DNA of 64,000 nt, from positions 310,001 to 374,000 of the forward strand of contig NZ_RCWF01000001.1 in NCBI RefSeq assembly GCF_003667345.1, read 5' to 3'. The DNA is from Poseidonibacter antarcticus. GTDB lineage: Bacteria; Campylobacterota; Campylobacteria; Campylobacterales; Arcobacteraceae. Both the position numbers and the translations under genes were made by a program. Below, in pieces: positions 1 to 64,000 of the stretch. The notes beneath the pieces were generated by a model, which saw nothing but the letters and a program-made list of their open reading frames with translations, ran no database searches and had not been told where the DNA came from. The stretch's first letter is position 1. Each line of letters opens with the position of its first letter.

Positions 1-1
1 A

Positions 2-382
2 TTAGGATTTATGGACCCAGCAAAAGATGAATTAGGTTGGAATGAGCATAATGAAGATTTTGGACAAACATTAGGTTTTTATGGTCTAGGGGAAGGTTTT
101 CATGTAGTATTACCACTATTAGGACCATCAAATTTAAGAGATATGATTGGCTTAGCTGCTGATTCATATATAAATCCATTAACAACAACTGGTTCAAGTG
201 ATATACAATATAAAATTCCTAATAATTCATTAGAGAATATAGGAATTACAACAGAAAAAACTATAAATTCAACATCACTAAGATTGGGACAATATGAAAA
301 TATAAGAAAAGATGCTTTAGATTTATATCCGTTTTTAAGAGATATTTACAACCAAGCTAGAAAAAAACAAATTGAGGAATAA
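2..382 (+). CDS. mlaA: MlaA/VacJ lipoprotein, C-terminal part (cut by window edge)
   Basis: This is the end of an outer-membrane lipoprotein of the MlaA (VacJ) family. The family removes mislaid phospholipids from the outer leaflet and passes them to periplasmic MlaC. The reading frame is open from base 2, and the residues before the first ATG (LGF, then MDPA) fit the family. The gene therefore starts left of the window and ATG 11 is internal. Visible family marks are the EDFGQTLGFYG segment and the VLPLLGPSNLRD segment. Only about 126 residues are present, so the signal peptide and lipobox cannot be checked. mlaC follows after 2 bases, which implies one operon. Confidence 0.9.
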   Translation, partial: LGFMDPAKDELGWNEHNEDFGQTLGFYGLGEGFHVVLPLLGPSNLRDMIGLAADSYINPLTTTGSSDIQYKIPNNSLENIGITTEKTINSTSLRLGQYENIRKDALDLYPFLRDIYNQARKKQIEE

Positions 383-384
383 CA

Positions 385-984
385 ATGAGATTAAAAAATA
401 TATTCAAGATATTACTATTAATTACTTTTGCAATAACATCAGCAAATGCACTAAAAAAAGACAATTTAAAAGAAGAAATGGGAAATAAAATTAATGCAAT
501 TTTACTCGTTTTAAAAGATAAAAATATACAAAAAGATCAAAAAGGTGAAAAAATTGTTGAGATTATAGATTCCGTATTTGATTATAATACAATGTCAAAA
601 ATTGCCTTAGGTAAAAAAACTTGGAAATCTATTTCAAAAGAAAAAAGAGAAGAGTTTGTAAAAGTATTTGAAAGAAAATTAAAAAATTCATATATTGGTA
701 AACTTGAATTATATACAGACCAGCAGGTAAAAATCATTGAGTTAATAACATATAAAAGAACTAGACTACAATTAGTAACTGAATTATTAGGAGAAGATGA
801 TACTTATGAGATAAACTATAATTTTTACAAGAACAGAAAAACAAATGAATGGTTTATTTATGATGTTGATTTAATAGGTGTTAGTATAATTCAAACATAT
901 AGAAAACAATTTTCTGGTTTACTAAAAGAAAAAACTTTTGATGAAATGTTAGAGACATTAAAAGAAGCAAATGAAAAAAACTAA
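385..984 (+). CDS. mlaC: MlaC-like periplasmic phospholipid-binding protein
   Basis: A 199-residue protein of the MlaC/Ttg2D family, the soluble carrier that shuttles phospholipid between MlaA and an inner-membrane partner. Residues 1-22 form a signal peptide ending ANA. The rest shows the family pattern: an early FDYNTMSKIALGKKTW segment (about 66-81), a REEFVKVFERKL segment, and a late WFIYDVDLIGVSIIQTYRKQF segment. It starts 2 bases after mlaA, and its TAA abuts the ATG of the RND gene. No MlaFED ABC genes are in the window, so the RND protein is the only visible inner-membrane partner. Confidence 0.88.
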   Translation: MRLKNIFKILLLITFAITSANALKKDNLKEEMGNKINAILLVLKDKNIQKDQKGEKIVEIIDSVFDYNTMSKIALGKKTWKSISKEKREEFVKVFERKLKNSYIGKLELYTDQQVKIIELITYKRTRLQLVTELLGEDDTYEINYNFYKNRKTNEWFIYDVDLIGVSIIQTYRKQFSGLLKEKTFDEMLETLKEANEKN

Positions 985-3483
985 ATGATAAAAAAAATAT
1001 ATGATAATATAATCTTAAAATTTCCTATTGCAGTATTACTTGTATTATTTACTAGTATTTCTGTTTTAGGATACTATGCAACAAAACTTGAAATTGATGC
1101 ATCTGCTGAAACATTACTTTTAGATAATGATAAAGATTTAAAATTTTCTCGAGAAGTAAATAAGAGATTTTATAATCCAAATTTTCTAGTTGTAACGTAT
1201 TCACCAAAAAGTGACCTACTCTCAAAAGAAAGCTTAGATGGATTGAAAAAGCTATCAGATGACCTACTAAAAGTGGAAAATATTGAGAGTATTACTTCTA
1301 TTTTAAATGTCCCTTTAGTTCAATCTCCAATTCGTCCAATTGCTGATTTAGTAAAAGGGGTTGAAACTTTAAGTACTAAAAAATATGATTTAGCTTTAGT
1401 AAAAAAAGAGCTTTTAACATCTGAACTTTATTCTAATAATTTAGTAAGTCCTGATTTTAAAACTACTGCTATGATGCTACATCTAAAAAATGACACAAAA
1501 TATTCTGAACTTTTAGATAAAAGAAATAGTTTATTAACTAAAAAAAGAGCAAATACTATTACAAATAAAGAGTTAGTGCTCTTAAATAAAACGATAATTG
1601 AGTTTAAAAATTATAGAGATATAATAAGAAAAAAAGAAGCTAATGAAATTAAGAACATTAGAACAATAATTCATAAATATGATAATCAAAACGCATCTAT
1701 TTTCCTTGGTGGGATAAATATGATAGCAAATGATATTGTAGCTTTTGTACGAAGTGATTTATTAATTTATGGTTCAACATTAGTATTTTTACTTATATTC
1801 ATTTTATGGTATATTTTTAGACATTTAAGATGGATTGTATTACCTCTTGTTATATGTCTTTTATCAGTAGTCTCAACAGCAGGAGTCTTAGGTCTATTTA
1901 ATTGGGAAGTTACTGTAATTTCTTCAAACTTTATAGCCTTACAGCTTATTATTACAATATCTATTGTTCTTCATTTAATTGTGCGATATAGAGAATTAAA
2001 TGTTAAATATAAAAATGCAAATCAGTATAAATTAGTGATAAATACTGTTCTATCTAAAATGAATCCTTCATTTTTTGCAATTATTACTACTATTACAGGT
2101 TTTATATCATTAGTTTTATCAAGCATACAACCTGTCAAAAACTTAGGTTTAATGATGAGTACAGGTATTGCAATTTCTCTTATTATTTCTTTTTTAGTAT
2201 TTCCTATTATTATGATAATGTTAAAGAAAAAAGATGAACATGAGAAAAAAATAAATTCTAGATTCTCATTAATTTCAAAAGCTTCAAATTTAGTTGAACA
2301 TAGAGGAAAATCTATTTTACTAGGTTCTTTAATTGTTATTATATTTTCCCTTTCGGGCGCTTCACAATTATTAGTTGAAAACAGTTTTATTAACTATTTT
2401 AAACAAAGTACTGACATTTATAAAGGAATGAAAGTAATTGATGAAAATTTAGGTGGGACTACACCTTTAGATGTAATTATAAAATTTAAAAATTATGAGG
2501 AAGACATAAAAACTAAAGTTTTAGATGAAAATCTCGAAGATGATGAATTTGATGATTTTGAAGATGAATATCAAGAAAGTGAAAATGATAAACAATATTG
2601 GTTTTCTCAAGATAAAATGAAGACCATTAGCAAAGTTCATAACTATTTAGATTCTTTAGAAGAAGTTGGAAAAGTTCAATCCTTAGCTTCTATTTTAAAA
2701 GTTGGAAAACTTTTAAATAATAACAAAGAATTAGATGGTATTACATTAGCACTTTTATATAAAGAACTTCCAGAACAATATAAAGATTTAATTTTAGCAC
2801 CATATATTAATATTGATTCTAATGAAGCTAGAATTACCATGAGAATAATTGATTCAAATCCTAATTTAAGAAGAAATGAATTAATTAATAAAATAAAAAA
2901 AGATTTACGTGATGTTATAGAAAATAAAGAAACAACATATCAACTATCAAACTTTATGGTTTTATACAACAATATGCTACAGTCATTATTTGATTCTCAA
3001 ATCTCAACATTAGGTTTTGTAATAATTATTCTTTTCATAATGTTTTTAATTTTATTTAGATCTATTAAAATAGCATTAATTGCACTAATTGTAAATGTTA
3101 TTCCTATTTCTTCAATTTTTGGAATTATGGGTTGGTTACATATTCCTTTAGATATTATGACTATTACAATTGCTGCAATTTCTATAGGAATTGGTGTTGA
3201 CGATACAATCCATTATATTCATAGATTTAAAGAAGAATATAAGTTTGATCATAATTATTTAGAAGCAATGAAAAGATCACATAAAAGTATTGGTTATGCT
3301 ATGTATTATACTTCATTAGTAATTATTGTAGGTTTTTCTATATTAGTTTTATCAAATCTAATTCCTACAATTTATTTTGGATTATTAACAGTTGCAGTAA
3401 TGACTATTATTTTAGCTGCTGATTTACTTCTTCTTCCAAGATTAATTATGATATTTAAACCTTTTAATAAAATAAGTAAATAG
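985..3483 (+). CDS. MMPL/RND-family inner-membrane exporter, probable lipid transporter
   Basis: An 832-residue RND-superfamily protein of the MMPL/hopanoid-exporter type. It has TM1 near residues 14-31, a first membrane block around 255-415 and a second from about 670 to 825, each following a large periplasmic domain. The second block carries GIGVDDTIHYIHRF (about 734-747), the paired-Asp proton-relay motif. The matching part of the first block (LQLIITISIVLHLIVRY) lacks it. A strongly acidic stretch lies near 513-540. It abuts mlaC with no gap, which points to phospholipid movement rather than drug export. That role is inference from the operon. The hairpin at 3475-3505 contains its stop codon. 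Confidence 0.85.
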   Translation: MIKKIYDNIILKFPIAVLLVLFTSISVLGYYATKLEIDASAETLLLDNDKDLKFSREVNKRFYNPNFLVVTYSPKSDLLSKESLDGLKKLSDDLLKVENIESITSILNVPLVQSPIRPIADLVKGVETLSTKKYDLALVKKELLTSELYSNNLVSPDFKTTAMMLHLKNDTKYSELLDKRNSLLTKKRANTITNKELVLLNKTIIEFKNYRDIIRKKEANEIKNIRTIIHKYDNQNASIFLGGINMIANDIVAFVRSDLLIYGSTLVFLLIFILWYIFRHLRWIVLPLVICLLSVVSTAGVLGLFNWEVTVISSNFIALQLIITISIVLHLIVRYRELNVKYKNANQYKLVINTVLSKMNPSFFAIITTITGFISLVLSSIQPVKNLGLMMSTGIAISLIISFLVFPIIMIMLKKKDEHEKKINSRFSLISKASNLVEHRGKSILLGSLIVIIFSLSGASQLLVENSFINYFKQSTDIYKGMKVIDENLGGTTPLDVIIKFKNYEEDIKTKVLDENLEDDEFDDFEDEYQESENDKQYWFSQDKMKTISKVHNYLDSLEEVGKVQSLASILKVGKLLNNNKELDGITLALLYKELPEQYKDLILAPYINIDSNEARITMRIIDSNPNLRRNELINKIKKDLRDVIENKETTYQLSNFMVLYNNMLQSLFDSQISTLGFVIIILFIMFLILFRSIKIALIALIVNVIPISSIFGIMGWLHIPLDIMTITIAAISIGIGVDDTIHYIHRFKEEYKFDHNYLEAMKRSHKSIGYAMYYTSLVIIVGFSILVLSNLIPTIYFGLLTVAVMTIILAADLLLLPRLIMIFKPFNKISK

Positions 3484-3505
3484 GATAGAATTCAACCTAT
3501 TTACT
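3475..3505 (+). terminator. Hairpin spanning the RND stop codon
   Basis: A perfect 10-bp inverted repeat, AGTAAATAGG at 3475-3484 and CCTATTTACT at 3496-3505, with an 11-base loop. The TAG stop lies inside the left arm. No strong T-run follows directly, so it may protect the mRNA 3' end or terminate weakly. Confidence 0.5.
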
Positions 3506-3547
3506 AATGGTTAACTTTTTATTTAAAAAAGGTTAATATAAACATTT

Positions 3548-3553
3548 TATAAT
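3548..3553 (+). promoter_or_regulatory. Putative -10 box for a leader or small RNA
   Basis: An exact TATAAT sits in the gap between the RND gene and the next gene. In Campylobacterota the -10 is the main conserved promoter element. Transcription would begin near 3560, run through a small hairpin (TTAGG and CCTAA arms near 3564-3582) and reach the terminator at 3634-3668. Confidence 0.45.
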
Positions 3554-3633
3554 ACTTTTATGAGTTAGGTTACACGGTCCTAATAAATAAAATAATTTTC
3601 GATTTGAATTCTCCTACAAATATACAAGTTAAT

Positions 3634-3668
3634 AAATAGAGTGTCTTCTCCTTTCACTCTATTTTTTT
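3634..3668 (+). terminator. Intrinsic terminator just upstream of the duplicated-domain gene
   Basis: AAATAGAGTG (3634-3643) and CACTCTATTT (3655-3664) form a perfect 10-bp stem with an 11-base loop, followed by a T-rich tail to 3668. It ends only 18 bases before the ATG at 3686. It could end a short RNA that starts near 3560, or act as an attenuator for the gene at 3686. Confidence 0.7.
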
Positions 3669-3685
3669 AAAGGCCATAAAAATTA

Positions 3686-4096
3686 ATGATTAAATTAGAT
3701 TCAACACAAACAAACTTAATTTTAACTAACCTAGATGAAAATGGTGCATTATCATGTGTAAAAGCTTTTAAAGTTGCTAAATTAATTGGGATGAAACCTA
3801 GAGATATTGCACAAATTACTCGTGAAATGAATATAAAAATCACAAATTGTGAACTCGGTGTATTTGGAAATCTTGAATTTACAGAAATAAATGATGAAAT
3901 TTATGATATGTTAAAAATGCGTAATGAAAATCCTAAAATTGAATGTAAAGTTGCATGGAAAATAGCACAAGAAAGAAATCAATCTATTAATAAAATTGGC
4001 TCTACTATTAAAAATTCAGATTTTAAAGTAACAAAATGCCAGATTGGCTGTTTTGAAGATGAAGAAAGTTATGGTTTTGTAAGAGCAAAAGACTAA
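3686..4096 (+). CDS. Unknown protein with two tandem Cys-flanked repeats
   Basis: I do not recognise this 136-residue protein. It contains two copies of a 41-residue unit, residues 21-61 and 84-124, which align without gaps. Ten positions are identical, including Cys24/87, Ala27/90, Ala31/94, Ile41/104, Cys55/118, Gly58/121 and Phe60/123. Each unit has a CxxA-xxx-A helix followed by a hydrophobic core and a TxC-xxG-xF end, which resembles a small helix-turn-helix fold. There is no signal peptide. The ATG has only a distant AAAGG upstream, and a terminator hairpin lies before it. A DNA-binding or metal-sensing role is a guess. Its end overlaps the convergent HAD gene by 4 bases. Confidence 0.7.
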   Translation: MIKLDSTQTNLILTNLDENGALSCVKAFKVAKLIGMKPRDIAQITREMNIKITNCELGVFGNLEFTEINDEIYDMLKMRNENPKIECKVAWKIAQERNQSINKIGSTIKNSDFKVTKCQIGCFEDEESYGFVRAKD

Positions 4097-4722
4097 AGAA
4101 TAGTATTTAACTCTTTTAGACTTTCTATTTTATATTTTGCTTTTGAAAAATTATGAGTTAATGTAAATTCATTTTTAACTACAACACAATCAATTCCTGC
4201 ATTAAATGCTGATGTTAAACCTCGTTGTGAATCTTCAACTACTATTGTTTCCTCTTTTAAGGCTTTAAACCTATTTAAACCAGCTAAATAAGGATCTGGA
4301 TGTGGTTTTGCTCTTTCGTAATCTTCTACACATAAAATAAACTCCATAAACTCTGTAATACCTGTATTTTTATGAATTAATTCAAAATCAACTCTTCTTG
4401 ATGTTGTAATAATTGCCATTTTATAGTTTTGTGATAATTCTTTTAATATTTCTTTTACATTTGGAATTGCAGTATTTCTAGTTTTGATTAATTCTTGGTA
4501 ATAAATATCTCTTTGAAATCTTTTCTTATCTATTACATCTTTTGTGATTCCAGCTTCAATTGCTACTTCCCAAGCAGTTCCACCTCTTGCCATAATTTTC
4601 ATATATCGCTCAAAAGTAAGTGTAATTCCTAACTCTTTTAAAGCTTTTACATTTGCTTCAAAATATAAAGGTTCAGTCTCAACTAGTACACCATCATTGT
4701 CAAATAATATGAATTTTCTCAT
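4093..4722 (-). CDS. HAD-superfamily phosphatase/phosphoglucomutase-like
   Basis: A 209-residue haloacid-dehalogenase hydrolase of the beta-phosphoglucomutase/phosphatase subgroup. Motif I is DNDG with nucleophile Asp8 and acid Asp10, motif II is TTS (106-108), motif III Lys139 lies in AKPHPDP, and motif IV is VVEDS (Glu163-Asp164). A helical cap fills residues 15-85. The substrate cannot be told from sequence; sugar phosphates or phosphoglycolate are typical. Its ATG overlaps the aminotransferase stop by 4 bases (ATGA type), so it is the last gene of the unit thioredoxin, aminotransferase, HAD. Confidence 0.85.
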   Translation of the reverse strand: MRKFILFDNDGVLVETEPLYFEANVKALKELGITLTFERYMKIMARGGTAWEVAIEAGITKDVIDKKRFQRDIYYQELIKTRNTAIPNVKEILKELSQNYKMAIITTSRRVDFELIHKNTGITEFMEFILCVEDYERAKPHPDPYLAGLNRFKALKEETIVVEDSQRGLTSAFNAGIDCVVVKNEFTLTHNFSKAKYKIESLKELNTIL

Positions 4723-5831
4723 TTACTCAAATACTCTTTTAACCTTTTAATACCCTCTTGCATATGTTTTATGTCTCTTGTATATGCAAATCTTATATAT
4801 TGATTGGTTTTATTAGAACCAAAATCAACCCCAGGTGTTGTTGCTACGTGAATATTTTCTAAAAGTTCTTTTGCAAAGGCAAAACTATCATCACTATATT
4901 TTGAAATATTTGCCCAAAGATAAAATGCGCCATCAGGTTTTGCATCAATTTGGAAAATACTACTTAATTCATCATATAAATAATCTCTACGTTCTTTAAA
5001 AGTATTTTTTATCTCGTCTAAGTACTCTTTATCAAAAGCTTCTAAGGCTGCGTATTGAGAAAGTGTTGGTGCTGAAATAAAAATATTTTGAGCAATTTTT
5101 TCAGCTTCTCTTGATAAGTTTTTAGGAACTATAATCCACCCTAACCTCATACCTGGCATACAATAATATTTTGAAAAACCATTTATAACAAAGACATCAT
5201 CACTAAACTCCAAAGCTGTATGTGCATTTTCTTCATATGTTAATCCATGATAAAGCTCATCAGAAATAAAAGATATTTTTTTATTTTTACAATAAGTGAT
5301 TATTTCTTTTAGGTTTTTCTTTGAATATAAGTTCCCTGTAGGATTTGAAGGCGAAGAAATTTGAAGGGCTTGTATATCTTGCTTTTCTAAGTGATTTACA
5401 GTTAATTCATAATTTGTTGATTTATCAATATTCATAAAACAAGGATTTATATCTAGCATATTTGCAAAGTTTTTATAACAAGGATATGAAGGATCACTTA
5501 AACCTAAACTTTGCTTATATTTTAAAGTTAATGTATAAGCTACTAAAAAAGCTCCAGAAGTCCCAGGAGTTAGTAATATTCTCGAAGGTTCAACATCTAC
5601 ATTGTAATTTTCTTTATACATTATAGATATTTTATTTCTAAGCTCTAATAAACCTAAACTTTCTGTATATGAAAATTTATCATTTTCTACTGCTTTTTGA
5701 AGTGCCTTTTTAACCTTTGGACTTGGATTTAAATCTGGTTGACCTATTTCAAAATGTATTGTATCTTCATACTTTTGTGCTTCTCGCACAATGTCCATTA
5801 CAATAAATGAACTAATGTTTTCATATCTCAA
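4719..5831 (-). CDS. PLP-dependent aminotransferase, class I/II
   Basis: A 370-residue fold-type I aminotransferase of the aspartate aminotransferase family. The PLP lysine is Lys221 in GFSKYYCMPGMRLGW. Asn163 in SNPTG and Asp191 with Tyr194 in DELYHG are the usual cofactor contacts, and the carboxylate-binding Arg lies near 356 (YIRFAYTRD). The length is normal. Substrate specificity cannot be assigned; relatives act on aspartate, aromatic amino acids or alanine. It starts 2 bases after the thioredoxin-like lipoprotein stop and overlaps the HAD gene downstream. Confidence 0.88.
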   Translation of the reverse strand: MRYENISSFIVMDIVREAQKYEDTIHFEIGQPDLNPSPKVKKALQKAVENDKFSYTESLGLLELRNKISIMYKENYNVDVEPSRILLTPGTSGAFLVAYTLTLKYKQSLGLSDPSYPCYKNFANMLDINPCFMNIDKSTNYELTVNHLEKQDIQALQISSPSNPTGNLYSKKNLKEIITYCKNKKISFISDELYHGLTYEENAHTALEFSDDVFVINGFSKYYCMPGMRLGWIIVPKNLSREAEKIAQNIFISAPTLSQYAALEAFDKEYLDEIKNTFKERRDYLYDELSSIFQIDAKPDGAFYLWANISKYSDDSFAFAKELLENIHVATTPGVDFGSNKTNQYIRFAYTRDIKHMQEGIKRLKEYLSK

Positions 5832-5833
5832 AT

Positions 5834-6421
5834 TTATTTCTTTCCTATTGCTATATCAATATATTTTTCATACTCTTCTACATCAGATTCACCTATGAAT
5901 TTTTTAATAAAAGTTCCATCTTTTGAATATAAAAATAACTCAGGAATTTTTTGAACATTACCTAATTCTTTTGCTAATTCAAAATTTTCTTCACCAAGTG
6001 TAATAGGATAAGTAATTGAATGTTTTTTTATAAATTCCAATACTTCAGATTTAGGTTTATCTTCCTCTTTTTCAAACAATACTGAAACAATTTCAAAATC
6101 ATCTTTATATTTCTCTCTTACTTCTTTTAAAACTGGAAGACCTTTAATACAAGGTGGACACCAAGTTGCAAACACATCAACTAAAACTGCTTTTTTACCT
6201 TTAAAATCTTTAAAATCTAAGCCATTTTTTGTAGTTGTAAGTTCAATAGTTTTACCATCTGTAGTAGTTAATTTAAATGTTTTAGCTTTAAATTCTTCAA
6301 TTATTGGATTATTATTTTCAGTATTTGCGATTAAACTTTCATCAATTTCTGATTTAGAATCACATCCTGTAAATAAAAAAAGTGATGTAATTAAAGTAGC
6401 AAAAAAATATTTTGTATTCAT
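5834..6421 (-). CDS. TlpA/ResA-like thioredoxin lipoprotein
   Basis: A 195-residue membrane-anchored thiol-disulfide protein. The N-terminus has a lipoprotein signal with lipobox LFTGC (Cys20). The thioredoxin domain spans about 48-190, with the catalytic motif WCPPC at Cys88 and Cys91 and a cis-proline region IPELF. WCPPC and the short alpha/beta insertion place it with TlpA/ResA reductases, which keep periplasmic cysteines reduced, for example in cytochrome c maturation. The partner is not visible here. First gene of a three-gene minus-strand unit. Confidence 0.87.
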   Translation of the reverse strand: MNTKYFFATLITSLFLFTGCDSKSEIDESLIANTENNNPIIEEFKAKTFKLTTTDGKTIELTTTKNGLDFKDFKGKKAVLVDVFATWCPPCIKGLPVLKEVREKYKDDFEIVSVLFEKEEDKPKSEVLEFIKKHSITYPITLGEENFELAKELGNVQKIPELFLYSKDGTFIKKFIGESDVEEYEKYIDIAIGKK

Positions 6422-6468
6422 GTTTATCCTATTATGTTTAGTTTTATTATTTGAGATTATAGTAAATA

Positions 6469-6500
6469 TAAGTTAATAAATCATAAATGATATTAACTTA
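6469..6500 (-). terminator. Hairpin at the stop of the small membrane protein gene
   Basis: TAAGTTAATA at 6469-6478 and TATTAACTTA at 6491-6500 form a perfect 10-bp stem around a 12-base loop. The stop codon of the gene at 6493-6786 lies within one arm. This is probable 3' end formation, and the T-run after it is weak. Confidence 0.45.
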
Positions 6501-6786
6501 AACTTGAGAGCTCTTTTAAAAGTTTTGTAGCTTCTTCTTTTTCAAAAAATAAATTCATTGATAAGTCTTGATTTATTTTTTTTAGAAGTTTAATCTTTTC
6601 TCTTGTTTGTGTCTTTTTATCATTTTCATACTTTTTTAAAAGTACTTTCATTTCATTTCTATATGACTGTATTAATTCCTCTTTTTTTACAGTAGGAGGT
6701 TTAATATTCTTTTTTTTATTAAAATTAATAAATAAAAAAATACCAAAAAATACTATGAATATTAAAATAAGTGTTAGTGTGTCCAT
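6493..6786 (-). CDS. Small membrane-anchored coiled-coil protein, unknown
   Basis: A 97-residue protein that I do not recognise. Residues 4-22 form one hydrophobic membrane segment (TLILIFIVFFGIFLFINF). It is followed by a lysine-rich stretch and a charged, probably coiled-coil helix (about 35-95). The likely topology is N-terminus in the membrane and C-terminal helix in the cytoplasm, by the positive-inside rule. It lies just downstream of a larger unknown of similar design (6828-8009), with a hairpin between them, so the two may be co-transcribed. Confidence 0.6.
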   Translation of the reverse strand: MDTLTLILIFIVFFGIFLFINFNKKKNIKPPTVKKEELIQSYRNEMKVLLKKYENDKKTQTREKIKLLKKINQDLSMNLFFEKEEATKLLKELSSLS

Positions 6787-6803
6787 TAAATTATCTTTTT
6801 TAC

Positions 6804-6825
6804 ATAAGGTGTATTAACACCTTAT
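6804..6825. terminator. Intergenic hairpin between two unknown membrane-anchored genes
   Basis: ATAAGGTGT (6804-6812) and ACACCTTAT (6817-6825) form a perfect 9-bp stem with loop ATTA. It lies 3 bases past the stop of the 6828-8009 gene. The T-rich flank is on the plus-strand side, so for the minus-strand genes it looks more like a processing or stability hairpin than a strong terminator. Confidence 0.45.
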
Positions 6826-6827
6826 AT

Positions 6828-8009
6828 TTATTTTTGTTTTGCTAATTCTTTAGCTTCTAGTGCAATTTCTTCTGCACGTTTTGCAGTTTCAAGTGCTTCT
6901 GTAATAATTGAATTTGTTTCTTCATCTTTTTCTAATCGCTCAATTCGCTCAAGAACACTTCTATAACTAATATGTCCTATTGCATTAAGAACTCTTGGTG
7001 ATTTAATAACATAATTAATAAGCTTTAAATTTCTCCAATTATCTGTAATTATACAGTTAATATGCTCTGAATAATCAGATGATATTTTTGTTTCATTTGC
7101 AACAAATGCTAAATCTAAATCAATATCTTCCGTTTTTGCAAAATATGCATAATATAAATCTTGTAAATATATAGCTGATTTAAGATTAGTAATATAATCA
7201 TAAACTCTTTGTTTTTCATCATTTTTTAACATATAAGATAGAATCACATTTGAAATTCTATTTTCTTGACTTGATAATGCTTGATTTAATTTTTCATTAC
7301 AGTTTTTATATACTTGAAGTGATTTATCCTCATCTAAAGCTCTTGTAAATTTGAATAAATCTAAATTATAAGAATAAGAAAATCTATTAATTTCTTTAAT
7401 TAAAGGATTTAAAATTACTTCTGGTTCATTTCTAGTATTTGCATAAGAAACAATACTATTTACAAATTCAACATCATTTTCATTAAAATTTGTATTTTTA
7501 CTATATTCATTGATTTCAAAAGCTAGATTATCATCTAATAAAGTTTTAGATTTCTCATCATAAAAAGATGTTAATTCATTCATTTTATATTTTTTAGAGT
7601 TTTTTGCAATAAGTGCATATTGAGAAGAAATTTGTCTATATTTATTGATTTTATCTTTGATATCAAAATCTTTTAAAAGATTTAATTCTCTTTGTAATAA
7701 ATCATTTTTTTGAGAATTAATACTATTTGCTAATTTTAGACCTCTTTTAGGTAATTCTGTTGCTAATTTTGTTAATTTCGTGTCATATTCATCAAAATCA
7801 TTTAAGTTTTGTATATTTGATACTAATTTTACAGCTGAAGATATTTTTATTGATCTTCTTATAAAAAACACAATCATTAGTACAATTACTAATACTACTA
7901 AAATTGTAGCATATACACCATTTGGATCTTGAGCATAAATTTGTGCAATATCAAAATTTACCTGTTTTGCTAAGGCAAAAAACTCACTAATTTTTTCTAG
8001 AAATGACAT
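6828..8009 (-). CDS. Membrane-anchored helical protein, unknown
   Basis: A 393-residue protein that I do not recognise. It has a short N-terminal segment, one membrane helix at about residues 33-50, and a basic RRS turn that suggests the large remainder is cytoplasmic. Residues 55-340 look all-helical, without Cys motifs or a nucleotide-binding signature. The last 40 residues are Glu/Lys/Ala-rich and probably coiled coil. It is followed by a 97-residue anchored protein. A structural or scaffold role is possible but unsupported. Confidence 0.65.
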   Translation of the reverse strand: MSFLEKISEFFALAKQVNFDIAQIYAQDPNGVYATILVVLVIVLMIVFFIRRSIKISSAVKLVSNIQNLNDFDEYDTKLTKLATELPKRGLKLANSINSQKNDLLQRELNLLKDFDIKDKINKYRQISSQYALIAKNSKKYKMNELTSFYDEKSKTLLDDNLAFEINEYSKNTNFNENDVEFVNSIVSYANTRNEPEVILNPLIKEINRFSYSYNLDLFKFTRALDEDKSLQVYKNCNEKLNQALSSQENRISNVILSYMLKNDEKQRVYDYITNLKSAIYLQDLYYAYFAKTEDIDLDLAFVANETKISSDYSEHINCIITDNWRNLKLINYVIKSPRVLNAIGHISYRSVLERIERLEKDEETNSIITEALETAKRAEEIALEAKELAKQK

Positions 8010-8084
8010 TAAAATTCCTTTTTAGTTCTACTTCATATATTTAATACATAGTATACATTATTTTTCTTAATATTTTATCTATAT

Positions 8085-8118
8085 AAAATAGGTATAAGTT
8101 CTAATTTATACCTATTTT
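8085..8118 (-). terminator. Terminator hairpin after the DsbA-like gene
   Basis: AAAATAGGTATAA (8085-8097) and TTATACCTATTTT (8106-8118) form a perfect 13-bp stem with an 8-base loop, 22 bases past the stop of the DsbA-like gene at 8141. Confidence 0.65.
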
Positions 8119-8140
8119 AAAAATCTGCTACAAAATTAAA

Positions 8141-8791
8141 CTATTTATATATCTCAGATTCAATTAACTCAGTCAATGTTGCATAAGATAAAACAGCTAA
8201 TCTTCTTCCGTTTACGAATATTGTAGGAGTTCCTCTTACACCCAAAACTGTTCCATCTTGAGAATCTATATCCATCATTTTATCAAATAAAGGATTATTC
8301 ATATCTTCTTTAACTTTTTTCATATCTAAACCATCAATTTGACTTAAATAAGTCCATAATAGTTCAGGTTTAGGATCACTATGTGATGCCCATTTATCTT
8401 GAGTTGTAAATATAATTTCTAAAGCTTCGTTATATTTATTTTGTAATCTTGAAGCTTCAAGTAATTTTACAACAAATCTTGAATTCCTATGATTTGGTAG
8501 ATATCTTAAAACTAATGTAATATCTTCATAATTTTCTTTATACACTTTTTTCATAATTGGATGGAAAGCTGCACAAGATTCACATTCAGGGTCTAAAAAC
8601 TCTACAACAATAACACCTTTTTTATTTTCTCCAAATTTTGGAGAATGACTTCTTGTAAAAGGAGCACCTGTGTCACTTGTAGCAATATTTGCTATTTTTT
8701 TTGTCTCATTATTTTTATAAGCATAAGTACCAATTATAAAACCAAGTACAAGTATAATTAAAGATATAACAACTATTTTTTTATTTTTCAT
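8141..8791 (-). CDS. DsbA-family membrane-anchored thiol oxidoreductase
   Basis: A 216-residue thioredoxin-fold protein with an N-terminal membrane anchor (about 6-24). The catalytic motif is CESC (Cys70, Cys73) within EFLDPECESCAAFHP, a DsbA/BdbD-type arrangement. The cis-proline loop is GTPTIFVNG near residue 187. The helical insertion between these is normal for the family. It overlaps the DsbB-like gene by 11 bases, so the two form a coupled oxidase/re-oxidase pair that introduces disulfides in the periplasm. Its substrates are unknown. CESC differs from the CPHC of classical DsbA. Confidence 0.85.
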   Translation of the reverse strand: MKNKKIVVISLIILVLGFIIGTYAYKNNETKKIANIATSDTGAPFTRSHSPKFGENKKGVIVVEFLDPECESCAAFHPIMKKVYKENYEDITLVLRYLPNHRNSRFVVKLLEASRLQNKYNEALEIIFTTQDKWASHSDPKPELLWTYLSQIDGLDMKKVKEDMNNPLFDKMMDIDSQDGTVLGVRGTPTIFVNGRRLAVLSYATLTELIESEIYK

Positions 8792-9206
8792 TTGAAGAAA
8801 TTCCTTTTTTAATAATTAATAATAAAATCAAAATAATAGAATATGCAAGAAAAGAAAGAAATGGAATAGTGATAAAACCAAACCAATTTATGTATTCAGT
8901 AGAACATGGAACACCTTGTACACAAGGAACAATACTCTCTGGAATTATATCAAACATTAATAAATTATGATAGATAGAAAAAGCCCAGCCAATTAAAACT
9001 ATAGGCATAGCATATTTAACAATTTTATCATCAGGATATAACATATTTACTAAAAATATAAGTACCAATGGATACATAAATATTCTTTGATACCAACACA
9101 TTGAACAAGGTATAAACTCCATTATTTCAGAAAAGAATAAACTTCCTAATGTAGCAATAGATGCTGTAATAAAAGATAAAAATACAAAGACTGATGTTGT
9201 TTTCAA
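8781..9206 (-). CDS. DsbB/BdbC-like disulfide formation protein
   Basis: A 141-residue inner-membrane protein with four hydrophobic helices (about 5-25, 43-57, 68-82 and 112-134). It has the quinone-reductase signature CSMCWYQR (Cys34, Cys37) in the first periplasmic loop and the second cysteine pair Cys95/Cys101 (CVQGVPC) in the second loop. This fits DsbB/BdbC, which re-oxidises a DsbA-type partner and passes electrons to quinone. The partner gene follows with an 11-base overlap. Confidence 0.9.
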   Translation of the reverse strand: MKTTSVFVFLSFITASIATLGSLFFSEIMEFIPCSMCWYQRIFMYPLVLIFLVNMLYPDDKIVKYAMPIVLIGWAFSIYHNLLMFDIIPESIVPCVQGVPCSTEYINWFGFITIPFLSFLAYSIILILLLIIKKGISSNEK

Positions 9207-9314
9207 GATAATTCCTATTAAATTTTTGAAAAATTATATCAGAAAATATTGTTATTTAGATTAGATTTTTAGATTATTTTAGTAGAGATTTATTTAAATA
9301 TAAGTAAAGCTTAT

Positions 9315-9338
9315 AAAAGATGAGTGTACTCATCTTTT
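9315..9338 (-). terminator. Hairpin at the end of the 94-residue unknown gene
   Basis: AAAAGATGAGT (9315-9325) and ACTCATCTTTT (9328-9338) form an almost loopless 11-bp palindrome that reaches the stop codon at 9337. On the minus strand the stem ends in TTTTATAAG, consistent with a terminator. Confidence 0.55.
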
Positions 9339-9621
9339 ATGCTCCACCACCAATGGAAGCGTTTAACTCGTCATGAATATTGTTTCTTGGAATTGAATCA
9401 CAAAGATCAACTGACTCATGTAATGCTTTTAAAAACTCCTCAAGATTTTCATATGGAATTTCTACTTCTGACGTTTTAGTTTTACCTTCTGAATAAATTG
9501 CAATACTAATCACAGGACTACTATACTCTCCATAAGGTTTTTCAACATGTTGTATTTTAACAGTATCATTTGTTGAATGTGCTAGCTTAAATGTTTTAAC
9601 TTCTATATGTCGACATGGCAT
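9337..9621 (-). CDS. Small conserved-looking protein of unknown function
   Basis: A 94-residue soluble protein that I do not recognise. A basic start (MPCRHIEVK) leads into beta-rich sequence (about 20-60) and then an amphipathic helix PYENLEEFLKALHES (56-70). The C-terminus ends in GGGA. The strand-strand-helix layout loosely recalls PC4-like DNA-binding proteins, but this is only a shape resemblance. It is a single gene with its own terminator, and its ATG has a clear purine-rich ribosome site (AAGGAG). Confidence 0.6.
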   Translation of the reverse strand: MPCRHIEVKTFKLAHSTNDTVKIQHVEKPYGEYSSPVISIAIYSEGKTKTSEVEIPYENLEEFLKALHESVDLCDSIPRNNIHDELNASIGGGA

Positions 9622-9680
9622 AATATACTCCTTATTTTTTTATACGAATATTGTATCATAATAAAATTAAAAAAGTTATT

Positions 9681-10616
9681 TTAATGTTTTTTAATAGATG
9701 TTGCAGTTAAAAATAGATAATTTTTACCTGTAAGCGTAACTTTAAACTTTTTTTGTTGTAAATATTTTTTACAAAAATATACATCTTTATATAATAGTGA
9801 CTGTTCAGGATAAGAATAAGTAGGATTTTTAGCTCCATATATCATATCAGATTCAATCCATCTACAATTTGGAAAACCTAGAATAATACTTCCACCTACT
9901 TCTAAATAATTCTGAATTAAAGACATAAATACTAATTTGAAATCTATATTACTTGATTGTAAAGTACCTATTGAAATAATTAAATCTGATTTAGCTAAAT
10001 TTAATTCATCTAGTTTATTTATATCATAAGAATAAAATTCAAAATTTTCACTTGGGAACCTTTTTGTAGCTTCTTCAATTGCACTTTTTGAATAATCAAT
10101 ACCAATAAATTTTATCTTTTCAAATACTTCTGGATAAACAATATTTTTTATAATTTCAAATTCATCTGCTCTATTTACTCCCAAATTCAAAATTTGTTTT
10201 TTTTCGTAAACTTTAGTATGAATAAGTGCTTTTTGATATGGAAAAAGAAAAGCTGGCTCTTCATTTTTATTTATTTTAGAGAAATCTGATTCAACACCAT
10301 ATTTTTCATTTTTTTCATCATTTAAAGCTTTATGAAAAGAATTACTTATATCTAATTTTTTAAACTTTAAACAAATAGTATTTTTTGTAATTATAGTTGG
10401 CGTATACATTTTACAAAACATTAATTCTGCTAAATCAGTCCAAGACTTATAAGAGTGATAGATATATTCTTCTTCCAATTGGATTTTCTTTCCTGAATAG
10501 TTATCAATACCAATATCAGGATTTAATACTTCAAAACTAACTATTTGATTGTTTTGTAAAAACTTTTCTAAATAATCAATAATTTCAAACATCGATTCAT
10601 CTGTGAATTTTTTCAT
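9681..10616 (-). CDS. SAM-dependent methyltransferase, class I
   Basis: A 311-residue protein with a class I methyltransferase domain in its second half. A degenerate glycine-rich motif I (ILNLGVNRADE, about 141-151) is followed by an acidic strand end FIGIDYSK, a post-motif FYSYDINKLDE and a motif IV-like DLIISIGTLQ. The first 130 residues are unlike the catalytic fold and may bind substrate. The substrate is unknown. It stands alone between two oppositely oriented or separately promoted units. Confidence 0.7.
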   Translation of the reverse strand: MKKFTDESMFEIIDYLEKFLQNNQIVSFEVLNPDIGIDNYSGKKIQLEEEYIYHSYKSWTDLAELMFCKMYTPTIITKNTICLKFKKLDISNSFHKALNDEKNEKYGVESDFSKINKNEEPAFLFPYQKALIHTKVYEKKQILNLGVNRADEFEIIKNIVYPEVFEKIKFIGIDYSKSAIEEATKRFPSENFEFYSYDINKLDELNLAKSDLIISIGTLQSSNIDFKLVFMSLIQNYLEVGGSIILGFPNCRWIESDMIYGAKNPTYSYPEQSLLYKDVYFCKKYLQQKKFKVTLTGKNYLFLTATSIKKH

Positions 10617-10805
10617 ATATTAATCTTTATTTTTTGTGAAATTATATACTACTTTAGTATTTATTTAGTTTTAATTATTATATTTATTTACTTATTTATA
10701 AATATTAATTTATTTATTTAATATTAATTTAATATTTACACTTTTTTTACATTTATTTATACTATTATTACTATCTTAAATTTATAATTTAAGAAAGGGA
10801 GAAAA

Positions 10806-11291
10806 ATGAAAAATATACATACAGCAGATTTATGTGATGATAATCAAGATAAAGATATAAAAGTATTACCATCAAAATTTAAAAATTATGGTGCTTTAAA
10901 AAGATTTTATGGACAAATCGAAACTATAAAATTAGATAAAAGCAACTGGCGTTTATTAGAAATGCTAAGAGATGAAGATGGTGAGGGGAAAATAGTTGTT
11001 GTGGATAATGCTCAAGAATTCTTTGGAGTTGTAGGAGATAGGTTAATGGCCTTTGCTGCTAAGAATAATTGGCAAGCAATAATAGTAAATGGATATGTAA
11101 GAGATACAGATGAAACTCAAAATATTAATATAGGATTATTTGCAATTGGAACTTGTCCTCTAAGAAATTTTGAGAAAAATTCTTCAACAAGAGGACATGA
11201 AATAACTTTTGAAGGAATCACTTTTAATCAAGGTGATTATATCTATGCAGATAATGATGGTGTCATAACTAGTAAAACTAAACTTATTTAG
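10806..11291 (+). CDS. rraA: RraA-family protein
   Basis: A 161-residue protein of the RraA family. Members act as trimeric regulators of RNase E or as 4-hydroxy-4-methyl-2-oxoglutarate aldolases. The conserved GD (77-78) and the spaced RD (99-100) in IIVNGYVRD are both present, so the metal/oxyanion site is intact and aldolase activity is possible. The length matches the short RraA group. A good ribosome site (AAGGGAG) precedes the ATG. Upstream, 10617-10757 is a low-complexity A/T tract, and a TATACT at 10758-10763 may be the -10. Confidence 0.88.
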   Translation: MKNIHTADLCDDNQDKDIKVLPSKFKNYGALKRFYGQIETIKLDKSNWRLLEMLRDEDGEGKIVVVDNAQEFFGVVGDRLMAFAAKNNWQAIIVNGYVRDTDETQNINIGLFAIGTCPLRNFEKNSSTRGHEITFEGITFNQGDYIYADNDGVITSKTKLI

Positions 11292-11302
11292 TATATAATA
11301 AC

Positions 11303-11370
11303 AAAGAAAATAAAAGTTTTATTAAAAAATTAAAACGCGAACTTTAGTTTTTTAATACTTTTATTTCTTT
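11303..11370. terminator. Long imperfect inverted repeat after rraA
   Basis: Positions 11303-11337 and 11338-11370 are nearly complementary. AAAGAAAATAAAAG pairs with CTTTTATTTCTTT, and the inner A/T arms pair with small bulges, closing near CGCGAA. The 68-base hairpin lies about 11 bases past the rraA stop. It is probably a terminator, with little sequence beyond A/T arms to suggest more. Confidence 0.5.
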
Positions 11371-11442
11371 ATCTATTCTTTTATAAATCAAATATTTATT
11401 AAAACTTACTCTATGTCTAAGCTAAATCAATATTTTTCATTA

Positions 11443-11448
11443 TATAAT
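11443..11448 (+). promoter_or_regulatory. -10 box for the 87-residue unknown gene
   Basis: An exact TATAAT lies 24 bases before the ATG at 11473. That leaves a leader of about 17 bases containing the AAGGA ribosome site. Confidence 0.5.
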
Positions 11449-11472
11449 TAGACTTTAATTTAAGGAAAATAT

Positions 11473-11736
11473 ATGTCAGAAATAAAAGACAAACTAAAAG
11501 ATCTAATAACAGATGGAATGATACCAGAAGTCGAAGCATATCTTGAAGAGTTACACGAACTTCTAGAGCAAAATAAACAAACAAAAGATGATACATTAGC
11601 AATAAAAGAAATGGAATCATTTTTAGTAGAATTACAAAATGTATTAGCAGTAATTGAAGAAGATAAAACTGAAGATAGTGAATATCAAAGAATATATAAC
11701 TATATTACTGAAAATCTAGAATCAGAAGAACACTAA
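11473..11736 (+). CDS. Small acidic helical protein, unknown
   Basis: An 87-residue acidic protein that I do not recognise. It is predicted as two or three helices with heptad-like Leu/Ile spacing (LEELHELLEQ, FLVELQNVLAVI), so it may be coiled coil. No Cys and no membrane segment. It has its own -10 box and a strong ribosome site (TAAGGAAAATAT before ATG). A 34-codon membrane ORF follows 8 bases after its stop. Confidence 0.6.
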   Translation: MSEIKDKLKDLITDGMIPEVEAYLEELHELLEQNKQTKDDTLAIKEMESFLVELQNVLAVIEEDKTEDSEYQRIYNYITENLESEEH

Positions 11737-11744
11737 GAATCCAA

Positions 11745-11849
11745 ATGGAAATAATTTATCAAATATTTGAAATAGCAGTATTAATATATTTTATCTATAT
11801 GTTATATAGATTTCTTAAATGCAAATTTGGAAAATGTAATATCGAATAA
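11745..11849 (+). CDS. Possible 34-residue single-pass membrane protein
   Basis: A short ORF running from ATG 11745 to TAA 11849. It encodes about eight lead residues, a hydrophobic helix (IAVLIYFIYMLYRFL, residues 10-24) and a basic Cys-containing tail (KCKFGKC, 25-31). It follows the 87-residue gene after 8 bases, suggesting co-translation, but its ribosome site is weak. The hydrophobic helix with a positively charged tail is what a real small membrane protein looks like, yet AT-rich DNA makes such ORFs by chance. Confidence 0.35.
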   Translation: MEIIYQIFEIAVLIYFIYMLYRFLKCKFGKCNIE

Positions 11850-11880
11850 TGTTCAGATATAATTCACTCAAAGGAAAATA

Positions 11881-12234
11881 ATGAAAAAAACATTCAAATT
11901 AAAAGTTGAAAACAAAAACCCAGATAGACAAGTAGAATCTATCAAACATGAAATTAGAAAATATATAAAAAGAGAAAAAAACAAGCCAAAACCAGAAGGC
12001 GTTGATTTTTGGAGATTTAATTGTAAATTTGCTAAAGATACAAATGAACCTGTAGATATAGATTTTAATGATATTACAAAATTAATTGATGAAGCAGCTA
12101 GTGAAAACTGTGAAACTATTTATATGGAACTATTAAGTGTTGCAGGTAAAAGAGAGCCTAAAGTTGAAACTACTGACACAGTAGAGAGTACAGAAAATAG
12201 TGAAGAAGTAGAAACAAAAGAAGAAGATAATTAA
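11881..12234 (+). CDS. DUF6172-like small protein
   Basis: A 117-residue protein that matches my recollection of the DUF6172 family: a basic start MKKTFKLKVE, KHEIRKYIKREKNK (about 23-36), then PEGVDFWRFNCKFA (about 40-53) and a helix with an IYMELLSVAGKRE end (about 81-93). The last 25 residues are a Glu/Thr-rich disordered tail. The function of the family is unknown. A strong ribosome site (AAAGGAAAATA) precedes the ATG, and a TATAAT at 11858-11863 is close upstream. It is convergent with the mutarotase-like gene across a shared terminator. Confidence 0.65.
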   Translation: MKKTFKLKVENKNPDRQVESIKHEIRKYIKREKNKPKPEGVDFWRFNCKFAKDTNEPVDIDFNDITKLIDEAASENCETIYMELLSVAGKREPKVETTDTVESTENSEEVETKEEDN

Positions 12235-12246
12235 AATTATCTTCTT
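12221..12246. terminator. Bidirectional terminator between convergent genes
   Basis: AAGAAGATAAT (12221-12231) and ATTATCTTCTT (12236-12246) form a perfect 11-bp stem with a 4-base loop. The stop codon of the plus-strand gene lies at the loop. The A-rich and T-rich flanks suit termination from both sides. Confidence 0.7.
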
Positions 12247-12261
12247 TACCCTATAAAATTT

Positions 12262-13140
12262 TTAAATCTTAATAAAATAAGAACTAGAAAAAGTATCATT
12301 TTTTTCTAATATATTTATTCCCACTTTATCTTCTAATTTTTTATTTGAATCAATAAAATCAGCAATACCACACCAAGGTTCAATACAAACAAAAGGCGCA
12401 CCACTTGGTTTTGACCAAAGACCTAAATAAGAAGAAGCTTCAAATTTCATTTCGATAAATCGTTTATTAATACTATTTTTTAATACAATAATATTTATAT
12501 TGTCATTTTTGAAAATTAATGCATCATTTCTAAAAATATCTTTAGAAATTGCTAGTTTTTTATCTTCTAAGTTAACACTTTCAAGATTATTTGAAATTCC
12601 ATTCTCTTGTAATGGAAATCTATTTAAACTATCTTTTTCAAAATCTTCAAATTCAAAATAATAATCTTCTTGCTTTTCTTGATTCTTTTCTAAAGGCCAA
12701 TTAAAAGCAGGATGAGCTCCAATTGAAAAATACATTTTATCATTTGATTTATTTATAACTTCGTATGAAACTTTTAAACTTCTATCTTTGATTTCATAAG
12801 TAATATATAATTCAAAAACAAATGGATAAATTTTCAAACTATCTTCATCATCTTTTAGTAAAAACTTTAACATAGTTTTATTTTGTTTAACTAATAAAAA
12901 CTCTTTATCTCTTGCAAAACCATGTTGTGACATAGAATATTCTTTGTTTTCATAATCATAATTATTATCCAATAGTTTTCCAACAATAGGAAATAAAACA
13001 GGCGAAGATCTATTCCAAAATTTTGGATCACCTTGCCATAAATATTCGATATTTTCATCAAGTGATATTAAACTTTTCAATTCAGCACCAAAACTATCTA
13101 TCTTTATTTTTATTTCATTGTTTTCTAAACTATAAATCAT
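12262..13140 (-). CDS. Aldose 1-epimerase-family protein
   Basis: A 292-residue galactose-mutarotase-like protein. Typical elements are an early ELKSLISLDENIEYLWQGD segment, SPVLFPIVGKLLDN, the SQHGFARDKEF segment with a conserved His, FSIGAHPAFNWPL (second conserved His, about 141-153), and a late FVCIEPWCGIAD segment with the catalytic-type Glu. These match the YeaD/LacX branch, which interconverts sugar or sugar-phosphate anomers. The substrate is unknown. It is 3 bases downstream of the DEAD-box helicase gene and probably co-transcribed. Confidence 0.85.
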   Translation of the reverse strand: MIYSLENNEIKIKIDSFGAELKSLISLDENIEYLWQGDPKFWNRSSPVLFPIVGKLLDNNYDYENKEYSMSQHGFARDKEFLLVKQNKTMLKFLLKDDEDSLKIYPFVFELYITYEIKDRSLKVSYEVINKSNDKMYFSIGAHPAFNWPLEKNQEKQEDYYFEFEDFEKDSLNRFPLQENGISNNLESVNLEDKKLAISKDIFRNDALIFKNDNINIIVLKNSINKRFIEMKFEASSYLGLWSKPSGAPFVCIEPWCGIADFIDSNKKLEDKVGINILEKNDTFSSSYFIKI

Positions 13141-13143
13141 TTT

Positions 13144-14415
13144 TTAACTCTGTTTTCTCGTATTTGCTCTTGGATTTCGTCTTGGATTATTTTTCTTAGT
13201 TTCTTGTTTATTTCTACTGTTACTTCTATTATTGTTATTTCTTGGTGTTCTTTTCTTTTGAATTGGTTCTGCTTTGATTCTAGAATCAACTTCAAAACCT
13301 TCAATTGGTACATTATTGATTGTCTTTTTAATTAACTTTTCAATATCTTTTAATAAATCTAACTCATCAATACAAACAAGTGAAATAGCTTCACCTTCAT
13401 TTCCAGCTCGCCCTGTTCTACCTATTCTATGTACATAATCTTCTGCAATATTTGGTAACTCATAATTTACAACATGAGGTAAATGATCAATATCAATTCC
13501 ACGTGCAGCTATATCAGTTGCTACTAAAACTCTGATTTCAGAAGATTTAAAATTTGCTAAAGCTCTTGTTCTTGCACCTTGACTTTTCCCACCATGAATA
13601 GCAGCTGCAGAAATTCCATCTTTTCCTAATTGTTCAGCTAATCTATTTGCACCGTGTTTTGTTCTAGTAAATACTAAAACTTGTTTCCATTTACCTTTTT
13701 TAATAAGAGTTGATAAAAGTTCTCTTTTTCTTGCCTTATCAACTGAATGAATAACTTGAGAAACAATCTCTGAAGATGTATTTCTTCTTGCTACTTCAAT
13801 TAAAGTTGGTTTATTTAATAAATTATCTGCTAGTTTTTTAATATCATCTGAAAAAGTAGCTGAAAAAAGAAGATTTTGTCTATGCTTTGGTAATAAAGCT
13901 AAAACTTTTTTAATATCATGGATAAATCCCATATCAAGCATTCTATCTGCTTCATCTAATACAAAAAATTCCACTCTACTTAAGTCTAAACAATTTTGAT
14001 TAACTAAGTCTAATAATCTTCCAGGAGTTGCAACTAAAATATCTAAACCTTTTCTAATTGCTGCTTTTTGTGGATTGATTCCAACTCCACCAAAAATAAC
14101 TGCTGATTTGTAAGGAAGATATTTACCATACATAGCAACACTTTCACCAACTTGCGCAGCTAATTCTCTTGTTGGAGTTAAAATTAACGCTCTTACATAA
14201 GGTTTCCCTTTTACTTGTTTTTCCGTCATTCTTTGTAATAATGGAAGTGTAAATCCTGCTGTTTTACCAGTACCTGTTTGAGCACCTGCTAAAACATCTT
14301 TTTTTGTTAAAATAATCGGAATTGATTGTTTTTGAATTGGAGTTGGAGTTGTATAACCCTGCTCTTTAACTGCTTTTAAAATAGAATCGTTTAATCCTAA
14401 GTTTGAAAATGACAT
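13144..14415 (-). CDS. DEAD-box RNA helicase (RhlE-like)
   Basis: A 423-residue ATP-dependent RNA helicase. The Q motif lies near 3-28, Walker A is AQTGTGKT (45-52), motif Ia PTRELAAQV, motif II DEAD (154-157), motif III SAT (about 185-187), motif V ARGIDI and motif [10 protein letters not shown]. The tail after about residue 370 is rich in Arg, Asn and Lys ([12 protein letters not shown]) and probably binds RNA. The closest style is RhlE, with roles in ribosome assembly or RNA decay, often in the cold. The cold-shock gene lies nearby in a separate transcript. Confidence 0.9.
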
Positions 14416-14599
14416 ATTGTCCCTTATAAATTGTTATTGTTATTGATTTAAAATCATTGATAGTTTAAAACATAGTTTCTTATATATATTTGTCTACTTA
14501 TATAAAGATATTATAGCCTATTTTCAATAAATATTATACTTTTTTCAAAATTTATTGAAATTTGTCATTTGTTTAAATAAATTTTAAAGTTAATTTTAT

Positions 14600-14605
14600 T
14601 ATAAT
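14600..14605 (+). promoter_or_regulatory. -10 box of the tRNA cluster
   Basis: An exact TATAAT lies 46 bases before the first base of tRNA-Leu, in the otherwise gene-free gap 14416-14651. It is probably the promoter for the three-tRNA transcript. Confidence 0.5.
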
Positions 14606-14651
14606 GCTACTCCAATTTAAGAAACAATGTTTTTTAAATTCTACCAATAGT

Positions 14652-14738
14652 GCGAGTGTGGCGGAATAGGTAGACGCGTTGGACTTAAAATCCAATTCCG
14701 GTTTCGGAGTGTCGGTTCAATTCCGACCATTCGCACCA
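14652..14738 (+). tRNA. tRNA-Leu (anticodon TAA)
   Basis: The acceptor GCGAGTG pairs with CATTCGC, followed by an encoded ACCA end. The anticodon arm TTGGA-CTTAAAA-TCCAA gives anticodon TAA. A long variable arm (class II) and a GGTTCAATTCC T-arm are visible. First gene of a Leu-Ser-Cys tRNA cluster. Confidence 0.95.
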
Positions 14739-14753
14739 CTAATTTATAAAAGT

Positions 14754-14842
14754 AGAGAGTTGACAGAGTTGGTCGAATGTACCGGTTTTGAAAACCGGCG
14801 AGGTTCACGCCTCCGAGGGTTCGAATCCCTTGCTCTCTGCCA
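14754..14842 (+). tRNA. tRNA-Ser (anticodon TGA)
   Basis: The acceptor AGAGAGT pairs with GCTCTCT, with discriminator G and encoded CCA. The anticodon arm CCGGT-TTTGAAA-ACCGG gives TGA. A long variable arm (CGAGGTTCACGCCTCCG region) marks a class II tRNA, and the T-arm is GGGTTCGAATCCC. Confidence 0.95.
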
Positions 14843-14904
14843 CTTTTATATTCTTACAAAAAATCATCTAACTTGTATCATTGTTAATGATTTTCCTAAA
14901 CATT

Positions 14905-14980
14905 GGAGCTATAGCAAAGCTGGTAATGCCCCGGATTGCAAATCCGGTATGCGTTGGTTCGAGTCCGACTAGCTCCTCCA
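14905..14980 (+). tRNA. tRNA-Cys (anticodon GCA)
   Basis: The acceptor GGAGCTA pairs with TAGCTCC, with discriminator T and encoded CCA. The anticodon arm CCGGA-TTGCAAA-TCCGG gives GCA. T-arm GTTGGTTCGAGTCCGAC. A T-run follows the CCA end and may end the transcript. Confidence 0.95.
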
Positions 14981-15130
14981 ATTTTTTAATCTTAATTTTT
15001 ATATCTTTAAATTTATATTTTTTGCAATTTTTGTCATGAATTTGACTGGAATTTGTTAGAGTTATTTATGTATACTGATTTTAGACTTATGATTTTGATA
15101 ATATATATTTAACATAACAAAGGAAAGAAA

Positions 15131-15349
15131 ATGGCAACATTAGTAAACGGAACAGTAAAATGGTTTAACAGTGAAAAAGGTTTTGGTTTTATTGAACCTG
15201 AAGACGGTGGAAAAGATTTATTTGTACATTATAGACAAATAAACAGTAATGGTTACGATAGAGTTTCTTTAAACGACAACCAAAAAGTAACTTTTGAAGT
15301 TGCACAAGGTGAAAAAGGTCCTCAAGCGGAAAACGTTACAGGTCTGTAA
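15131..15349 (+). CDS. cspA: Cold-shock domain protein
   Basis: A 72-residue single cold-shock domain protein that binds single-stranded RNA and DNA and unwinds mRNA structure. RNP1 is KGFGFIE (about 16-22) and RNP2 is LFVHY (about 31-35). A strong ribosome site (AAAGGAAAGAAA) precedes the ATG. The 150-base space after tRNA-Cys leaves room for a long leader, as is common for cold-shock genes. A TATACT near 15070 could be its -10. A terminator follows at 15366-15396. Confidence 0.93.
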
Positions 15350-15365
15350 TCTCCACTTTAAAATT

Positions 15366-15396
15366 AGGGTAGTATTTATTTACTACTCTTTTTTTT
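15366..15396 (+). terminator. Terminator after cspA
   Basis: GTAGTA (15369-15374) and TACTAC (15381-15386) form a short stem followed directly by C and eight T residues, a clear intrinsic terminator shape. The rest of 15397-15629 holds only a weak 40-codon ORF at 15487-15609. Confidence 0.7.
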
Positions 15397-15629
15397 GCTT
15401 TTAAATAGTATCTCTCCCTCTCTCAATTCTTTAATTGAACAATCACTAAATTTTTAAATTTAATATCTACTATAAATCAGGCATTTATGAAAGAAGTTAA
15501 TAAAACAAATACTTTCAAAAGAGTTATAGAAATACTAAAACTATTAGTAATAAATGAATTAGCATCGATAATAACATCAAATTTATCATTTTTATACTAT
15601 TTGGTTTGAAATAGGCATTCTTCATATTT

Positions 15630-16382
15630 TTATTCTTTTATTGGTTTCCATATTGTTTTTGCTGTAGCACAAGGCTTATTATTTCCCTCTATATAAATAT
15701 TATGAATAAAAGAGTTTTCATAATCACATTTATTTGTAAATGATACAATACTATCCCCATACTGTGCCTCTGATAGAAAACGTCCATCAATAGAATGTAA
15801 ATAATAGTTATCTATGATTTCTTGAGGAATTGATTCTAATAGCCAATAAAGATAACTAATATTGTTTACATGTTTATTAGTATCAGTATCATATATATTT
15901 ACATTAAACTTTTTTAGATATTGAGCAGACTTGATGACATCTATTTTACTTGATATATCATGATCTAAAGATGTTTCTTCCCAAGATAACCAATTTTCTT
16001 TAAAATAATTTGGAATTTTAGTAGGTTTTCTTTTTTCTATATCAAAAAAGAGCCATAAACCTTTTGCTTTTCCTATAATATTATAGTCTTCATCATAAAT
16101 AATATTTTCTCTAGTTCCTCGAATTGATTTGTATTTGGAGAGCCATGTTCGAATAATAATTTTCTCTTTATACTTCGGATATCTATTCATTTTCATCATT
16201 CCAGAGAGTAATACCCATCCAAGATTTTCTGACATAAGAGAAAATAAACTATGTCCAGCATAATAACAGTGATCAGCAGCTGTCTCTTGAAGTAATGTCA
16301 TCATAGTTATGGGTGAGGCTTTTCCTGATTTATCCATTTCAAAATATCGTAGTTCAAACTCTTTATCAAAATAGTTTTCCAT
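15630..16382 (-). CDS. Acyl-ACP thioesterase-like protein
   Basis: A 250-residue protein with two hotdog domains, as in bacterial and plant acyl-ACP thioesterases, which release fatty acids from acyl carrier protein. The N-terminal domain opens with FELRYFEMDKSGKASP and a central helix TLLQETAADHC. The second domain has DTDTNKHVNNISYLYWLLES (about 165-184), the conserved Asp-Asn-His-Val-Asn-Asn run. The length is normal for the bacterial type. It stands alone, and its stop has no obvious hairpin. It could also act on acyl-CoA. Confidence 0.85.
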   Translation of the reverse strand: MENYFDKEFELRYFEMDKSGKASPITMMTLLQETAADHCYYAGHSLFSLMSENLGWVLLSGMMKMNRYPKYKEKIIIRTWLSKYKSIRGTRENIIYDEDYNIIGKAKGLWLFFDIEKRKPTKIPNYFKENWLSWEETSLDHDISSKIDVIKSAQYLKKFNVNIYDTDTNKHVNNISYLYWLLESIPQEIIDNYYLHSIDGRFLSEAQYGDSIVSFTNKCDYENSFIHNIYIEGNNKPCATAKTIWKPIKE

Positions 16383-16514
16383 TTAAATTCCTTTAATTTG
16401 GAGTGATAAGTGTATTTTTTAATAATATACATATTTAAAGGTTAAATCTTTATATATTTTGCTTGATAAAGCTAATAATAATTGTAGTTTAATTGTAAGT
16501 AGTTATAAAATAAG

Positions 16515-16841
16515 AAGGTAAGCTAATAAGCCGAGTTTTGTTTTTAAGACAATAATTTATCTAGCTACTTAAATTACTTTAGTAGTCAAGCAAAGACCAA
16601 AAATGTGAAGTTTTTACCAGGTCTTCTTGCTGCAAGTTGGGTTTACAAAGCACTTAAGATTACTCAAAAGTCTGGTAGGCTCTTACCCCACCGTTTCACC
16701 ATCACCAAAAAATTGGCTGTCTATTCTCTGTTGCACTATCCCTTAGGTTACCCTAGCCATTTTTTAAATGGAACCATACTTCACTGCAGCCCGGACTTTC
16801 CTCTTAAACTTTTAAGTTCAAGCTATCGTCTAGCTTACCTT
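16515..16841 (-). ncRNA. rnpB: RNase P RNA (bacterial type A)
   Basis: Read on the minus strand, this region shows the conserved RNase P RNA blocks in order: GAGGAAAGTCCGGGCT (P4 5' strand), AGTGCAACAGAGAATAGAC, GGTGAAACGGTGGGGTAAGAG, GCAGCAAGAAGACCTGG and ACTCGGCTTAT near the 3' end. The ends are set by the P1 pairing GGTAAGCTA with TAGCTTACC and by a TATAAT 7 bases upstream. The length of about 327 bases is normal for a compact type A. It processes tRNA 5' ends. The open frame antisense to it is not a gene. Confidence 0.93.
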
Positions 16842-16847
16842 GCACGT

Positions 16848-16853
16848 ATTATA
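16848..16853 (-). promoter_or_regulatory. -10 box of rnpB
   Basis: TATAAT on the minus strand, placed so that transcription would start near 16841, exactly where the P1 helix begins. It lies between the lolA stop and rnpB, so rnpB has its own promoter. Confidence 0.6.
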
Positions 16854-16871
16854 TCTAAATTTACTAAATTT

Positions 16872-17405
16872 TTACTTTCTTATAATATCATAATATGAAG
16901 GAGCTGTAAATTTGAAAATATCATCTTCTATTACTTTATTAATTATTTGATTGTTAAATTTAATTTCTACTTTATTATCTAGTTTATCTTTATATTTAAT
17001 CTGTTCAATTTTATCAGTACTTTTTGAAGTTTCTATTAAATAATCTACAGCATCAATATTTGCTATAAAATTATTCTCATTTATTTTTTTTGATGTTTGT
17101 AATAATTTTATTATATTTATTTCACTTTGAAGTTGCGTATAAATAGCTTGTTCTAATTCTGGTTCGTCAATAATTGCAAAATCATTTGTAATATATACAT
17201 TTTTTTCAATTGGAGTTTTATATTTCCATAAAATTTTTCCTGTATTTTTAATAAAGACTTTGCCTTTGTATTCAATAACTTTATTGTTTATAGACGTAAT
17301 ACTTTGTGTGAAATCAGCCTCAAAACTCTTTAGATTTTTAATATCAGCACTTGCATTCGTTGTAATAAAAAAAACTATAATTGTAAATATCATTTTATAA
17401 AACAT
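16872..17405 (-). CDS. lolA: Outer-membrane lipoprotein carrier LolA
   Basis: A 177-residue periplasmic chaperone that takes lipoproteins from the Lol ABC exporter to the outer membrane. The signal peptide is about 1-20 (ending ASA). LolA hallmarks are the FEADFTQSI segment near 28-36, then YKGKVFIKNTGKILWKYKTP (46-65), a hydrophobic strand and the late FNNQIINKVIEDDIFKF segment. The length is slightly short for the family. It is divergent from secA over 57 bases with a palindromic double promoter. A LolC/E permease lies just past secA, so export and lipoprotein sorting are clustered. Confidence 0.88.
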   Translation of the reverse strand: MFYKMIFTIIVFFITTNASADIKNLKSFEADFTQSITSINNKVIEYKGKVFIKNTGKILWKYKTPIEKNVYITNDFAIIDEPELEQAIYTQLQSEINIIKLLQTSKKINENNFIANIDAVDYLIETSKSTDKIEQIKYKDKLDNKVEIKFNNQIINKVIEDDIFKFTAPSYYDIIRK

Positions 17406-17424
17406 ATTTTAACCTTTTTTTCTA

Positions 17425-17443
17425 TATAATCGTAACGATTATA
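17425..17443. promoter_or_regulatory. Palindromic divergent promoter of lolA and secA
   Basis: A perfect palindrome, TATAATCG-TAA-CGATTATA. The left arm gives a plus-strand -10 (17425-17430) for secA and the right arm gives a minus-strand -10 (17443-17438) for lolA. Both would leave leaders of about 26 bases, each with a ribosome site (AAAAAGG in both). No other sequence is available in the 57-base gap for separate promoters. Confidence 0.65.
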
Positions 17444-17462
17444 ACAAAAAGGAATTAATTTT

Positions 17463-20093
17463 ATGTTAAATGTTTTTTCAAAAATTTTTGGTACTAGAAA
17501 TGATAAAGAAGTAAAAAGATATAGGAAAAGAGCTCTAGCTATAAATGCACTTGAAAGCAAATATGAGTCAATGAGTGATGATGAATTACAAAATAGTTTT
17601 AATGAATTAAAAAAACAAGTACAAAATGAAGAAAAATCTTTAAATGACGTATTAAATGATTCTTTTGCTATTACTAGAGAAGCTAGTAAAAGAGTTTTAA
17701 ATATGAGACCGTATGATGTTCAATTAGTCGGTGCTATGGTTCTTCATGATGGAAGAATTGCAGAAATGAAAACAGGTGAAGGTAAAACACTTGTAGGTTC
17801 ATTAGCAGTATCTCTAAATGCATTGACAGGAAAAGGTGTTCACGTTGTAACAGTAAATGATTATCTAGCTTCAAGAGATGCAGCTGAATTAGAACCTTTA
17901 TATAACTTCTTAGGTTTTAGCGTTGGTGCTATTGTTGGAAATATTAAAGATGATGATTTAAGAAAAGAACAATATGCTTCTGATATTACTTATGGAACAA
18001 ATAATGAATTTGGATTTGACTTCTTAAGAGACAATATGAATTATGATATCGAAGAAAAAGTTCAAAGAGAACACTCTTTTGTAATTGTTGATGAAGTAGA
18101 TTCAATTTTAATTGATGAAGCTAGAACTCCTCTTATTATTAGTGGACCAACAAATCAAAAAAATTCAAATTATCAACAAGCTCAACAAATTGCAATGAAG
18201 TTAGAAAAAGGTACTTTAACAGAACCTAAAAGAGCAGATGAAAAACCAATTACGACTGGAGATTTTATTGTTGATGAAAAAAATAAATCAGTAATCTTAA
18301 CAGAAGATGGGATTAGTAATGCAGAAAAATTATTTGAAGTTGATAATCTTTACTCATTAGAAAATGCATCTTTATCTCACAATCTTGATCAAGCATTAAA
18401 AGCTAACTATATTTTTGAAAAAGATGTAGATTATGTTGTAAATGATAATGAAGTAGTTATTGTAGATGAATTCACAGGAAGATTAAGTGAAGGAAGAAGA
18501 TTCTCTGAAGGTTTACACCAAGCCCTAGAAGCAAAAGAAGGTGTTTCTATTCAAGATGAATCACAGACTCTAGCAGATATTACATTCCAAAATTATTTTA
18601 GAATGTACGATAAACTAGCTGGTATGACAGGAACTGCTCAAACTGAAGCTACAGAGTTTGCAGAAATATATAACCTAGATGTTGTATCAATTCCTACAAA
18701 TGTACCTGTTACTAGACTTGATAAAAATGATTTAATTTATAAAAGTGAAGCTGAAAAATTTGAAGCTGTTTGTAATAGGATTAAAGAATTAAATGAAAAA
18801 GGTCAACCAGTTCTTGTAGGTACTGCTTCAATTGAAAAATCTGAAGCCTTACACAAAATATTAAAAGATAAAAAAATACCTCATACAGTTTTAAATGCAA
18901 AACAACATGAAAAAGAGGGAAAAATTATTGAAGATGCTGGTCAAAAAGGCGCAGTTACAATTGCTACAAATATGGCTGGTCGTGGAGTTGATATTAAATT
19001 AACACAGGAAATTCTTGACCTTGGTGGTTTAGTAATTTTAGGAACTGAAAGACATGAATCAAGAAGAATTGATAATCAATTAAGAGGTCGTGCTGGACGT
19101 CAAGGTGATGAAGGTGAATCTCAATTTTATTTATCGTTAGAAGACAATTTATTGAGAATTTTTGGTTCAGATAAAATCAAAGGTATCATGGAAAGACTTG
19201 GTATTGAAGATGGTGAACATATTGAATCAAAAATGGTTACACGTGCAGTTGAAAATGCACAGAAAAAAGTTGAGCAAATGCACTTTGAATCAAGAAAACA
19301 TTTACTTGAATATGATGATGTGGCAAATGAACAAAGAAAGGTTATTTATAAATTTAGAAATGATTTATTAAAACCTGACTATGATATTCATAGTAAACTA
19401 ACAGAAAATAGATTAGAGTATGTTCAAACTACACTTTCAAATGCAGAAATTATTGATGGTATGGCAACAGAAGATTATAATTATGATTATATAATTACTA
19501 AATTTAAAGAAGAACTTCATTTAATTATAACGTTAGAAGATATTAAATCTGATTCTTATGACGAGTTAGAAGAAAAACTTAATAATATAATTACAAATGT
19601 TTATACTAAAAAAATGGAAATGGCTGCACCTGAACAAAAAAGTGAAATTGAAAGAATATTATACTTACAAATTTTAGATAATGCATGGAGAGAACATTTA
19701 TACTCTATGGATTCATTAAAAACAGGTATAGGTCTACGAGGTTATAACCAAAAAGATCCACTAGTTGAGTATAAAAAAGAATCATATAATATGTTTATTG
19801 ATTTAATTAACAATATTAAACATGAAATTATCAAAGTTTTATTTACAATTCAACTTCAAAGTCAAGATGATGCACAAAAAGAACAAGAAGCATTAGAAAA
19901 GATGAAAGAACAAATGGAAGAACAAATGGAAGAATCAACTGAAAATATTGTTACAAATATTGATCAAAAAGAAGTAATGGCTAGTGATAAAAAAATTGCT
20001 AGAAATGATATATGTCCATGTGGTTCTGGGAAAAAATATAAACAATGTTGTGGGAAAAGTGGACCTAAAAGAGGTTTAGCAGCAGGAAACTAA
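17463..20093 (+). CDS. secA: Preprotein translocase ATPase SecA
   Basis: An 876-residue SecA, the motor that pushes preproteins through SecYEG. Walker A is MKTGEGKT (102-109). The DEAD-like helicase region includes [17 protein letters not shown] (about 209-225), and [10 protein letters not shown] and [10 protein letters not shown] mark the second motor domain. The preprotein-binding and scaffold regions are complete. The tail holds a zinc-binding site [16 protein letters not shown], used for SecB or membrane contact, after an acidic, Gln/Glu-rich linker. The ribosome site AAAAAGGA precedes the ATG. The LolC/E-type permease begins 2 bases after the stop. Confidence 0.97.
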
Positions 20094-20094
20094 T

Positions 20095-21300
20095 TTGAAT
20101 AAGCAATTAGTTAATTTTATTGTAAAAAAATATTTACGATTTGATAAAAAAAATCCATTTATATCTATAAGTGCTATTTTAGCATTTGTAGGTGTAGCAA
20201 TTGGTGTTATGGTTTTAATACTATCAATGGCTATTATGAATGGTACTGCAAAAGAGTTTGAGAAAAAACTTTTTACTATGAATTATCCTTTAACAATTTA
20301 TTCGAAATTTAATAATGCAATAGATAAATCACTATTAGATGAACTTCAAATAAAATATCCTAACTTAAAATTTTCTCCTTATATTTCTTCACAAGTTATT
20401 GCACAAAGTGGTGAAGATATGAATGGTGGTATGATATTTGGAGTAATTCCAAACAAAGAAGCCTCTATAAATGATATATATAAAAAAGCTCTTGGAAATT
20501 TAAAACTTAGTAAATACGATATTATTACAGGTGCGGGTATCTCATCGAAATTATTTTTAAATCCTGGAGTTAAAACAACTCTTTATTTTACTTCTTTAAA
20601 TCCTACAGGCTTTTCAATGATTCCTAAAATGAAGAGATTTACATTCCAAAATTCATTTAAATCTGGTTTAAATGCTTATGATCAAGCTTATATGTATACG
20701 TCAATTGAAGCCTTGCAAACATTGCTAAAAAAACCAAAGGATACTTATGATGGGATACATATTTATTCAGATAATGCATTTGATGATATTAAAAAATTAA
20801 GAGAAGATTTAAAAGATACAGGTGCTGGAGTTTTAGGTTGGTGGCAACAAAATGGAAACTTCTTTGCAGCTATGAAAATGGAGAAAACTGCCCTATTTAT
20901 AGTTTTGATGTTAATTATCTTAGTTGCTTCGCTGAACATCATATCATCGCTTCTTATGACTGTAATGAGTAGAAGAAAAGAGATTGCACTACTCTTATCT
21001 ATGGGTGCATCAAATAAAGAGATTAAATCAATCTTTTTAAGAGTTGGTACAATTATCGGTTTTTCTGGAATATTAACAGGTATTGCATTAGGATTCTTTG
21101 GTTATTGGATTTTAGATACTTTTGATATTGTATCTTTACCTGCAGATGTTTATGGGACTTCTAAACTTCCACTTGACTTAGCACTTAGTGATTTTATATC
21201 CATTGTAATTGGCGCAATTATTATTGTTTTAGTATCATCATATTACCCCGCTTCAAAAGCTACAAAAATTGATGTTATCGATGTTTTAAGAAATGAATAA
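20095..21300 (+). CDS. LolC/LolE-type lipoprotein exporter permease
   Basis: A 401-residue FtsX-superfamily permease of the lipoprotein-releasing system. TM1 lies near 24-48, a MacB-like periplasmic domain spans about 50-260, and three further helices lie near 265-290, 318-345 and 365-392. The tail YYPASKATKIDVIDVLR is typical of LolC/E. The frame begins with TTG, 1 base after the secA stop, so translation is probably coupled to secA. No LolD ATPase is in the window. Its placement beside secA and lolA supports the sorting role. Confidence 0.88.
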   Translation: MNKQLVNFIVKKYLRFDKKNPFISISAILAFVGVAIGVMVLILSMAIMNGTAKEFEKKLFTMNYPLTIYSKFNNAIDKSLLDELQIKYPNLKFSPYISSQVIAQSGEDMNGGMIFGVIPNKEASINDIYKKALGNLKLSKYDIITGAGISSKLFLNPGVKTTLYFTSLNPTGFSMIPKMKRFTFQNSFKSGLNAYDQAYMYTSIEALQTLLKKPKDTYDGIHIYSDNAFDDIKKLREDLKDTGAGVLGWWQQNGNFFAAMKMEKTALFIVLMLIILVASLNIISSLLMTVMSRRKEIALLLSMGASNKEIKSIFLRVGTIIGFSGILTGIALGFFGYWILDTFDIVSLPADVYGTSKLPLDLALSDFISIVIGAIIIVLVSSYYPASKATKIDVIDVLRNE

Positions 21301-21320
21301 ACCTAGACTTTAGGTTTATT
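21296..21320. terminator. Bidirectional terminator between the Lol permease and AsmA-like genes
   Basis: AATAAACCTA (21296-21305) and TAGGTTTATT (21311-21320) form a perfect 10-bp stem with a 5-base loop. The stem contains the plus-strand stop codon and touches the minus-strand stop at 21316. Confidence 0.7.
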
Positions 21321-24243
21321 CTTTAAGTTTATCTTTTTTTAATGGTTCTTTCTTCAAATCTTTTAAGAAATCTACAAATTCAGAAGGGGAATTTAGAACT
21401 CTTTTTGCAATATTAACAGGAACTGAAAAAGCATCTTTTGTTAGATTTGTAGATATTTTAGGGTTATTTAAAGGACCAAAAATATTAACTTTAGTTTCAA
21501 CTCTCTTATCTTTTCCTAATAAAACATAATTTATAATTGGAATTGCTCCAACAACTTTTGAATAATTTTTAAAAAAGATTAAATTTATTTCTGATTTTAA
21601 AGTTCCTGTATTTATATCTATCTGTCCTTTTCCATCAAAATCTATCCCATTTCCAACTGTAACTAATTTTTTAATATCTAAAAGCTTTTTATCTTTATAA
21701 TATTCGAACTCCATTAATCCATCAACTACTCTATAACCAGTTAAGTTAAAACCACCATTTGTCGCCATACCAACAACAGAAGGAATAGCAAGAAGTGGAT
21801 TAATTAAAGCAGGAGATGTATTTATAAATAAAAGTAAATTATTTATAATTGCTAAATCTTCAATCTTTACATTTTTTAAAATCATTTTCCCACTTAATGC
21901 ATCTGCTGTTCCACTAGCTAAAAATAATATATTATCACCTTTTAAAACTTTTTTATTGAAAATTGTATTTATAAATGTGTCATTTATATCATTTGCAAAA
22001 ATATCTATTTTTTTATCTTTTGATTCTTTAAAAGTAAAATCTGTTTTTTTATAATTTAAATGAAAGTATTTACTATGATCACGCAATCTTAAAGAAAACT
22101 TATCAGCTAAAAACTTATATTTTTCATTTATAATAATGCTTGAATTTTTACCTTCAATATTTAAATCTTCAATTTTACTCTCTTCTTCATTATTTGTATT
22201 AACTAAAACATCATAATCATTTATATCAATATCTAATTTATTATTAGCAGAAAATTTTAACATTATTTTTTTATCTAAAGTTTCTATTATCGTATTATCT
22301 TTACTATATGTACCTTTTATATCAAGTTTATTTACCGCTTTTCCTAATTGTTGTAAAGGTATATCCAAATCTTTTACTCTTGCATTAAAACTTATAGAAG
22401 ATGGATTTATTTTAGCTTCTGCATTTTCTAAAGTATATATTTCATCATCTAATTTTAATTTTGTATTTTTTACATCAATATTTAATATTGGTAATTCCTT
22501 ATGACTAGAACTTTTTGTATCAATAACAATATCAGTATCTTTTAATGATAAATAAATATCTTTATTTTTTATCTCAATTTTTATCTTTTCATCAAGAGTA
22601 TTAATTTTTATATAATCTTTATTTATCGAACCTTCTATATCTAAAGAGTCAATTTTTTTATTGTTTCGTTCCAAAGGAAAATCTAAATTTGAAATAAAAG
22701 ATGTAAATGATATATCATTTTCATCTTTTATTTTTAAAGATATATCTCCATTTTTTATATTAATATCTTGTAATAATTTAGAATATTCATAAATAGATGA
22801 TAGCTTATCAATATCAACATAAATATAATCTGCAATCTTTATATTTGTATTTAATGCATCTAGTTTTATATTTACATCATCTTTATAGGAAAAAGTTAAT
22901 GGTGTTTTTATATTTTTAATATCAATGATTTTATTTTCTTCATCCTCAATCAAAAAAGATTTAATTAAAGCATTTCCAGTAGCACTTGATGTTTTAGTAT
23001 CAATAACAAAATTTAAATTTGCAGCTATCATATTTTTATGTTTTATATCTGCATTAACAATTTTCACTTTATTATTATCTAAAAGAACTGTAGCTTGATT
23101 AGTATTAAATTCAAAATTATTTAATGAAATATTTGATTTTCCAATAATAAACTTCCCTTTTGTATTCATCTTTTTACTTGATAAATATGGAATTTCTAAA
23201 TTCACTGATGCATCTATAAAACCACTTTTTTGAACAAGTGGTAAGTTAATATTATAAGCTTTTAATATTCTTAATATTCTTTTATCTAATTTAGCTTTTG
23301 AAGCTTTAATATTTACTACAACTTCACCTTTTTTTTTGCTTGTAAGATTATTTATATGAACCCAACTACCATCCATTTTTATTTCTTTGTACACTGGTTC
23401 AATTAAATCTAATGTTAATTTATCATCTTGAAAAGCTACATCAATTTGTTTTGTAGAAATTTCATCAATTTCTTTATGAAATCTAATTTTTGCATCATTT
23501 ATTACTGCCTTTGCATATAATGATTTCTCTATAATTTTATTTTTTTCTAAATCAAAACTTCCATAAAATTCTTTTAATTGTAATTTTCCTTTTACATTAT
23601 TATACATCCACTCTTCTGCAATAGGCGATAATCTAAAGAATTTTTTTAAAAACTTTAGACTTTTAAACTCTTCACTATTTAAATAAAAGTTAGCTTGTTT
23701 TCTATTCATATCTAAAGTAATATCACCTGATAAATCATCATAATAATATTTACCAAATAAATCTAGTTTCTCCTCAAAATAATCAACTTTAGCTTTACCA
23801 ATAAGCATTAAATCTACATCTTTTAAATACAAAGAATAAATATTAAAAATTACTTCCTTCGAACGAAAATCTAATTTTGATGAAATATTAATAAATTTAT
23901 TATCTAAATATAAAGTTTCATCATTTAATGCAATTGTAAATTCATTACCATCAATTATTAATCTTCGTATATCAATTTTTTTAAAGATTTTTAAGATTTG
24001 TGGGAATAATTCAATATTTTTCTTTAAATCTTCATAAGAGTTAGAAACTTGAGATTTTTTAGATTTTATTTTGATATTCTCAATGTCTACAATGAGCTTT
24101 TTATCTAATTTTATATAAAATTGCGAGACTAAAACATTTCCAAAAGACAAAGAGTTTATTTTTATGCCAGAAAACAATACCGAAGATATCAATATTATAA
24201 TAAATAAAAAAGAAAAAAATAGAAGTTTAATTGCCTTTAACAT
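21316..24243 (-). CDS. Large AsmA/YhdP-like envelope protein
   Basis: A 975-residue protein with one N-terminal membrane helix (about 4-25) and a very long beta-rich region. Its many short repeating strand patterns suit the AsmA-like/DUF3971 group (YhdP, TamB relatives). Such proteins form hydrophobic troughs across the periplasm and are linked to phospholipid transport to the outer membrane. The late NPLLAIPSVVGMATNGGFNL segment and the LLGKDKRVETKVNIFGPLNNPKIS tail fit YhdP-type C-termini. The ATG at 24243 puts its first 80 bases antisense to the start of mltG. Family placement is fairly sure; the exact role is inferred. Confidence 0.75.
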   Translation of the reverse strand: MLKAIKLLFFSFLFIIILISSVLFSGIKINSLSFGNVLVSQFYIKLDKKLIVDIENIKIKSKKSQVSNSYEDLKKNIELFPQILKIFKKIDIRRLIIDGNEFTIALNDETLYLDNKFINISSKLDFRSKEVIFNIYSLYLKDVDLMLIGKAKVDYFEEKLDLFGKYYYDDLSGDITLDMNRKQANFYLNSEEFKSLKFLKKFFRLSPIAEEWMYNNVKGKLQLKEFYGSFDLEKNKIIEKSLYAKAVINDAKIRFHKEIDEISTKQIDVAFQDDKLTLDLIEPVYKEIKMDGSWVHINNLTSKKKGEVVVNIKASKAKLDKRILRILKAYNINLPLVQKSGFIDASVNLEIPYLSSKKMNTKGKFIIGKSNISLNNFEFNTNQATVLLDNNKVKIVNADIKHKNMIAANLNFVIDTKTSSATGNALIKSFLIEDEENKIIDIKNIKTPLTFSYKDDVNIKLDALNTNIKIADYIYVDIDKLSSIYEYSKLLQDINIKNGDISLKIKDENDISFTSFISNLDFPLERNNKKIDSLDIEGSINKDYIKINTLDEKIKIEIKNKDIYLSLKDTDIVIDTKSSSHKELPILNIDVKNTKLKLDDEIYTLENAEAKINPSSISFNARVKDLDIPLQQLGKAVNKLDIKGTYSKDNTIIETLDKKIMLKFSANNKLDIDINDYDVLVNTNNEEESKIEDLNIEGKNSSIIINEKYKFLADKFSLRLRDHSKYFHLNYKKTDFTFKESKDKKIDIFANDINDTFINTIFNKKVLKGDNILFLASGTADALSGKMILKNVKIEDLAIINNLLLFINTSPALINPLLAIPSVVGMATNGGFNLTGYRVVDGLMEFEYYKDKKLLDIKKLVTVGNGIDFDGKGQIDINTGTLKSEINLIFFKNYSKVVGAIPIINYVLLGKDKRVETKVNIFGPLNNPKISTNLTKDAFSVPVNIAKRVLNSPSEFVDFLKDLKKEPLKKDKLKE

Positions 24244-25285
24244 TATCGAGTTATTCCTTGTAGCTTGTATTATAATTTTATTTTATGTAACTATTCCAAT
24301 GAGTTCAACAAAAGTATTGTTTATCCCAAAAGGAGGTACTAATAATACAGTATCTTACCTAAATAATACGGGCTTTGAATTAAATATTATTGATAAAATT
24401 ATATTAAGATCAATGGGTTTTATCCAAAGTGGTTGGATAGATGTAAATGAAAATAGACTTACAAAAATGGATTTTTTATATAAACTTACTACATCAAAAG
24501 CTGCATTAAAAAATATTACTTTAATTCCAGGAGAAACATCATATATATTTATTAAGCAACTAGCAAAAGATTTAAATTTATCAGAAGATAAACTTCAAAA
24601 AATATATAAAAAACATGCATATAAATTAGATGGAAATATATTAGCAGATACTTATTCTTTACCATATGGAATGAATGAAGATCATTTAATATTTTATTTA
24701 TTATCACAAAGTAATAAAAAATATGAAGAATTTTCAAAAAAGATATTTGGTTTTTATGATAAAAAGAAATGGTATCACTACTTAAGCTTAGCTTCTGTAA
24801 TTCAAAAAGAAGCTGCAAGTGTTGAAGAAATGCCAATTGTTTCAAGTGTTATTCATAATAGATTAACAAAAGGAATGAAATTGCAAATGGATGGAACTTT
24901 AAATTATGCTGAATATTCTCATGTTAAAGTAAGTGCTCAAAGAATTAAAGAAGATACTTCTTCATATAATACATATAAATATAAAGGTTTGCCAAAAAAT
25001 CCTGTATGTGCTGTTAGTTTAAATGCAATAAAAGCTGCAATATTTCCTGTAAAAAGTAATTATTATTATTTTGTAAAAAATAATAAAACAGGTTTACATA
25101 AGTTTTCTACTTCTTATAAAAAACATGTTAGAAATATTAAAGCAAATATAGGCGTTAAAAAGACTTATACAAAAGTGAAAATTAAAGAAACAAAAATCGA
25201 TAAAGAGGCTAAAGCTATTATGAAAACAGATATAAAAGAACAAAAAGCAACTTCTATTAAGTCACTTTGGGATAATGTAAACTAA
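24164..25285 (+). CDS. mltG: Endolytic murein transglycosylase MltG
   Basis: A 373-residue YceG/MltG protein that cleaves nascent peptidoglycan strands. It has an N-terminal membrane anchor (about 22-45), a LysM-like/periplasmic domain, and the catalytic block LASVIQKEAASVEEMP with Glu216. This is followed by SVIHNRLTKGMKLQMDGTLNY and the LPKNPVCAVSLNAIKAA segment. The last 50 residues are Lys-rich and not part of the core. The only ATG is at 24164, so the first 80 bases overlap the divergent AsmA-like gene head-to-head. A later non-ATG start would lose the basic residues before the anchor. Confidence 0.9.
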   Translation: MPENNTEDINIIINKKEKNRSLIAFNIIELFLVACIIILFYVTIPMSSTKVLFIPKGGTNNTVSYLNNTGFELNIIDKIILRSMGFIQSGWIDVNENRLTKMDFLYKLTTSKAALKNITLIPGETSYIFIKQLAKDLNLSEDKLQKIYKKHAYKLDGNILADTYSLPYGMNEDHLIFYLLSQSNKKYEEFSKKIFGFYDKKKWYHYLSLASVIQKEAASVEEMPIVSSVIHNRLTKGMKLQMDGTLNYAEYSHVKVSAQRIKEDTSSYNTYKYKGLPKNPVCAVSLNAIKAAIFPVKSNYYYFVKNNKTGLHKFSTSYKKHVRNIKANIGVKKTYTKVKIKETKIDKEAKAIMKTDIKEQKATSIKSLWDNVN

Positions 25286-25374
25286 ATTATTGTGCAAATT
25301 TGAAACACACGTTTTTTTGCAATAAAATTACCCCATACTTTAAATAGTCCTAAATTGAAATGTTGCTATTATAG

Positions 25375-27600
<2,226 letters not shown>

Positions 27601-27622
27601 TTGTTACTTAACATGTTGATAT

Positions 27623-27652
27623 AAAAGGCAAGACTTAGGTTTTGCCTTTTTT
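27623..27652 (+). terminator. Terminator after icd
   Basis: AAAAGGCAA (27623-27631) and TTGCCTTTT (27642-27650) form a perfect 9-bp stem with a 10-base loop and a T-run. It ends about 34 bases before mdh, so mdh is either separately promoted or depends on read-through. Confidence 0.8.
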
Positions 27653-27685
27653 AATTTAAAGATATTAAACCCAAAAGGTATTGTT

Positions 27686-28633
27686 TTGTTTACAAAAAAA
27701 GTTGGAATAGTAGGTGTTGGTAACGTTGGTTCTACCCTTGCATATGCATTAGCATCAAAAGGTATTTGTTCTTCAATTGTATTAAAAGATATAAGAGAAG
27801 ATGTTGTTCAAGCTATGGCTTTAGATATATCACAAGCTGCTAATGCAGCTAAATCACATACTATCGTAACTGCAGCAAAAGATGGAAGTGATTTTAAAGA
27901 TTCTGACATTATTGTAATTACAGCAGGAATACCTAGAAAACCTGGTATGAGTAGAGATGATTTACTTCTAATAAATGCTAAAATTATGAAAGATGTTATT
28001 GATGATATAAAAGATAATGCTCCAAATTCTATTATTATAATAGTTTCGAATCCTTTAGATGCAATGGTTTATGCAGCTTTAAAATGTTCAAATTTTCCAA
28101 AAAATAAAGTAATTGGAATGGCTGGTATTTTAGATTCTGCAAGAATGAGTCATTTTATTTTTGATAAACTAGGATATGGTGCAGGACAAATCCAAGCATC
28201 AGTTATGGGTGGTCATGGAGATGCTATGGTTCCTCTTCCAAATTATTCATCTGTTGCGGGAGTTCCTATAAGTGAGCTATTATCAAGTGAAGATATTGAG
28301 GATATTGTAACTAAAACAAAAAATGGTGGTCTTCAAATTGTTAAACTACTAGGAACAGGTTCTGCTTATTATGCACCTGCTCATTCAACTTCTTTAATGG
28401 TTGAAGCAATATTACATAATCAAAAAAAGATTTATCCTTGTGCTGTACTTCTTGAAGGTGAATATGGATATGAAAATATTGTTGGTGGAGTTCCGGTTAT
28501 GTTAGGAAGTAATGGAGTAGAAAAAATTATTCAATTAGATTTAAATGATACTCAAAAAGAACAATTTGATAAATCAATATCATCTGTAAAAGAACTAACA
28601 AACACTTTAGATAGTAAATTTTTTAATAAATAA
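27686..28633 (+). CDS. mdh: Malate dehydrogenase (LDH-like type)
   Basis: A 315-residue NAD-dependent dehydrogenase. The Rossmann motif is GVGNVGS (10-16), and Asp35 at the end of strand 2 indicates NAD. Arg84, Arg90 (RKPGMSR) and Arg153 bind the dicarboxylate and point to malate rather than lactate. The Asp150/His177 pair (GGHGD) is the proton relay. The frame starts with TTG behind an AAAAGG ribosome site. It follows icd, the neighbouring TCA-cycle step group. Confidence 0.93.
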   Translation: MFTKKVGIVGVGNVGSTLAYALASKGICSSIVLKDIREDVVQAMALDISQAANAAKSHTIVTAAKDGSDFKDSDIIVITAGIPRKPGMSRDDLLLINAKIMKDVIDDIKDNAPNSIIIIVSNPLDAMVYAALKCSNFPKNKVIGMAGILDSARMSHFIFDKLGYGAGQIQASVMGGHGDAMVPLPNYSSVAGVPISELLSSEDIEDIVTKTKNGGLQIVKLLGTGSAYYAPAHSTSLMVEAILHNQKKIYPCAVLLEGEYGYENIVGGVPVMLGSNGVEKIIQLDLNDTQKEQFDKSISSVKELTNTLDSKFFNK

Positions 28634-28648
28634 AACAAAGGAAATACA

Positions 28649-28927
28649 ATGAAACAAACTTTAGAAGTAGAAAATGTAAAATGTGGTGGATGTGCTAATA
28701 CTCTAATCACTTCGTTAAAAGAAGAGTTTGGGAATGTTGAAGTTGATTTAAATGTAAATCCACGAAAGATTACTTTAGATTTAGAGGATAATAAAAAAGA
28801 GGCTCTAAAATTAAAATTAAGAAGCCTAGGTTATCCTTTATCTAGTGATGAGCTTTCTGGATTTCAAAAGGCAACAACTACTGCTAAAAGCTTTGTTTCT
28901 TGTGCCATAGGTAAAATGAATTCATAA
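28649..28927 (+). CDS. Heavy-metal-associated (HMA) domain protein
   Basis: A 92-residue CopZ-like protein. The metal site is KCGGCANT (Cys12, Cys15), followed by the ferredoxin-like beta-alpha-beta pattern to about residue 68. A non-standard 25-residue tail ends SCAIGKMNS with one more Cys. It probably binds Cu(I) or a similar soft metal as a chaperone. No metal ATPase is adjacent. It follows mdh after 15 bases with a good ribosome site and is likely co-transcribed with it. Confidence 0.8.
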   Translation: MKQTLEVENVKCGGCANTLITSLKEEFGNVEVDLNVNPRKITLDLEDNKKEALKLKLRSLGYPLSSDELSGFQKATTTAKSFVSCAIGKMNS

Positions 28928-28928
28928 T

Positions 28929-29510
28929 TTATTTTAAGTAGCTTAGTAGAGTAGAAATTTCTTTATTTATTTCTTCTTTACTTAAGCCATTTTCTAAAGC
29001 ACCCTCTTTTACATTTGACTCAGCAATTTTAACAATACTATTATCAAGATTTACTTTATACACAAAATATTTTGTTTGAGTATCATCAAATAAATTTAAA
29101 GCTTTAATCATTTCTCCATTTGTATCATTTATCATTGCTATACTAGAACCTTGATTTAGTTCTTCTAATTTTCCATTTACAGCTAATTTTTTTATAAACC
29201 ATGGAGTTTTAGAAATATTTGCAACTAAGACTATATCTTTTCTTTTATTTAATTTTAAAGTTTCAACTAATGACAAAGTATCGTGATTTAAAACTATTAT
29301 ATATTTTTCTACATCCTTCTTAAATAAATCAGTTTTCTTAACATATCCTCCAACACCTATAACTTCAAAGTGACTTGGTAATAATGAAGTGTTTAATTTG
29401 GTATTCTTATTAATTTCATTTTTAGCTTTTGGCTGTTGTGGTGCTGTTAAATATACTAATAATCCAAAACCTATTATTCCTAAAAAAACTATCTTTAAAA
29501 CATTTGCCAT
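28929..29510 (-). CDS. Membrane-anchored periplasmic protein, unknown
   Basis: A 193-residue protein that I do not recognise. A membrane anchor lies at about 5-23, followed by a proline-containing linker and an alpha/beta domain (about 45-165, strand-like VEKYIIVLNHD and DIVLVANIS). The outline is thioredoxin-like, but there is no cysteine at all, so no redox role is likely. The C-terminal 25 residues are helical. It lies 23 bases after the MnmC2-like oxidoreductase gene and converges with the HMA gene with a single base between the stops. Confidence 0.6.
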   Translation of the reverse strand: MANVLKIVFLGIIGFGLLVYLTAPQQPKAKNEINKNTKLNTSLLPSHFEVIGVGGYVKKTDLFKKDVEKYIIVLNHDTLSLVETLKLNKRKDIVLVANISKTPWFIKKLAVNGKLEELNQGSSIAMINDTNGEMIKALNLFDDTQTKYFVYKVNLDNSIVKIAESNVKEGALENGLSKEEINKEISTLLSYLK

Positions 29511-29533
29511 TTTTTATATTCCTATTACTTCTA

Positions 29534-30658
29534 TTATTTATTTTTTTGTTTTTTAGCCCATCTTTTAAATAAGCGACATGTTGTTATTGTTTCAGCAATC
29601 TTCTTATTATTTATAATGTTTTCTACTAGCTCATTAGCAAGATATGGTGATAAAACAAAACCTCTTCCTCCAACTCCATTTATTACATAAAGATTTTCTA
29701 TTTTTTCTAACATATCATCTTTTATATGTGTTCCATTAATTAAATGTGGGAATTTTTCAAAACTCTTTTTTGAATCAATTAAACTTCCTACCATTGGAAA
29801 ATAATCAGTACTAGAAGCTCTTGCACCAAGTTTTATATCAATAATATTTACATCTTTTAGTTTTATAATATCATTTGCTAAATCAATTAATTTTAAAGAA
29901 TCCTCATTGATTATATCTTGCGTATAAGCCTCTTTTGAATCAAATCTATGATGAGTGGCACCAATAAATACTTTATAAATATTATCTTTTTGTGTTTTTA
30001 CAGCTTTTGATACTGAACACTCTTTATGATAATTGAATTTTACATTTGTACTTGTTAAAACATCTATTTTTTGACCCCAAACAGCTCTTATATCAAAATA
30101 TTTTTCTTTTATAAGTTTTGTGTTAGCTCCAGTACAAAGTATAAGATTTTTTGTTTTTATTTCATCATTTAAAATCCAGATATTATCTTTTCTTTTTATT
30201 GAATCAATATTATAATTTAACTTTTTGTTAATTTTTTGTGTTAATAAATCACAAATTTCAGAAGGATTTACCCAAGAACCAACTTCAAAAAAATAACCAT
30301 CTTCTAAAATTTTGTATTCAAAATCCATAAAAGGTTTATATGATTCAAATTTTTCTCTATAATCATCATTTTTAGGAATTCTACATACACCCTCATTTTT
30401 AAATGACTCAGTATTTAATTCTTTGTAAAATGAAGTAGAAAATCTTAAAGCAGTACTTATTAAATCTTTAAATTTATTAGGCTTACCTAACAATGGAGAT
30501 AAAAAAGCACCAGCTGCACCACTAGCTCCTGCTGAAACATTTTCATTTTTATCAATAAGTAAAATTGATTTCGAATATTTACTTAAAAAATATGCTGTAC
30601 TACAACCTGCAACCCCTGCTCCAATAATTATATATTCATACTCTTTTTGCTTAGTCAT
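29534..30658 (-). CDS. FAD-dependent oxidoreductase, MnmC2-like
   Basis: A 374-residue DAO-family flavoenzyme resembling the C-terminal half of MnmC, which oxidises the cmnm group on tRNA wobble uridine. The dinucleotide site is IIIGAGVAG (10-18), followed by GASGAAGAFLSPLLGKPN, the MnmC-like flavin segment, and late GARASSTDYFPMVG and NGVGGRGFVLSPY. I use the ATG at 30658 (MTKQ). It overlaps the upstream stop by 8 bases; a longer frame from 30712 would overlap the rhodanese-like gene far more and adds unrelated residues. The MnmC1 methyltransferase half is absent here. Confidence 0.8.
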   Translation of the reverse strand: MTKQKEYEYIIIGAGVAGCSTAYFLSKYSKSILLIDKNENVSAGASGAAGAFLSPLLGKPNKFKDLISTALRFSTSFYKELNTESFKNEGVCRIPKNDDYREKFESYKPFMDFEYKILEDGYFFEVGSWVNPSEICDLLTQKINKKLNYNIDSIKRKDNIWILNDEIKTKNLILCTGANTKLIKEKYFDIRAVWGQKIDVLTSTNVKFNYHKECSVSKAVKTQKDNIYKVFIGATHHRFDSKEAYTQDIINEDSLKLIDLANDIIKLKDVNIIDIKLGARASSTDYFPMVGSLIDSKKSFEKFPHLINGTHIKDDMLEKIENLYVINGVGGRGFVLSPYLANELVENIINNKKIAETITTCRLFKRWAKKQKNK

Positions 30659-30977
30659 TTTTATCCGATTTTTCAAATAGTTGGTAATTAGGACGCCAAT
30701 ATCCTCTTCCACCTCTTAAGCTAATACATTTATAATCAGGGAATTTCTTTTTATAAAATTCTAATCTCTCTTTTGTAGTTTTCCCTGTGTCACAATAAAA
30801 TACAAAAACAGTACCTTTAGGCATTAAATTCATTTCAAAAGGATTATAGGTAATTGTTTCAATCCTATCTAATGGTTTTAATATAGTATCAACTAAAAGT
30901 ACAGAAATATTCTCTTTTTGTAATTGTTTTGAATATCTATATAACTCTTGTTGTGTCCATTCATCTTTTCCAAACAT
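30651..30977 (-). CDS. Rhodanese-like domain protein
   Basis: A 108-residue single-domain protein of rhodanese type. The active-site loop is YCDTGKTT, with Cys62 at the persulfide position, preceded by the strand GTVFVF and followed by a helix and ISLRGGRGYW, as in other rhodaneses. The N-terminal basic helix could aid binding. It would carry sulfur as a persulfide. The gene overlaps the MnmC2-like gene by 8 bases, and both may serve tRNA wobble-uridine modification (thiolation and side-chain oxidation); this link is inference. Confidence 0.75.
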   Translation of the reverse strand: MFGKDEWTQQELYRYSKQLQKENISVLLVDTILKPLDRIETITYNPFEMNLMPKGTVFVFYCDTGKTTKERLEFYKKKFPDYKCISLRGGRGYWRPNYQLFEKSDKND

Positions 30978-31102
30978 TGTAATTATCCATTTGTTTTAAT
31001 TGCTAAAATCCTAACTAAATACTTAACAAATAAGGCTTAAACACTAAAGTTTTTGATTAAAATTATCAATTAAGTACTATAATTGCTAAAATTGTTTTAA
31101 AC

Positions 31103-31123
31103 CTTGATTGACTTAGACTCAAG
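31103..31123. promoter_or_regulatory. HAIR operator for HspR
   Basis: CTTGATT (31103-31109), a 7-base spacer and ACTCAAG (31117-31123). The HspR-binding HAIR consensus is CTTGAGT-N7-ACTCAAG, so only one base differs and the spacing is exact. It ends 8 bases before the -10 of cbpA-hspR, so bound HspR would block RNA polymerase. Confidence 0.85.
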
Positions 31124-31130
31124 TTTTGGG

Positions 31131-31136
31131 TATAAT
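31131..31136 (+). promoter_or_regulatory. -10 box of the cbpA-hspR operon
   Basis: An exact TATAAT placed just after the HAIR element and 39 bases before the cbpA ATG at 31175. Confidence 0.7.
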
Positions 31137-31174
31137 TAGTACAAAAAAAATAATATAATTTTATAGGAAAGACA

Positions 31175-32041
31175 ATGGCAAAAAGTTTATATGAAACACT
31201 AGAAGTAAATGAAAATGCAACTGCAGATGAAATTAAAAAAGCATATAGAAAATTAGCAAGAAAATTTCACCCAGATGTTAATAAAGATCCAAAAGCTGAG
31301 GATAAATTCAAAGAAATTAATGCAGCTTATGAAGTATTGAGTGATAAGGAAAAAAAATTACAATATGACCAACATGGGGACTCAATGTTTGGAGGTCAAA
31401 ATTTCCATGATTTTGCACAAGGACAGGGACAAAATGTTGATTTAGATGAAATGCTAAGACAAATGTTTGGTGGCGGTGGCGGTGGCTTTGCTAGTGGAGG
31501 ATTCTCACAACAAGGTGGATTTAGTGGTTTTAATGAACCTGATTTAGATACAAATGCACAAATTACTATTGCTTTTGATGTATCAGTTCTAGGTGGAAAA
31601 CAACATATTTCTATAAATAATGATTCTTTTGATATTAAAATTCCAGAAGGAATTAAAGATGGTCAAAAAATCAGAGCAAAAGGAAAAGGAAAATCATACC
31701 AAGGACAAAGAGGTGATTTAATTTTAAAAATTAATGTTGCTCCTAGCCCTGAATATGAAAGAGATGAAGATACATTAACTAAAACTTTTGATATACCTTT
31801 AAAAACAGCTTTATTTGGTGGAAAAGTAGAGATTAAAACAATTCATAAAGATATAACATTAAAAGTTCCAAAAAATACAAAAGAAAACCAAAAATTTAGA
31901 GTTAAAGAACTTGGTGTTTTAAATAGAAAAGCAGGAGTAAAAGGTGATTTATACTTAAAAGCAAATATCATATTGCCTAAAATTGAAGATTTAGATGAAG
32001 ACTTAGTAAAAATATTAGAAGAGAAACTTCCGGAAAATTAA
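31175..32041 (+). CDS. cbpA: CbpA-type DnaJ co-chaperone
   Basis: A 288-residue J-domain protein. The J domain spans 1-68 with HPD at 32-34. A Gly/Phe-rich linker ([21 protein letters not shown]) covers about 95-120, and two beta-barrel substrate domains follow. There is no CxxCxGxG zinc region, so this is CbpA rather than DnaJ. It stimulates DnaK ATPase. The HAIR operator and the following hspR gene (12 bases away) show heat-shock autoregulation of the operon. Confidence 0.92.
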
Positions 32042-32053
32042 AAGGATTGAATA

Positions 32054-32446
32054 ATGGAAACAAATAGTTATATTGAACCAGTATTTTTAATCTCAGCGGT
32101 ATCTGAGATTTTAGATATTCATCCACAAACATTAAGGCAATATGAAAGAGAAGGTTTGATTAAACCTTCTCGTACAAATGGAAAAATAAGACTTTATTCA
32201 CAAAAAGATATAGATCATATAAAATACGTTTTAACATTAACAAGAACACTTGGAGTTAATTTAGCTGGTGTTGATATGATTTTACAATTAAATAAAAAAA
32301 TAAGCTTATTAGAAGAAGAAATTCATACATATAAAACAAAGATTAAAAATATAAACAATTTGGCAGTAGTTCCAGATACAAAAGCATTAGTAGTACAACA
32401 AACATCTTTTGATATTGTTGTTATAGAGAAAAATGAAGAAAATTAA
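32054..32446 (+). CDS. hspR: MerR-family heat-shock repressor HspR
   Basis: A 130-residue MerR-type regulator. The winged HTH covers about 10-80, with IHPQTLRQYEREGLIKPSRTNG and a wing RLYSQKDIDHI, followed by LGVNLAGVDMILQL and a coiled-coil dimer helix. HspR represses chaperone genes at HAIR sites with DnaK as co-repressor. A near-perfect HAIR site precedes its own operon. It begins 12 bases after cbpA. Confidence 0.93.
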   Translation: METNSYIEPVFLISAVSEILDIHPQTLRQYEREGLIKPSRTNGKIRLYSQKDIDHIKYVLTLTRTLGVNLAGVDMILQLNKKISLLEEEIHTYKTKIKNINNLAVVPDTKALVVQQTSFDIVVIEKNEEN

Positions 32447-32459
32447 TTCTTCACTTTTT
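32434..32459 (+). terminator. Terminator after hspR
   Basis: TGAAGAA (32434-32440) and TTCTTCA (32447-32453) form a 7-bp stem with a 6-base loop and a CTTTTT tail. It includes the hspR stop and ends near the ftsZ stop at 32462. Confidence 0.7.
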
Positions 32460-32461
32460 CT

Positions 32462-33592
32462 TTAAAATTGATATTGAACTATATAATCTCTCATTAAAGG
32501 TGGAATATCTAAATAATTGTGATCATCAGTAGAAATAGCATTATGAGTACCTTCTTCAGCATTTTCACTTGGTTCTTCATATTCATCATTTTTAGATTCA
32601 AATCCAGTTGCTACAATAGTTATTTTAACTTCATCTGTTTCTAAAGTTGCATCAGATGTTGTACCAAATATTATTTCAGCATTAGAATCCATTCTATCAT
32701 TTATAGTTCCCATTACATCATTAATTGCAAATAAGGATACTTGAGGATGAATATTAAAATGTATTAAAATACCTTTTGCACCATTTAAAGATACTTTATC
32801 AAGTAAAGGAGAATCAATAGCATCTTCTAAAGCTTTTTGAGCAGCATTTTCACCTTTTGCTTTACCAATTCCCATTAATGCCATACCACGATGTTGCATA
32901 ATAGTTTTAACATCAGCAAAATCCGTATTAATATCTGAATTACCAGGATTTAAAATAACCTCTGACATTCCATTAACTGCTTGGAATAAAATATTATCAA
33001 TAATTTTAAAGGCATCTTTCATACCAACATTTTCATCAATAATCTCTAATAATCTATCATTAGGTACAACTATAATTGAATCTGATACTTTTTTAAGCTC
33101 TTCTAAACCTAGGTTTGCAAGCCCTGCTCTTTTTTTACCTTCCCAAGTAAATGGTTTAGTAACAACAGAAACTGTTAAAGCTCCAATTTCTTTTGCAGCT
33201 TTTGCAATAATAGCAGCAGCACCCGTACCCGTACCACCTCCAAGTCCAGCAGCAATAAAGATAATATCAGCACCTTGAAGAGCTGATTTGATTTCTTCAT
33301 AAGATTCAACTGCAGAATCTCTACCAATTTCTGGTTTCATTCCAGCACCTAATCCCTTAGTAAGCTTTGCCCCTAATTGGATTTTTCTTGGTGCTTTTGA
33401 AATATGAAGCACTTGTAAATCAGTATTAGCTGCGATTAAATCAATTTTATGAGAACCTTCTTTAATCATGTGGTTAATCATATTACAACCACCACCACCA
33501 ACACCAATTACTGCAATTTTAGCTACGTTATCTGATTTAACTTTATTAGGCATATCCACTTTTATATCATCCACTTTAAATAAATTATCCAT
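32462..33592 (-). CDS. ftsZ: Cell division protein FtsZ
   Basis: A 376-residue tubulin-like GTPase that forms the division ring. The GTP loop is GGGTGTG (118-124), preceded by VIGVGGGGCN. The T7-type segment and the C-terminal peptide YLDIPPLMRDY, the FtsA/ZipA contact, are present. A short variable linker precedes the tail. I set the start at ATG 33592 because GGAG lies 8 bases before it; an in-frame GTG 9 bases earlier has no better site. The ATG shares one base with the ftsA stop (TAATG). Confidence 0.97.
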   Translation of the reverse strand: MDNLFKVDDIKVDMPNKVKSDNVAKIAVIGVGGGGCNMINHMIKEGSHKIDLIAANTDLQVLHISKAPRKIQLGAKLTKGLGAGMKPEIGRDSAVESYEEIKSALQGADIIFIAAGLGGGTGTGAAAIIAKAAKEIGALTVSVVTKPFTWEGKKRAGLANLGLEELKKVSDSIIVVPNDRLLEIIDENVGMKDAFKIIDNILFQAVNGMSEVILNPGNSDINTDFADVKTIMQHRGMALMGIGKAKGENAAQKALEDAIDSPLLDKVSLNGAKGILIHFNIHPQVSLFAINDVMGTINDRMDSNAEIIFGTTSDATLETDEVKITIVATGFESKNDEYEEPSENAEEGTHNAISTDDHNYLDIPPLMRDYIVQYQF

Positions 33593-34977
33593 TAAAACCA
33601 CTCCGATATTTTACTCCAAAATTTCGAAACACCCGTTTTCTTATCTTTTCTTAACGGTGTTAAAATTGTTGGGTCATCTTTTAAGTTTAAATCTGATTTA
33701 TCATTAAAAGATGCAGATTTAGTATTAATTGAACTGTTGTTTATTGCCTTTTCTTCAACAATAGCCTGTTGCTTTTTGACTGGTTTCATTAATTTTTTAC
33801 TTGAATCTAATTCATAACTTCTGTTAATTCCTAATGAATACACTAATAACCCAACAATAGTTGACATTTTTGCATCATCAAAACTCATATATCCATTTTC
33901 AATATTCTTTGGATTTGATATAGCAATAGGTATACCATCAAAGATTTTATCTGCTAAAACTTTTATACCTTCTAAATTACTCATCCCACCTGTTATTACA
34001 ATACCTGAACCAACATTATCTAAAATACCACTTTTTTTTAACTTATTTTTTACTAATATTAGTATTTCTTCAATTCGCGCATGTATAATAGTTTGAATAT
34101 GATCTAAGGCGATTTCAGAATAAGTTTCTTCATCTCCAATTCTTGGAATTTTTACTTTTCTAACACCTAATTCATTTCCAGATGAATAATTTTTTGTTAG
34201 AGAACCATATTCTGTTTTAATTTTCTCAGCAGCTGCTGGAGGTGTATGTAGCATAACAGATAGATCATTTGTAATATGATTAGAGCCAACAGGAATAAAA
34301 CCATTATAAATTAATGAATTCCCTTTATAAGATACAAATTCAGTTGTAGAAGAACCAATATTAATTACTGTTGCTCCAAATTTCTTTTGTTGATCATCTA
34401 AAATTGAAATAGCAGAAGCATAACCATCTAATACAAATCTAGTAATATCAACACCTGATATTTTAAGAGCTGATTTTATATTTGTAAGGGCTGTTCTTTT
34501 AGCAGTTACAATATATACAGAAACTTCAAGTCTAGAACCATTCATGTTAAGAGGATTGTCAACATCAACAGAATCATCAACTTTAAAGAAAATTGGAACT
34601 ACATGTACAACTTCATATTCTGGAACAATAGTTGCATTATAAAGTGCCATTTGCATTACTTGATTAATCTCAGTTTCTGTAATTAATCCATTAGGGACAT
34701 TAACAGAACCTGAACTTCTTATACTTTTAGTATAACTACCTGAAATAGAAACAACACAAGTTTCTATAACTTCTGTTGTACTTCTTTTTGCTATATTAAT
34801 TGCATCTTTTATAGCTTTAGAAGCCTCTTCAATATTTATAATTATACCCTTATTAACACCCTCACTCTTTTGTAAACCAGTACCAAGGATATTAATATTT
34901 GATTCTAAATCATGTTTAGCTATAACAGCTGTTATTGTAGATGAACCAATATCAATTGCTAAAAGAGTATTATTCAA
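33592..34977 (-). CDS. ftsA: Cell division protein FtsA
   Basis: A 461-residue actin-like membrane tether for FtsZ. The phosphate-1 motif is AIDIGSSTITAVIA (8-21), the 1C SHS2 domain spans about 85-165, and the second phosphate and adenosine motifs are GATVINIGSSTTEF and VITGGMSNLEG. A linker rich in Lys/Ser/Asn leads to the amphipathic membrane helix at the very end (KFWSKISEWF). The gene lies between ppiD (3 bases upstream) and ftsZ (1-base overlap). Confidence 0.95.
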   Translation of the reverse strand: MNNTLLAIDIGSSTITAVIAKHDLESNINILGTGLQKSEGVNKGIIINIEEASKAIKDAINIAKRSTTEVIETCVVSISGSYTKSIRSSGSVNVPNGLITETEINQVMQMALYNATIVPEYEVVHVVPIFFKVDDSVDVDNPLNMNGSRLEVSVYIVTAKRTALTNIKSALKISGVDITRFVLDGYASAISILDDQQKKFGATVINIGSSTTEFVSYKGNSLIYNGFIPVGSNHITNDLSVMLHTPPAAAEKIKTEYGSLTKNYSSGNELGVRKVKIPRIGDEETYSEIALDHIQTIIHARIEEILILVKNKLKKSGILDNVGSGIVITGGMSNLEGIKVLADKIFDGIPIAISNPKNIENGYMSFDDAKMSTIVGLLVYSLGINRSYELDSSKKLMKPVKKQQAIVEEKAINNSSINTKSASFNDKSDLNLKDDPTILTPLRKDKKTGVSKFWSKISEWF

Positions 34978-34980
34978 TTT

Positions 34981-36444
34981 TTACTCCTTTACTTCAATAG
35001 ATGATTTAATTTCAAAAGTATTTTCTAATCTTTTTACAAGATTATTCATTAATTCTTCACTTTCTAATTGAATAAGTGTACTTTTTACTGATTCATCTCT
35101 CGTTTTATCATAAGTTCCTAATTTAGAAGCATTAATTCTGTATAAAACAACTTTATCATTTAATTCAATAATTCCAGATTTTTTAGTTACTGAAAATAAC
35201 TGATTTAGAAAACTTGCAGCTTCTTGTTCTTGTAAACCCAAAATTTTATCAATTGATTCTCTTGTTACATTTTTAGCTTCAATACCCATAAAGTTTTCTA
35301 ACTCTTTTTTTGCAACTTCATTAAGTTTTTTAGTTTTTGCAACTTTTTCATAGGCTATTTTTACAGCTGGTAATGCTTTATTAAAAGAAAGAGGTTTAGC
35401 TTCATTCTTACTTATAACTTTAACAATAATATATTTATCTTTTTCTAAAAAAGGTTTAATTAAATCACCTTCTTTTGAAGATATGATTTTTTCATTATTT
35501 TCTACGCTAAAAGGAAGTTTACTTTGATCTAGTAAAGTTGATGCTGATAATTTTTCTTCAGCTTTTTTTATTTTTAAGTATTTTTTTAAAGCTTCTTTTT
35601 TTGTAAATTTAGCATTAAGTTCTCTTACAATTTCATCTTTTGCTTCATCAAATGATTTAATTTTTCCATCAACTTTTTTATAATCAGTTTTAAATCTATC
35701 ATAATGTTTTTTTATCTCTTCTTCTTTTGAATTAGCTGAAATTACAGGAACTTCACTTGTTTCAATAAGATAAGAAATTTCTGACATATAAGCATTTTTA
35801 TTTGATTCCCAATATTTTTTTATCTCTTCATCGCTAGGAGATACAGTAATATCTTTTGTTTTTAAAATTTTATAAGTAATATCATCTTTTAAAAATAATA
35901 ACTTATTTAAATTTTTAACTTCAACGCTATTTGGTTGAACATCAAATAATGATTGAACTTTTTGTAATAATATATTTCTTTTTAGTGAATCTTCAAATTT
36001 AACAGGAGTCGTTCTATTTTGTGATAAAACTTGAATATATGTAGGTTTATCAAATTTTCCATCTTTTAAAAATGCATTATATTTTAATAATTCTTTTGCA
36101 ATATCTTCATCTGTAATATCTAAACCTAAAGTATCAGCATATGCTAAAATCAAATTCTTTTGTAATACTTGCTTATATGCAATATCTTTTAAGTTTAATT
36201 TATTAGCCATTTCCTCATTGAAAGTTTTTCCAAATAGTCTTGCATATTGATCATAAAGATTTGAATATTCTTGTTGATATTCTTCAATAGAAACCTCTCT
36301 ATCTCCAACAACTGCTACTGTTCCACCTTCTTTTCCATAATCATAGGAACCCCAGCCAACAAAACCTGCTCCTACAAACGCGATTGTACTAATCCAAATA
36401 GTAATCACAAGCCATCTTTTATGTCTTTGCATCCACGTAATCAT
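34981..36444 (-). CDS. ppiD: PpiD/SurA-N-type periplasmic chaperone
   Basis: A 487-residue membrane-anchored chaperone at the SecYEG exit. TM at about 11-31, then a SurA-N-like domain (about 40-155, with VSIEEYQQEYSNLYDQYARLFG and a DEDIAKELLK helix). The middle region keeps helical arms, but I see no parvulin peptidyl-prolyl isomerase signature, so it may be chaperone-only. It is shorter than classical PpiD of about 620 residues. It precedes ftsA by 3 bases, an order common in Campylobacterota. Confidence 0.8.
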   Translation of the reverse strand: MITWMQRHKRWLVITIWISTIAFVGAGFVGWGSYDYGKEGGTVAVVGDREVSIEEYQQEYSNLYDQYARLFGKTFNEEMANKLNLKDIAYKQVLQKNLILAYADTLGLDITDEDIAKELLKYNAFLKDGKFDKPTYIQVLSQNRTTPVKFEDSLKRNILLQKVQSLFDVQPNSVEVKNLNKLLFLKDDITYKILKTKDITVSPSDEEIKKYWESNKNAYMSEISYLIETSEVPVISANSKEEEIKKHYDRFKTDYKKVDGKIKSFDEAKDEIVRELNAKFTKKEALKKYLKIKKAEEKLSASTLLDQSKLPFSVENNEKIISSKEGDLIKPFLEKDKYIIVKVISKNEAKPLSFNKALPAVKIAYEKVAKTKKLNEVAKKELENFMGIEAKNVTRESIDKILGLQEQEAASFLNQLFSVTKKSGIIELNDKVVLYRINASKLGTYDKTRDESVKSTLIQLESEELMNNLVKRLENTFEIKSSIEVKE

Positions 36445-36502
36445 TAAATATAATCCTCATAAAAATTTTATTTATACTACTGAAAATTTGCTTGAATTTT
36501 AG

Positions 36503-38821
36503 TTAAATATCTATAAGATTATTTTTAATGTCTGGCTTACTTAATAAATCATTTATTACAGATTCCCTAATCGTAATTTCTAATTTTTTACATGCACTTA
36601 CAAAAGCTTCTTCTTCACCAACAATAAAACACATTTTTTTTGCTCTTGTAATAGCAGTATAAAGTAACTTTGTATTATGCATAATATAATGAGAAAAACT
36701 CATAGGGATCAGAGCATTTTCATACTCCATCCCTTGTGTTTTATGAATTGTTAAACAATAAGCAAGTGATAACAATGATGAAACATTGTCAAAATCATAG
36801 AATACTACCATATCATCATTTGGGTAAAGTACAATACATTTATTTTCTTCAAAATCAAGTTTTATAATTAACCCTAATTGACCATTAAATACTCTTTTTT
36901 CTAAAAAATCACTAGAACCATTTTTGTACATACTCATAGTTTGAGCTCTCATATTCTCATTTTTTATATGTATTACTTTATCTGTAATTTTGTACTCATA
37001 AAGTTTTGTTGCATAAGCTTTTCCTTTTGTATGATTAAAAAGTTTTTGTAATTGCATATTTAGATTTTCAACACCTAATAATCCACCTTTCATAGGTGTA
37101 ATTACTTGGAATAATGTTAATGCAGAATTTATCTTCTTTTCTTTTATTAAATCAAAATATTTTTGTATATAAGTAGCTGAAATATTTAATATATTATTCA
37201 AAATATACTCAGAGTTTTCAACTCTAATATCAGCAAATTCATTTGATGAGTTAGAATTTTTTTGTGCATAATAGTTTGAAATTGAAACATTTACAAACTT
37301 AAAATCATCATATTCTTCATTATATTTAGGAACTTCACCTTTTCTTATATCATTTGCTATTAATGCTATTGCTTGATTTTCATTTTGTCTATAAATTTTT
37401 GTTAATTTACAAATTGGTGCTAAATCATGTTTTATCGAATCAGCTAAAATATTTCCTGCACCAATTGCAGGTAATTGTCCATCATCACCCACAATTATAA
37501 AAACTGTATCATCATCTATTTTTGAAATAATTTGATAAAAAGTTACAGAATTTACCATTGAAGCTTCATCTAACAAAATAACTTTATAAGGGAAAAAATC
37601 TTTTTCTTTATGCTTCATTAATAATGATTGAATAGTTGCACTATTATATCCTGTAGTATCAGAAATTCGCTGTGAGGCAATTCCACTTAGTGCAATTGTA
37701 ATAATGTCATCATAAGAGACTACTTCTTCTAATAGTTGAAGAAGTGCTTTACTTGAAGTTGATTTACCTGTTCCTGCATAACCAATTAAAAAAAGTGTTT
37801 TATGCCCATCATTTATCAATTCAACTGCTTTTTTTTGCTCACTACTTAATTCAAATCCTAAAGTTAATTGTTTTTTAACTAAATAATTATCAAAATCTGC
37901 AATAATCTTACGATTTAAATCATTTTTACGACGATTGAAAAAATCCAATATTTTTTTTTCTGCATAATAAAGCATTGAAGGAGCATAACGATTTTCTTTT
38001 GTTACAAAAATCTCTTCATCTACTAGCATTTTAGTAAGACATTCTTCATAAAGTGCATTTTTATCATTGAATCTTAAAGAATCATCTAATAATTTATATA
38101 AATGGAATTTATCAATTGAAGAGTTTCCATTATTATCACAATACTCTTTTAATGTATAATTTAGACATGCCATAATTCTAAATTCACTTAAAGGATCTAT
38201 CCCTAATGCTTTTGCAATTTCATCAGCACGTTTAAAACCTATTCCTTTTATATTAATTAAAAGATATGGATTTTCTTTGATTTTTTCTATTAAATTATCT
38301 ATTTCACCTAAAGATGAATAAATTCTTGTAATTAAATTTGAAGTTACACCAAACTTTGCAAGAAAAGAACCTAGTTCCCTTAAATGTTTGAATTTTTGCC
38401 AAGAACTTACAATCATTTTAAGTTTCTTTTCTTTTATACCTTTGAATTTTAATAACTCTTCTGGGTTTTCATTTAATATTTTTACAAGCTCTTCTTCTTT
38501 ATATTTTTCTAGTAATTCATGTGCGAATTTTTTACCAATACCTTTTACAATTTTTGTAAGGAAAAAGAATATTTCTGCTTCTTTAAGTTCTAAAGTATCA
38601 AATTCAAATTGAACTCCATATTTTTTATGTGTTGTCCAATTTCCCGTTAATACAACTTCTTCACCTACAATTTTTTCAATTTCAGTATCAAAATACGCCC
38701 CACAAACTTTTTGATTATTTTCTAAAACTGCAATTACGTATTTTGTTTCTTCATTGGTATAAAGAACTTTCTTTATAACTCCTGTAAGTTTGAAACTTTT
38801 ATACTCTTCTTCTTTTGCCAT
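36503..38821 (-). CDS. RecD2-like helicase
   Basis: A 772-residue SF1B helicase of the RecD2 type. The N-terminal OB-like region (about 1-75) is followed by helix-hairpin-helix segments (KFKGIKEKKLKM and NIKGIGFKRADEIAKALG). Walker A is LIGYAGTGKST (about 343-353), motif II is LLDEASMV, and the motif VI region has YTAITRAKK. RecD2 proteins unwind DNA 5' to 3' without RecBC and act in repair or at stalled forks. Its start overlaps the end of the 121-residue gene by 1 base. Confidence 0.88.
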   Translation of the reverse strand: MAKEEEYKSFKLTGVIKKVLYTNEETKYVIAVLENNQKVCGAYFDTEIEKIVGEEVVLTGNWTTHKKYGVQFEFDTLELKEAEIFFFLTKIVKGIGKKFAHELLEKYKEEELVKILNENPEELLKFKGIKEKKLKMIVSSWQKFKHLRELGSFLAKFGVTSNLITRIYSSLGEIDNLIEKIKENPYLLINIKGIGFKRADEIAKALGIDPLSEFRIMACLNYTLKEYCDNNGNSSIDKFHLYKLLDDSLRFNDKNALYEECLTKMLVDEEIFVTKENRYAPSMLYYAEKKILDFFNRRKNDLNRKIIADFDNYLVKKQLTLGFELSSEQKKAVELINDGHKTLFLIGYAGTGKSTSSKALLQLLEEVVSYDDIITIALSGIASQRISDTTGYNSATIQSLLMKHKEKDFFPYKVILLDEASMVNSVTFYQIISKIDDDTVFIIVGDDGQLPAIGAGNILADSIKHDLAPICKLTKIYRQNENQAIALIANDIRKGEVPKYNEEYDDFKFVNVSISNYYAQKNSNSSNEFADIRVENSEYILNNILNISATYIQKYFDLIKEKKINSALTLFQVITPMKGGLLGVENLNMQLQKLFNHTKGKAYATKLYEYKITDKVIHIKNENMRAQTMSMYKNGSSDFLEKRVFNGQLGLIIKLDFEENKCIVLYPNDDMVVFYDFDNVSSLLSLAYCLTIHKTQGMEYENALIPMSFSHYIMHNTKLLYTAITRAKKMCFIVGEEEAFVSACKKLEITIRESVINDLLSKPDIKNNLIDI

Positions 38822-39186
38822 TAGTATTCATCATTAAATTTTTGATTTTTATGCTTGTCTTTTGTATAAGAATTTTTGTTTTTTTCTTTTTGCAATAAAT
38901 TTGCATCTTTTAAAAGTGTATTTCTTTCATTTTCAAAACTATCACTATGCTCATTTACATACATCATAGTTTTATTTATGAAATCTTGAATTAAAGAATA
39001 ATATGGAGAATAGAGTTCAATAAATTTTGCTTTTTTTAATTCTTCATAATTTTTTAAAGTTCTAACTTTAAATAACTCGTAATTAAAATTTTCTAATTTT
39101 AATAATGAGATAGTTCGTGTTAAGAATTTTTCTAAAACTCTTATATATCGTATTCTTAGCTGTTTTTGATGTACTTCTTCATTCAT
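38821..39186 (-). CDS. Small helical protein, unknown
   Basis: A 121-residue, Lys/Glu-rich all-helical protein that I do not recognise. No membrane segment and no Cys. Residues 1-75 are predicted as two amphipathic helices, and the tail after 98 is Lys/Asn-rich and disordered. It overlaps the ArsC-family gene by 4 bases (ATGA) and the RecD2-like gene by 1 base, so it is translated between them in a tight operon. Confidence 0.65.
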   Translation of the reverse strand: MNEEVHQKQLRIRYIRVLEKFLTRTISLLKLENFNYELFKVRTLKNYEELKKAKFIELYSPYYSLIQDFINKTMMYVNEHSDSFENERNTLLKDANLLQKEKNKNSYTKDKHKNQKFNDEY

Positions 39187-39533
39187 TTAAGTAATTCTTC
39201 TAAATTTTCAATTGGTCTTGCTATTACTGCTTTATCACCTTTAATAATAATTGGTCTTTCAATTAATTTAGGATGTAAAAGCATTGTATCAATGATTTTT
39301 TCTTCATCATTTTCAGCTTTAAGATTTAATTCTTTATAAATATCTTCACCAGTTCTTAATAATTCTTTTGCCGAAATTCCTAGTTTTTTTAAAACTTCTT
39401 TTAGTTCTTCTTTACTTGGAGTACTGTTAAGATATTTTATCACATTTGCTTCAATACCTTTTTCTTCTAATAAATTAAGTGCATTTCTTGATTTTGAGCA
39501 TCGTGGGTTGTGCCAGATTTGAATGTTTTGCAT
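39183..39533 (-). CDS. arsC: ArsC/Spx-family glutaredoxin-like arsenate reductase
   Basis: A 116-residue ArsC-family protein. The nucleophilic Cys12 lies in HNPRCSKSR, the helix KEELKEVLKKLG and the LLRTGEDIYKELNL segment match, and LIERPIIIKGDKAVIARP supplies the cis-proline and the Arg ligands. These are all the residues for glutathione/glutaredoxin-linked arsenate reductase. No arsenic resistance genes are near, so a general thiol role is possible. First gene of the unit leading to recD2. Confidence 0.82.
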   Translation of the reverse strand: MQNIQIWHNPRCSKSRNALNLLEEKGIEANVIKYLNSTPSKEELKEVLKKLGISAKELLRTGEDIYKELNLKAENDEEKIIDTMLLHPKLIERPIIIKGDKAVIARPIENLEELLK

Positions 39534-39588
39534 ATTTAAAACCTCTTTTTTTATTAAGATTATTATATCTAAAACTTTTTTAGTGTAG

Positions 39589-39617
39589 ATAAAATATTAC
39601 AAAATGTAATATTTTAT
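39589..39617 (-). terminator. Terminator after the outer-membrane protein gene
   Basis: ATAAAATATTAC (39589-39600) and GTAATATTTTAT (39606-39617) form a perfect 12-bp stem with a 5-base loop, ending 1 base before the stop codon at 39619. Confidence 0.65.
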
Positions 39618-39618
39618 G

Positions 39619-40440
39619 TTAGAATGTAGTAGAGATTCCTATAGTTGGCCCTTTAAATTCTAGTTTTAGATCATCATCAGATTCTATTGTTCTATTTTTA
39701 TATCCTATATTAAATATTAAATTATCATTATCAAATATTTTATATCCCAAGTTTAAATAGTATTCATATGCATGTTTAATCTTATTATAATCTTTTCCAT
39801 AAAAGCCACCATATTCAAGAACTAAATTATTTAATGTATTTTTTAAATGAAGTTCTAAAGTTGGAAATTTTGCACTGCCTTTCTTATTTATGTCTAAATA
39901 TAATAATTTTTCTCGTAAATCATTATAAGCAAATCCAATATTTACATTATCATATTTATATAAATATGATAGTCTATACCATTTTGAATCAAGTTTTGCT
40001 TCATTATCAAAATTTGCATTTACATTAAAATAATCAACTTTTAAAGTATGATCTTTATATACAAAAGAAACTTCTGGCACAATTTCATGTGTTTTATCAC
40101 TATAACCTTTAACATCTGTAGTTATATACATATAAGTAAGTTTTGGAGTTATTGAAAAGTCTTTAGTAAAAGAATTTTCACTATATTTTAATTCATCTTT
40201 TATAATTTCTTTACTTTTATACTCTTTTAGAATCTTTTCATTATTTTCTAATTTAATTATTTCTTTATTATTATAATGAATACTCTTCTTATTTTCTGTC
40301 CCAATTTCTTTTGTAGTTTTATTTTTTTCTACAAAATTATACTCTTTTTTCTTATTATCAGGTAACTGACTCAAAGGTACATAATCACCACTTGCTAGTA
40401 AATATAAACCCAAAGAAGATAAAATCATTATTTTTTTCAT
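39619..40440 (-). CDS. Probable outer-membrane beta-barrel protein
   Basis: A 273-residue protein. I use ATG 40440 (MKKIMILSS) with GGAG 6-9 bases upstream; the longer frame from 40470 adds an unlikely lead. Residues 1-17 form a signal peptide (ending LLASG). A Lys-rich disordered region spans about 20-85. From there, alternating polar and aromatic strands of beta-barrel type run to the end, closing with GPTIGISTTF, a terminal Phe as in BAM substrates. No enzyme motif is seen. An outer-membrane porin or adhesin role is inferred. Confidence 0.65.
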   Translation of the reverse strand: MKKIMILSSLGLYLLASGDYVPLSQLPDNKKKEYNFVEKNKTTKEIGTENKKSIHYNNKEIIKLENNEKILKEYKSKEIIKDELKYSENSFTKDFSITPKLTYMYITTDVKGYSDKTHEIVPEVSFVYKDHTLKVDYFNVNANFDNEAKLDSKWYRLSYLYKYDNVNIGFAYNDLREKLLYLDINKKGSAKFPTLELHLKNTLNNLVLEYGGFYGKDYNKIKHAYEYYLNLGYKIFDNDNLIFNIGYKNRTIESDDDLKLEFKGPTIGISTTF

Positions 40441-40603
40441 AAAATTCTCCAATTCCAATTTTAAAAACATAATATCTAAGATTTAATAAATACTTCTTAA
40501 AATTATTTAGATTATTATATTATTAATTTTTCTTTTATGATTCGTAACTCTAAATGAATTGATATATATAATCAGTAAATCTATTTTTATGTTATACTTT
40601 TAA

Positions 40604-42253
40604 ATGTTAGTATCAAATAATTCATTATTAAATATACTCTTACCAAATGATAATAAAGCTTTAAAAGATGTATTAAAGCAAGCAGACTCTTCTACCTTGG
40701 AACAAATGGTAAAAAATAAGTCTATAAGCGTAAATGATATATTAAAAAACTTATTTGATGATGTTAAAACAAGGAATAAATCTAATTCAACTATAGAAAA
40801 TATATTAAAAAATTCTCCTATATTTAAAAACTTGGGTTCATTTTCAAGTTCTCTTTCTTCTATGATTAAAAATATTGATGAAGATTCAAATTTACAAAAA
40901 TTCAAACCATTACTTGAAAATTTTTCAAAAAATATACAAAATTTAGATGCAAATAGCCTAAAAGAACAGTTATCTAAATCTGGAGTTTTTTTAGAATCTA
41001 AAATTGCACAAAGTAATAATCAAAATAGTAACTTAAATACAAACTTACAAAAAGTATTAGCTCAAATTCAAGACTTAGTAAAAGATATAAACACTCCTCA
41101 AGCAAAACAAATAAATGAATTAATACAAAAAGTTCTTCAAAGTTCTGATTCAATACAACAAACTATAAATTTAAAAAATCTTTCAACTTCATTACAAAAT
41201 CTAAATAATAGTTTAAGTACTACTCAAACTACAAATTTATTAACTTTAAAAAATCAATTAAATTCTATAATAAATGATGGCAATTTAGTAGAATCGAAAA
41301 TTGAAAACAACTCTAATAATACAAATACAAATTTAAAAGATCAAATTAATACTCAAATAAAAGATTTATTAAATCAAATTAAAAATGAGTTATCTCAAAA
41401 TCCCAGTTTACAAAATAAAAATATTTTAAATGTAATAGAAACTCTCTTAAAAACCAATGATTTATTTACTCATGATACAAAGTCAATGGATGTAAAAAGT
41501 TCTTCCTTGAATAATTTTAGTAATTTATCGACATTTACAAACAATTTATCTACAAATTTAAATTCTCTTGTTTTAGCCTTAAAAGACACTATCTCAAATT
41601 TAGAACCTAAACAGAATAATGTAGATTTACAAAATAATATTTTAAAAAATATTGATAAGTTAGAAAATATCATAAAAGAAGCAGTACTAAATCCAAGTAG
41701 TCTAAAAAATGAACCCTTATCTATTTCAAATGATATAAAATCAATTTTATTACAAATGCAAGATGAAATATCATCTAAAATAGACCCAAAATCTCAAGAA
41801 ATATTAAAACAAGTTGATAAACTATTAACTCAAATTGAATATCATCAATTAACTTCTTTTACATCAAATTCAAATTATGTTTATTTACCATTTTTTTGGG
41901 ATATGCTAGAAGATGGAAGTATAAATATGAAAAAATCTGAGGATGAAAAGTTTTATTGCCAGATTAACTTAACATTAAAAGATTTTGGAAAAGTTGATTT
42001 AATGATGTCAATGTATGATTCAAATAAAATAGATTTAACAATTTATGCACAAAGAGAACATTTTAAAATAGCAGTAAGAGACAATCTTCAGAATTTAAAA
42101 AAAGCTCTTAATGATATTGATTTAATTCCTGTAAATATTAAATTACTTGATTTAAAAGAAGACAAAGAAAAAACTGATATTGATAAAAAAACTGATGCTT
42201 TTGTAAATCCATATTCTGATCAAATAACAACAAATATTGATATAAGAGCTTAA
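40604..42253 (+). CDS. FliK-like flagellar hook-length protein
   Basis: A 549-residue protein with a long, low-complexity N-terminal region rich in Asn, Gln, Leu and Ser (about 90-400). A compact C-terminal domain (about 425-520, VYLPFFWDMLEDGSINMKK, FYCQINLTLKDFGKVDLMM, LDLTIYAQREHF) matches the flagellar hook-length control (FliK) domain. It precedes flhX by 4 bases, which fits: FliK acts on the FlhB C-terminus to stop hook growth. Campylobacterota may have another FliK, so the exact role is uncertain. Confidence 0.75.
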   Translation: MLVSNNSLLNILLPNDNKALKDVLKQADSSTLEQMVKNKSISVNDILKNLFDDVKTRNKSNSTIENILKNSPIFKNLGSFSSSLSSMIKNIDEDSNLQKFKPLLENFSKNIQNLDANSLKEQLSKSGVFLESKIAQSNNQNSNLNTNLQKVLAQIQDLVKDINTPQAKQINELIQKVLQSSDSIQQTINLKNLSTSLQNLNNSLSTTQTTNLLTLKNQLNSIINDGNLVESKIENNSNNTNTNLKDQINTQIKDLLNQIKNELSQNPSLQNKNILNVIETLLKTNDLFTHDTKSMDVKSSSLNNFSNLSTFTNNLSTNLNSLVLALKDTISNLEPKQNNVDLQNNILKNIDKLENIIKEAVLNPSSLKNEPLSISNDIKSILLQMQDEISSKIDPKSQEILKQVDKLLTQIEYHQLTSFTSNSNYVYLPFFWDMLEDGSINMKKSEDEKFYCQINLTLKDFGKVDLMMSMYDSNKIDLTIYAQREHFKIAVRDNLQNLKKALNDIDLIPVNIKLLDLKEDKEKTDIDKKTDAFVNPYSDQITTNIDIRA

Positions 42254-42257
42254 TAAT

Positions 42258-42551
42258 ATGGATGGAAAAGATACTAAACAAACAAATAATACAATATCTA
42301 AAGCTGTAGCACTTAAATATGATATCAAAAAAGATAATGCACCTAGTGTTATTGCTAAAGGGAAAGGGCAAACAGCTTCAAATATAATAAAACTTGCTAA
42401 TGAACATGATATCCCTATAAAAAAAGATGAGGATTTAATCGAACTTTTATCACAAATTGATATTGATAAAGAAATACCTGGGGGTATGTATAAGGCTGTG
42501 GCAGAGATTTTTTCATTTATTTATGATTTATCAAACAAAAACAAAATATAA
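42258..42551 (+). CDS. flhX: FlhB C-terminal domain paralogue (FlhX)
   Basis: A 97-residue protein similar to the cytoplasmic domain of FlhB, the export-switch subunit of the flagellar secretion system. KAVALKYDIKKDNAPSVIAKG (about 15-35), IIKLANEHDIPIKKDEDL and the end IPGGMYKAVAEIFSFIYDL match. The NPTH autocleavage site is replaced by NNTIS near the start, so it looks like a pre-cleaved second fragment. Such stand-alone paralogues occur in Campylobacterota and can substitute for the FlhB C-terminal fragment. It follows the FliK-like gene. Confidence 0.85.
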   Translation: MDGKDTKQTNNTISKAVALKYDIKKDNAPSVIAKGKGQTASNIIKLANEHDIPIKKDEDLIELLSQIDIDKEIPGGMYKAVAEIFSFIYDLSNKNKI

Positions 42552-42574
42552 CTTGATATAGCTATAAGATTTTT

Positions 42575-42580
42575 TATAAT
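42575..42580 (+). promoter_or_regulatory. -10 box before the MreD-like gene
   Basis: An exact TATAAT after a T-run (TTTTTATAAT), 37 bases before the ATG at 42618. A second AT-rich TATAAT-like repeat follows. Confidence 0.4.
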
Positions 42581-42617
42581 ATAATCGCGATAAATTAATC
42601 AAAAGTATTATAATATT

Positions 42618-43058
42618 ATGACTCGAAACAATTTAGATAATCCTATTTTTCTATTTACTCTTTTATTAACTATTATTATGATTAATACAATATCTTCAAT
42701 TCATTTTTTATTAATTATGTTAGCTGGAGTATGTTTTATAGCATTTTATACATGTCTTAAAAGAAAATATTTATACTCTTTACTTTTTGTAATATTAACA
42801 TTTATGTTTATAGAAATTAATTCAGGATTAAAACCTTTAACGTTAACATTGCTATCACTATTTATTTATATTTTTATAATTCCAAGTATTCATCGAATAA
42901 TGTCATTTAAGGCATTAAATGAATATATATACATATTAATATTTTATTTAGGTCTTTCCCTTATTTGGGTTATGACAATTGGAATGTCAGATAATTTTAT
43001 AACTGTAATATTTGTTAATATTATAATAGATTTAATATTTTTTGGAGTATTTATTTGA
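42618..43058 (+). CDS. MreD-like membrane protein
   Basis: A 146-residue, very hydrophobic protein with about five membrane helices and no catalytic motif. It sits directly before mrdA with a 4-base overlap (TTGA). A membrane protein of this size in front of the rod-shape penicillin-binding protein is typical of MreD, which belongs to the elongation complex. The sequence itself is too variable for a firm match, so the call rests mainly on context and length. Confidence 0.55.
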   Translation: MTRNNLDNPIFLFTLLLTIIMINTISSIHFLLIMLAGVCFIAFYTCLKRKYLYSLLFVILTFMFIEINSGLKPLTLTLLSLFIYIFIIPSIHRIMSFKALNEYIYILIFYLGLSLIWVMTIGMSDNFITVIFVNIIIDLIFFGVFI

Positions 43059-44833
43059 AAAACAGACTAAACATCATATTTTTATTTATTTTTATAATCA
43101 TGATTACCCTTTTATCAAGAGTATATTTTTTAAGTATTAAATCAAATACTTATTACGAAGAGTTATCTAAAAGAAACTATATCAGTAGAATTCAAAAAAT
43201 TCCTGTTAGAGGTGTAATTGAAGATAGAAATGGTAAAAAACTAGCCATAAATAAAATGGGGTTTTCAGTTTTAATTAAGCCTCATTTAAAATCGAAGAAA
43301 AATAGAGAAAAACTTAATGAGGCAATTGATTTAATAGTAGAAAATTTTCCAAATCTTGAAAAGGAAAAACTATTAAAAATCTATAAGAGAAAAGATTCTC
43401 CTTACAATCATGATTTTGTAAAAATTGTTGATTATATTCCATATCAAGATTTTTTCTCTAAATATACACTTTTTTCATCAAAAGATACTATTAAAATAGA
43501 ATCTGCTGTAAAAAGATTTTATCCCTATAGAAAAGCAGCATCTCATGTAATCGGATATGTAGGAAAAGCTTCAAGATTAGATATATTAAAAAATGATTTA
43601 TCTGCACATAATGGAATAATAGGGAAAAATGGTTTAGAAAAATTTTATAATGATAAACTTCAAGGAAAACTTGGTTACAAAGATATTAAAGTAAATGCAT
43701 TAAATAAAGAAATTGAAGTCTTAGATGAAAAAGAACCATCAATAGATAACAGTATTAAAATATCTATTGATATTGAACTTCAAAAATATGTTCAAGAATT
43801 ATTTGGTGATAGTAGTGGTGCTGTTGTAGTTATGAATGCTAAAAATGGAGAGTTACTAGCTGCTACGTCAATGCCCGAATTTGATAATAATATTTTTGCA
43901 TCAGGAATTTCAGTAAAAGAATGGAATGTAATGAGAAATGATTTAAATCATCCATTTACAAACAAACTTGTAAATGGTTTATATCCTGCTGGGTCTGTTA
44001 TTAAAATGGGTGTTGCATTATCATTCTTAGAAAATGGTGTAGAAGAAAATTATACTGTAAATTGTTCTGGGTCAATTAGAATAGGAAATAGAAATTTTAG
44101 ATGTTGGAAAAGATATGGTCATGGAAAAGTTAACTTTAGAAAAGCAATAAGAGAAAGTTGTGATGACTTTTTCTATAAAGGAAGTTTAAGAATTGGTATA
44201 AATAAAATATCAAAAACTTTAGATAAATTTGGATTTGGACAACAAACTGGTGTTGATCAAGTAAATGAATTTTTTGGGGTTAATCCAAATAAAACTTGGA
44301 AACAAAAAAAATACAAGCAACCTTGGTATGTAGGAGAAACAGTTATTACTGCTATTGGACAGGGTAATACACTTGTAACACCAATGCAAATGGCTAGATA
44401 TACAGGTTATATAGCAACAGGTAAACTTCCTAAACCTTATTTTTATAAAGCAAATTATGAAGAACCAAAAGAGCTTGATATACCAAAAAGATATTTAGAT
44501 ATTGTAAGAAAAGGTATGTATGATGTTGCTCATCACCCAAAAGGGACTGCAAGCAAACATATTAAGTCAAAAGTTTCAATTGCTGCAAAAACAGGTACAG
44601 CTCAAGTTGTTAGTATCCCTCAATCAGAAAAAGTAAGAATGAAAGAGAGTGAACTAAAATATTTTCACCGTTCACACGCTTGGCTTACAACTTATGCGCC
44701 ATATAAAAATCCTCAGTATGTAATAACTGTTTTAGTTGAACACTCAGGACATGGTGGTCTTGCAGCTGGTAATATTGTAAGTAAAATCTATGATAGACTT
44801 TATGATGATGGATATATTACAAGTAAGGATTGA
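43055..44833 (+). CDS. mrdA: Penicillin-binding protein 2
   Basis: A 592-residue class B penicillin-binding protein of the elongasome. One N-terminal membrane helix (about 6-25), a dimerisation/pedestal domain (about 50-230) and the transpeptidase domain. Active-site motifs are SVIK (Ser314, Lys317), SCD (368-370, in place of SxN) and KTGT (512-515). It cross-links peptidoglycan during cylindrical growth. The frame starts at TTG, overlapping the MreD-like stop by 4 bases. No RodA is in the window. Confidence 0.93.
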   Translation: MKNRLNIIFLFIFIIMITLLSRVYFLSIKSNTYYEELSKRNYISRIQKIPVRGVIEDRNGKKLAINKMGFSVLIKPHLKSKKNREKLNEAIDLIVENFPNLEKEKLLKIYKRKDSPYNHDFVKIVDYIPYQDFFSKYTLFSSKDTIKIESAVKRFYPYRKAASHVIGYVGKASRLDILKNDLSAHNGIIGKNGLEKFYNDKLQGKLGYKDIKVNALNKEIEVLDEKEPSIDNSIKISIDIELQKYVQELFGDSSGAVVVMNAKNGELLAATSMPEFDNNIFASGISVKEWNVMRNDLNHPFTNKLVNGLYPAGSVIKMGVALSFLENGVEENYTVNCSGSIRIGNRNFRCWKRYGHGKVNFRKAIRESCDDFFYKGSLRIGINKISKTLDKFGFGQQTGVDQVNEFFGVNPNKTWKQKKYKQPWYVGETVITAIGQGNTLVTPMQMARYTGYIATGKLPKPYFYKANYEEPKELDIPKRYLDIVRKGMYDVAHHPKGTASKHIKSKVSIAAKTGTAQVVSIPQSEKVRMKESELKYFHRSHAWLTTYAPYKNPQYVITVLVEHSGHGGLAAGNIVSKIYDRLYDDGYITSKD

Positions 44834-44903
44834 TTTGCTTTTTAAAATCATGACTTAATTGTTTTTTTGATATTATTATTTTAATTTTTACATAGGATTC
44901 TTT

Positions 44904-45632
44904 TTGAAATTTTTATTAACTCTATTATTTTTTGCTGTACACATCTTTGCTGCTGATACAGCTCCTATTGTAAATCTTTCTGTTGCAGCATTAGATGATC
45001 CTGCACAATTTGTAAAAACAATTAATATAGCTATTATTTTAACTCTTTTTGTTCTTGCCCCTACTCTTATTTTAATGGTAACTTCTTTTACAAGAATAGT
45101 AATCGTATTTTCTCTTCTTAGGCAAGCAATGGGTTTACAGTCAACTCCTCCCACTCAAATTGTTATTTCACTTTCTTTGATATTAACTATTTTTATTATG
45201 GAACCATATGCCAAAAAATCTTGGGAAGATGGAGTATCTCCATATATGGAAAAAAAGATTGGTTATGAACTTGCATTTGAACGTGGGATTAAACCTTTTA
45301 AAGAGTTTATGATAAAAAATACAAGAGAATCAGATATTGCCCTATTTTATAGAATAAAAAAAGAAGCAAATCCTAAAAATATTGATGACGTACCTTTGAC
45401 ATTATTAATGCCTGCATTTATAGTAAGTGAGCTTAGAACAGCTTTTGAAATAGGTTTTCTAATATTCTTACCATTTTTGGTAATTGATATTATTGTAGCA
45501 TCTATTTTAATGTCTCTTGGAATGATGATGCTACCACCTGTAATGATATCATTACCTATTAAAATTATATTTTTTATAGTAATTGATGGATGGGCACTAA
45601 TAATTGGAAATCTCGCACAATCCTTTAAATAA
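44904..45632 (+). CDS. fliP: Flagellar export gate protein FliP
   Basis: A 242-residue FliP of the flagellar type III export gate. A signal-like helix (1-16) comes first, then TMs near 40-62 (IAIILTLFVLAPTLILMVTSF), 80-100 (PTQIVISLSLILTIFIM), 180-210 and 215-235. The PSTPPTQIVI-like segment, TPAFIVSELRTAFEIGFLIFLPFLVID and VASILMSLGMMMLPP are family hallmarks. The start is TTG with an AGGA site. It stands after mrdA and is not in a longer flagellar operon here. Confidence 0.95.
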   Translation: MKFLLTLLFFAVHIFAADTAPIVNLSVAALDDPAQFVKTINIAIILTLFVLAPTLILMVTSFTRIVIVFSLLRQAMGLQSTPPTQIVISLSLILTIFIMEPYAKKSWEDGVSPYMEKKIGYELAFERGIKPFKEFMIKNTRESDIALFYRIKKEANPKNIDDVPLTLLMPAFIVSELRTAFEIGFLIFLPFLVIDIIVASILMSLGMMMLPPVMISLPIKIIFFIVIDGWALIIGNLAQSFK

Positions 45633-45827
45633 TAAATTATTACTTCTGATTACTTCAACAATATTTGAAACATCTAATATCTTTTAATAGGCATATTTAA
45701 ACCTTTTTATTATAAATTATAAAAACAGAGTATAATTTACACTTATAACTAGATATTATATTTCTAATTACTTTTTTACTTTATTAATGTATAATTCTAT
45801 TAAAAATATATTAGGAACTTAATTAAC

Positions 45828-47201
45828 ATGTATAAGTTATACTTATCATTATTCATAATTTCATCAGCTTATTCACAAACTATAGATTTTAATGAAGTTT
45901 TAGACCTTACTCTTAAAAATAGTAAAGATTTAAAAAATCAAAAATTAGATATAGATTTATCTAAGCTAGATATAAATAAAGTAGACTCAGTCTCATATGG
46001 GAAATTGTCATTTGAAGAACAAATAAATAGAACAAATCACGCAGGATATGTTTTTAATTCAAAACTATCTTCAAGAGAAGCAACTTTTAATGATTTTGGA
46101 GCAGCACAATATACAGGAGCAAATAGTTTATATATTCAACCAGAAAATCTAAACTATCCAAAAGATAGAAATAATTTTGATACTAAATTAAATTATGATA
46201 TACCCCTCTTTACTGGATTTGAATTAACAAATCAAAAAGATGTATTAAAACTTAAAAAAAAAGTATATGAATTAAAATACAATCTAAATAAAGATCAATT
46301 ATCATACGAAGTTTTAAAAGCATATAATGCAGCAGTTGTTGCAAAAGAGTTTATACAAGCAGCAAAAAAAGCAAAAGAGTCTATTATTTATGTAAAAAAA
46401 ACTGCAAATGCCTTTCATAAAGAAGGTTTAGTTACAAAAATAGATGTAAAGCAAGCAAAAGTTTATGAATCAAATGTAAATTCTAAGCATATTGATGCAC
46501 AAAATAAATTTGACTCGGCCTTGGCATATCTGAAATTTCTAACATCAAATGATAAAATTACAGATGTAAAAGAACTAAAATATATAAAACTAAAAAGCTT
46601 AGACTTTAATACTTTATATAAAAATGCATTAATAAATAAAAATAGTTTAAAAATGCAAAGTTTAAATAAAAAAATCACAAAAAAGAATATTGATATTGCA
46701 AACTCCAAATATTACCCAACAGTTTATTCTCATTTAGAATATGGATTTAATGATAATAAACTAAGCTTATCTGATGATAAGGATTATTACAATGCAATGA
46801 TTGGTTTAAAATATACACTTTTTGATAATACAAGAAATATAGACAAACAAAAAAGTCAAATCCAATATCAACAATCTTCTTTAAACTATGAAAAATTAAA
46901 AGATTTTACTAAACTTGAATTAAAAAAAGCACTATTAGAATTAAAATCAAAAGAGAAAATATTAAAAGAAAAAAAAGAAGCTCTTAATTTATCAAATGAA
47001 ATTTATAAACAATCGCAACTAATGTATAAAAATCACCTAATTGCTATGACTAATTTATTAGATCAAGAAGCAAAATTAAGAAATAGCCAAGCAGAATTAA
47101 TTTTAGCTAAATATGAAAAATCTTTAGTACTTGCTAATATAACTTTGATAGCTGGAGATTCTTTTATACAAAATAGCACTAACACAAAGGAAACAAAATG
47201 A
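45828..47201 (+). CDS. TolC-family outer-membrane efflux protein
   Basis: A 457-residue outer-membrane factor. The signal peptide is 1-16 (ending AYSQ). Two long, helical TolC repeats follow, the first with FNEVLDLTLKNSKDLKNQKL, the second with a Lys-rich coiled coil. It forms the trimeric exit duct of a tripartite pump. It overlaps the adaptor gene by 4 bases (ATGA), and the two RND halves follow, so all components are in one operon. The export substrate is unknown. Confidence 0.9.
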   Translation: MYKLYLSLFIISSAYSQTIDFNEVLDLTLKNSKDLKNQKLDIDLSKLDINKVDSVSYGKLSFEEQINRTNHAGYVFNSKLSSREATFNDFGAAQYTGANSLYIQPENLNYPKDRNNFDTKLNYDIPLFTGFELTNQKDVLKLKKKVYELKYNLNKDQLSYEVLKAYNAAVVAKEFIQAAKKAKESIIYVKKTANAFHKEGLVTKIDVKQAKVYESNVNSKHIDAQNKFDSALAYLKFLTSNDKITDVKELKYIKLKSLDFNTLYKNALINKNSLKMQSLNKKITKKNIDIANSKYYPTVYSHLEYGFNDNKLSLSDDKDYYNAMIGLKYTLFDNTRNIDKQKSQIQYQQSSLNYEKLKDFTKLELKKALLELKSKEKILKEKKEALNLSNEIYKQSQLMYKNHLIAMTNLLDQEAKLRNSQAELILAKYEKSLVLANITLIAGDSFIQNSTNTKETK

Positions 47202-47956
47202 TAAAAACTTTACTATTAATTTGTATTACATCAATTTATATTTTTGCAAATGATATTGAATTATCAGGTTCTGTAATTTCAGATAATGAAAAAGTAATTA
47301 CAAGTAGAAATATGGGCTTTATAAAAGATGTTTATGTAAGTGAAGGTTCTTTTGTAAAGAAAGGTCAAATACTTTATGAAATTGATTCTTCAAGCATTGA
47401 TTCACAAAAACAAGAAGCAATCTTAAATACAAAAATGCTAGAAAATCAATTAAGTAATATACAAATAAATTATAATAGATTCAAGCGTTTATACAAACAA
47501 GATTTAGTTCCTAAATATGATCTTGAACAATTAGAATTAAATCTTATAAATACAAAAAATATGATTTCAATTGCAAAAGCAAAATTAAAAGAGGTTAATT
47601 TTCAATATAACTATTTAAAAATAAAAGCACCAAATGATGGGCTTATTATAAAAAAATCTATAAAAGCAGGAGAAATGGCAATGCCAAGTTCACCAGCTCT
47701 TATTCTTACTGATCTTTCAAGTTTAAAAATAAAAACAGATATTTCTGAAAGTAATTTAAATAAAATAGAAATAAACCAAGAAGTTAATGTATTAATTCCT
47801 TCAATCAATTTAAAAACAATAGGAAAAATTGAAGCAATTATTCCAAATATAAATGCAGTTACTCACTCTTTTATTTTAAAAATTTCATTTGATAAGAAAG
47901 ATTCTAGAGTTTATCCTGGTATGTATTCCAAATTACTTATCAAACCTTTAAATTAG
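47198..47956 (+). CDS. RND efflux adaptor (membrane-fusion protein)
   Basis: A 252-residue periplasmic adaptor. The signal peptide is about 1-17 (ending IFAN). The lipoyl half-motif GFIKDVYVSEGSFVKKGQILYEID (about 40-63), a short coiled-coil hairpin, the second lipoyl half (LKIKAPNDGLIIKKSIKAGEM) and a beta-barrel domain follow. The C-terminal membrane-proximal domain is reduced, and the protein is short for the family (usually 330-400 residues). It links the TolC-like duct to the RND pump. Confidence 0.88.
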   Translation: MIKTLLLICITSIYIFANDIELSGSVISDNEKVITSRNMGFIKDVYVSEGSFVKKGQILYEIDSSSIDSQKQEAILNTKMLENQLSNIQINYNRFKRLYKQDLVPKYDLEQLELNLINTKNMISIAKAKLKEVNFQYNYLKIKAPNDGLIIKKSIKAGEMAMPSSPALILTDLSSLKIKTDISESNLNKIEINQEVNVLIPSINLKTIGKIEAIIPNINAVTHSFILKISFDKKDSRVYPGMYSKLLIKPLN

Positions 47957-47964
47957 GCATAAAA

Positions 47965-49536
47965 ATGGAAAACATAGATAATAAAAATTTAAATATAGCA
48001 GGAAAATTATCTCTTGCATTTATAAATCACCCTTTAACACTTATCTTTGGCGTATTTATTTTAATCTTAGGTTATATCTCATTAGTATTTATGCCAAGAG
48101 AAGAAAATCCACAAATAAAAGTAAGTGGTGGTGCTGTTATTGTTGCACTTCCAGGTGCAACTCCTAGTGAGATACAAAAAGTAATTATTGAACCATTAGA
48201 GAAGAAAATAAAAGAGATAAAAGGTGTTGAACATATTTACTCATTTGCTAAAGATTCAGTAGGAATTGTTCAAGCACAATATTATATAGGTGAGGATAAA
48301 GAAGAATCAAATCTAAAACTTTACGATCAAGTTATGAGAAATATGGATTTAATGCCAAAAGGAGCAATGCCTCCTATTATAAAAACAATGGATATTGATA
48401 CGGATATTCCTATTGCAACAATTGCATTTTATTCTATGAAAAAAGATGGGAAAGATTTAATATCTCAAACACAATTATATAAAGAAGTAAATAAAATCAC
48501 ACGGCAAATAAATAAAATTGATAATGTTGCTTTAGTTGATTTAAAAGGTGAGAAAAAAGAACAATACAATATTTTAATAGACCCAAATAAAATATCTGCT
48601 TATAATCTCTCACTAGCACAAGTTATGAAACAAGTACAATCACTATCTTTAAAAATTCCTGATATACAAGGAAATACAAAAGATAAAAGTTTAGTAGTTT
48701 TTGGAATAAAAGAAGCAATTGAAAATACAAAAGATATAGAAAATATTATTGTTTCATACAATAATAATGTTGCAATTTATTTAAAAGATATAGCAAAAGT
48801 CCAAAGATCTTTCGATATTCAAAATAATAAAGAAGCTTTTCTTTATAAAAAAAATGAAGCTGGAAATTATGAAGAAATAAATCAATTAACGATGAGTGTA
48901 TCTAAATTAAAAGGTTCAAACTCTGTAAGTATAAATGAAAAAATATTTGAATATATGGATTCACAAAAAGAAAACTTAATAAAAAAAGATATTGCTTTTC
49001 TTATTACAAGAGATGATGGATATACTGCAAATGAAGCTGTAAATTCACTTGTTCAAAATTTACTTATTTCAATAGTAATTATTGCCATACTTCTTATTTT
49101 TACTTTAGGATTCAAAGAAGCAATGATTGTTTCTCTTGCTGTTCCTATGATTTTATCGCTTACACTATTTTGTGGTTTTTTATTAAATGAAACAATAAAT
49201 AGAATTACACTTTTTGCACTTTTAGTATCTCTAGGAATGCTAGTTGATGCAGCAATTATTGTAATTGAAAATATACATAGACATAGAAAAGAAAACAAAG
49301 ATATAGATATTACAATAGTTTCTATAAATGCTACAAATGAAATAGGAAATGCTACAAATATAGCAACACTAGCTATTATTATGACTTTTATGCCAATGTT
49401 TTTTGTTGGTGGAATGATGGGTCAATTTATGCACCCTCTTCCAGTTTTTGTATCAATATCACTTGTAATGTCGCTTTTTATTGCCTATGCTTTTACACCA
49501 TATTTAATCAAAAAAATTTATAAGGCTAAAAAATGA
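47965..49536 (+). CDS. RND efflux pump, N-terminal half
   Basis: A 523-residue protein that equals the first half of an AcrB/CusA-type pump. TM1 at about 22-42, porter subdomains (PN1/PN2) at 45-345, and TMs 2-6 from about 355 to 515. The proton-relay region is SLGMLVDAAIIVIEN, with one Asp and an Ala where AcrB has a second Asp, as in CusA-type pumps. The protein ends just after TM6 with a basic tail. The second half is the next gene, overlapping by 4 bases (ATGA). Confidence 0.9.
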   Translation: MENIDNKNLNIAGKLSLAFINHPLTLIFGVFILILGYISLVFMPREENPQIKVSGGAVIVALPGATPSEIQKVIIEPLEKKIKEIKGVEHIYSFAKDSVGIVQAQYYIGEDKEESNLKLYDQVMRNMDLMPKGAMPPIIKTMDIDTDIPIATIAFYSMKKDGKDLISQTQLYKEVNKITRQINKIDNVALVDLKGEKKEQYNILIDPNKISAYNLSLAQVMKQVQSLSLKIPDIQGNTKDKSLVVFGIKEAIENTKDIENIIVSYNNNVAIYLKDIAKVQRSFDIQNNKEAFLYKKNEAGNYEEINQLTMSVSKLKGSNSVSINEKIFEYMDSQKENLIKKDIAFLITRDDGYTANEAVNSLVQNLLISIVIIAILLIFTLGFKEAMIVSLAVPMILSLTLFCGFLLNETINRITLFALLVSLGMLVDAAIIVIENIHRHRKENKDIDITIVSINATNEIGNATNIATLAIIMTFMPMFFVGGMMGQFMHPLPVFVSISLVMSLFIAYAFTPYLIKKIYKAKK

Positions 49537-51191
49537 AATTAGAAAAGTTTATTTATAATATTCTACAAAGTCGTTCTAAATCACTTTTGGTTTATTTAAT
49601 TGCATTAGTTTTATTTATTTTAAGTATTGCTATGTTTCCTACTGAAATTATTAAAGCAAAAATGCTTCCTAGTAAAGACTCAAATACTTTTTCTGTTTAT
49701 GTAGATTTAAAAGATGGTTCAAGTAAAGTTCAAACAAAAGAAGTTACAAGATGTATTTCAAAAAATCTTCAAAAAAATGAACTAGTAACAAATATTTCAG
49801 TATTTATAGGTGAAGGTCAACCATTAGATTTTGCAGCATTAGTTAAACAAAGTGCATTAAAAGATAAACAATCACAAGCAGAAATAATGGTAAATATTAA
49901 AAAAGCCCAAGAACGTGATATTACAAGTTACAATCTAATAAGTAATATAAGAGAAAATATTCAAAAAAACTGTTCTTTATATGATGCAAATATTAAATTT
50001 ATAGAACTACCAGCTGGTCCTCCTGTACTTGCATCAATTGTTGCAGAAATATATGGAGGAGAAACTTTTGAAAGTAGAAGGGAGTTTTCAAAGAAAATTG
50101 CAAAAATATTAAAAGATCAAAGTACATTAGTTGATATTGATATTATGGCAGACAAGGATTATATAAAATACCAATTAGAATTAGATAATAATAAAATTAT
50201 AAAAAGTGGTGTTAGTCTAGAGCAAATAAAAAATATACTTTATTTAGCCTATGAAGGTATGGAAGTTTCAGTAGTAAATGAAAACAATGCTGAAAACCAA
50301 ATTCCTATATTTTTAAGACTTGATGATTCAAGATTATTAGAAGACTCAAGTAAAGAAAGCTTAGAAAACAAACTTCAAAATTTAAAAGTAGTAAATAATC
50401 AAGGATTAATGATAAATATAGCTTCATTTATAACAATTAAAGAAGTAATAAAAGAGCCAACACTAACTTCAAAAAATTTAAAAATGATGATAAATGTTAT
50501 TGCAGAAACTGACAAAGATAGTCAGATATATCCTTTACTTGATGCAAGAAAGCAAATGTTTGATGAGTTAAGTAATGATTATAAAATTTCTAAAACAAAT
50601 ATGTTAAACCTATCATTTATAGATAAAAATACAAATGAAAAATTTGATTTGATTTTTGATGGAGAATTAAAAGTAACAATTGATACTTTTATTGATTTAG
50701 GTGGTGCATTTATTATTGCACTAGTGTTAATATTCTTTTTAATGGTAATGTATTATAAAAGTTTTGCACTATCAGGAGGAATTGTTCTTTCAAGTTTTAT
50801 ATCAATAGTAGGAGTTATTTTTGCTCATGTTATTATGGATATGATGACTAATGATACTTTTTATTTAACAGCCACTTCTTTAATTGGATTTATTGGATTA
50901 ATTGGAATAAATTCTAGAAATTCAACTTTGATTATAGACTTCTCAAAACAATTAGTTATAGAAAAAAACTTAAGTATAAACCAAGCAATTGCAAAAGCTA
51001 CTGCAACACGTTCTAAGCCAATTATACTAACAGTTCTAACAATGGTTTTTGCTTCTTCATTACTTGCTACTGATGCAGTATTTGGTGGATTAGGGGTTGC
51101 TTTAATTGGAGGAACATTGATTTCATATATTGTATCAATGTTCTTTGTTCCTGTGATTATAAAAAATCAATTACATAAGATATTAAATTAA
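49533..51191 (+). CDS. RND efflux pump, C-terminal half
   Basis: A 552-residue protein equal to the second half of the RND pump. TM7 at about 17-36, porter region (PC1/PC2) to about 385, and TMs 8-12 from about 390 to 545. GLIGINSRNSTLIIDFSKQL has Arg where AcrB has Lys940. It starts inside the stop of the N-terminal half. Two separate polypeptides must assemble into the usual 12-helix protomer. The overlap and intact sequence on both sides argue that the split is a genuine arrangement and not a frameshift. Confidence 0.9.
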   Translation: MKLEKFIYNILQSRSKSLLVYLIALVLFILSIAMFPTEIIKAKMLPSKDSNTFSVYVDLKDGSSKVQTKEVTRCISKNLQKNELVTNISVFIGEGQPLDFAALVKQSALKDKQSQAEIMVNIKKAQERDITSYNLISNIRENIQKNCSLYDANIKFIELPAGPPVLASIVAEIYGGETFESRREFSKKIAKILKDQSTLVDIDIMADKDYIKYQLELDNNKIIKSGVSLEQIKNILYLAYEGMEVSVVNENNAENQIPIFLRLDDSRLLEDSSKESLENKLQNLKVVNNQGLMINIASFITIKEVIKEPTLTSKNLKMMINVIAETDKDSQIYPLLDARKQMFDELSNDYKISKTNMLNLSFIDKNTNEKFDLIFDGELKVTIDTFIDLGGAFIIALVLIFFLMVMYYKSFALSGGIVLSSFISIVGVIFAHVIMDMMTNDTFYLTATSLIGFIGLIGINSRNSTLIIDFSKQLVIEKNLSINQAIAKATATRSKPIILTVLTMVFASSLLATDAVFGGLGVALIGGTLISYIVSMFFVPVIIKNQLHKILN

Positions 51192-51225
51192 TTTTAAAGT
51201 AGATAATTTAATATCTACTTTAAAA
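51192..51225. terminator. Bidirectional terminator after the RND operon
   Basis: TTTTAAAGTAGATA (51192-51205) and TATCTACTTTAAAA (51212-51225) form a perfect 14-bp stem with loop ATTTAA. It starts right after the RND stop and contains the stop of the convergent Sel1 gene at 51220. Confidence 0.8.
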
Positions 51226-52053
51226 ACCTTCATTTTTTAAAGTTTTATAACGATTACAAGCTTTTTCATATCCATAATCGCAAGCCTTTTTATATAAATT
51301 CTTAGCCATAGTTTTATTTTTAGAAACACTTCTTCCTTGATAATAAGATAAACCAAGATTCATGCAACTATTAGCAATACCACCATCACAAGCAATTTTG
51401 TATAACCTATTAGCATTGTTATAACTTTTTGAAACCCCTAAACCTTTTGAATATAGTAAAGCTAAATTATGACAACTTAATGAAACGCCTGCCTTACAAG
51501 ATTTTTCATAAAGAATTCTAGCTTTTACATAATCTTGTTTAGTACCTCGCCCATTTTTATACATTACACCCAAATTCATACAAGATTCAGCTATACCATT
51601 ATCACATGCTTTTGTATATAGATTAAGTGCTTTAAGATAATCTTTATTTACACCATCACCTTTTTCAAATAAATATGCAGCATTATGACAACTTCTGTAA
51701 ACCTTAGCATCACATGCTTTGGAATATAGTTGGGTAGCTTTTTTATTATCTTTTTTTACACCATGACCTTTTGAATAAAGTAAAGCAAGATTATAACAAC
51801 TATTGTAAACATTAGCATCACATGCCTTTTTATATAAATTTACTGCTTTTGCATAATTTTGATTAACACCTTTCCCTTCTTGATATAAAAGAGCTAATTT
51901 ATAACAAGCTACATATTTATTGTTATCACATGCTATTTTATATAATCTTTTAGCTTCTTTATAATTTTGCTTAAGATATTCATCATTTCCTTTAGTTAAA
52001 TTACTTGCTTGTAAAGTAAAAAGTAAAAGTAAACTTAGTATTATTATTTTCAT
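51220..52053 (-). CDS. Secreted Sel1-repeat (Hcp-like) cysteine-rich protein
   Basis: A 277-residue protein with a signal peptide (1-16) and about seven tandem 36-residue Sel1-like repeats. Most contain a Cys pair eight residues apart (for example ACDANVYNSC, ACDAKVYRSC, ACDNGIAESC), as in Helicobacter cysteine-rich (Hcp) proteins, where each repeat is locked by a disulfide. It is probably periplasmic. Related proteins bind peptidoglycan fragments or partner proteins. It stands alone and has a bidirectional terminator at its end. The role is unknown. Confidence 0.88.
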   Translation of the reverse strand: MKIIILSLLLLFTLQASNLTKGNDEYLKQNYKEAKRLYKIACDNNKYVACYKLALLYQEGKGVNQNYAKAVNLYKKACDANVYNSCYNLALLYSKGHGVKKDNKKATQLYSKACDAKVYRSCHNAAYLFEKGDGVNKDYLKALNLYTKACDNGIAESCMNLGVMYKNGRGTKQDYVKARILYEKSCKAGVSLSCHNLALLYSKGLGVSKSYNNANRLYKIACDGGIANSCMNLGLSYYQGRSVSKNKTMAKNLYKKACDYGYEKACNRYKTLKNEGF

Positions 52054-52276
52054 AACTTTCTCCTATTAGTATAAATATAGAATCTAATAGTACAATAATT
52101 ATTTAATTATTTTAATTAGAAAAATTTATTTTAATTATATTTATATAAGAATATAAATTATTATTACTAATCTACACAAAGGAAAATTAAATTAATATAT
52201 ATAATGTACAAGTTTATGAGCTATAAAAATTATAAAATACAAGAATAATAAGAGGATAGAGGATAATACATTTAAG

Positions 52277-52304
52277 AATTAGGAAATTTAAAAAAATCCT
52301 AATT
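52277..52304 (-). terminator. Weak hairpin after the acetyltransferase gene
   Basis: AATTAGGA (52277-52284) and TCCTAATT (52297-52304) form an 8-bp stem with a 12-base A/T loop, 10 bases past the stop at 52315. No strong T-run. The remaining gap 52054-52276 shows only A/T-rich sequence and no convincing gene. Confidence 0.4.
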
Positions 52305-52314
52305 ATATATTATT

Positions 52315-52776
52315 TTAAAGATCAAAAACCATTGCAATTTCATCACATATTGGAAAATGTTTACATCTTATGCAATCTGCCCAAATTTTATGCTCTGGAA
52401 TTGCTTCTTTCTGAATCATTCTAAAACCAGATTTTTCAAAAAAACCTTTGGCATATGTTAAAGATAATATCTGTGCTAACTTATATTTTCTTCCTTCTTT
52501 TATACACTCTTCAACAAGTTTTTTTCCAAGATCTAGACCTCTAAATTTTTTTGAGACTACAAGACTTCTTACTTCTGCTAATCTTTGAGAATGTATGTAT
52601 AAAGCAGTAAAACCAGCCATTTCACCATCAACTTCAACAACTATATAAGATCTAATTGTATTAGCCATTTCATCATCAGTTCGTAAAAGAATATTTCCGT
52701 TTTCCACTTCTTCTTTTACTACTTCTTGCATAGATGTAATAAACGTTACATCTGGCTTTAAAAATTTAATTTCCAA
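52315..52776 (-). CDS. Short N-acetylglutamate synthase-like GNAT enzyme
   Basis: A 153-residue GNAT acetyltransferase. The acetyl-CoA loop is VVSKKFRGLDLGKKLV, preceded by the strand LAEVRSLVV. The C-terminus IWADCIRCKHFPICDEIAMVF, with three cysteines, resembles short, stand-alone N-acetylglutamate synthases (ArgO-type) that start arginine synthesis. I set the start at TTG 52776, since GGAG lies 8-11 bases before it. A longer frame to 52809 would overlap engB much more. As placed it overlaps engB by 11 bases. Confidence 0.75.
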   Translation of the reverse strand: MEIKFLKPDVTFITSMQEVVKEEVENGNILLRTDDEMANTIRSYIVVEVDGEMAGFTALYIHSQRLAEVRSLVVSKKFRGLDLGKKLVEECIKEGRKYKLAQILSLTYAKGFFEKSGFRMIQKEAIPEHKIWADCIRCKHFPICDEIAMVFDL

Positions 52777-53368
52777 ACAAATACTCCGTAATTTTATTTT
52801 GAAGGTCAATTACCCCTTGTTTTTTTAAGTTTGAGATGAAAATACCATCAGGATTTTCTCTTTTTAACTTTTGTAAATCATTTTTCTTTAATTTATCTAT
52901 TTTGGTAAACGCATTAATAATAAGTTGATCACCTCTTTTAATTGTATTCAAAAACTCATCAACATTTTTATCAATAGCTAAATCTGTATGTCGTGCATCA
53001 ATTAAATGTACAAAAATTTGTAAACAAGGTCTTTTTTCTAAATACCCAGTTAAATTACTATTCCAATCCCTTTTCAAACTTTTTGATACCTTTGCATAAC
53101 CAAAACCAGGTAAATCTACAAATCTTCCATATAAAAATGGTAAATCTTCTTTATCTGTTTTAAATTTTATATTAAAATAATTAATTAACTGTGTTTTACC
53201 AGGGGTAGAAGAGGACTTTGCTAAACCTTTTCTATTTGTTAATGTATTTAATAATGATGATTTACCTACATTTGATCTACCTAAAAAAGCTACTTCAGCT
53301 TTATCAGGACTTGGTGAATCTTGTATGCTTTGAGCTGATTCCATAAAATTTGCTTCAACTATTCTCAT
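52766..53368 (-). CDS. engB: Ribosome biogenesis GTPase EngB (YihA/YsxC)
   Basis: A 200-residue small GTPase needed for large-subunit assembly. G1 is GRSNVGKS (30-37), the G2 Thr lies in SSTPGKTQLINYF, G3 is DLPGFGYAKV, and G4 is TKID. The length is normal. It begins 12 bases after lptA stops, and its end overlaps the acetyltransferase start by 11 bases, so it is part of the lptC-lptA-engB unit. Confidence 0.95.
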   Translation of the reverse strand: MRIVEANFMESAQSIQDSPSPDKAEVAFLGRSNVGKSSLLNTLTNRKGLAKSSSTPGKTQLINYFNIKFKTDKEDLPFLYGRFVDLPGFGYAKVSKSLKRDWNSNLTGYLEKRPCLQIFVHLIDARHTDLAIDKNVDEFLNTIKRGDQLIINAFTKIDKLKKNDLQKLKRENPDGIFISNLKKQGVIDLQNKITEYLFGN

Positions 53369-53380
53369 TTAATACCTTCC

Positions 53381-53866
53381 TTATTCTTCTGAACCACGTT
53401 CAATATTTATAATAAATCTAACTGGTTTTTTATCACTACCACTAACTCTAGCCTCACCTGAAAGTTGATTTACATAAATTTTATCACCGTAGATTTTTCT
53501 ATCATCATTTTTTTCTTGTAAAAAACCATTTCCTATTACAGTATACTCTTGTTTAATAGGTGAATATATAATTTTATCACCATTACCCACATAATGTTTT
53601 AGTTCTGTAACAATTTCAAAATTAACTTTTCCAGTTGCTATATATTTAGATGGAACTTTATTTTCGCTACCTTTTTTATTAACAAAAAATATTTCAACTT
53701 TCTGTGCATTTAACTTATCTTTACCCATTTTTATTTTTACATCACCTGTAAAGATAGAAATACCCTTTTTATCATCTGCTTCAAAATTCTTTGCATCAAT
53801 TACAAGTTGTTGTACTTGAGCTAATAAAAATGTTGATAATATTAATAGACTCCCTAAGATCTTCAT
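53381..53866 (-). CDS. lptA: LPS transport periplasmic protein LptA
   Basis: A 161-residue protein with a signal peptide (1-16) and an OstA/LptA beta-jellyroll domain. FEADDKKGISIFTGDVKIKMG is the typical first turn, then KLNAQKVEIFFV and YIATGKVNFEI. It forms the periplasmic bridge that carries lipopolysaccharide from LptC to LptD. It follows lptC after 13 bases, and the shared kdsC-lptC-lptA order ties LPS-sugar synthesis to export. Confidence 0.88.
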   Translation of the reverse strand: MKILGSLLILSTFLLAQVQQLVIDAKNFEADDKKGISIFTGDVKIKMGKDKLNAQKVEIFFVNKKGSENKVPSKYIATGKVNFEIVTELKHYVGNGDKIIYSPIKQEYTVIGNGFLQEKNDDRKIYGDKIYVNQLSGEARVSGSDKKPVRFIINIERGSEE

Positions 53867-53879
53867 TTTTTACCTTTTA

Positions 53880-54410
53880 TTATTTATTTTTTACTTCAAT
53901 TTCAAAATGAACATTATTTGATTTCATATAACTATTTATACCATCTAAATATAAATTTGTACCTTTAATATAATTGTTATAATAATTACCATTATAAGCT
54001 ACGTTATTCTGAGCTAATTTAGTTTTTAAATTATAATCTAATGAATTAGTATTTAAATTTATAAAATCATCTCTTTTGTATTTTACATCTCTTCTTAAGT
54101 TTAGTTCATCACCTTTTTTAATAATAACTTGAGCTTCTAAAGTTTCAATTTTAAAATTTTTATTTTTTAAATTATTTCTTAAAAGAATATTTGCATTATA
54201 CATTTCATCTCTTGTTTTATATCTAATGACATGACTCGCACTTACAGTTCTTGAAACATTTTGTTCATTTAAGGTATGCATTAATGGCTTTTCAAATATT
54301 ACCAAAGCAATATCTTTATTTGCATCATCTTTTTTTATATTTTCAACAGGAATAAAATACGCACTTATTGCCAAAATCAATAATACATAATTAAAAAATC
54401 TTATATCCAT
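53880..54410 (-). CDS. lptC: LPS export membrane protein LptC
   Basis: A 176-residue protein with an N-terminal membrane anchor (about 5-20) and a periplasmic domain of repeating short strands. It resembles LptC, which takes LPS from LptB2FG to LptA. Sequence identity in this family is low, so the call rests on the fold pattern, the anchor and the position: it overlaps kdsC by 10 bases and is followed by lptA. Confidence 0.8.
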   Translation of the reverse strand: MDIRFFNYVLLILAISAYFIPVENIKKDDANKDIALVIFEKPLMHTLNEQNVSRTVSASHVIRYKTRDEMYNANILLRNNLKNKNFKIETLEAQVIIKKGDELNLRRDVKYKRDDFINLNTNSLDYNLKTKLAQNNVAYNGNYYNNYIKGTNLYLDGINSYMKSNNVHFEIEVKNK

Positions 54411-54898
54411 GCGTTTAAAAATTCCTCTTCTAAACTATCCTCTTTACAAATATGTTCAATCATTTCACGAACAGCTCCACTTCCACCCTTAGCTTTACAA
54501 ATTACATCTACAAAATCTTTTAAATGTCTTGTACCATTTGCAGGAGTAAATGAAATTGCAGCTTTTTTAAGCATTCTATAATCATTTAAATCATCTCCAA
54601 TACATGCAACTTGATTCCAAGCAAGACCTTCTTTGTCTAAAATGCTTTGAAGTACTTCATCTTTATTATGAACACCTTGATGTAAATGTTCAATTTTTAA
54701 ATCTTTTGCACGTTTCTCAACTATTAAAGAATTTCTTCCTGTAATAATAGCAGCTTTCTTTCCAAGTTTTTTTGTCCATGTACTAATTGCTAAGCCATCA
54801 GCTACATCAAATGATTTTATTTCATCACCACTATTTGAATATGTGATTTGTCCATTTGTTAAAGTACCATCAACATCTAATACTATTAATTCAATCAT
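54401..54898 (-). CDS. kdsC: KDO 8-phosphate phosphatase KdsC
   Basis: A 165-residue HAD phosphatase without a large cap, as in KdsC, which makes KDO for LPS inner core. Motif I is LDVDGTLTNG (Asp8, Asp10), motif II is IITGRNS, motif III Lys lies near 85, and motif IV is CIGDDLNDYRML. The length is normal for tetrameric KdsC. It overlaps hisB by 4 bases upstream and lptC by 10 bases downstream. Confidence 0.9.
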   Translation of the reverse strand: MIELIVLDVDGTLTNGQITYSNSGDEIKSFDVADGLAISTWTKKLGKKAAIITGRNSLIVEKRAKDLKIEHLHQGVHNKDEVLQSILDKEGLAWNQVACIGDDLNDYRMLKKAAISFTPANGTRHLKDFVDVICKAKGGSGAVREMIEHICKEDSLEEEFLNAWI

Positions 54899-55467
54899 AA
54901 AATACCTTTAGTACTAGGAATTCCTAATCTTTCATTTTTAACTAATGCACGTCTTAAAGCAACTGCAAATGCTTTAAAACTAGCTTCTAAGATATGATGT
55001 TTATTTCTTCCTCTATCTTGAATAATATGTACAGTTAATCCAGCATTTCCAGATACTGCATGAAAAAATTCTTCTGCAAGTTCAACATCAAACTCACCTA
55101 CTTTACCCTCAACATTCACTTCATAAACTAAATAAGGTCTATTTGATAAATCTAAAGCACAAGTAACCGCTGCTTCATCCATTACAACCGTTGCATTTCC
55201 ATATCGTTCAACTGCATGGATTGGAAATATTTCACTTTTAAGAGCTTTTCCTAAAACAATCCCACAATCTTCAACTGTATGATGTGCATCAATATGTAAA
55301 TCTCCATTACAAGATAAATCAATATCAATTCCACTATGTTTTGATAATGCTTCAAGCATATGATCAAAAAAACCTACACCTGTATTAATATTAGATTTAC
55401 CATTACCTTGAATATCTAATTTACACTTAATATCAGTCTCTTTTGTTTTTCTATTTTCTTCTACCAT
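54895..55467 (-). CDS. hisB: Imidazoleglycerol-phosphate dehydratase HisB
   Basis: A 190-residue monofunctional IGP dehydratase of histidine synthesis. Metal-binding motifs are DAHHTVEDCGI (His62, His63, Glu66) and a second copy HHILEASFKAFA near 156-167. GFFDHMLEALSKHSG (32-46) is also typical. There is no phosphatase domain, unlike enteric HisB. Its ATG has a weak site, 9 bases after the rlpA stop. Its stop overlaps kdsC. Confidence 0.95.
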   Translation of the reverse strand: MVEENRKTKETDIKCKLDIQGNGKSNINTGVGFFDHMLEALSKHSGIDIDLSCNGDLHIDAHHTVEDCGIVLGKALKSEIFPIHAVERYGNATVVMDEAAVTCALDLSNRPYLVYEVNVEGKVGEFDVELAEEFFHAVSGNAGLTVHIIQDRGRNKHHILEASFKAFAVALRRALVKNERLGIPSTKGIL

Positions 55468-55476
55468 TTTCTAACC

Positions 55477-56364
55477 CTATTTTCTAATTATAATTGCACT
55501 AGTTAAGCCATTTAAATCTTTAAACATTTCTGCTTGCTTACGTGAATTAAAGCCTCTAATAAATACTTTATGTAAAAACCTATTATTTGAGACAACTTTT
55601 ACAACATCAACTTTATATTGATTATTGAACATATTTTCATATTTTCTTTTTGTTATCATTGCACCATTCAATTTACTAAAAGCACCTATTTGTAAATTAT
55701 AATTATCATAAACGATAGTTTTTTCTTCTATTTTTATAGGAGACATGGGCTTTATAACTTGTGTAATTTCTTTTGGTTTTGTAATTTCTTTATGTGCTTG
55801 TTTTACAGGAGCATTATAATTCTGTATTTCGCCATTATATCCTAAAACTGTTATTTTTACCCTTGCTGTACCTTTTCTAACCATATCAATTTTATGGGCT
55901 GCAGTATTTGATAAATCAATAATTCTACCATCAACAAAAGGACCTCTATCGTTAACTCTCACAATAACACTCTTACCATTTTCAAGATTATCAACTCTCA
56001 ATACTGTATTCATAGGAAGTGTTTTATGAGCAGCTGTCATATCATACATATTGTAAGTTTCACCATTAGAAGTTTTTTTAGCATGAAAGTTTGGACCATA
56101 CCATGATGCTATTCCTGTAAATTGATCATTTATATTTGCAATAAAAGGATAATATCTTTCTCCAAATACAGAGTAAGGACGTAATGTCGCTCTATGCATT
56201 GCTTTTGAATTTCTTATATTGTTATTTGATGTACTTTTATATATTCTATTTATATCTGAAGTATTTACACTTCCTTTTTTTGAAGAACAACCAGTTATTA
56301 ATAATACAATTATTAAAAAACTGCTTGTTAAACTATATTTAAGAAATTTATTTATATATTGCAA
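55477..56364 (-). CDS. rlpA: RlpA-type septal lytic transglycosylase lipoprotein
   Basis: A 295-residue lipoprotein. Lipobox LLITGC (Cys26). The double-psi beta-barrel domain (about 84-165) includes GIASWYGPNFHAKKTSNGE, DMTAAHKTLP and VNDRGPFVDGRIIDLS. The catalytic Asp (VNDRGPF) is kept. A C-terminal SPOR domain (about 222-295) would bind denuded glycan at the septum. RlpA cleaves such strands. It overlaps the mltD-like gene by 17 bases. Confidence 0.92.
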   Translation of the reverse strand: MQYINKFLKYSLTSSFLIIVLLITGCSSKKGSVNTSDINRIYKSTSNNNIRNSKAMHRATLRPYSVFGERYYPFIANINDQFTGIASWYGPNFHAKKTSNGETYNMYDMTAAHKTLPMNTVLRVDNLENGKSVIVRVNDRGPFVDGRIIDLSNTAAHKIDMVRKGTARVKITVLGYNGEIQNYNAPVKQAHKEITKPKEITQVIKPMSPIKIEEKTIVYDNYNLQIGAFSKLNGAMITKRKYENMFNNQYKVDVVKVVSNNRFLHKVFIRGFNSRKQAEMFKDLNGLTSAIIIRK

Positions 56365-57955
56365 TTTTATCTCCGACTTTTATTTTATCTGTGTTTAAAT
56401 TATTATCTTTTTTTAGTTTTTTTACATCAACTCTAAATTTATGGGCAATACCACTTAATGAATCACCATTTTTTATTTTATATATTTTTTTAGCAATTAT
56501 TCTTGTAGGTTTTTTCATAAAAGAAACTTCAATTATAATTTTATTCCCAATTTTTACTTTATCTGTTTTTAACTTATTGTCTTTTTTAAGTTTTCCTATA
56601 TCAACATTAAATTTATGTGCAATACTTTTTAATGTATCTCTATTTTTTACTTTATATATTACTATTTTATATACTCTTCCCTCTATTTTTTTTTCTCTTT
56701 TTATAATATTATTTCTTATAGACTTATTACTAACTTTTTTTATTTTATTATTAACTATTGGAATTACTAATTTTTGTTTTAATCTTAATTTATTTGATTT
56801 TAATTCATTAAAGTTTTTAATTGAACTATATCTAACATTAAATTTATTTCCGATACTTGATAATGTATCACCTTTTCTAACATGATATATCTTAAAAGTA
56901 TTGTTTACAATTTTATTTTTATTTTTATTATATATAGCTAATTTTGAATACGGAATATTAACATCATATTTTTTAACATCTGAAGGTGTTATATATTGTT
57001 TAATATGCATATTCATTTTAGATAATGAACTGAATTTCATTTTTAAAATACTTGCAATACTTCTTAAATGTAGACCACCTTTTACTTTTACAGTTGTAAG
57101 TGTTGAATTTATATCTCTATCAAAAATATACCCTTTTTTTAAGAAATTTCTATTTGCAATCATTGAAAGGACTACAATTTTCTTTAAATAAGCACGACTC
57201 TCAGATGGTATATATTGTCTATCTAGATTTTTTTGTATTTTTAAAAGATCTCTTGCAGTTATATGAACATTTAATTTTTTAATTTCTTTATATATTTTAT
57301 TAACTTTACTAAAACCTTTTTTAGTTGTTAAATATTCTTTTATTATTCTTCTATATTCTTTTATTTTTTTTGTATTTTTTTTATTTGGATAGAGTAAAAT
57401 ATATTTATCTAAAGTAGCTCTTGTAATTCCTTCAATTACTCTTCCTTCACCACAATTATAGGCAAGTATAGCTATATACCACTTACCAAATCTATCATAA
57501 TGATAACTTAAATATTTAGATGCTGCATGTGTAGATTTAACATAATCTAATCTTTCATCAACATATTCATCATTTCTTAATTTATACACTTTAGCAGTAC
57601 TAGACATAAACTGCCACATTCCTAAAGCTTTTGATGAAGATTTCGCATCTAATTTGAAATTTGATTCTGCCATAGGTAAATATAGAAAACTTGTTGGTAA
57701 ACCTTCTTGATTTAATACTTCTTTAATTTTAGATATATAAACCGAAGCATCTTTCAAATTCTTTTTATAAGTACGAAAATGATTTTTTGCTGATAATTTA
57801 TCATATAAATCTTGAAGTTCTTCATCATGTGAGAAAGATTTCTCAATATTTAAATCTTTTAGAACTTCATAATCTTTTTTATTAAACTCAAATGCATTTA
57901 AATTACTAAAAAAAGAGCTTAATGATAAAAATACAACTAATAATATTTTATTCAA
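56348..57955 (-). CDS. mltD: MltD-type lytic transglycosylase with LysM repeats
   Basis: A 535-residue secreted enzyme. The signal peptide is 1-21. The SLT domain (about 75-200) has LYLPMAESNFKLDAKSSSKALGMWQF with catalytic Glu97. Three LysM repeats lie near 352-395, 434-477 and 492-535, which bind glycan. The middle (about 200-345) has a helical linker of MltD type. It cleaves the MurNAc-GlcNAc bond to 1,6-anhydro ends. It overlaps rlpA by 17 bases, and the two probably work on the same septal or sacculus glycan. Confidence 0.92.
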   Translation of the reverse strand: MNKILLVVFLSLSSFFSNLNAFEFNKKDYEVLKDLNIEKSFSHDEELQDLYDKLSAKNHFRTYKKNLKDASVYISKIKEVLNQEGLPTSFLYLPMAESNFKLDAKSSSKALGMWQFMSSTAKVYKLRNDEYVDERLDYVKSTHAASKYLSYHYDRFGKWYIAILAYNCGEGRVIEGITRATLDKYILLYPNKKNTKKIKEYRRIIKEYLTTKKGFSKVNKIYKEIKKLNVHITARDLLKIQKNLDRQYIPSESRAYLKKIVVLSMIANRNFLKKGYIFDRDINSTLTTVKVKGGLHLRSIASILKMKFSSLSKMNMHIKQYITPSDVKKYDVNIPYSKLAIYNKNKNKIVNNTFKIYHVRKGDTLSSIGNKFNVRYSSIKNFNELKSNKLRLKQKLVIPIVNNKIKKVSNKSIRNNIIKREKKIEGRVYKIVIYKVKNRDTLKSIAHKFNVDIGKLKKDNKLKTDKVKIGNKIIIEVSFMKKPTRIIAKKIYKIKNGDSLSGIAHKFRVDVKKLKKDNNLNTDKIKVGDKIAIYK

Positions 57956-57991
57956 GTAAATTCCTATTTTTAGTATATATAGATATTTTAT

Positions 57992-58780
57992 CTAAGATAG
58001 ACTAGAAAACTCATTAAATAATTTTATTGCATTTTTACTTGTAAGATTTTCAATATCTTCTCTTGAGATTTCTAATATTTCAGCCATTTTATCAGCAACT
58101 AAAGTAGTATAAAAAGGTTCATTTCTTTTTCCTCTAAAAGGATGAGGGGTAAGATAAGGTGCATCTGTTTCAATAATTAATTTTTCTTTTGGGATTTTTG
58201 GAAGAATATCCACAAGTTTTTTTGCATTCTTAAAAGTTATCACCCCACCAATTCCAAAATAAAAATTATGATCACTTAAAGGAAGAAGATGTTCACTTGC
58301 ATTAAAACAGTGTAAAACACCACCTACTTCTTTCGCATTATAATCCATTAAAATTTGTCGTGAATCATTTGAAGCTTCTCGTACATGAACAATTAAAGGC
58401 TTATTAACTTTCTTTGCAAATTCAATTTGAGCAATAAAAACTTCTTTTTGTTTTTTAACATTTGCTATTTTTTCTTCTTCATCTTCAGGTAGTCTAAAAT
58501 AATCTAAACCACACTCCCCTACTGCTATACATTTTGGATGATTAATATACTTTTCAAAAATACTTTCATCATACATATCTATATCATAAGGATGAATTCC
58601 AACTGCAAAAAAGACTTCATCGTATTTTTCAGCAAGTTTTATTGCTTGAGGAAGATCATTAAAATCAGCACCAGGAATTAAAAAACCTTTAACTCCATTT
58701 GATAGTGCTTTTTGTATTACATCATCAATATCTTCATAATATTGTTTGTTGTCTAAATGACAATGTGTATCTATAATTAT
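57992..58780 (-). CDS. tatD: TatD-family metal-dependent hydrolase with apparent ATA start
   Basis: A 262-residue TatD DNase. Family marks run through the part before the first ATG: (M)IIDTHCHLD near the start, GVKGFLIPGADFNDLPQAIKLAEK and FFAVGIHPYD. They continue through GECGLDYF, KPLIVHVREAS, GVLHCFNAS and IIETDAPYLTPHPFRG. The frame has no ATG, GTG or TTG until residue 69, too late to be real. The family start matches ATA at 58780, 7 bases after an AGGA site. The ATA overlaps the upstream TAA; a single G-to-A change from ATGA would produce this. Confidence 0.85.
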   Translation of the reverse strand: MIIDTHCHLDNKQYYEDIDDVIQKALSNGVKGFLIPGADFNDLPQAIKLAEKYDEVFFAVGIHPYDIDMYDESIFEKYINHPKCIAVGECGLDYFRLPEDEEEKIANVKKQKEVFIAQIEFAKKVNKPLIVHVREASNDSRQILMDYNAKEVGGVLHCFNASEHLLPLSDHNFYFGIGGVITFKNAKKLVDILPKIPKEKLIIETDAPYLTPHPFRGKRNEPFYTTLVADKMAEILEISREDIENLTSKNAIKLFNEFSSLS

Positions 58781-59082
58781 GATAAAATCCTTTTTTCTAC
58801 AAGATTTAGTAAACCATTAATCTCAGAAAGATCAGAAGATTTAATCCAAGCATCAATTCCAAAATTTTTGAAAGCATCATAATCACTCTCATCTTCAATT
58901 ATTGCAATTGAAACAAATTTATCTTTACTATTACTACTTTTATTTTCTTCGAATTCAAAAATAGAATCAATATCAATAATAAATATATCAGCTTTATTTG
59001 ATACTCCATTATGAAAATACTCTACTTTATGTTCACTATTAAATATCTTATCATCTAATTCACAAAATGTAATAATATCCAT
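58777..59082 (-). CDS. Small receiver-like protein, unknown
   Basis: A 101-residue protein that I do not recognise by name. Its outline resembles the second half of a response-regulator receiver: strand DIFIIDIDSI with an Asp where phosphorylation would be, then FVSIAIIEDESDYDAFKNFG and IDAWIKSSDLSEINGLLNLVEK, like the GADDYLxKPFxxxEL end. The first strand and the acidic pair are absent, so it would be a pseudo-receiver. It has a strong ribosome site (GGGAG) and overlaps tatD by 4 bases. Confidence 0.6.
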   Translation of the reverse strand: MDIITFCELDDKIFNSEHKVEYFHNGVSNKADIFIIDIDSIFEFEENKSSNSKDKFVSIAIIEDESDYDAFKNFGIDAWIKSSDLSEINGLLNLVEKRILS

Positions 59083-59143
59083 TTAAAATCTCCCATTTGA
59101 TTCATCTGTTTTCATTCTATCAAAAAAATTATTTATTTACAAA

Positions 59144-60472
59144 TTATAATATATATCTTGCTGTATCAACATTATCAACAATTTCGTCTAACTTTTCAGA
59201 TACAAGCTTTTCAGTAACAATAACTTTTTCGCCTTTTTTTTCATCAGCATCAAATGATATATCTTCAATAACTTTTTCAATAACTGTATGAAGTCTTCGT
59301 GCACCAATATCTTCAGTCATTTCATTTGCTGTAACTGAATACTTTGCAAATGCTCTAATTGCAGAATCATCAAATTCCAATTCTACTTCTTCAACTGCTA
59401 ATAATGCTTCATATTGTTTTAATAATGAGTTTTTAGTATTTGTTAAAATTTTATATAATGCTTCTTCATCTAGTGATTCTAATTCAACTCTTAAAGGAAA
59501 TCTTCCTTGAAGTTCAGGTAATAAATCACTTGGTTTAGAAACATGAAAAGCACCAGCTGCTATAAAAAGGATATGATCTGTTTTTACTTGACCAAATTTT
59601 GTTTGAACGCTACTTCCCTCAACAATTGGTAATAAATCTCTTTGAACACCCTCTTTACTTGGGTCTTGATTTTGATTTGTTTTACCTGATGCAATTTTAT
59701 CAATTTCATCTAAAAATACAATTCCACCATTTTGAGCTCTTTTAACTGCTTCTATTTTGATAGCTTCTTCATCCAATAAAGATGAACTAGCTTCATCTCT
59801 TAATAAAATTTTTGCATCTTTAATTGTAACTTCTTTTTTGATTTTATCTTTATTCAATCCACCAAGCATTTTATTTAAGCTTTCTTGCATTGAAGACATA
59901 TCCATTGGCATATTGGAATCTAAAATTTCTACATGAGCTTTTTTAGGTACTTCTATTTCAATTTTTTTATCATCTAAAGAACCATCAAGAAGTTTCTTTT
60001 CCATCGTATTATAAGTTTTAATAAACGATTCTTTTGCATTTTCACTTGCAGTTTCAGGAAGAGGAGGAACTAAAATTTCAATAATTCTTTTATGAACTTC
60101 TGCTTCTATTTTATCTTTTATTTTATCTTCATATTCACGTGTTACGATATTTATTGATTCATAAACTAAGTCTCTAATCATAGATTCAACATCACGACCT
60201 ACAAAACCTACTTCTGTATATTTACTAGCTTCAACTTTAACAAAAGGCAAAGACATCATTTTTGCTAATCTTCTTGCAATTTCAGTTTTACCAATACCTG
60301 TACTACCAATCATAAGAATATTTTTTGGCATAATTTCTTCTTGAAGAATTGGCTCAACTTTCATTCTTCTATATCTATTTCTTAGAGCTAATGCAATTGT
60401 TTTTTTTGCATTAGCTTGCCCAATAATATAATCATCTAAGTATGCAACAATTTGCTTTGGTGTTAAATCCAT
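59144..60472 (-). CDS. hslU: ATP-dependent protease ATPase subunit HslU
   Basis: A 442-residue AAA+ unfoldase that feeds HslV. Walker A is GSTGIGKT (56-63), the I-domain spans about 105-240, Walker B is GIVFLDEIDKIA, and sensor 2 lies near GARRLHTV. The C-terminal residues (TARYIL) dock to HslV. The start is 6 bases after hslV ends. The pair degrades misfolded or regulatory proteins, typically as part of heat-shock response; no HAIR element was seen upstream. Confidence 0.96.
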   Translation of the reverse strand: MDLTPKQIVAYLDDYIIGQANAKKTIALALRNRYRRMKVEPILQEEIMPKNILMIGSTGIGKTEIARRLAKMMSLPFVKVEASKYTEVGFVGRDVESMIRDLVYESINIVTREYEDKIKDKIEAEVHKRIIEILVPPLPETASENAKESFIKTYNTMEKKLLDGSLDDKKIEIEVPKKAHVEILDSNMPMDMSSMQESLNKMLGGLNKDKIKKEVTIKDAKILLRDEASSSLLDEEAIKIEAVKRAQNGGIVFLDEIDKIASGKTNQNQDPSKEGVQRDLLPIVEGSSVQTKFGQVKTDHILFIAAGAFHVSKPSDLLPELQGRFPLRVELESLDEEALYKILTNTKNSLLKQYEALLAVEEVELEFDDSAIRAFAKYSVTANEMTEDIGARRLHTVIEKVIEDISFDADEKKGEKVIVTEKLVSEKLDEIVDNVDTARYIL

Positions 60473-60478
60473 ACTTTT

Positions 60479-61015
60479 TTAATCCTCTATTTTTAATAAT
60501 TTAATATTTTTATTTGTATAAATACATAATTCTGCGGCAACAAGAAGAGATTCTTTTACAAGTTCTTCCTCATCTAAGTTTGCATGTTTAGCTAATGCAC
60601 GAGCAGCTGAAATAGCAAAGTTACCACCTGAACCAATTGAAGCAATAGCTCCATCTTCTGGTTCAACAACATCACCATTTCCACTTAAAATAAAAATATG
60701 CTCTTTATTTAAAACTATCATCATAGCTTCAAGCCGTCTTAAAACTTTATCTTTTCTCCACTCTTTTGAAAAAGAGATTACTGCTTTTAATAAATCACCT
60801 TTTGTAATTTCTAAATGACTTTCAAACATATCATAAAGATTAAAAGCATCAGCAGTGCTTCCTGCAAATCCTGAAAGAATTTGACCTTTATAAAGCTTTC
60901 TAATTTTTGTAGCATTACCTTTTAAAACAGTATCTCCAAAAGTAACTTGACCGTCACCTCCAATTACTGCTTTATTCTTACCTTTATACGCAAGTATAGT
61001 TGTAGCATCAAACAT
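60479..61015 (-). CDS. hslV: ATP-dependent protease peptidase subunit HslV
   Basis: A 178-residue proteasome-beta-like peptidase. The catalytic Thr is probably Thr5 or Thr6 in [17 protein letters not shown], so a short four-residue lead must be removed, longer than the single Met of E. coli. [22 protein letters not shown] and [11 protein letters not shown] are typical. It lies 4 bases after rplI and 6 bases before hslU. Confidence 0.95.
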
Positions 61016-61019
61016 TTAA

Positions 61020-61466
61020 TTATTCTCCAATAATTATAATTTCTAGTGTGGCGTGAACTGCATAACCTAATTTACAATCAACGTTAAATGTACCTTCTGA
61101 TTTAATCTTTTTATCTAATGAAAGATTCTTTTTATCAATATCAATTGAGAATTGTTCTTTTAATTCTTCTGCAATTTCTTTATTTGTTACAGAACCAATT
61201 AAATGACCATTAGCACCAATTTTGTGTTTAACTGTAAGTTTAGTAGCATTTAATTTTTCTGCTAATTCTTCAGCTTCTTTTAATTCTAAAGCTTCTTTTG
61301 CTTTTTTTCTTTTTTGCTCAGCTCTATATTTTGCTAATACATCATTTGTTGCATGTAATGCTAAACCTTTTCCAATTAGAAAGTTTTTTCCATATCCATC
61401 TTTAACATCTTTAACTTCACCAGCTTTTCCTGTACCTTGTACATCTTTAATTAATAAAACTTTCAT
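61020..61466 (-). CDS. rplI: Ribosomal protein L9
   Basis: A 148-residue L9. The N-terminal RNA-binding domain [31 protein letters not shown] is canonical. A long connecting helix (about 42-75) and the C-terminal domain follow. First gene of rplI-hslV-hslU. A TATAAT-like sequence on the minus strand lies upstream in 61467-61579. Confidence 0.97.
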
Positions 61467-61579
61467 ATTTACTCCATATATCTAAATAGATGTGATTTTA
61501 CTATAATTTGTATGAAGTAAATATAAATAAGGCAAAGAAAAATACTAATACTTTAATTATGAGTAATATAATCTTCTTA

Positions 61580-62773
61580 TTAAGTAATTATTCTAAAAAT
61601 ATTTTTATCATTTTGATGTTCATATTTAAAATCAAAATCATGCATATCTAAAATTGATTTAACTATATAAAGTCCTAATCCCATACCATGATTTTTTGAT
61701 TTTACATCATTATGAAAAGGTTTAAAGTATTCTTCAAATTCTTTTTCTAGTTTTTTTCCATTAGAAATAAATAAAAGTTCATTATCTTTTTGTTCAATTT
61801 GTATTTTACCATCATACGAATATCTCAATGCATTATCAATTAAATTTTTTACTACCATTGATATTAAAGATAAATCCGCATTGATTTTGTCTTTTGGATT
61901 GATATTTAAAAGAATTTTTTCTTTTTGATTATCCAATAATAAAGTATTAAGTGCATCATCGAGGATTAATGATAAAGAAACATTATGTTTTGCTATTTTA
62001 TAATTTTTTGAAACAACTTGTTCCACTTTTGAAAAATCATTAATTAAAAAATCGAGTCTTTTAAAAATATCAATCATTCTATTTTTTTGCTTTTCATTAT
62101 CTATTAATTCACTTACAATTCTACCTTTTGCAATTGGTGTTTTTAATTCATGCATTATTGTTCTTAAAAAAAGTTGTCTTGAATTAAGCAATAATTCAAT
62201 CCTTCGAACTGCTTTATCAAATTCATTTGATACTTCTGCTATCTCATCTTTTTTATTACTTTTACAAGAAATTGATAAATTCCCATTTGAAACACTTGAT
62301 ATATTATTTTTTAACTCTTTTAATGGTTGTAAGCTTTTGATTAACCATAAATATAAGAAAATCAAGAATAAAAATAAGAAAATAAAAATAAGATACGGGG
62401 AATATGAAGGATTAAAAATTCTAGGATCTTTGAATAATACTCTAAAAAAAGGATTTGCTATATGTAAATAATAAGATTTTTTATATACAAATAATTCAAA
62501 GCCTCTTTTTGAGAAAATTACTTCTGCATTATCTAATATTTTTTCATGATTATTTTCTAATGTAAAAGATAAACGTTGTAAATATTTAATAGTATCTTTT
62601 CTATCCATCTTTTTATCTCTTAAATAAGATGAGATATTTACATAATAATTTTCTATTTTTTTATATTCTTGCTTCTTTTCATAATCAACGTATAAAAAAA
62701 ATAATGCAAGTAAAATTGAAATAAAAAAAAGAAATATTAAAGAAATTTTGGTTGTAATTGAGTTTATATTCAT
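61580..62773 (-). CDS. Sensor histidine kinase (ArsS-like)
   Basis: A 397-residue membrane kinase. TM1 at about 9-28, a periplasmic sensor of about 95 residues, TM2 near 127-147, a HAMP linker, and the dimerisation helix with phospho-acceptor His208 in RTIMHELKTPIAKGR. The ATPase domain shows NLIDNALRYS (N box) and HGMGLGLYIVKSI (G box). MHELKTPIAKGRI resembles the Helicobacter acid-responsive ArsS kinase, so pH or acid sensing is possible. It overlaps its regulator gene by 4 bases. Confidence 0.9.
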   Translation of the reverse strand: MNINSITTKISLIFLFFISILLALFFLYVDYEKKQEYKKIENYYVNISSYLRDKKMDRKDTIKYLQRLSFTLENNHEKILDNAEVIFSKRGFELFVYKKSYYLHIANPFFRVLFKDPRIFNPSYSPYLIFIFLFLFLIFLYLWLIKSLQPLKELKNNISSVSNGNLSISCKSNKKDEIAEVSNEFDKAVRRIELLLNSRQLFLRTIMHELKTPIAKGRIVSELIDNEKQKNRMIDIFKRLDFLINDFSKVEQVVSKNYKIAKHNVSLSLILDDALNTLLLDNQKEKILLNINPKDKINADLSLISMVVKNLIDNALRYSYDGKIQIEQKDNELLFISNGKKLEKEFEEYFKPFHNDVKSKNHGMGLGLYIVKSILDMHDFDFKYEHQNDKNIFRIIT

Positions 62774-63432
62774 TGTGCTAATTTGTACCCTAAGTTACGA
62801 ATTGAAAATAAATATTTAGGATTTTTTGAATTATCATCTAATTTAGATCGAAGTCTTCCAATAATTACATCTAAACTTTTACTATAGCTATCACTTAAAC
62901 TTGAACATTCATTTACAATTTGTTCTCTTGAGACAATTGCATTCTTATTTTCAAGAAGAGAACTTAAAACTTCATATTCTGCTTGAGTTAATACTAAATG
63001 ATTATTCTTAAATACTATTTCTTGTTTAGATTTAATTAGAATAAAATCACTTTTACTTTCAACTTTTGAAACTCTATTTACACGTCTTAATAAACTTTGA
63101 ATAACTGCATACATTTCTTTTGGGTCATAAGGTTTAGGAAGATAATAATCAGCTCCAATTTGTAAACCCATAATTTTATCTGTAATATCACTTCTAGCAC
63201 TTGAAATTATAATTGGGATATCATATTTTGAGGATATTTCTTTACAAACATCTAACCCATCTATTCCAGGAAGAGTTAAATCAAGTATCAATAAATCATA
63301 TGAAGATATACCAGCACTTAATCCTAAATATGGATCTTCATAGTTAGTTATTTTAATATTATATTTTTCTAAATATTCCCCTAAAAATAATGAAAAATCA
63401 GGATCATCTTCTATCATTAAAATATTAATCAT
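62770..63432 (-). CDS. OmpR-family response regulator (ArsR-like)
   Basis: A 220-residue two-component regulator. The receiver domain (1-115) has acidic pair Glu8-Asp9-Asp10 and phospho-acceptor Asp51 in LLILDLTLPG, with a Lys in YLPKPYDPKE. The winged-helix DNA-binding domain (about 125-220) has the OmpR transactivation loop and SLDVIIGRLRSKL. It is encoded just before the kinase. The upstream gap (63433-63608) has two imperfect copies of AATAAAAAGTA, a candidate binding repeat. Confidence 0.92.
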   Translation of the reverse strand: MINILMIEDDPDFSLFLGEYLEKYNIKITNYEDPYLGLSAGISSYDLLILDLTLPGIDGLDVCKEISSKYDIPIIISSARSDITDKIMGLQIGADYYLPKPYDPKEMYAVIQSLLRRVNRVSKVESKSDFILIKSKQEIVFKNNHLVLTQAEYEVLSSLLENKNAIVSREQIVNECSSLSDSYSKSLDVIIGRLRSKLDDNSKNPKYLFSIRNLGYKLAQ

Positions 63433-63608
63433 ATATTACCTTCGTATATTTATTTTATTACTCACTTCATTAAAATTATAGCTTTAGAAACTGAAGATAT
63501 CAATAATTAATAAAAAGTATAAAATATCAGTTTAAATAATAATTTAATAAAAAGTAAATGAAAGTAAACATAATCACATAAAGATACTTACAACTTTTAT
63601 TTTATATA

Positions 63609-64000
63609 TTAACTAAGAACGTCAATATTATTAGCTAAGTTTTGTCTAATATTTCTTTTTTTTACATAATTATTTAAGCCAATGTGATTATTATATCCTA
63701 GAAGTTTAGCTATTTTTCTTACAGAAAGACCAACTGAGAGTAACTCTTCTATCTTGTCTCTTTGTTTATCAAATTTAGATTTTTGAATTGTACCAACTGG
63801 TTTACCTAAGCTAACACCTGATAGTTTTTTTGCTGTTAATGCTTCTTTGGTTCTCAAACTCATAAGATCTTTTTCTAAACTAATTGTCATAGATATCATT
63901 CCTAAAATCATTTGAGTTAACATATCTTTATCATCAACTAATTCAAGATTTTGATTAATAACTAGTATTCTAATTTTATTTGATAAAAGAAACTTTGTAA
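63609..64000 (-). CDS. Serine recombinase (resolvase/invertase), C-terminal part
   Basis: The end of a serine recombinase, cut by the right edge. The frame is open to base 64000 (about 130 residues, with KFLLSNKIRILVINQNLEL before the first ATG at 63923). The catalytic Ser lies outside. LTQMILGMISMTISLEKDLMSLRTKEAL is the long E-helix. A small HTH follows (KIEELLSVGLSVRKIAKLLGYN), typical of Hin/resolvase DNA binding. Invertases and resolvases flip or resolve DNA at short crossover sites; none is visible in this window. Confidence 0.85.
   Translation of the reverse strand, partial: TKFLLSNKIRILVINQNLELVDDKDMLTQMILGMISMTISLEKDLMSLRTKEALTAKKLSGVSLGKPVGTIQKSKFDKQRDKIEELLSVGLSVRKIAKLLGYNNHIGLNNYVKKRNIRQNLANNIDVLS

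Follow-up and report, generated by a model that had tools for sequence, protein, structure and literature searches.

Tripartite RND pumps have been studied as single-chain trimers, and an RND permease is normally a single polypeptide with 12 transmembrane (TM) helices. In Poseidonibacter antarcticus, a permease encoded beside an adaptor and an outer membrane channel departs from this plan, in that two ORFs each encode one half. Do the two products still build one pump, and is the division an old or a derived trait?

The permease genes and their operon

The two genes lie on the forward strand of the window, the whole 64,000-nucleotide stretch of DNA analyzed here, in the following arrangement:

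45828..47201, + strand: TolC-family outer membrane channel, 457 aa, first gene of the operon (ORF; Pfam OEP, 137.9 bits)
47198..47956, + strand: short periplasmic adaptor (membrane fusion protein), 252 aa (ORF; Pfam HlyD_D23, 94 bits)
47965..49536, + strand: RND permease N-half subunit, TM1-TM6 and first periplasmic loop, 523 aa (Pfam ACR_tran; separate ORF conserved)
49533..49536, + strand: ATGA stop/start overlap of the two permease genes (sequence; junction survey)
49533..51191, + strand: RND permease C-half subunit, TM7-TM12 and second periplasmic loop, 552 aa (Pfam ACR_tran; separate ORF conserved)

With HlyD_D23 and OEP proteins encoded in the operon, both partners expected of a tripartite RND system are present, and the adaptor also scored 130.8 bits against NCBIfam RND_mfp (cut-off 94.9). 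The TolC stop and the adaptor start share an ATGA overlap at 47198, 8 nt separate the adaptor from the N-half gene, and a Shine-Dalgarno-like AAGG is found inside the N-half gene, shortly 5' of the overlap with the C-half gene. Promoter-like sites were fewer than in shuffled sequences (38 versus a mean of 48.5), and the same scan found no terminator-like site. Facing the operon is a 277-aa ORF with repeated motifs, presumably Sel1-type repeats (51220-52053, - strand), and an 832-aa ORF at 985-3483 of the window, with a weak ACR_tran match (27.5 bits, cut-off 28), may be a different RND-superfamily exporter.

Both permease ORFs matched Pfam ACR_tran (PF00873, cut-off 28), the N-half with 247.7 bits over positions 5-487 of the 1021-position profile and the C-half with 135.9 bits over positions 519-1016. 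In a crude hydropathy analysis, the final hydrophobic segment of the N-half (523 residues) spans 488-515 and the first such segment in the C-half spans 13-42, so the cut falls within the cytoplasmic TM6-TM7 linker. The first-pass annotation had described two intact halves of 523 and 552 residues, parted after TM6 and overlapping by ATGA, with a short adaptor and a TolC protein in the same operon, and it was right on each of these points. Among solved structures, the N-half is closest in sequence to CmeB (124 bits) and the C-half to MexK (69.5 bits), and the best 60 structure chains for each half were all ~1020-1070 residues long. The same genome encodes seven full-length RND permeases, each in one open frame, and splitting of RND permeases is thus not a general habit of this organism.

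Distribution and conservation of the split

That the same split might occur elsewhere in the Arcobacteraceae had been raised when the locus was first described, and it is in fact common there. Among 104 genomes of the family, the N-half was matched in 87, the C-half in 87 and both in 85, with two genomes matching N alone and two C alone, some of them through fragments; each half was matched in 15 of the 20 genera. Relatives in the genome collection include records of Poseidonibacter ostreae, P. lekithochrous, Aliarcobacter and Halarcobacter. The split extends well beyond the family. Across the 298 genomes of the order, the C-half was matched in 213 (E<=1e-25) and the N-half in 207 (E<=1e-70), totals that include split and fused members as well as fragments. 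Among the matches listed (down to E 3.6e-159), the C frame always measured 551-676 aa, corresponding to a stand-alone C subunit. When 18 order genomes, mostly with weaker matches, were searched singly, 14 proved to have a fused permease, two a split one and two only contig-end fragments; the fused frames span both halves (1012-1238 aa), and no second match was found in these 14 genomes at E<=1e-20.

Split loci came from 14 family codes of the order (f1, f4-f9, f11, f14, f16, f18, f20, f22 and f23) and fused loci from f12, f15, f17, f20, f21 and f23, while f13 had no match among the listed genomes and f10 had one listed genome with a match (G525). Named split pairs outside the Arcobacteraceae are plasmid-borne in Sulfuricurvum kujiense and Sulfurovum mangrovi, and the annotation of both plasmids labels each half as an efflux RND transporter permease subunit. 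Outside the phylum the search covered plasmid records, and the five that were opened each held a single CDS. Each of the 73 split loci retrieved around matches (L113-L185) has its N and C genes next to each other. On one contig (G305:C73:12263-22699), the split pair occurs twice, with identical scores and a spacing of ~7.2 kb, as if recently duplicated. Purifying selection acts on both halves, with dN/dS values of ~0.10-0.14 in seven comparisons per half (for the C-half, 500 codons were covered in five of the seven). This selection, together with the joint presence of N and C in 85 of the 104 family genomes, confirms that the split is conserved beyond chance.

The gene order TolC-adaptor-N-C was found in 52 of 72 split loci, the others being adaptor-N-C (5), TolC-N-C (6) and N-C alone (9); contig ends cut a few loci in this count, from which one of the 73 (L121, an N fragment only) was omitted. 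As some loci lack an adjacent adaptor and/or TolC gene, the tripartite operon is not universal. In six loci (L118, L119, L132, L154, L155 and L162) TolC directly precedes the N-half, with no adaptor found between them, and a TetR-type regulator gene lies before TolC in L118 and L154 and before N in L145, which has N and C only. Among 12 fused loci of the order, 10 carry TolC and adaptor genes upstream of the permease. The adaptor frame has a median of 266 aa in split loci L113-L185 (one cut by a contig end) and is mostly ~345 aa in fused loci L190-L201; as the adaptor is shorter in the former, the fission may have been accompanied by a change in adaptor docking. A divergent extra split pair (L120 of genome G047, 868-7212) has ABC-2 transporter and LpxR genes on its upstream side and, downstream, a gene for a patatin-like phospholipase, and a patatin gene is also found near the fused Polaromonas pump. 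The idea of a lipid substrate, taken from these two neighborhoods, found no support among the window features tested.

The proton relay

A VDAA motif at the proton-relay site of the N-half and an Arg at the AcrB Lys940 position of the C-half had been read from the sequence at the outset, and alignment to E. coli AcrB bears out both, the former at AcrB positions 407/408. The AcrB Asp407 position is Asp, and the Lys940 position Arg, in 52/52 split and 13/13 fused rows; the equivalents of Arg971 and Thr978 are likewise invariant in both sets. The set typical of RND relays (Asp407, Arg971 and Thr978) is thus complete, and in place of the AcrB-type Asp408 and Lys940 the window has Ala and Arg. The Asp408 position varies, with A 43, D 7, T 1 and S 1 in the split rows, and S 7, D 5 and G 1 in the fused rows, where Asp is replaced in 8 of 13. 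MexK, aligned to the C-half, also has Arg at the 940 position. We considered the unusual relay residues as a mark of the split, and rejected this because the fused relatives share Arg940; judged by the alignment, VDAA with Arg940 is a subfamily version of the relay and is not tied to the split. The Asp407 equivalent is located on the N subunit and those of Arg940, Arg971 and Thr978 on the C subunit, so that in split members the relay would be distributed over two chains.

Probable assembly of the two subunits

The region where the chain is cut has changed little in length. Counted from the FTP motif in TM6 to the MLP motif that follows TM7, the two chains of the window together have 54 residues, compared with 67-70 in nine of ten measurable fused rows (17 tried) and 57 or 68, depending on the motif taken, in the tenth (L197). 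The linker loss in the window is thus ~13-16 residues relative to fused relatives. Split N tails extend 7 to 36 residues past FTP (47 of 52 measurable), and other split members may therefore have lost less. Five orthologues have their halves in frame, and the read-through chain of one of them (L086) was folded using 23 aligned rows, giving a model of modest quality with a pLDDT of 66.5 (51-56 for the other four models) and a pTM of 0.45. The best Foldseek match of the L086 model was CmeB (TM-score 0.63, rmsd 11.0), whereas a second aligner ranked AdeB first (Z 37.2, rmsd 5.6, 855 of 1020 residues), with AcrB close behind; the AdeB alignment covers model residues 19-1078, across both halves. 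Since both halves were joined in one chain, which favors pairing, the fold demonstrates compatibility with an AcrB protomer rather than independent association.

Taken together, the data very probably reflect a two-subunit permease that arose by a single fission, in which N and C rebuild an AcrB-like protomer within a tripartite exporter. A gene fission in the TM6-TM7 cytoplasmic linker would have left TM1-6 of a 12-helix pump on an N subunit and TM7-12 on a C subunit, the two being encoded in one message with the TolC and adaptor genes. The C subunit would be produced by coupled re-initiation at the stop of the N gene, and near-equal amounts of the two would then be expected. One N and one C subunit would pair through their helix bundles into an AcrB-like protomer, three N and three C subunits would most likely give an AcrB-like trimer, and the three N/C pairs with adaptor and TolC would constitute the pump. 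Protons would flow via a relay between the subunits, comprising Asp407 on N and Arg940, Arg971 and Thr978 on C (AcrB numbering). The data establish the split itself, its conservation, the operon, the junction pattern, a single fission on the trees and the conserved residues; from these we infer the heteromeric assembly with considerable strength, whereas the stoichiometry, the proton coupling and the export function are proposals of the model.

Separate genes would also permit the halves to act as half transporters, with no joint protomer, each forming oligomers of its own or only one of them being active. Such behavior is unlikely, given that the relay positions on both subunits are invariant throughout the split rows, that no split locus fetched has its two genes apart, that the two halves are under similar constraint and that the window linker is shortened by so little. 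About equally improbable, as an addition to the two-subunit permease, is that fission made the pump modular, such that N and C subunits of different pairs exchange into mixed protomers or trimers with new substrate ranges. Matches to two or three split pairs do occur in single genomes (G047, G308, G143 and G332), and we know of no tripartite RND exporter with combinatorial half-pump use.

Translation across the junction

Loci with N and C frames on the same strand and at most 400 nt apart (158 in total) yielded 107 distinct junctions, a sample skewed to the Arcobacteraceae. The C start was picked by its nearness to the aligned start, a rule of thumb that may err in single cases, and lies at distances from -38 to +12 nt, counted from where the N stop codon ends, most commonly at -4 (33), -1 (22), +8 (15) and +9 (13). 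The chosen starts are ATG in 99 junctions, GTG in 7 and TTG in 1, and an SD-like motif (GGA, AAGG and similar) lies 5' of the start in 101/107, compared with 16% of 15-mers drawn at random from these loci. The N stop codons are TGA (41), TAA (41) and TAG (25), and relative to N the C gene is in frame 2, 0 or 1 in 75, 18 and 14 junctions, respectively, all three relative frames also being found outside the Arcobacteraceae. Coupled translation of C after N is the simple reading that fits this pattern.

A fused product of frameshifting had been named in the first-pass annotation as one way in which the split could prove illusory. Programmed frameshifting or stop readthrough might indeed be suspected where, as in most loci, the C start is at or a few bases from the N stop, and in the window an A-rich run precedes that stop. 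The survey makes a joined protein very unlikely: given three frames and three stop codons, no single recoding event would serve the whole clade, and nearly all junctions combine their own start codon, mostly ATG, with an SD-like site. Separate synthesis of two subunits by coupled translation is consistent with all of these features.

Origin of the split

RND pumps have two homologous halves, and the division could in principle be either a later fission or a relic of the half-pump that existed before duplication and fusion, the two options put forward when the locus was first described. Profile models were built from the split N and split C subunits and scored on fused pumps. The N profile matched the N halves of the fused subfamily at 397-655 bits (in L192 in two pieces, 335 + 312) and the C profile the C halves at 334-553 bits, whereas either profile scored below 5 bits on the wrong half. 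Against 11 classical pumps (AcrB, CusA, MdtB, MdtC and the seven of the same genome), the N profile scored 109-203 bits and the C profile 8-84 bits in ten, with no match to L002.

The phylogeny of the halves against full-length pumps gave the same picture. In a quick tree of concatenated halves (76 rows), all 52 split rows formed one clade (SH-aLRT 100), whose sister group was the 12 fused Campylobacterales rows, and Polaromonas fell outside; the 52 rows also formed one clade in each of the N-only and C-only trees. A careful mixture-model tree (47 rows), which included 23 of the 52 split rows and omitted the fused L191, L193, L197 and L200 (all present in the quick tree), again united the split rows (23/23, support 100/100) and left the fused rows outside. 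Flammeovirga and Pseudanabaena were outermost in that tree, followed by Polaromonas, Sphingopyxis and Roseibium, and then the fused Campylobacterales, whose clade had support of 99 in the quick and 92/91 in the mixture-model tree. The trees hold 12 of the 14 fused loci, those of G218 (L103) and G278 (L110) being in none, and contain long branches, notably L003, L004 and L120, of which the quick tree gave warning.

Because the split rows form one clade inside an otherwise fused subfamily, the parsimonious reading of the trees is one derived fission within the Campylobacterales, with no re-fusion among the rows examined. An ancestral half-pump is exceedingly improbable; beyond the general homology of the two halves it can claim a weak match (14.8 bits) between the N-half and the C part of CmeB, but each subunit scores hundreds of bits with the corresponding half of fused relatives and only background with the opposite half, and the fused subfamily members fall outside the split clade in the trees made. 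Later fission, on the other hand, is strongly supported by the sequence comparisons. Finally, although one indel could yield an ATGA-like break in a single genome, a sequencing or assembly error, including the sequencing indel that the first-pass annotation had considered, can be excluded along with a recent pseudogene, since errors would not recur with such a variety of junctions, in so many genera of the family and on the Sulfuricurvum and Sulfurovum plasmids, with purifying selection on both halves.

Novelty and significance

A catalogue of efflux systems in A. butzleri has reportedly been given by Isidro et al. in 2020. No description of a split RND efflux permease was found among the titles and abstract openings listed, a range that leaves most subscription papers and all preprints outside its scope, and the portions consulted of PMC8277102, PMC8300790, PMC7365950, PMC10624747, PMC7767855, PMC13276354, PMC3826837 and PMC3464245 do not describe one. 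Two-protein transporters of the RND superfamily are known already in SecD/SecF, and both halves are listed as genes by annotation pipelines; what we have not found described, and regard as new, is the permease of a tripartite exporter split at its midpoint and kept in this form across much of an order. The case is a clear one of membrane-protein fission, a process described as rare in PMC3464245. The natural split pump is a ready-made system for asking whether each half folds alone, how a relay works across two chains and what purpose the TM6-TM7 linker serves. As each half is annotated as a permease subunit on the two plasmids, there is a risk that RND pumps are overcounted in these bacteria and that a knock-out removes only half a pump.

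Comparison with known systems

Separate RND ORFs have an older report in NolGHI of rhizobia. The secD and secF genes are also separate in E. coli, and their products serve protein translocation and are not known to use TolC or an adaptor. The N-half does not qualify as SecF, scoring 22.2 bits against TIGR00966 (NCBIfam), for which the cut-off is 160, and its weak match to Pfam SecD_SecF_C (29.8 bits) is far below its ACR_tran score. The likeness lies in the architecture, SecD/SecF being presented in PMC8277102 as an RND-superfamily transporter with a heterodimeric 2 x 6 TM setup. MdtB and MdtC resemble the split pair in that two different permease genes lie side by side, but each of them encodes a full-length permease (1040 and 1025 aa) and not a half. 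The products of these two genes form one pump.

CusA-type heavy-metal pumps share the single Asp in a VDAA motif (E. coli CusA), but they are one chain with Glu at the 940 position and form a separate clade; CusA grouped with L002 of the same genome in the mixture-model tree, and the split pump does not qualify as an HME pump. The AcrB/CmeB-type HAE pumps have in common with it the ACR_tran fold, Asp407, Arg971, Thr978 and a tripartite system, and differ in being one chain, in belonging to a separate clade and, for AcrB, in having Asp408 and Lys940; in the same tree, AcrB grouped with L001, also of this genome, outside the subfamily of the split pump. That subfamily includes the fused permeases of Campylobacterales (L190-L201), Polaromonas (WP_011797839.1), Flammeovirga (WP_144077170.1), Pseudanabaena (WP_126391410.1), Sphingopyxis (WP_040110218.1) and Roseibium (WP_228933478.1). 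These are united with the split pump by the tree, by Asp407, Arg940, Arg971 and Thr978 in all 13 examined and, in 10 of the 12 Campylobacterales loci, by the order TolC-adaptor-permease. They are distinguished from it by a single polypeptide, of 1060-1119 aa in the five named CDS, the frames of the 12 loci measuring 1076-1238 aa from stop to stop.
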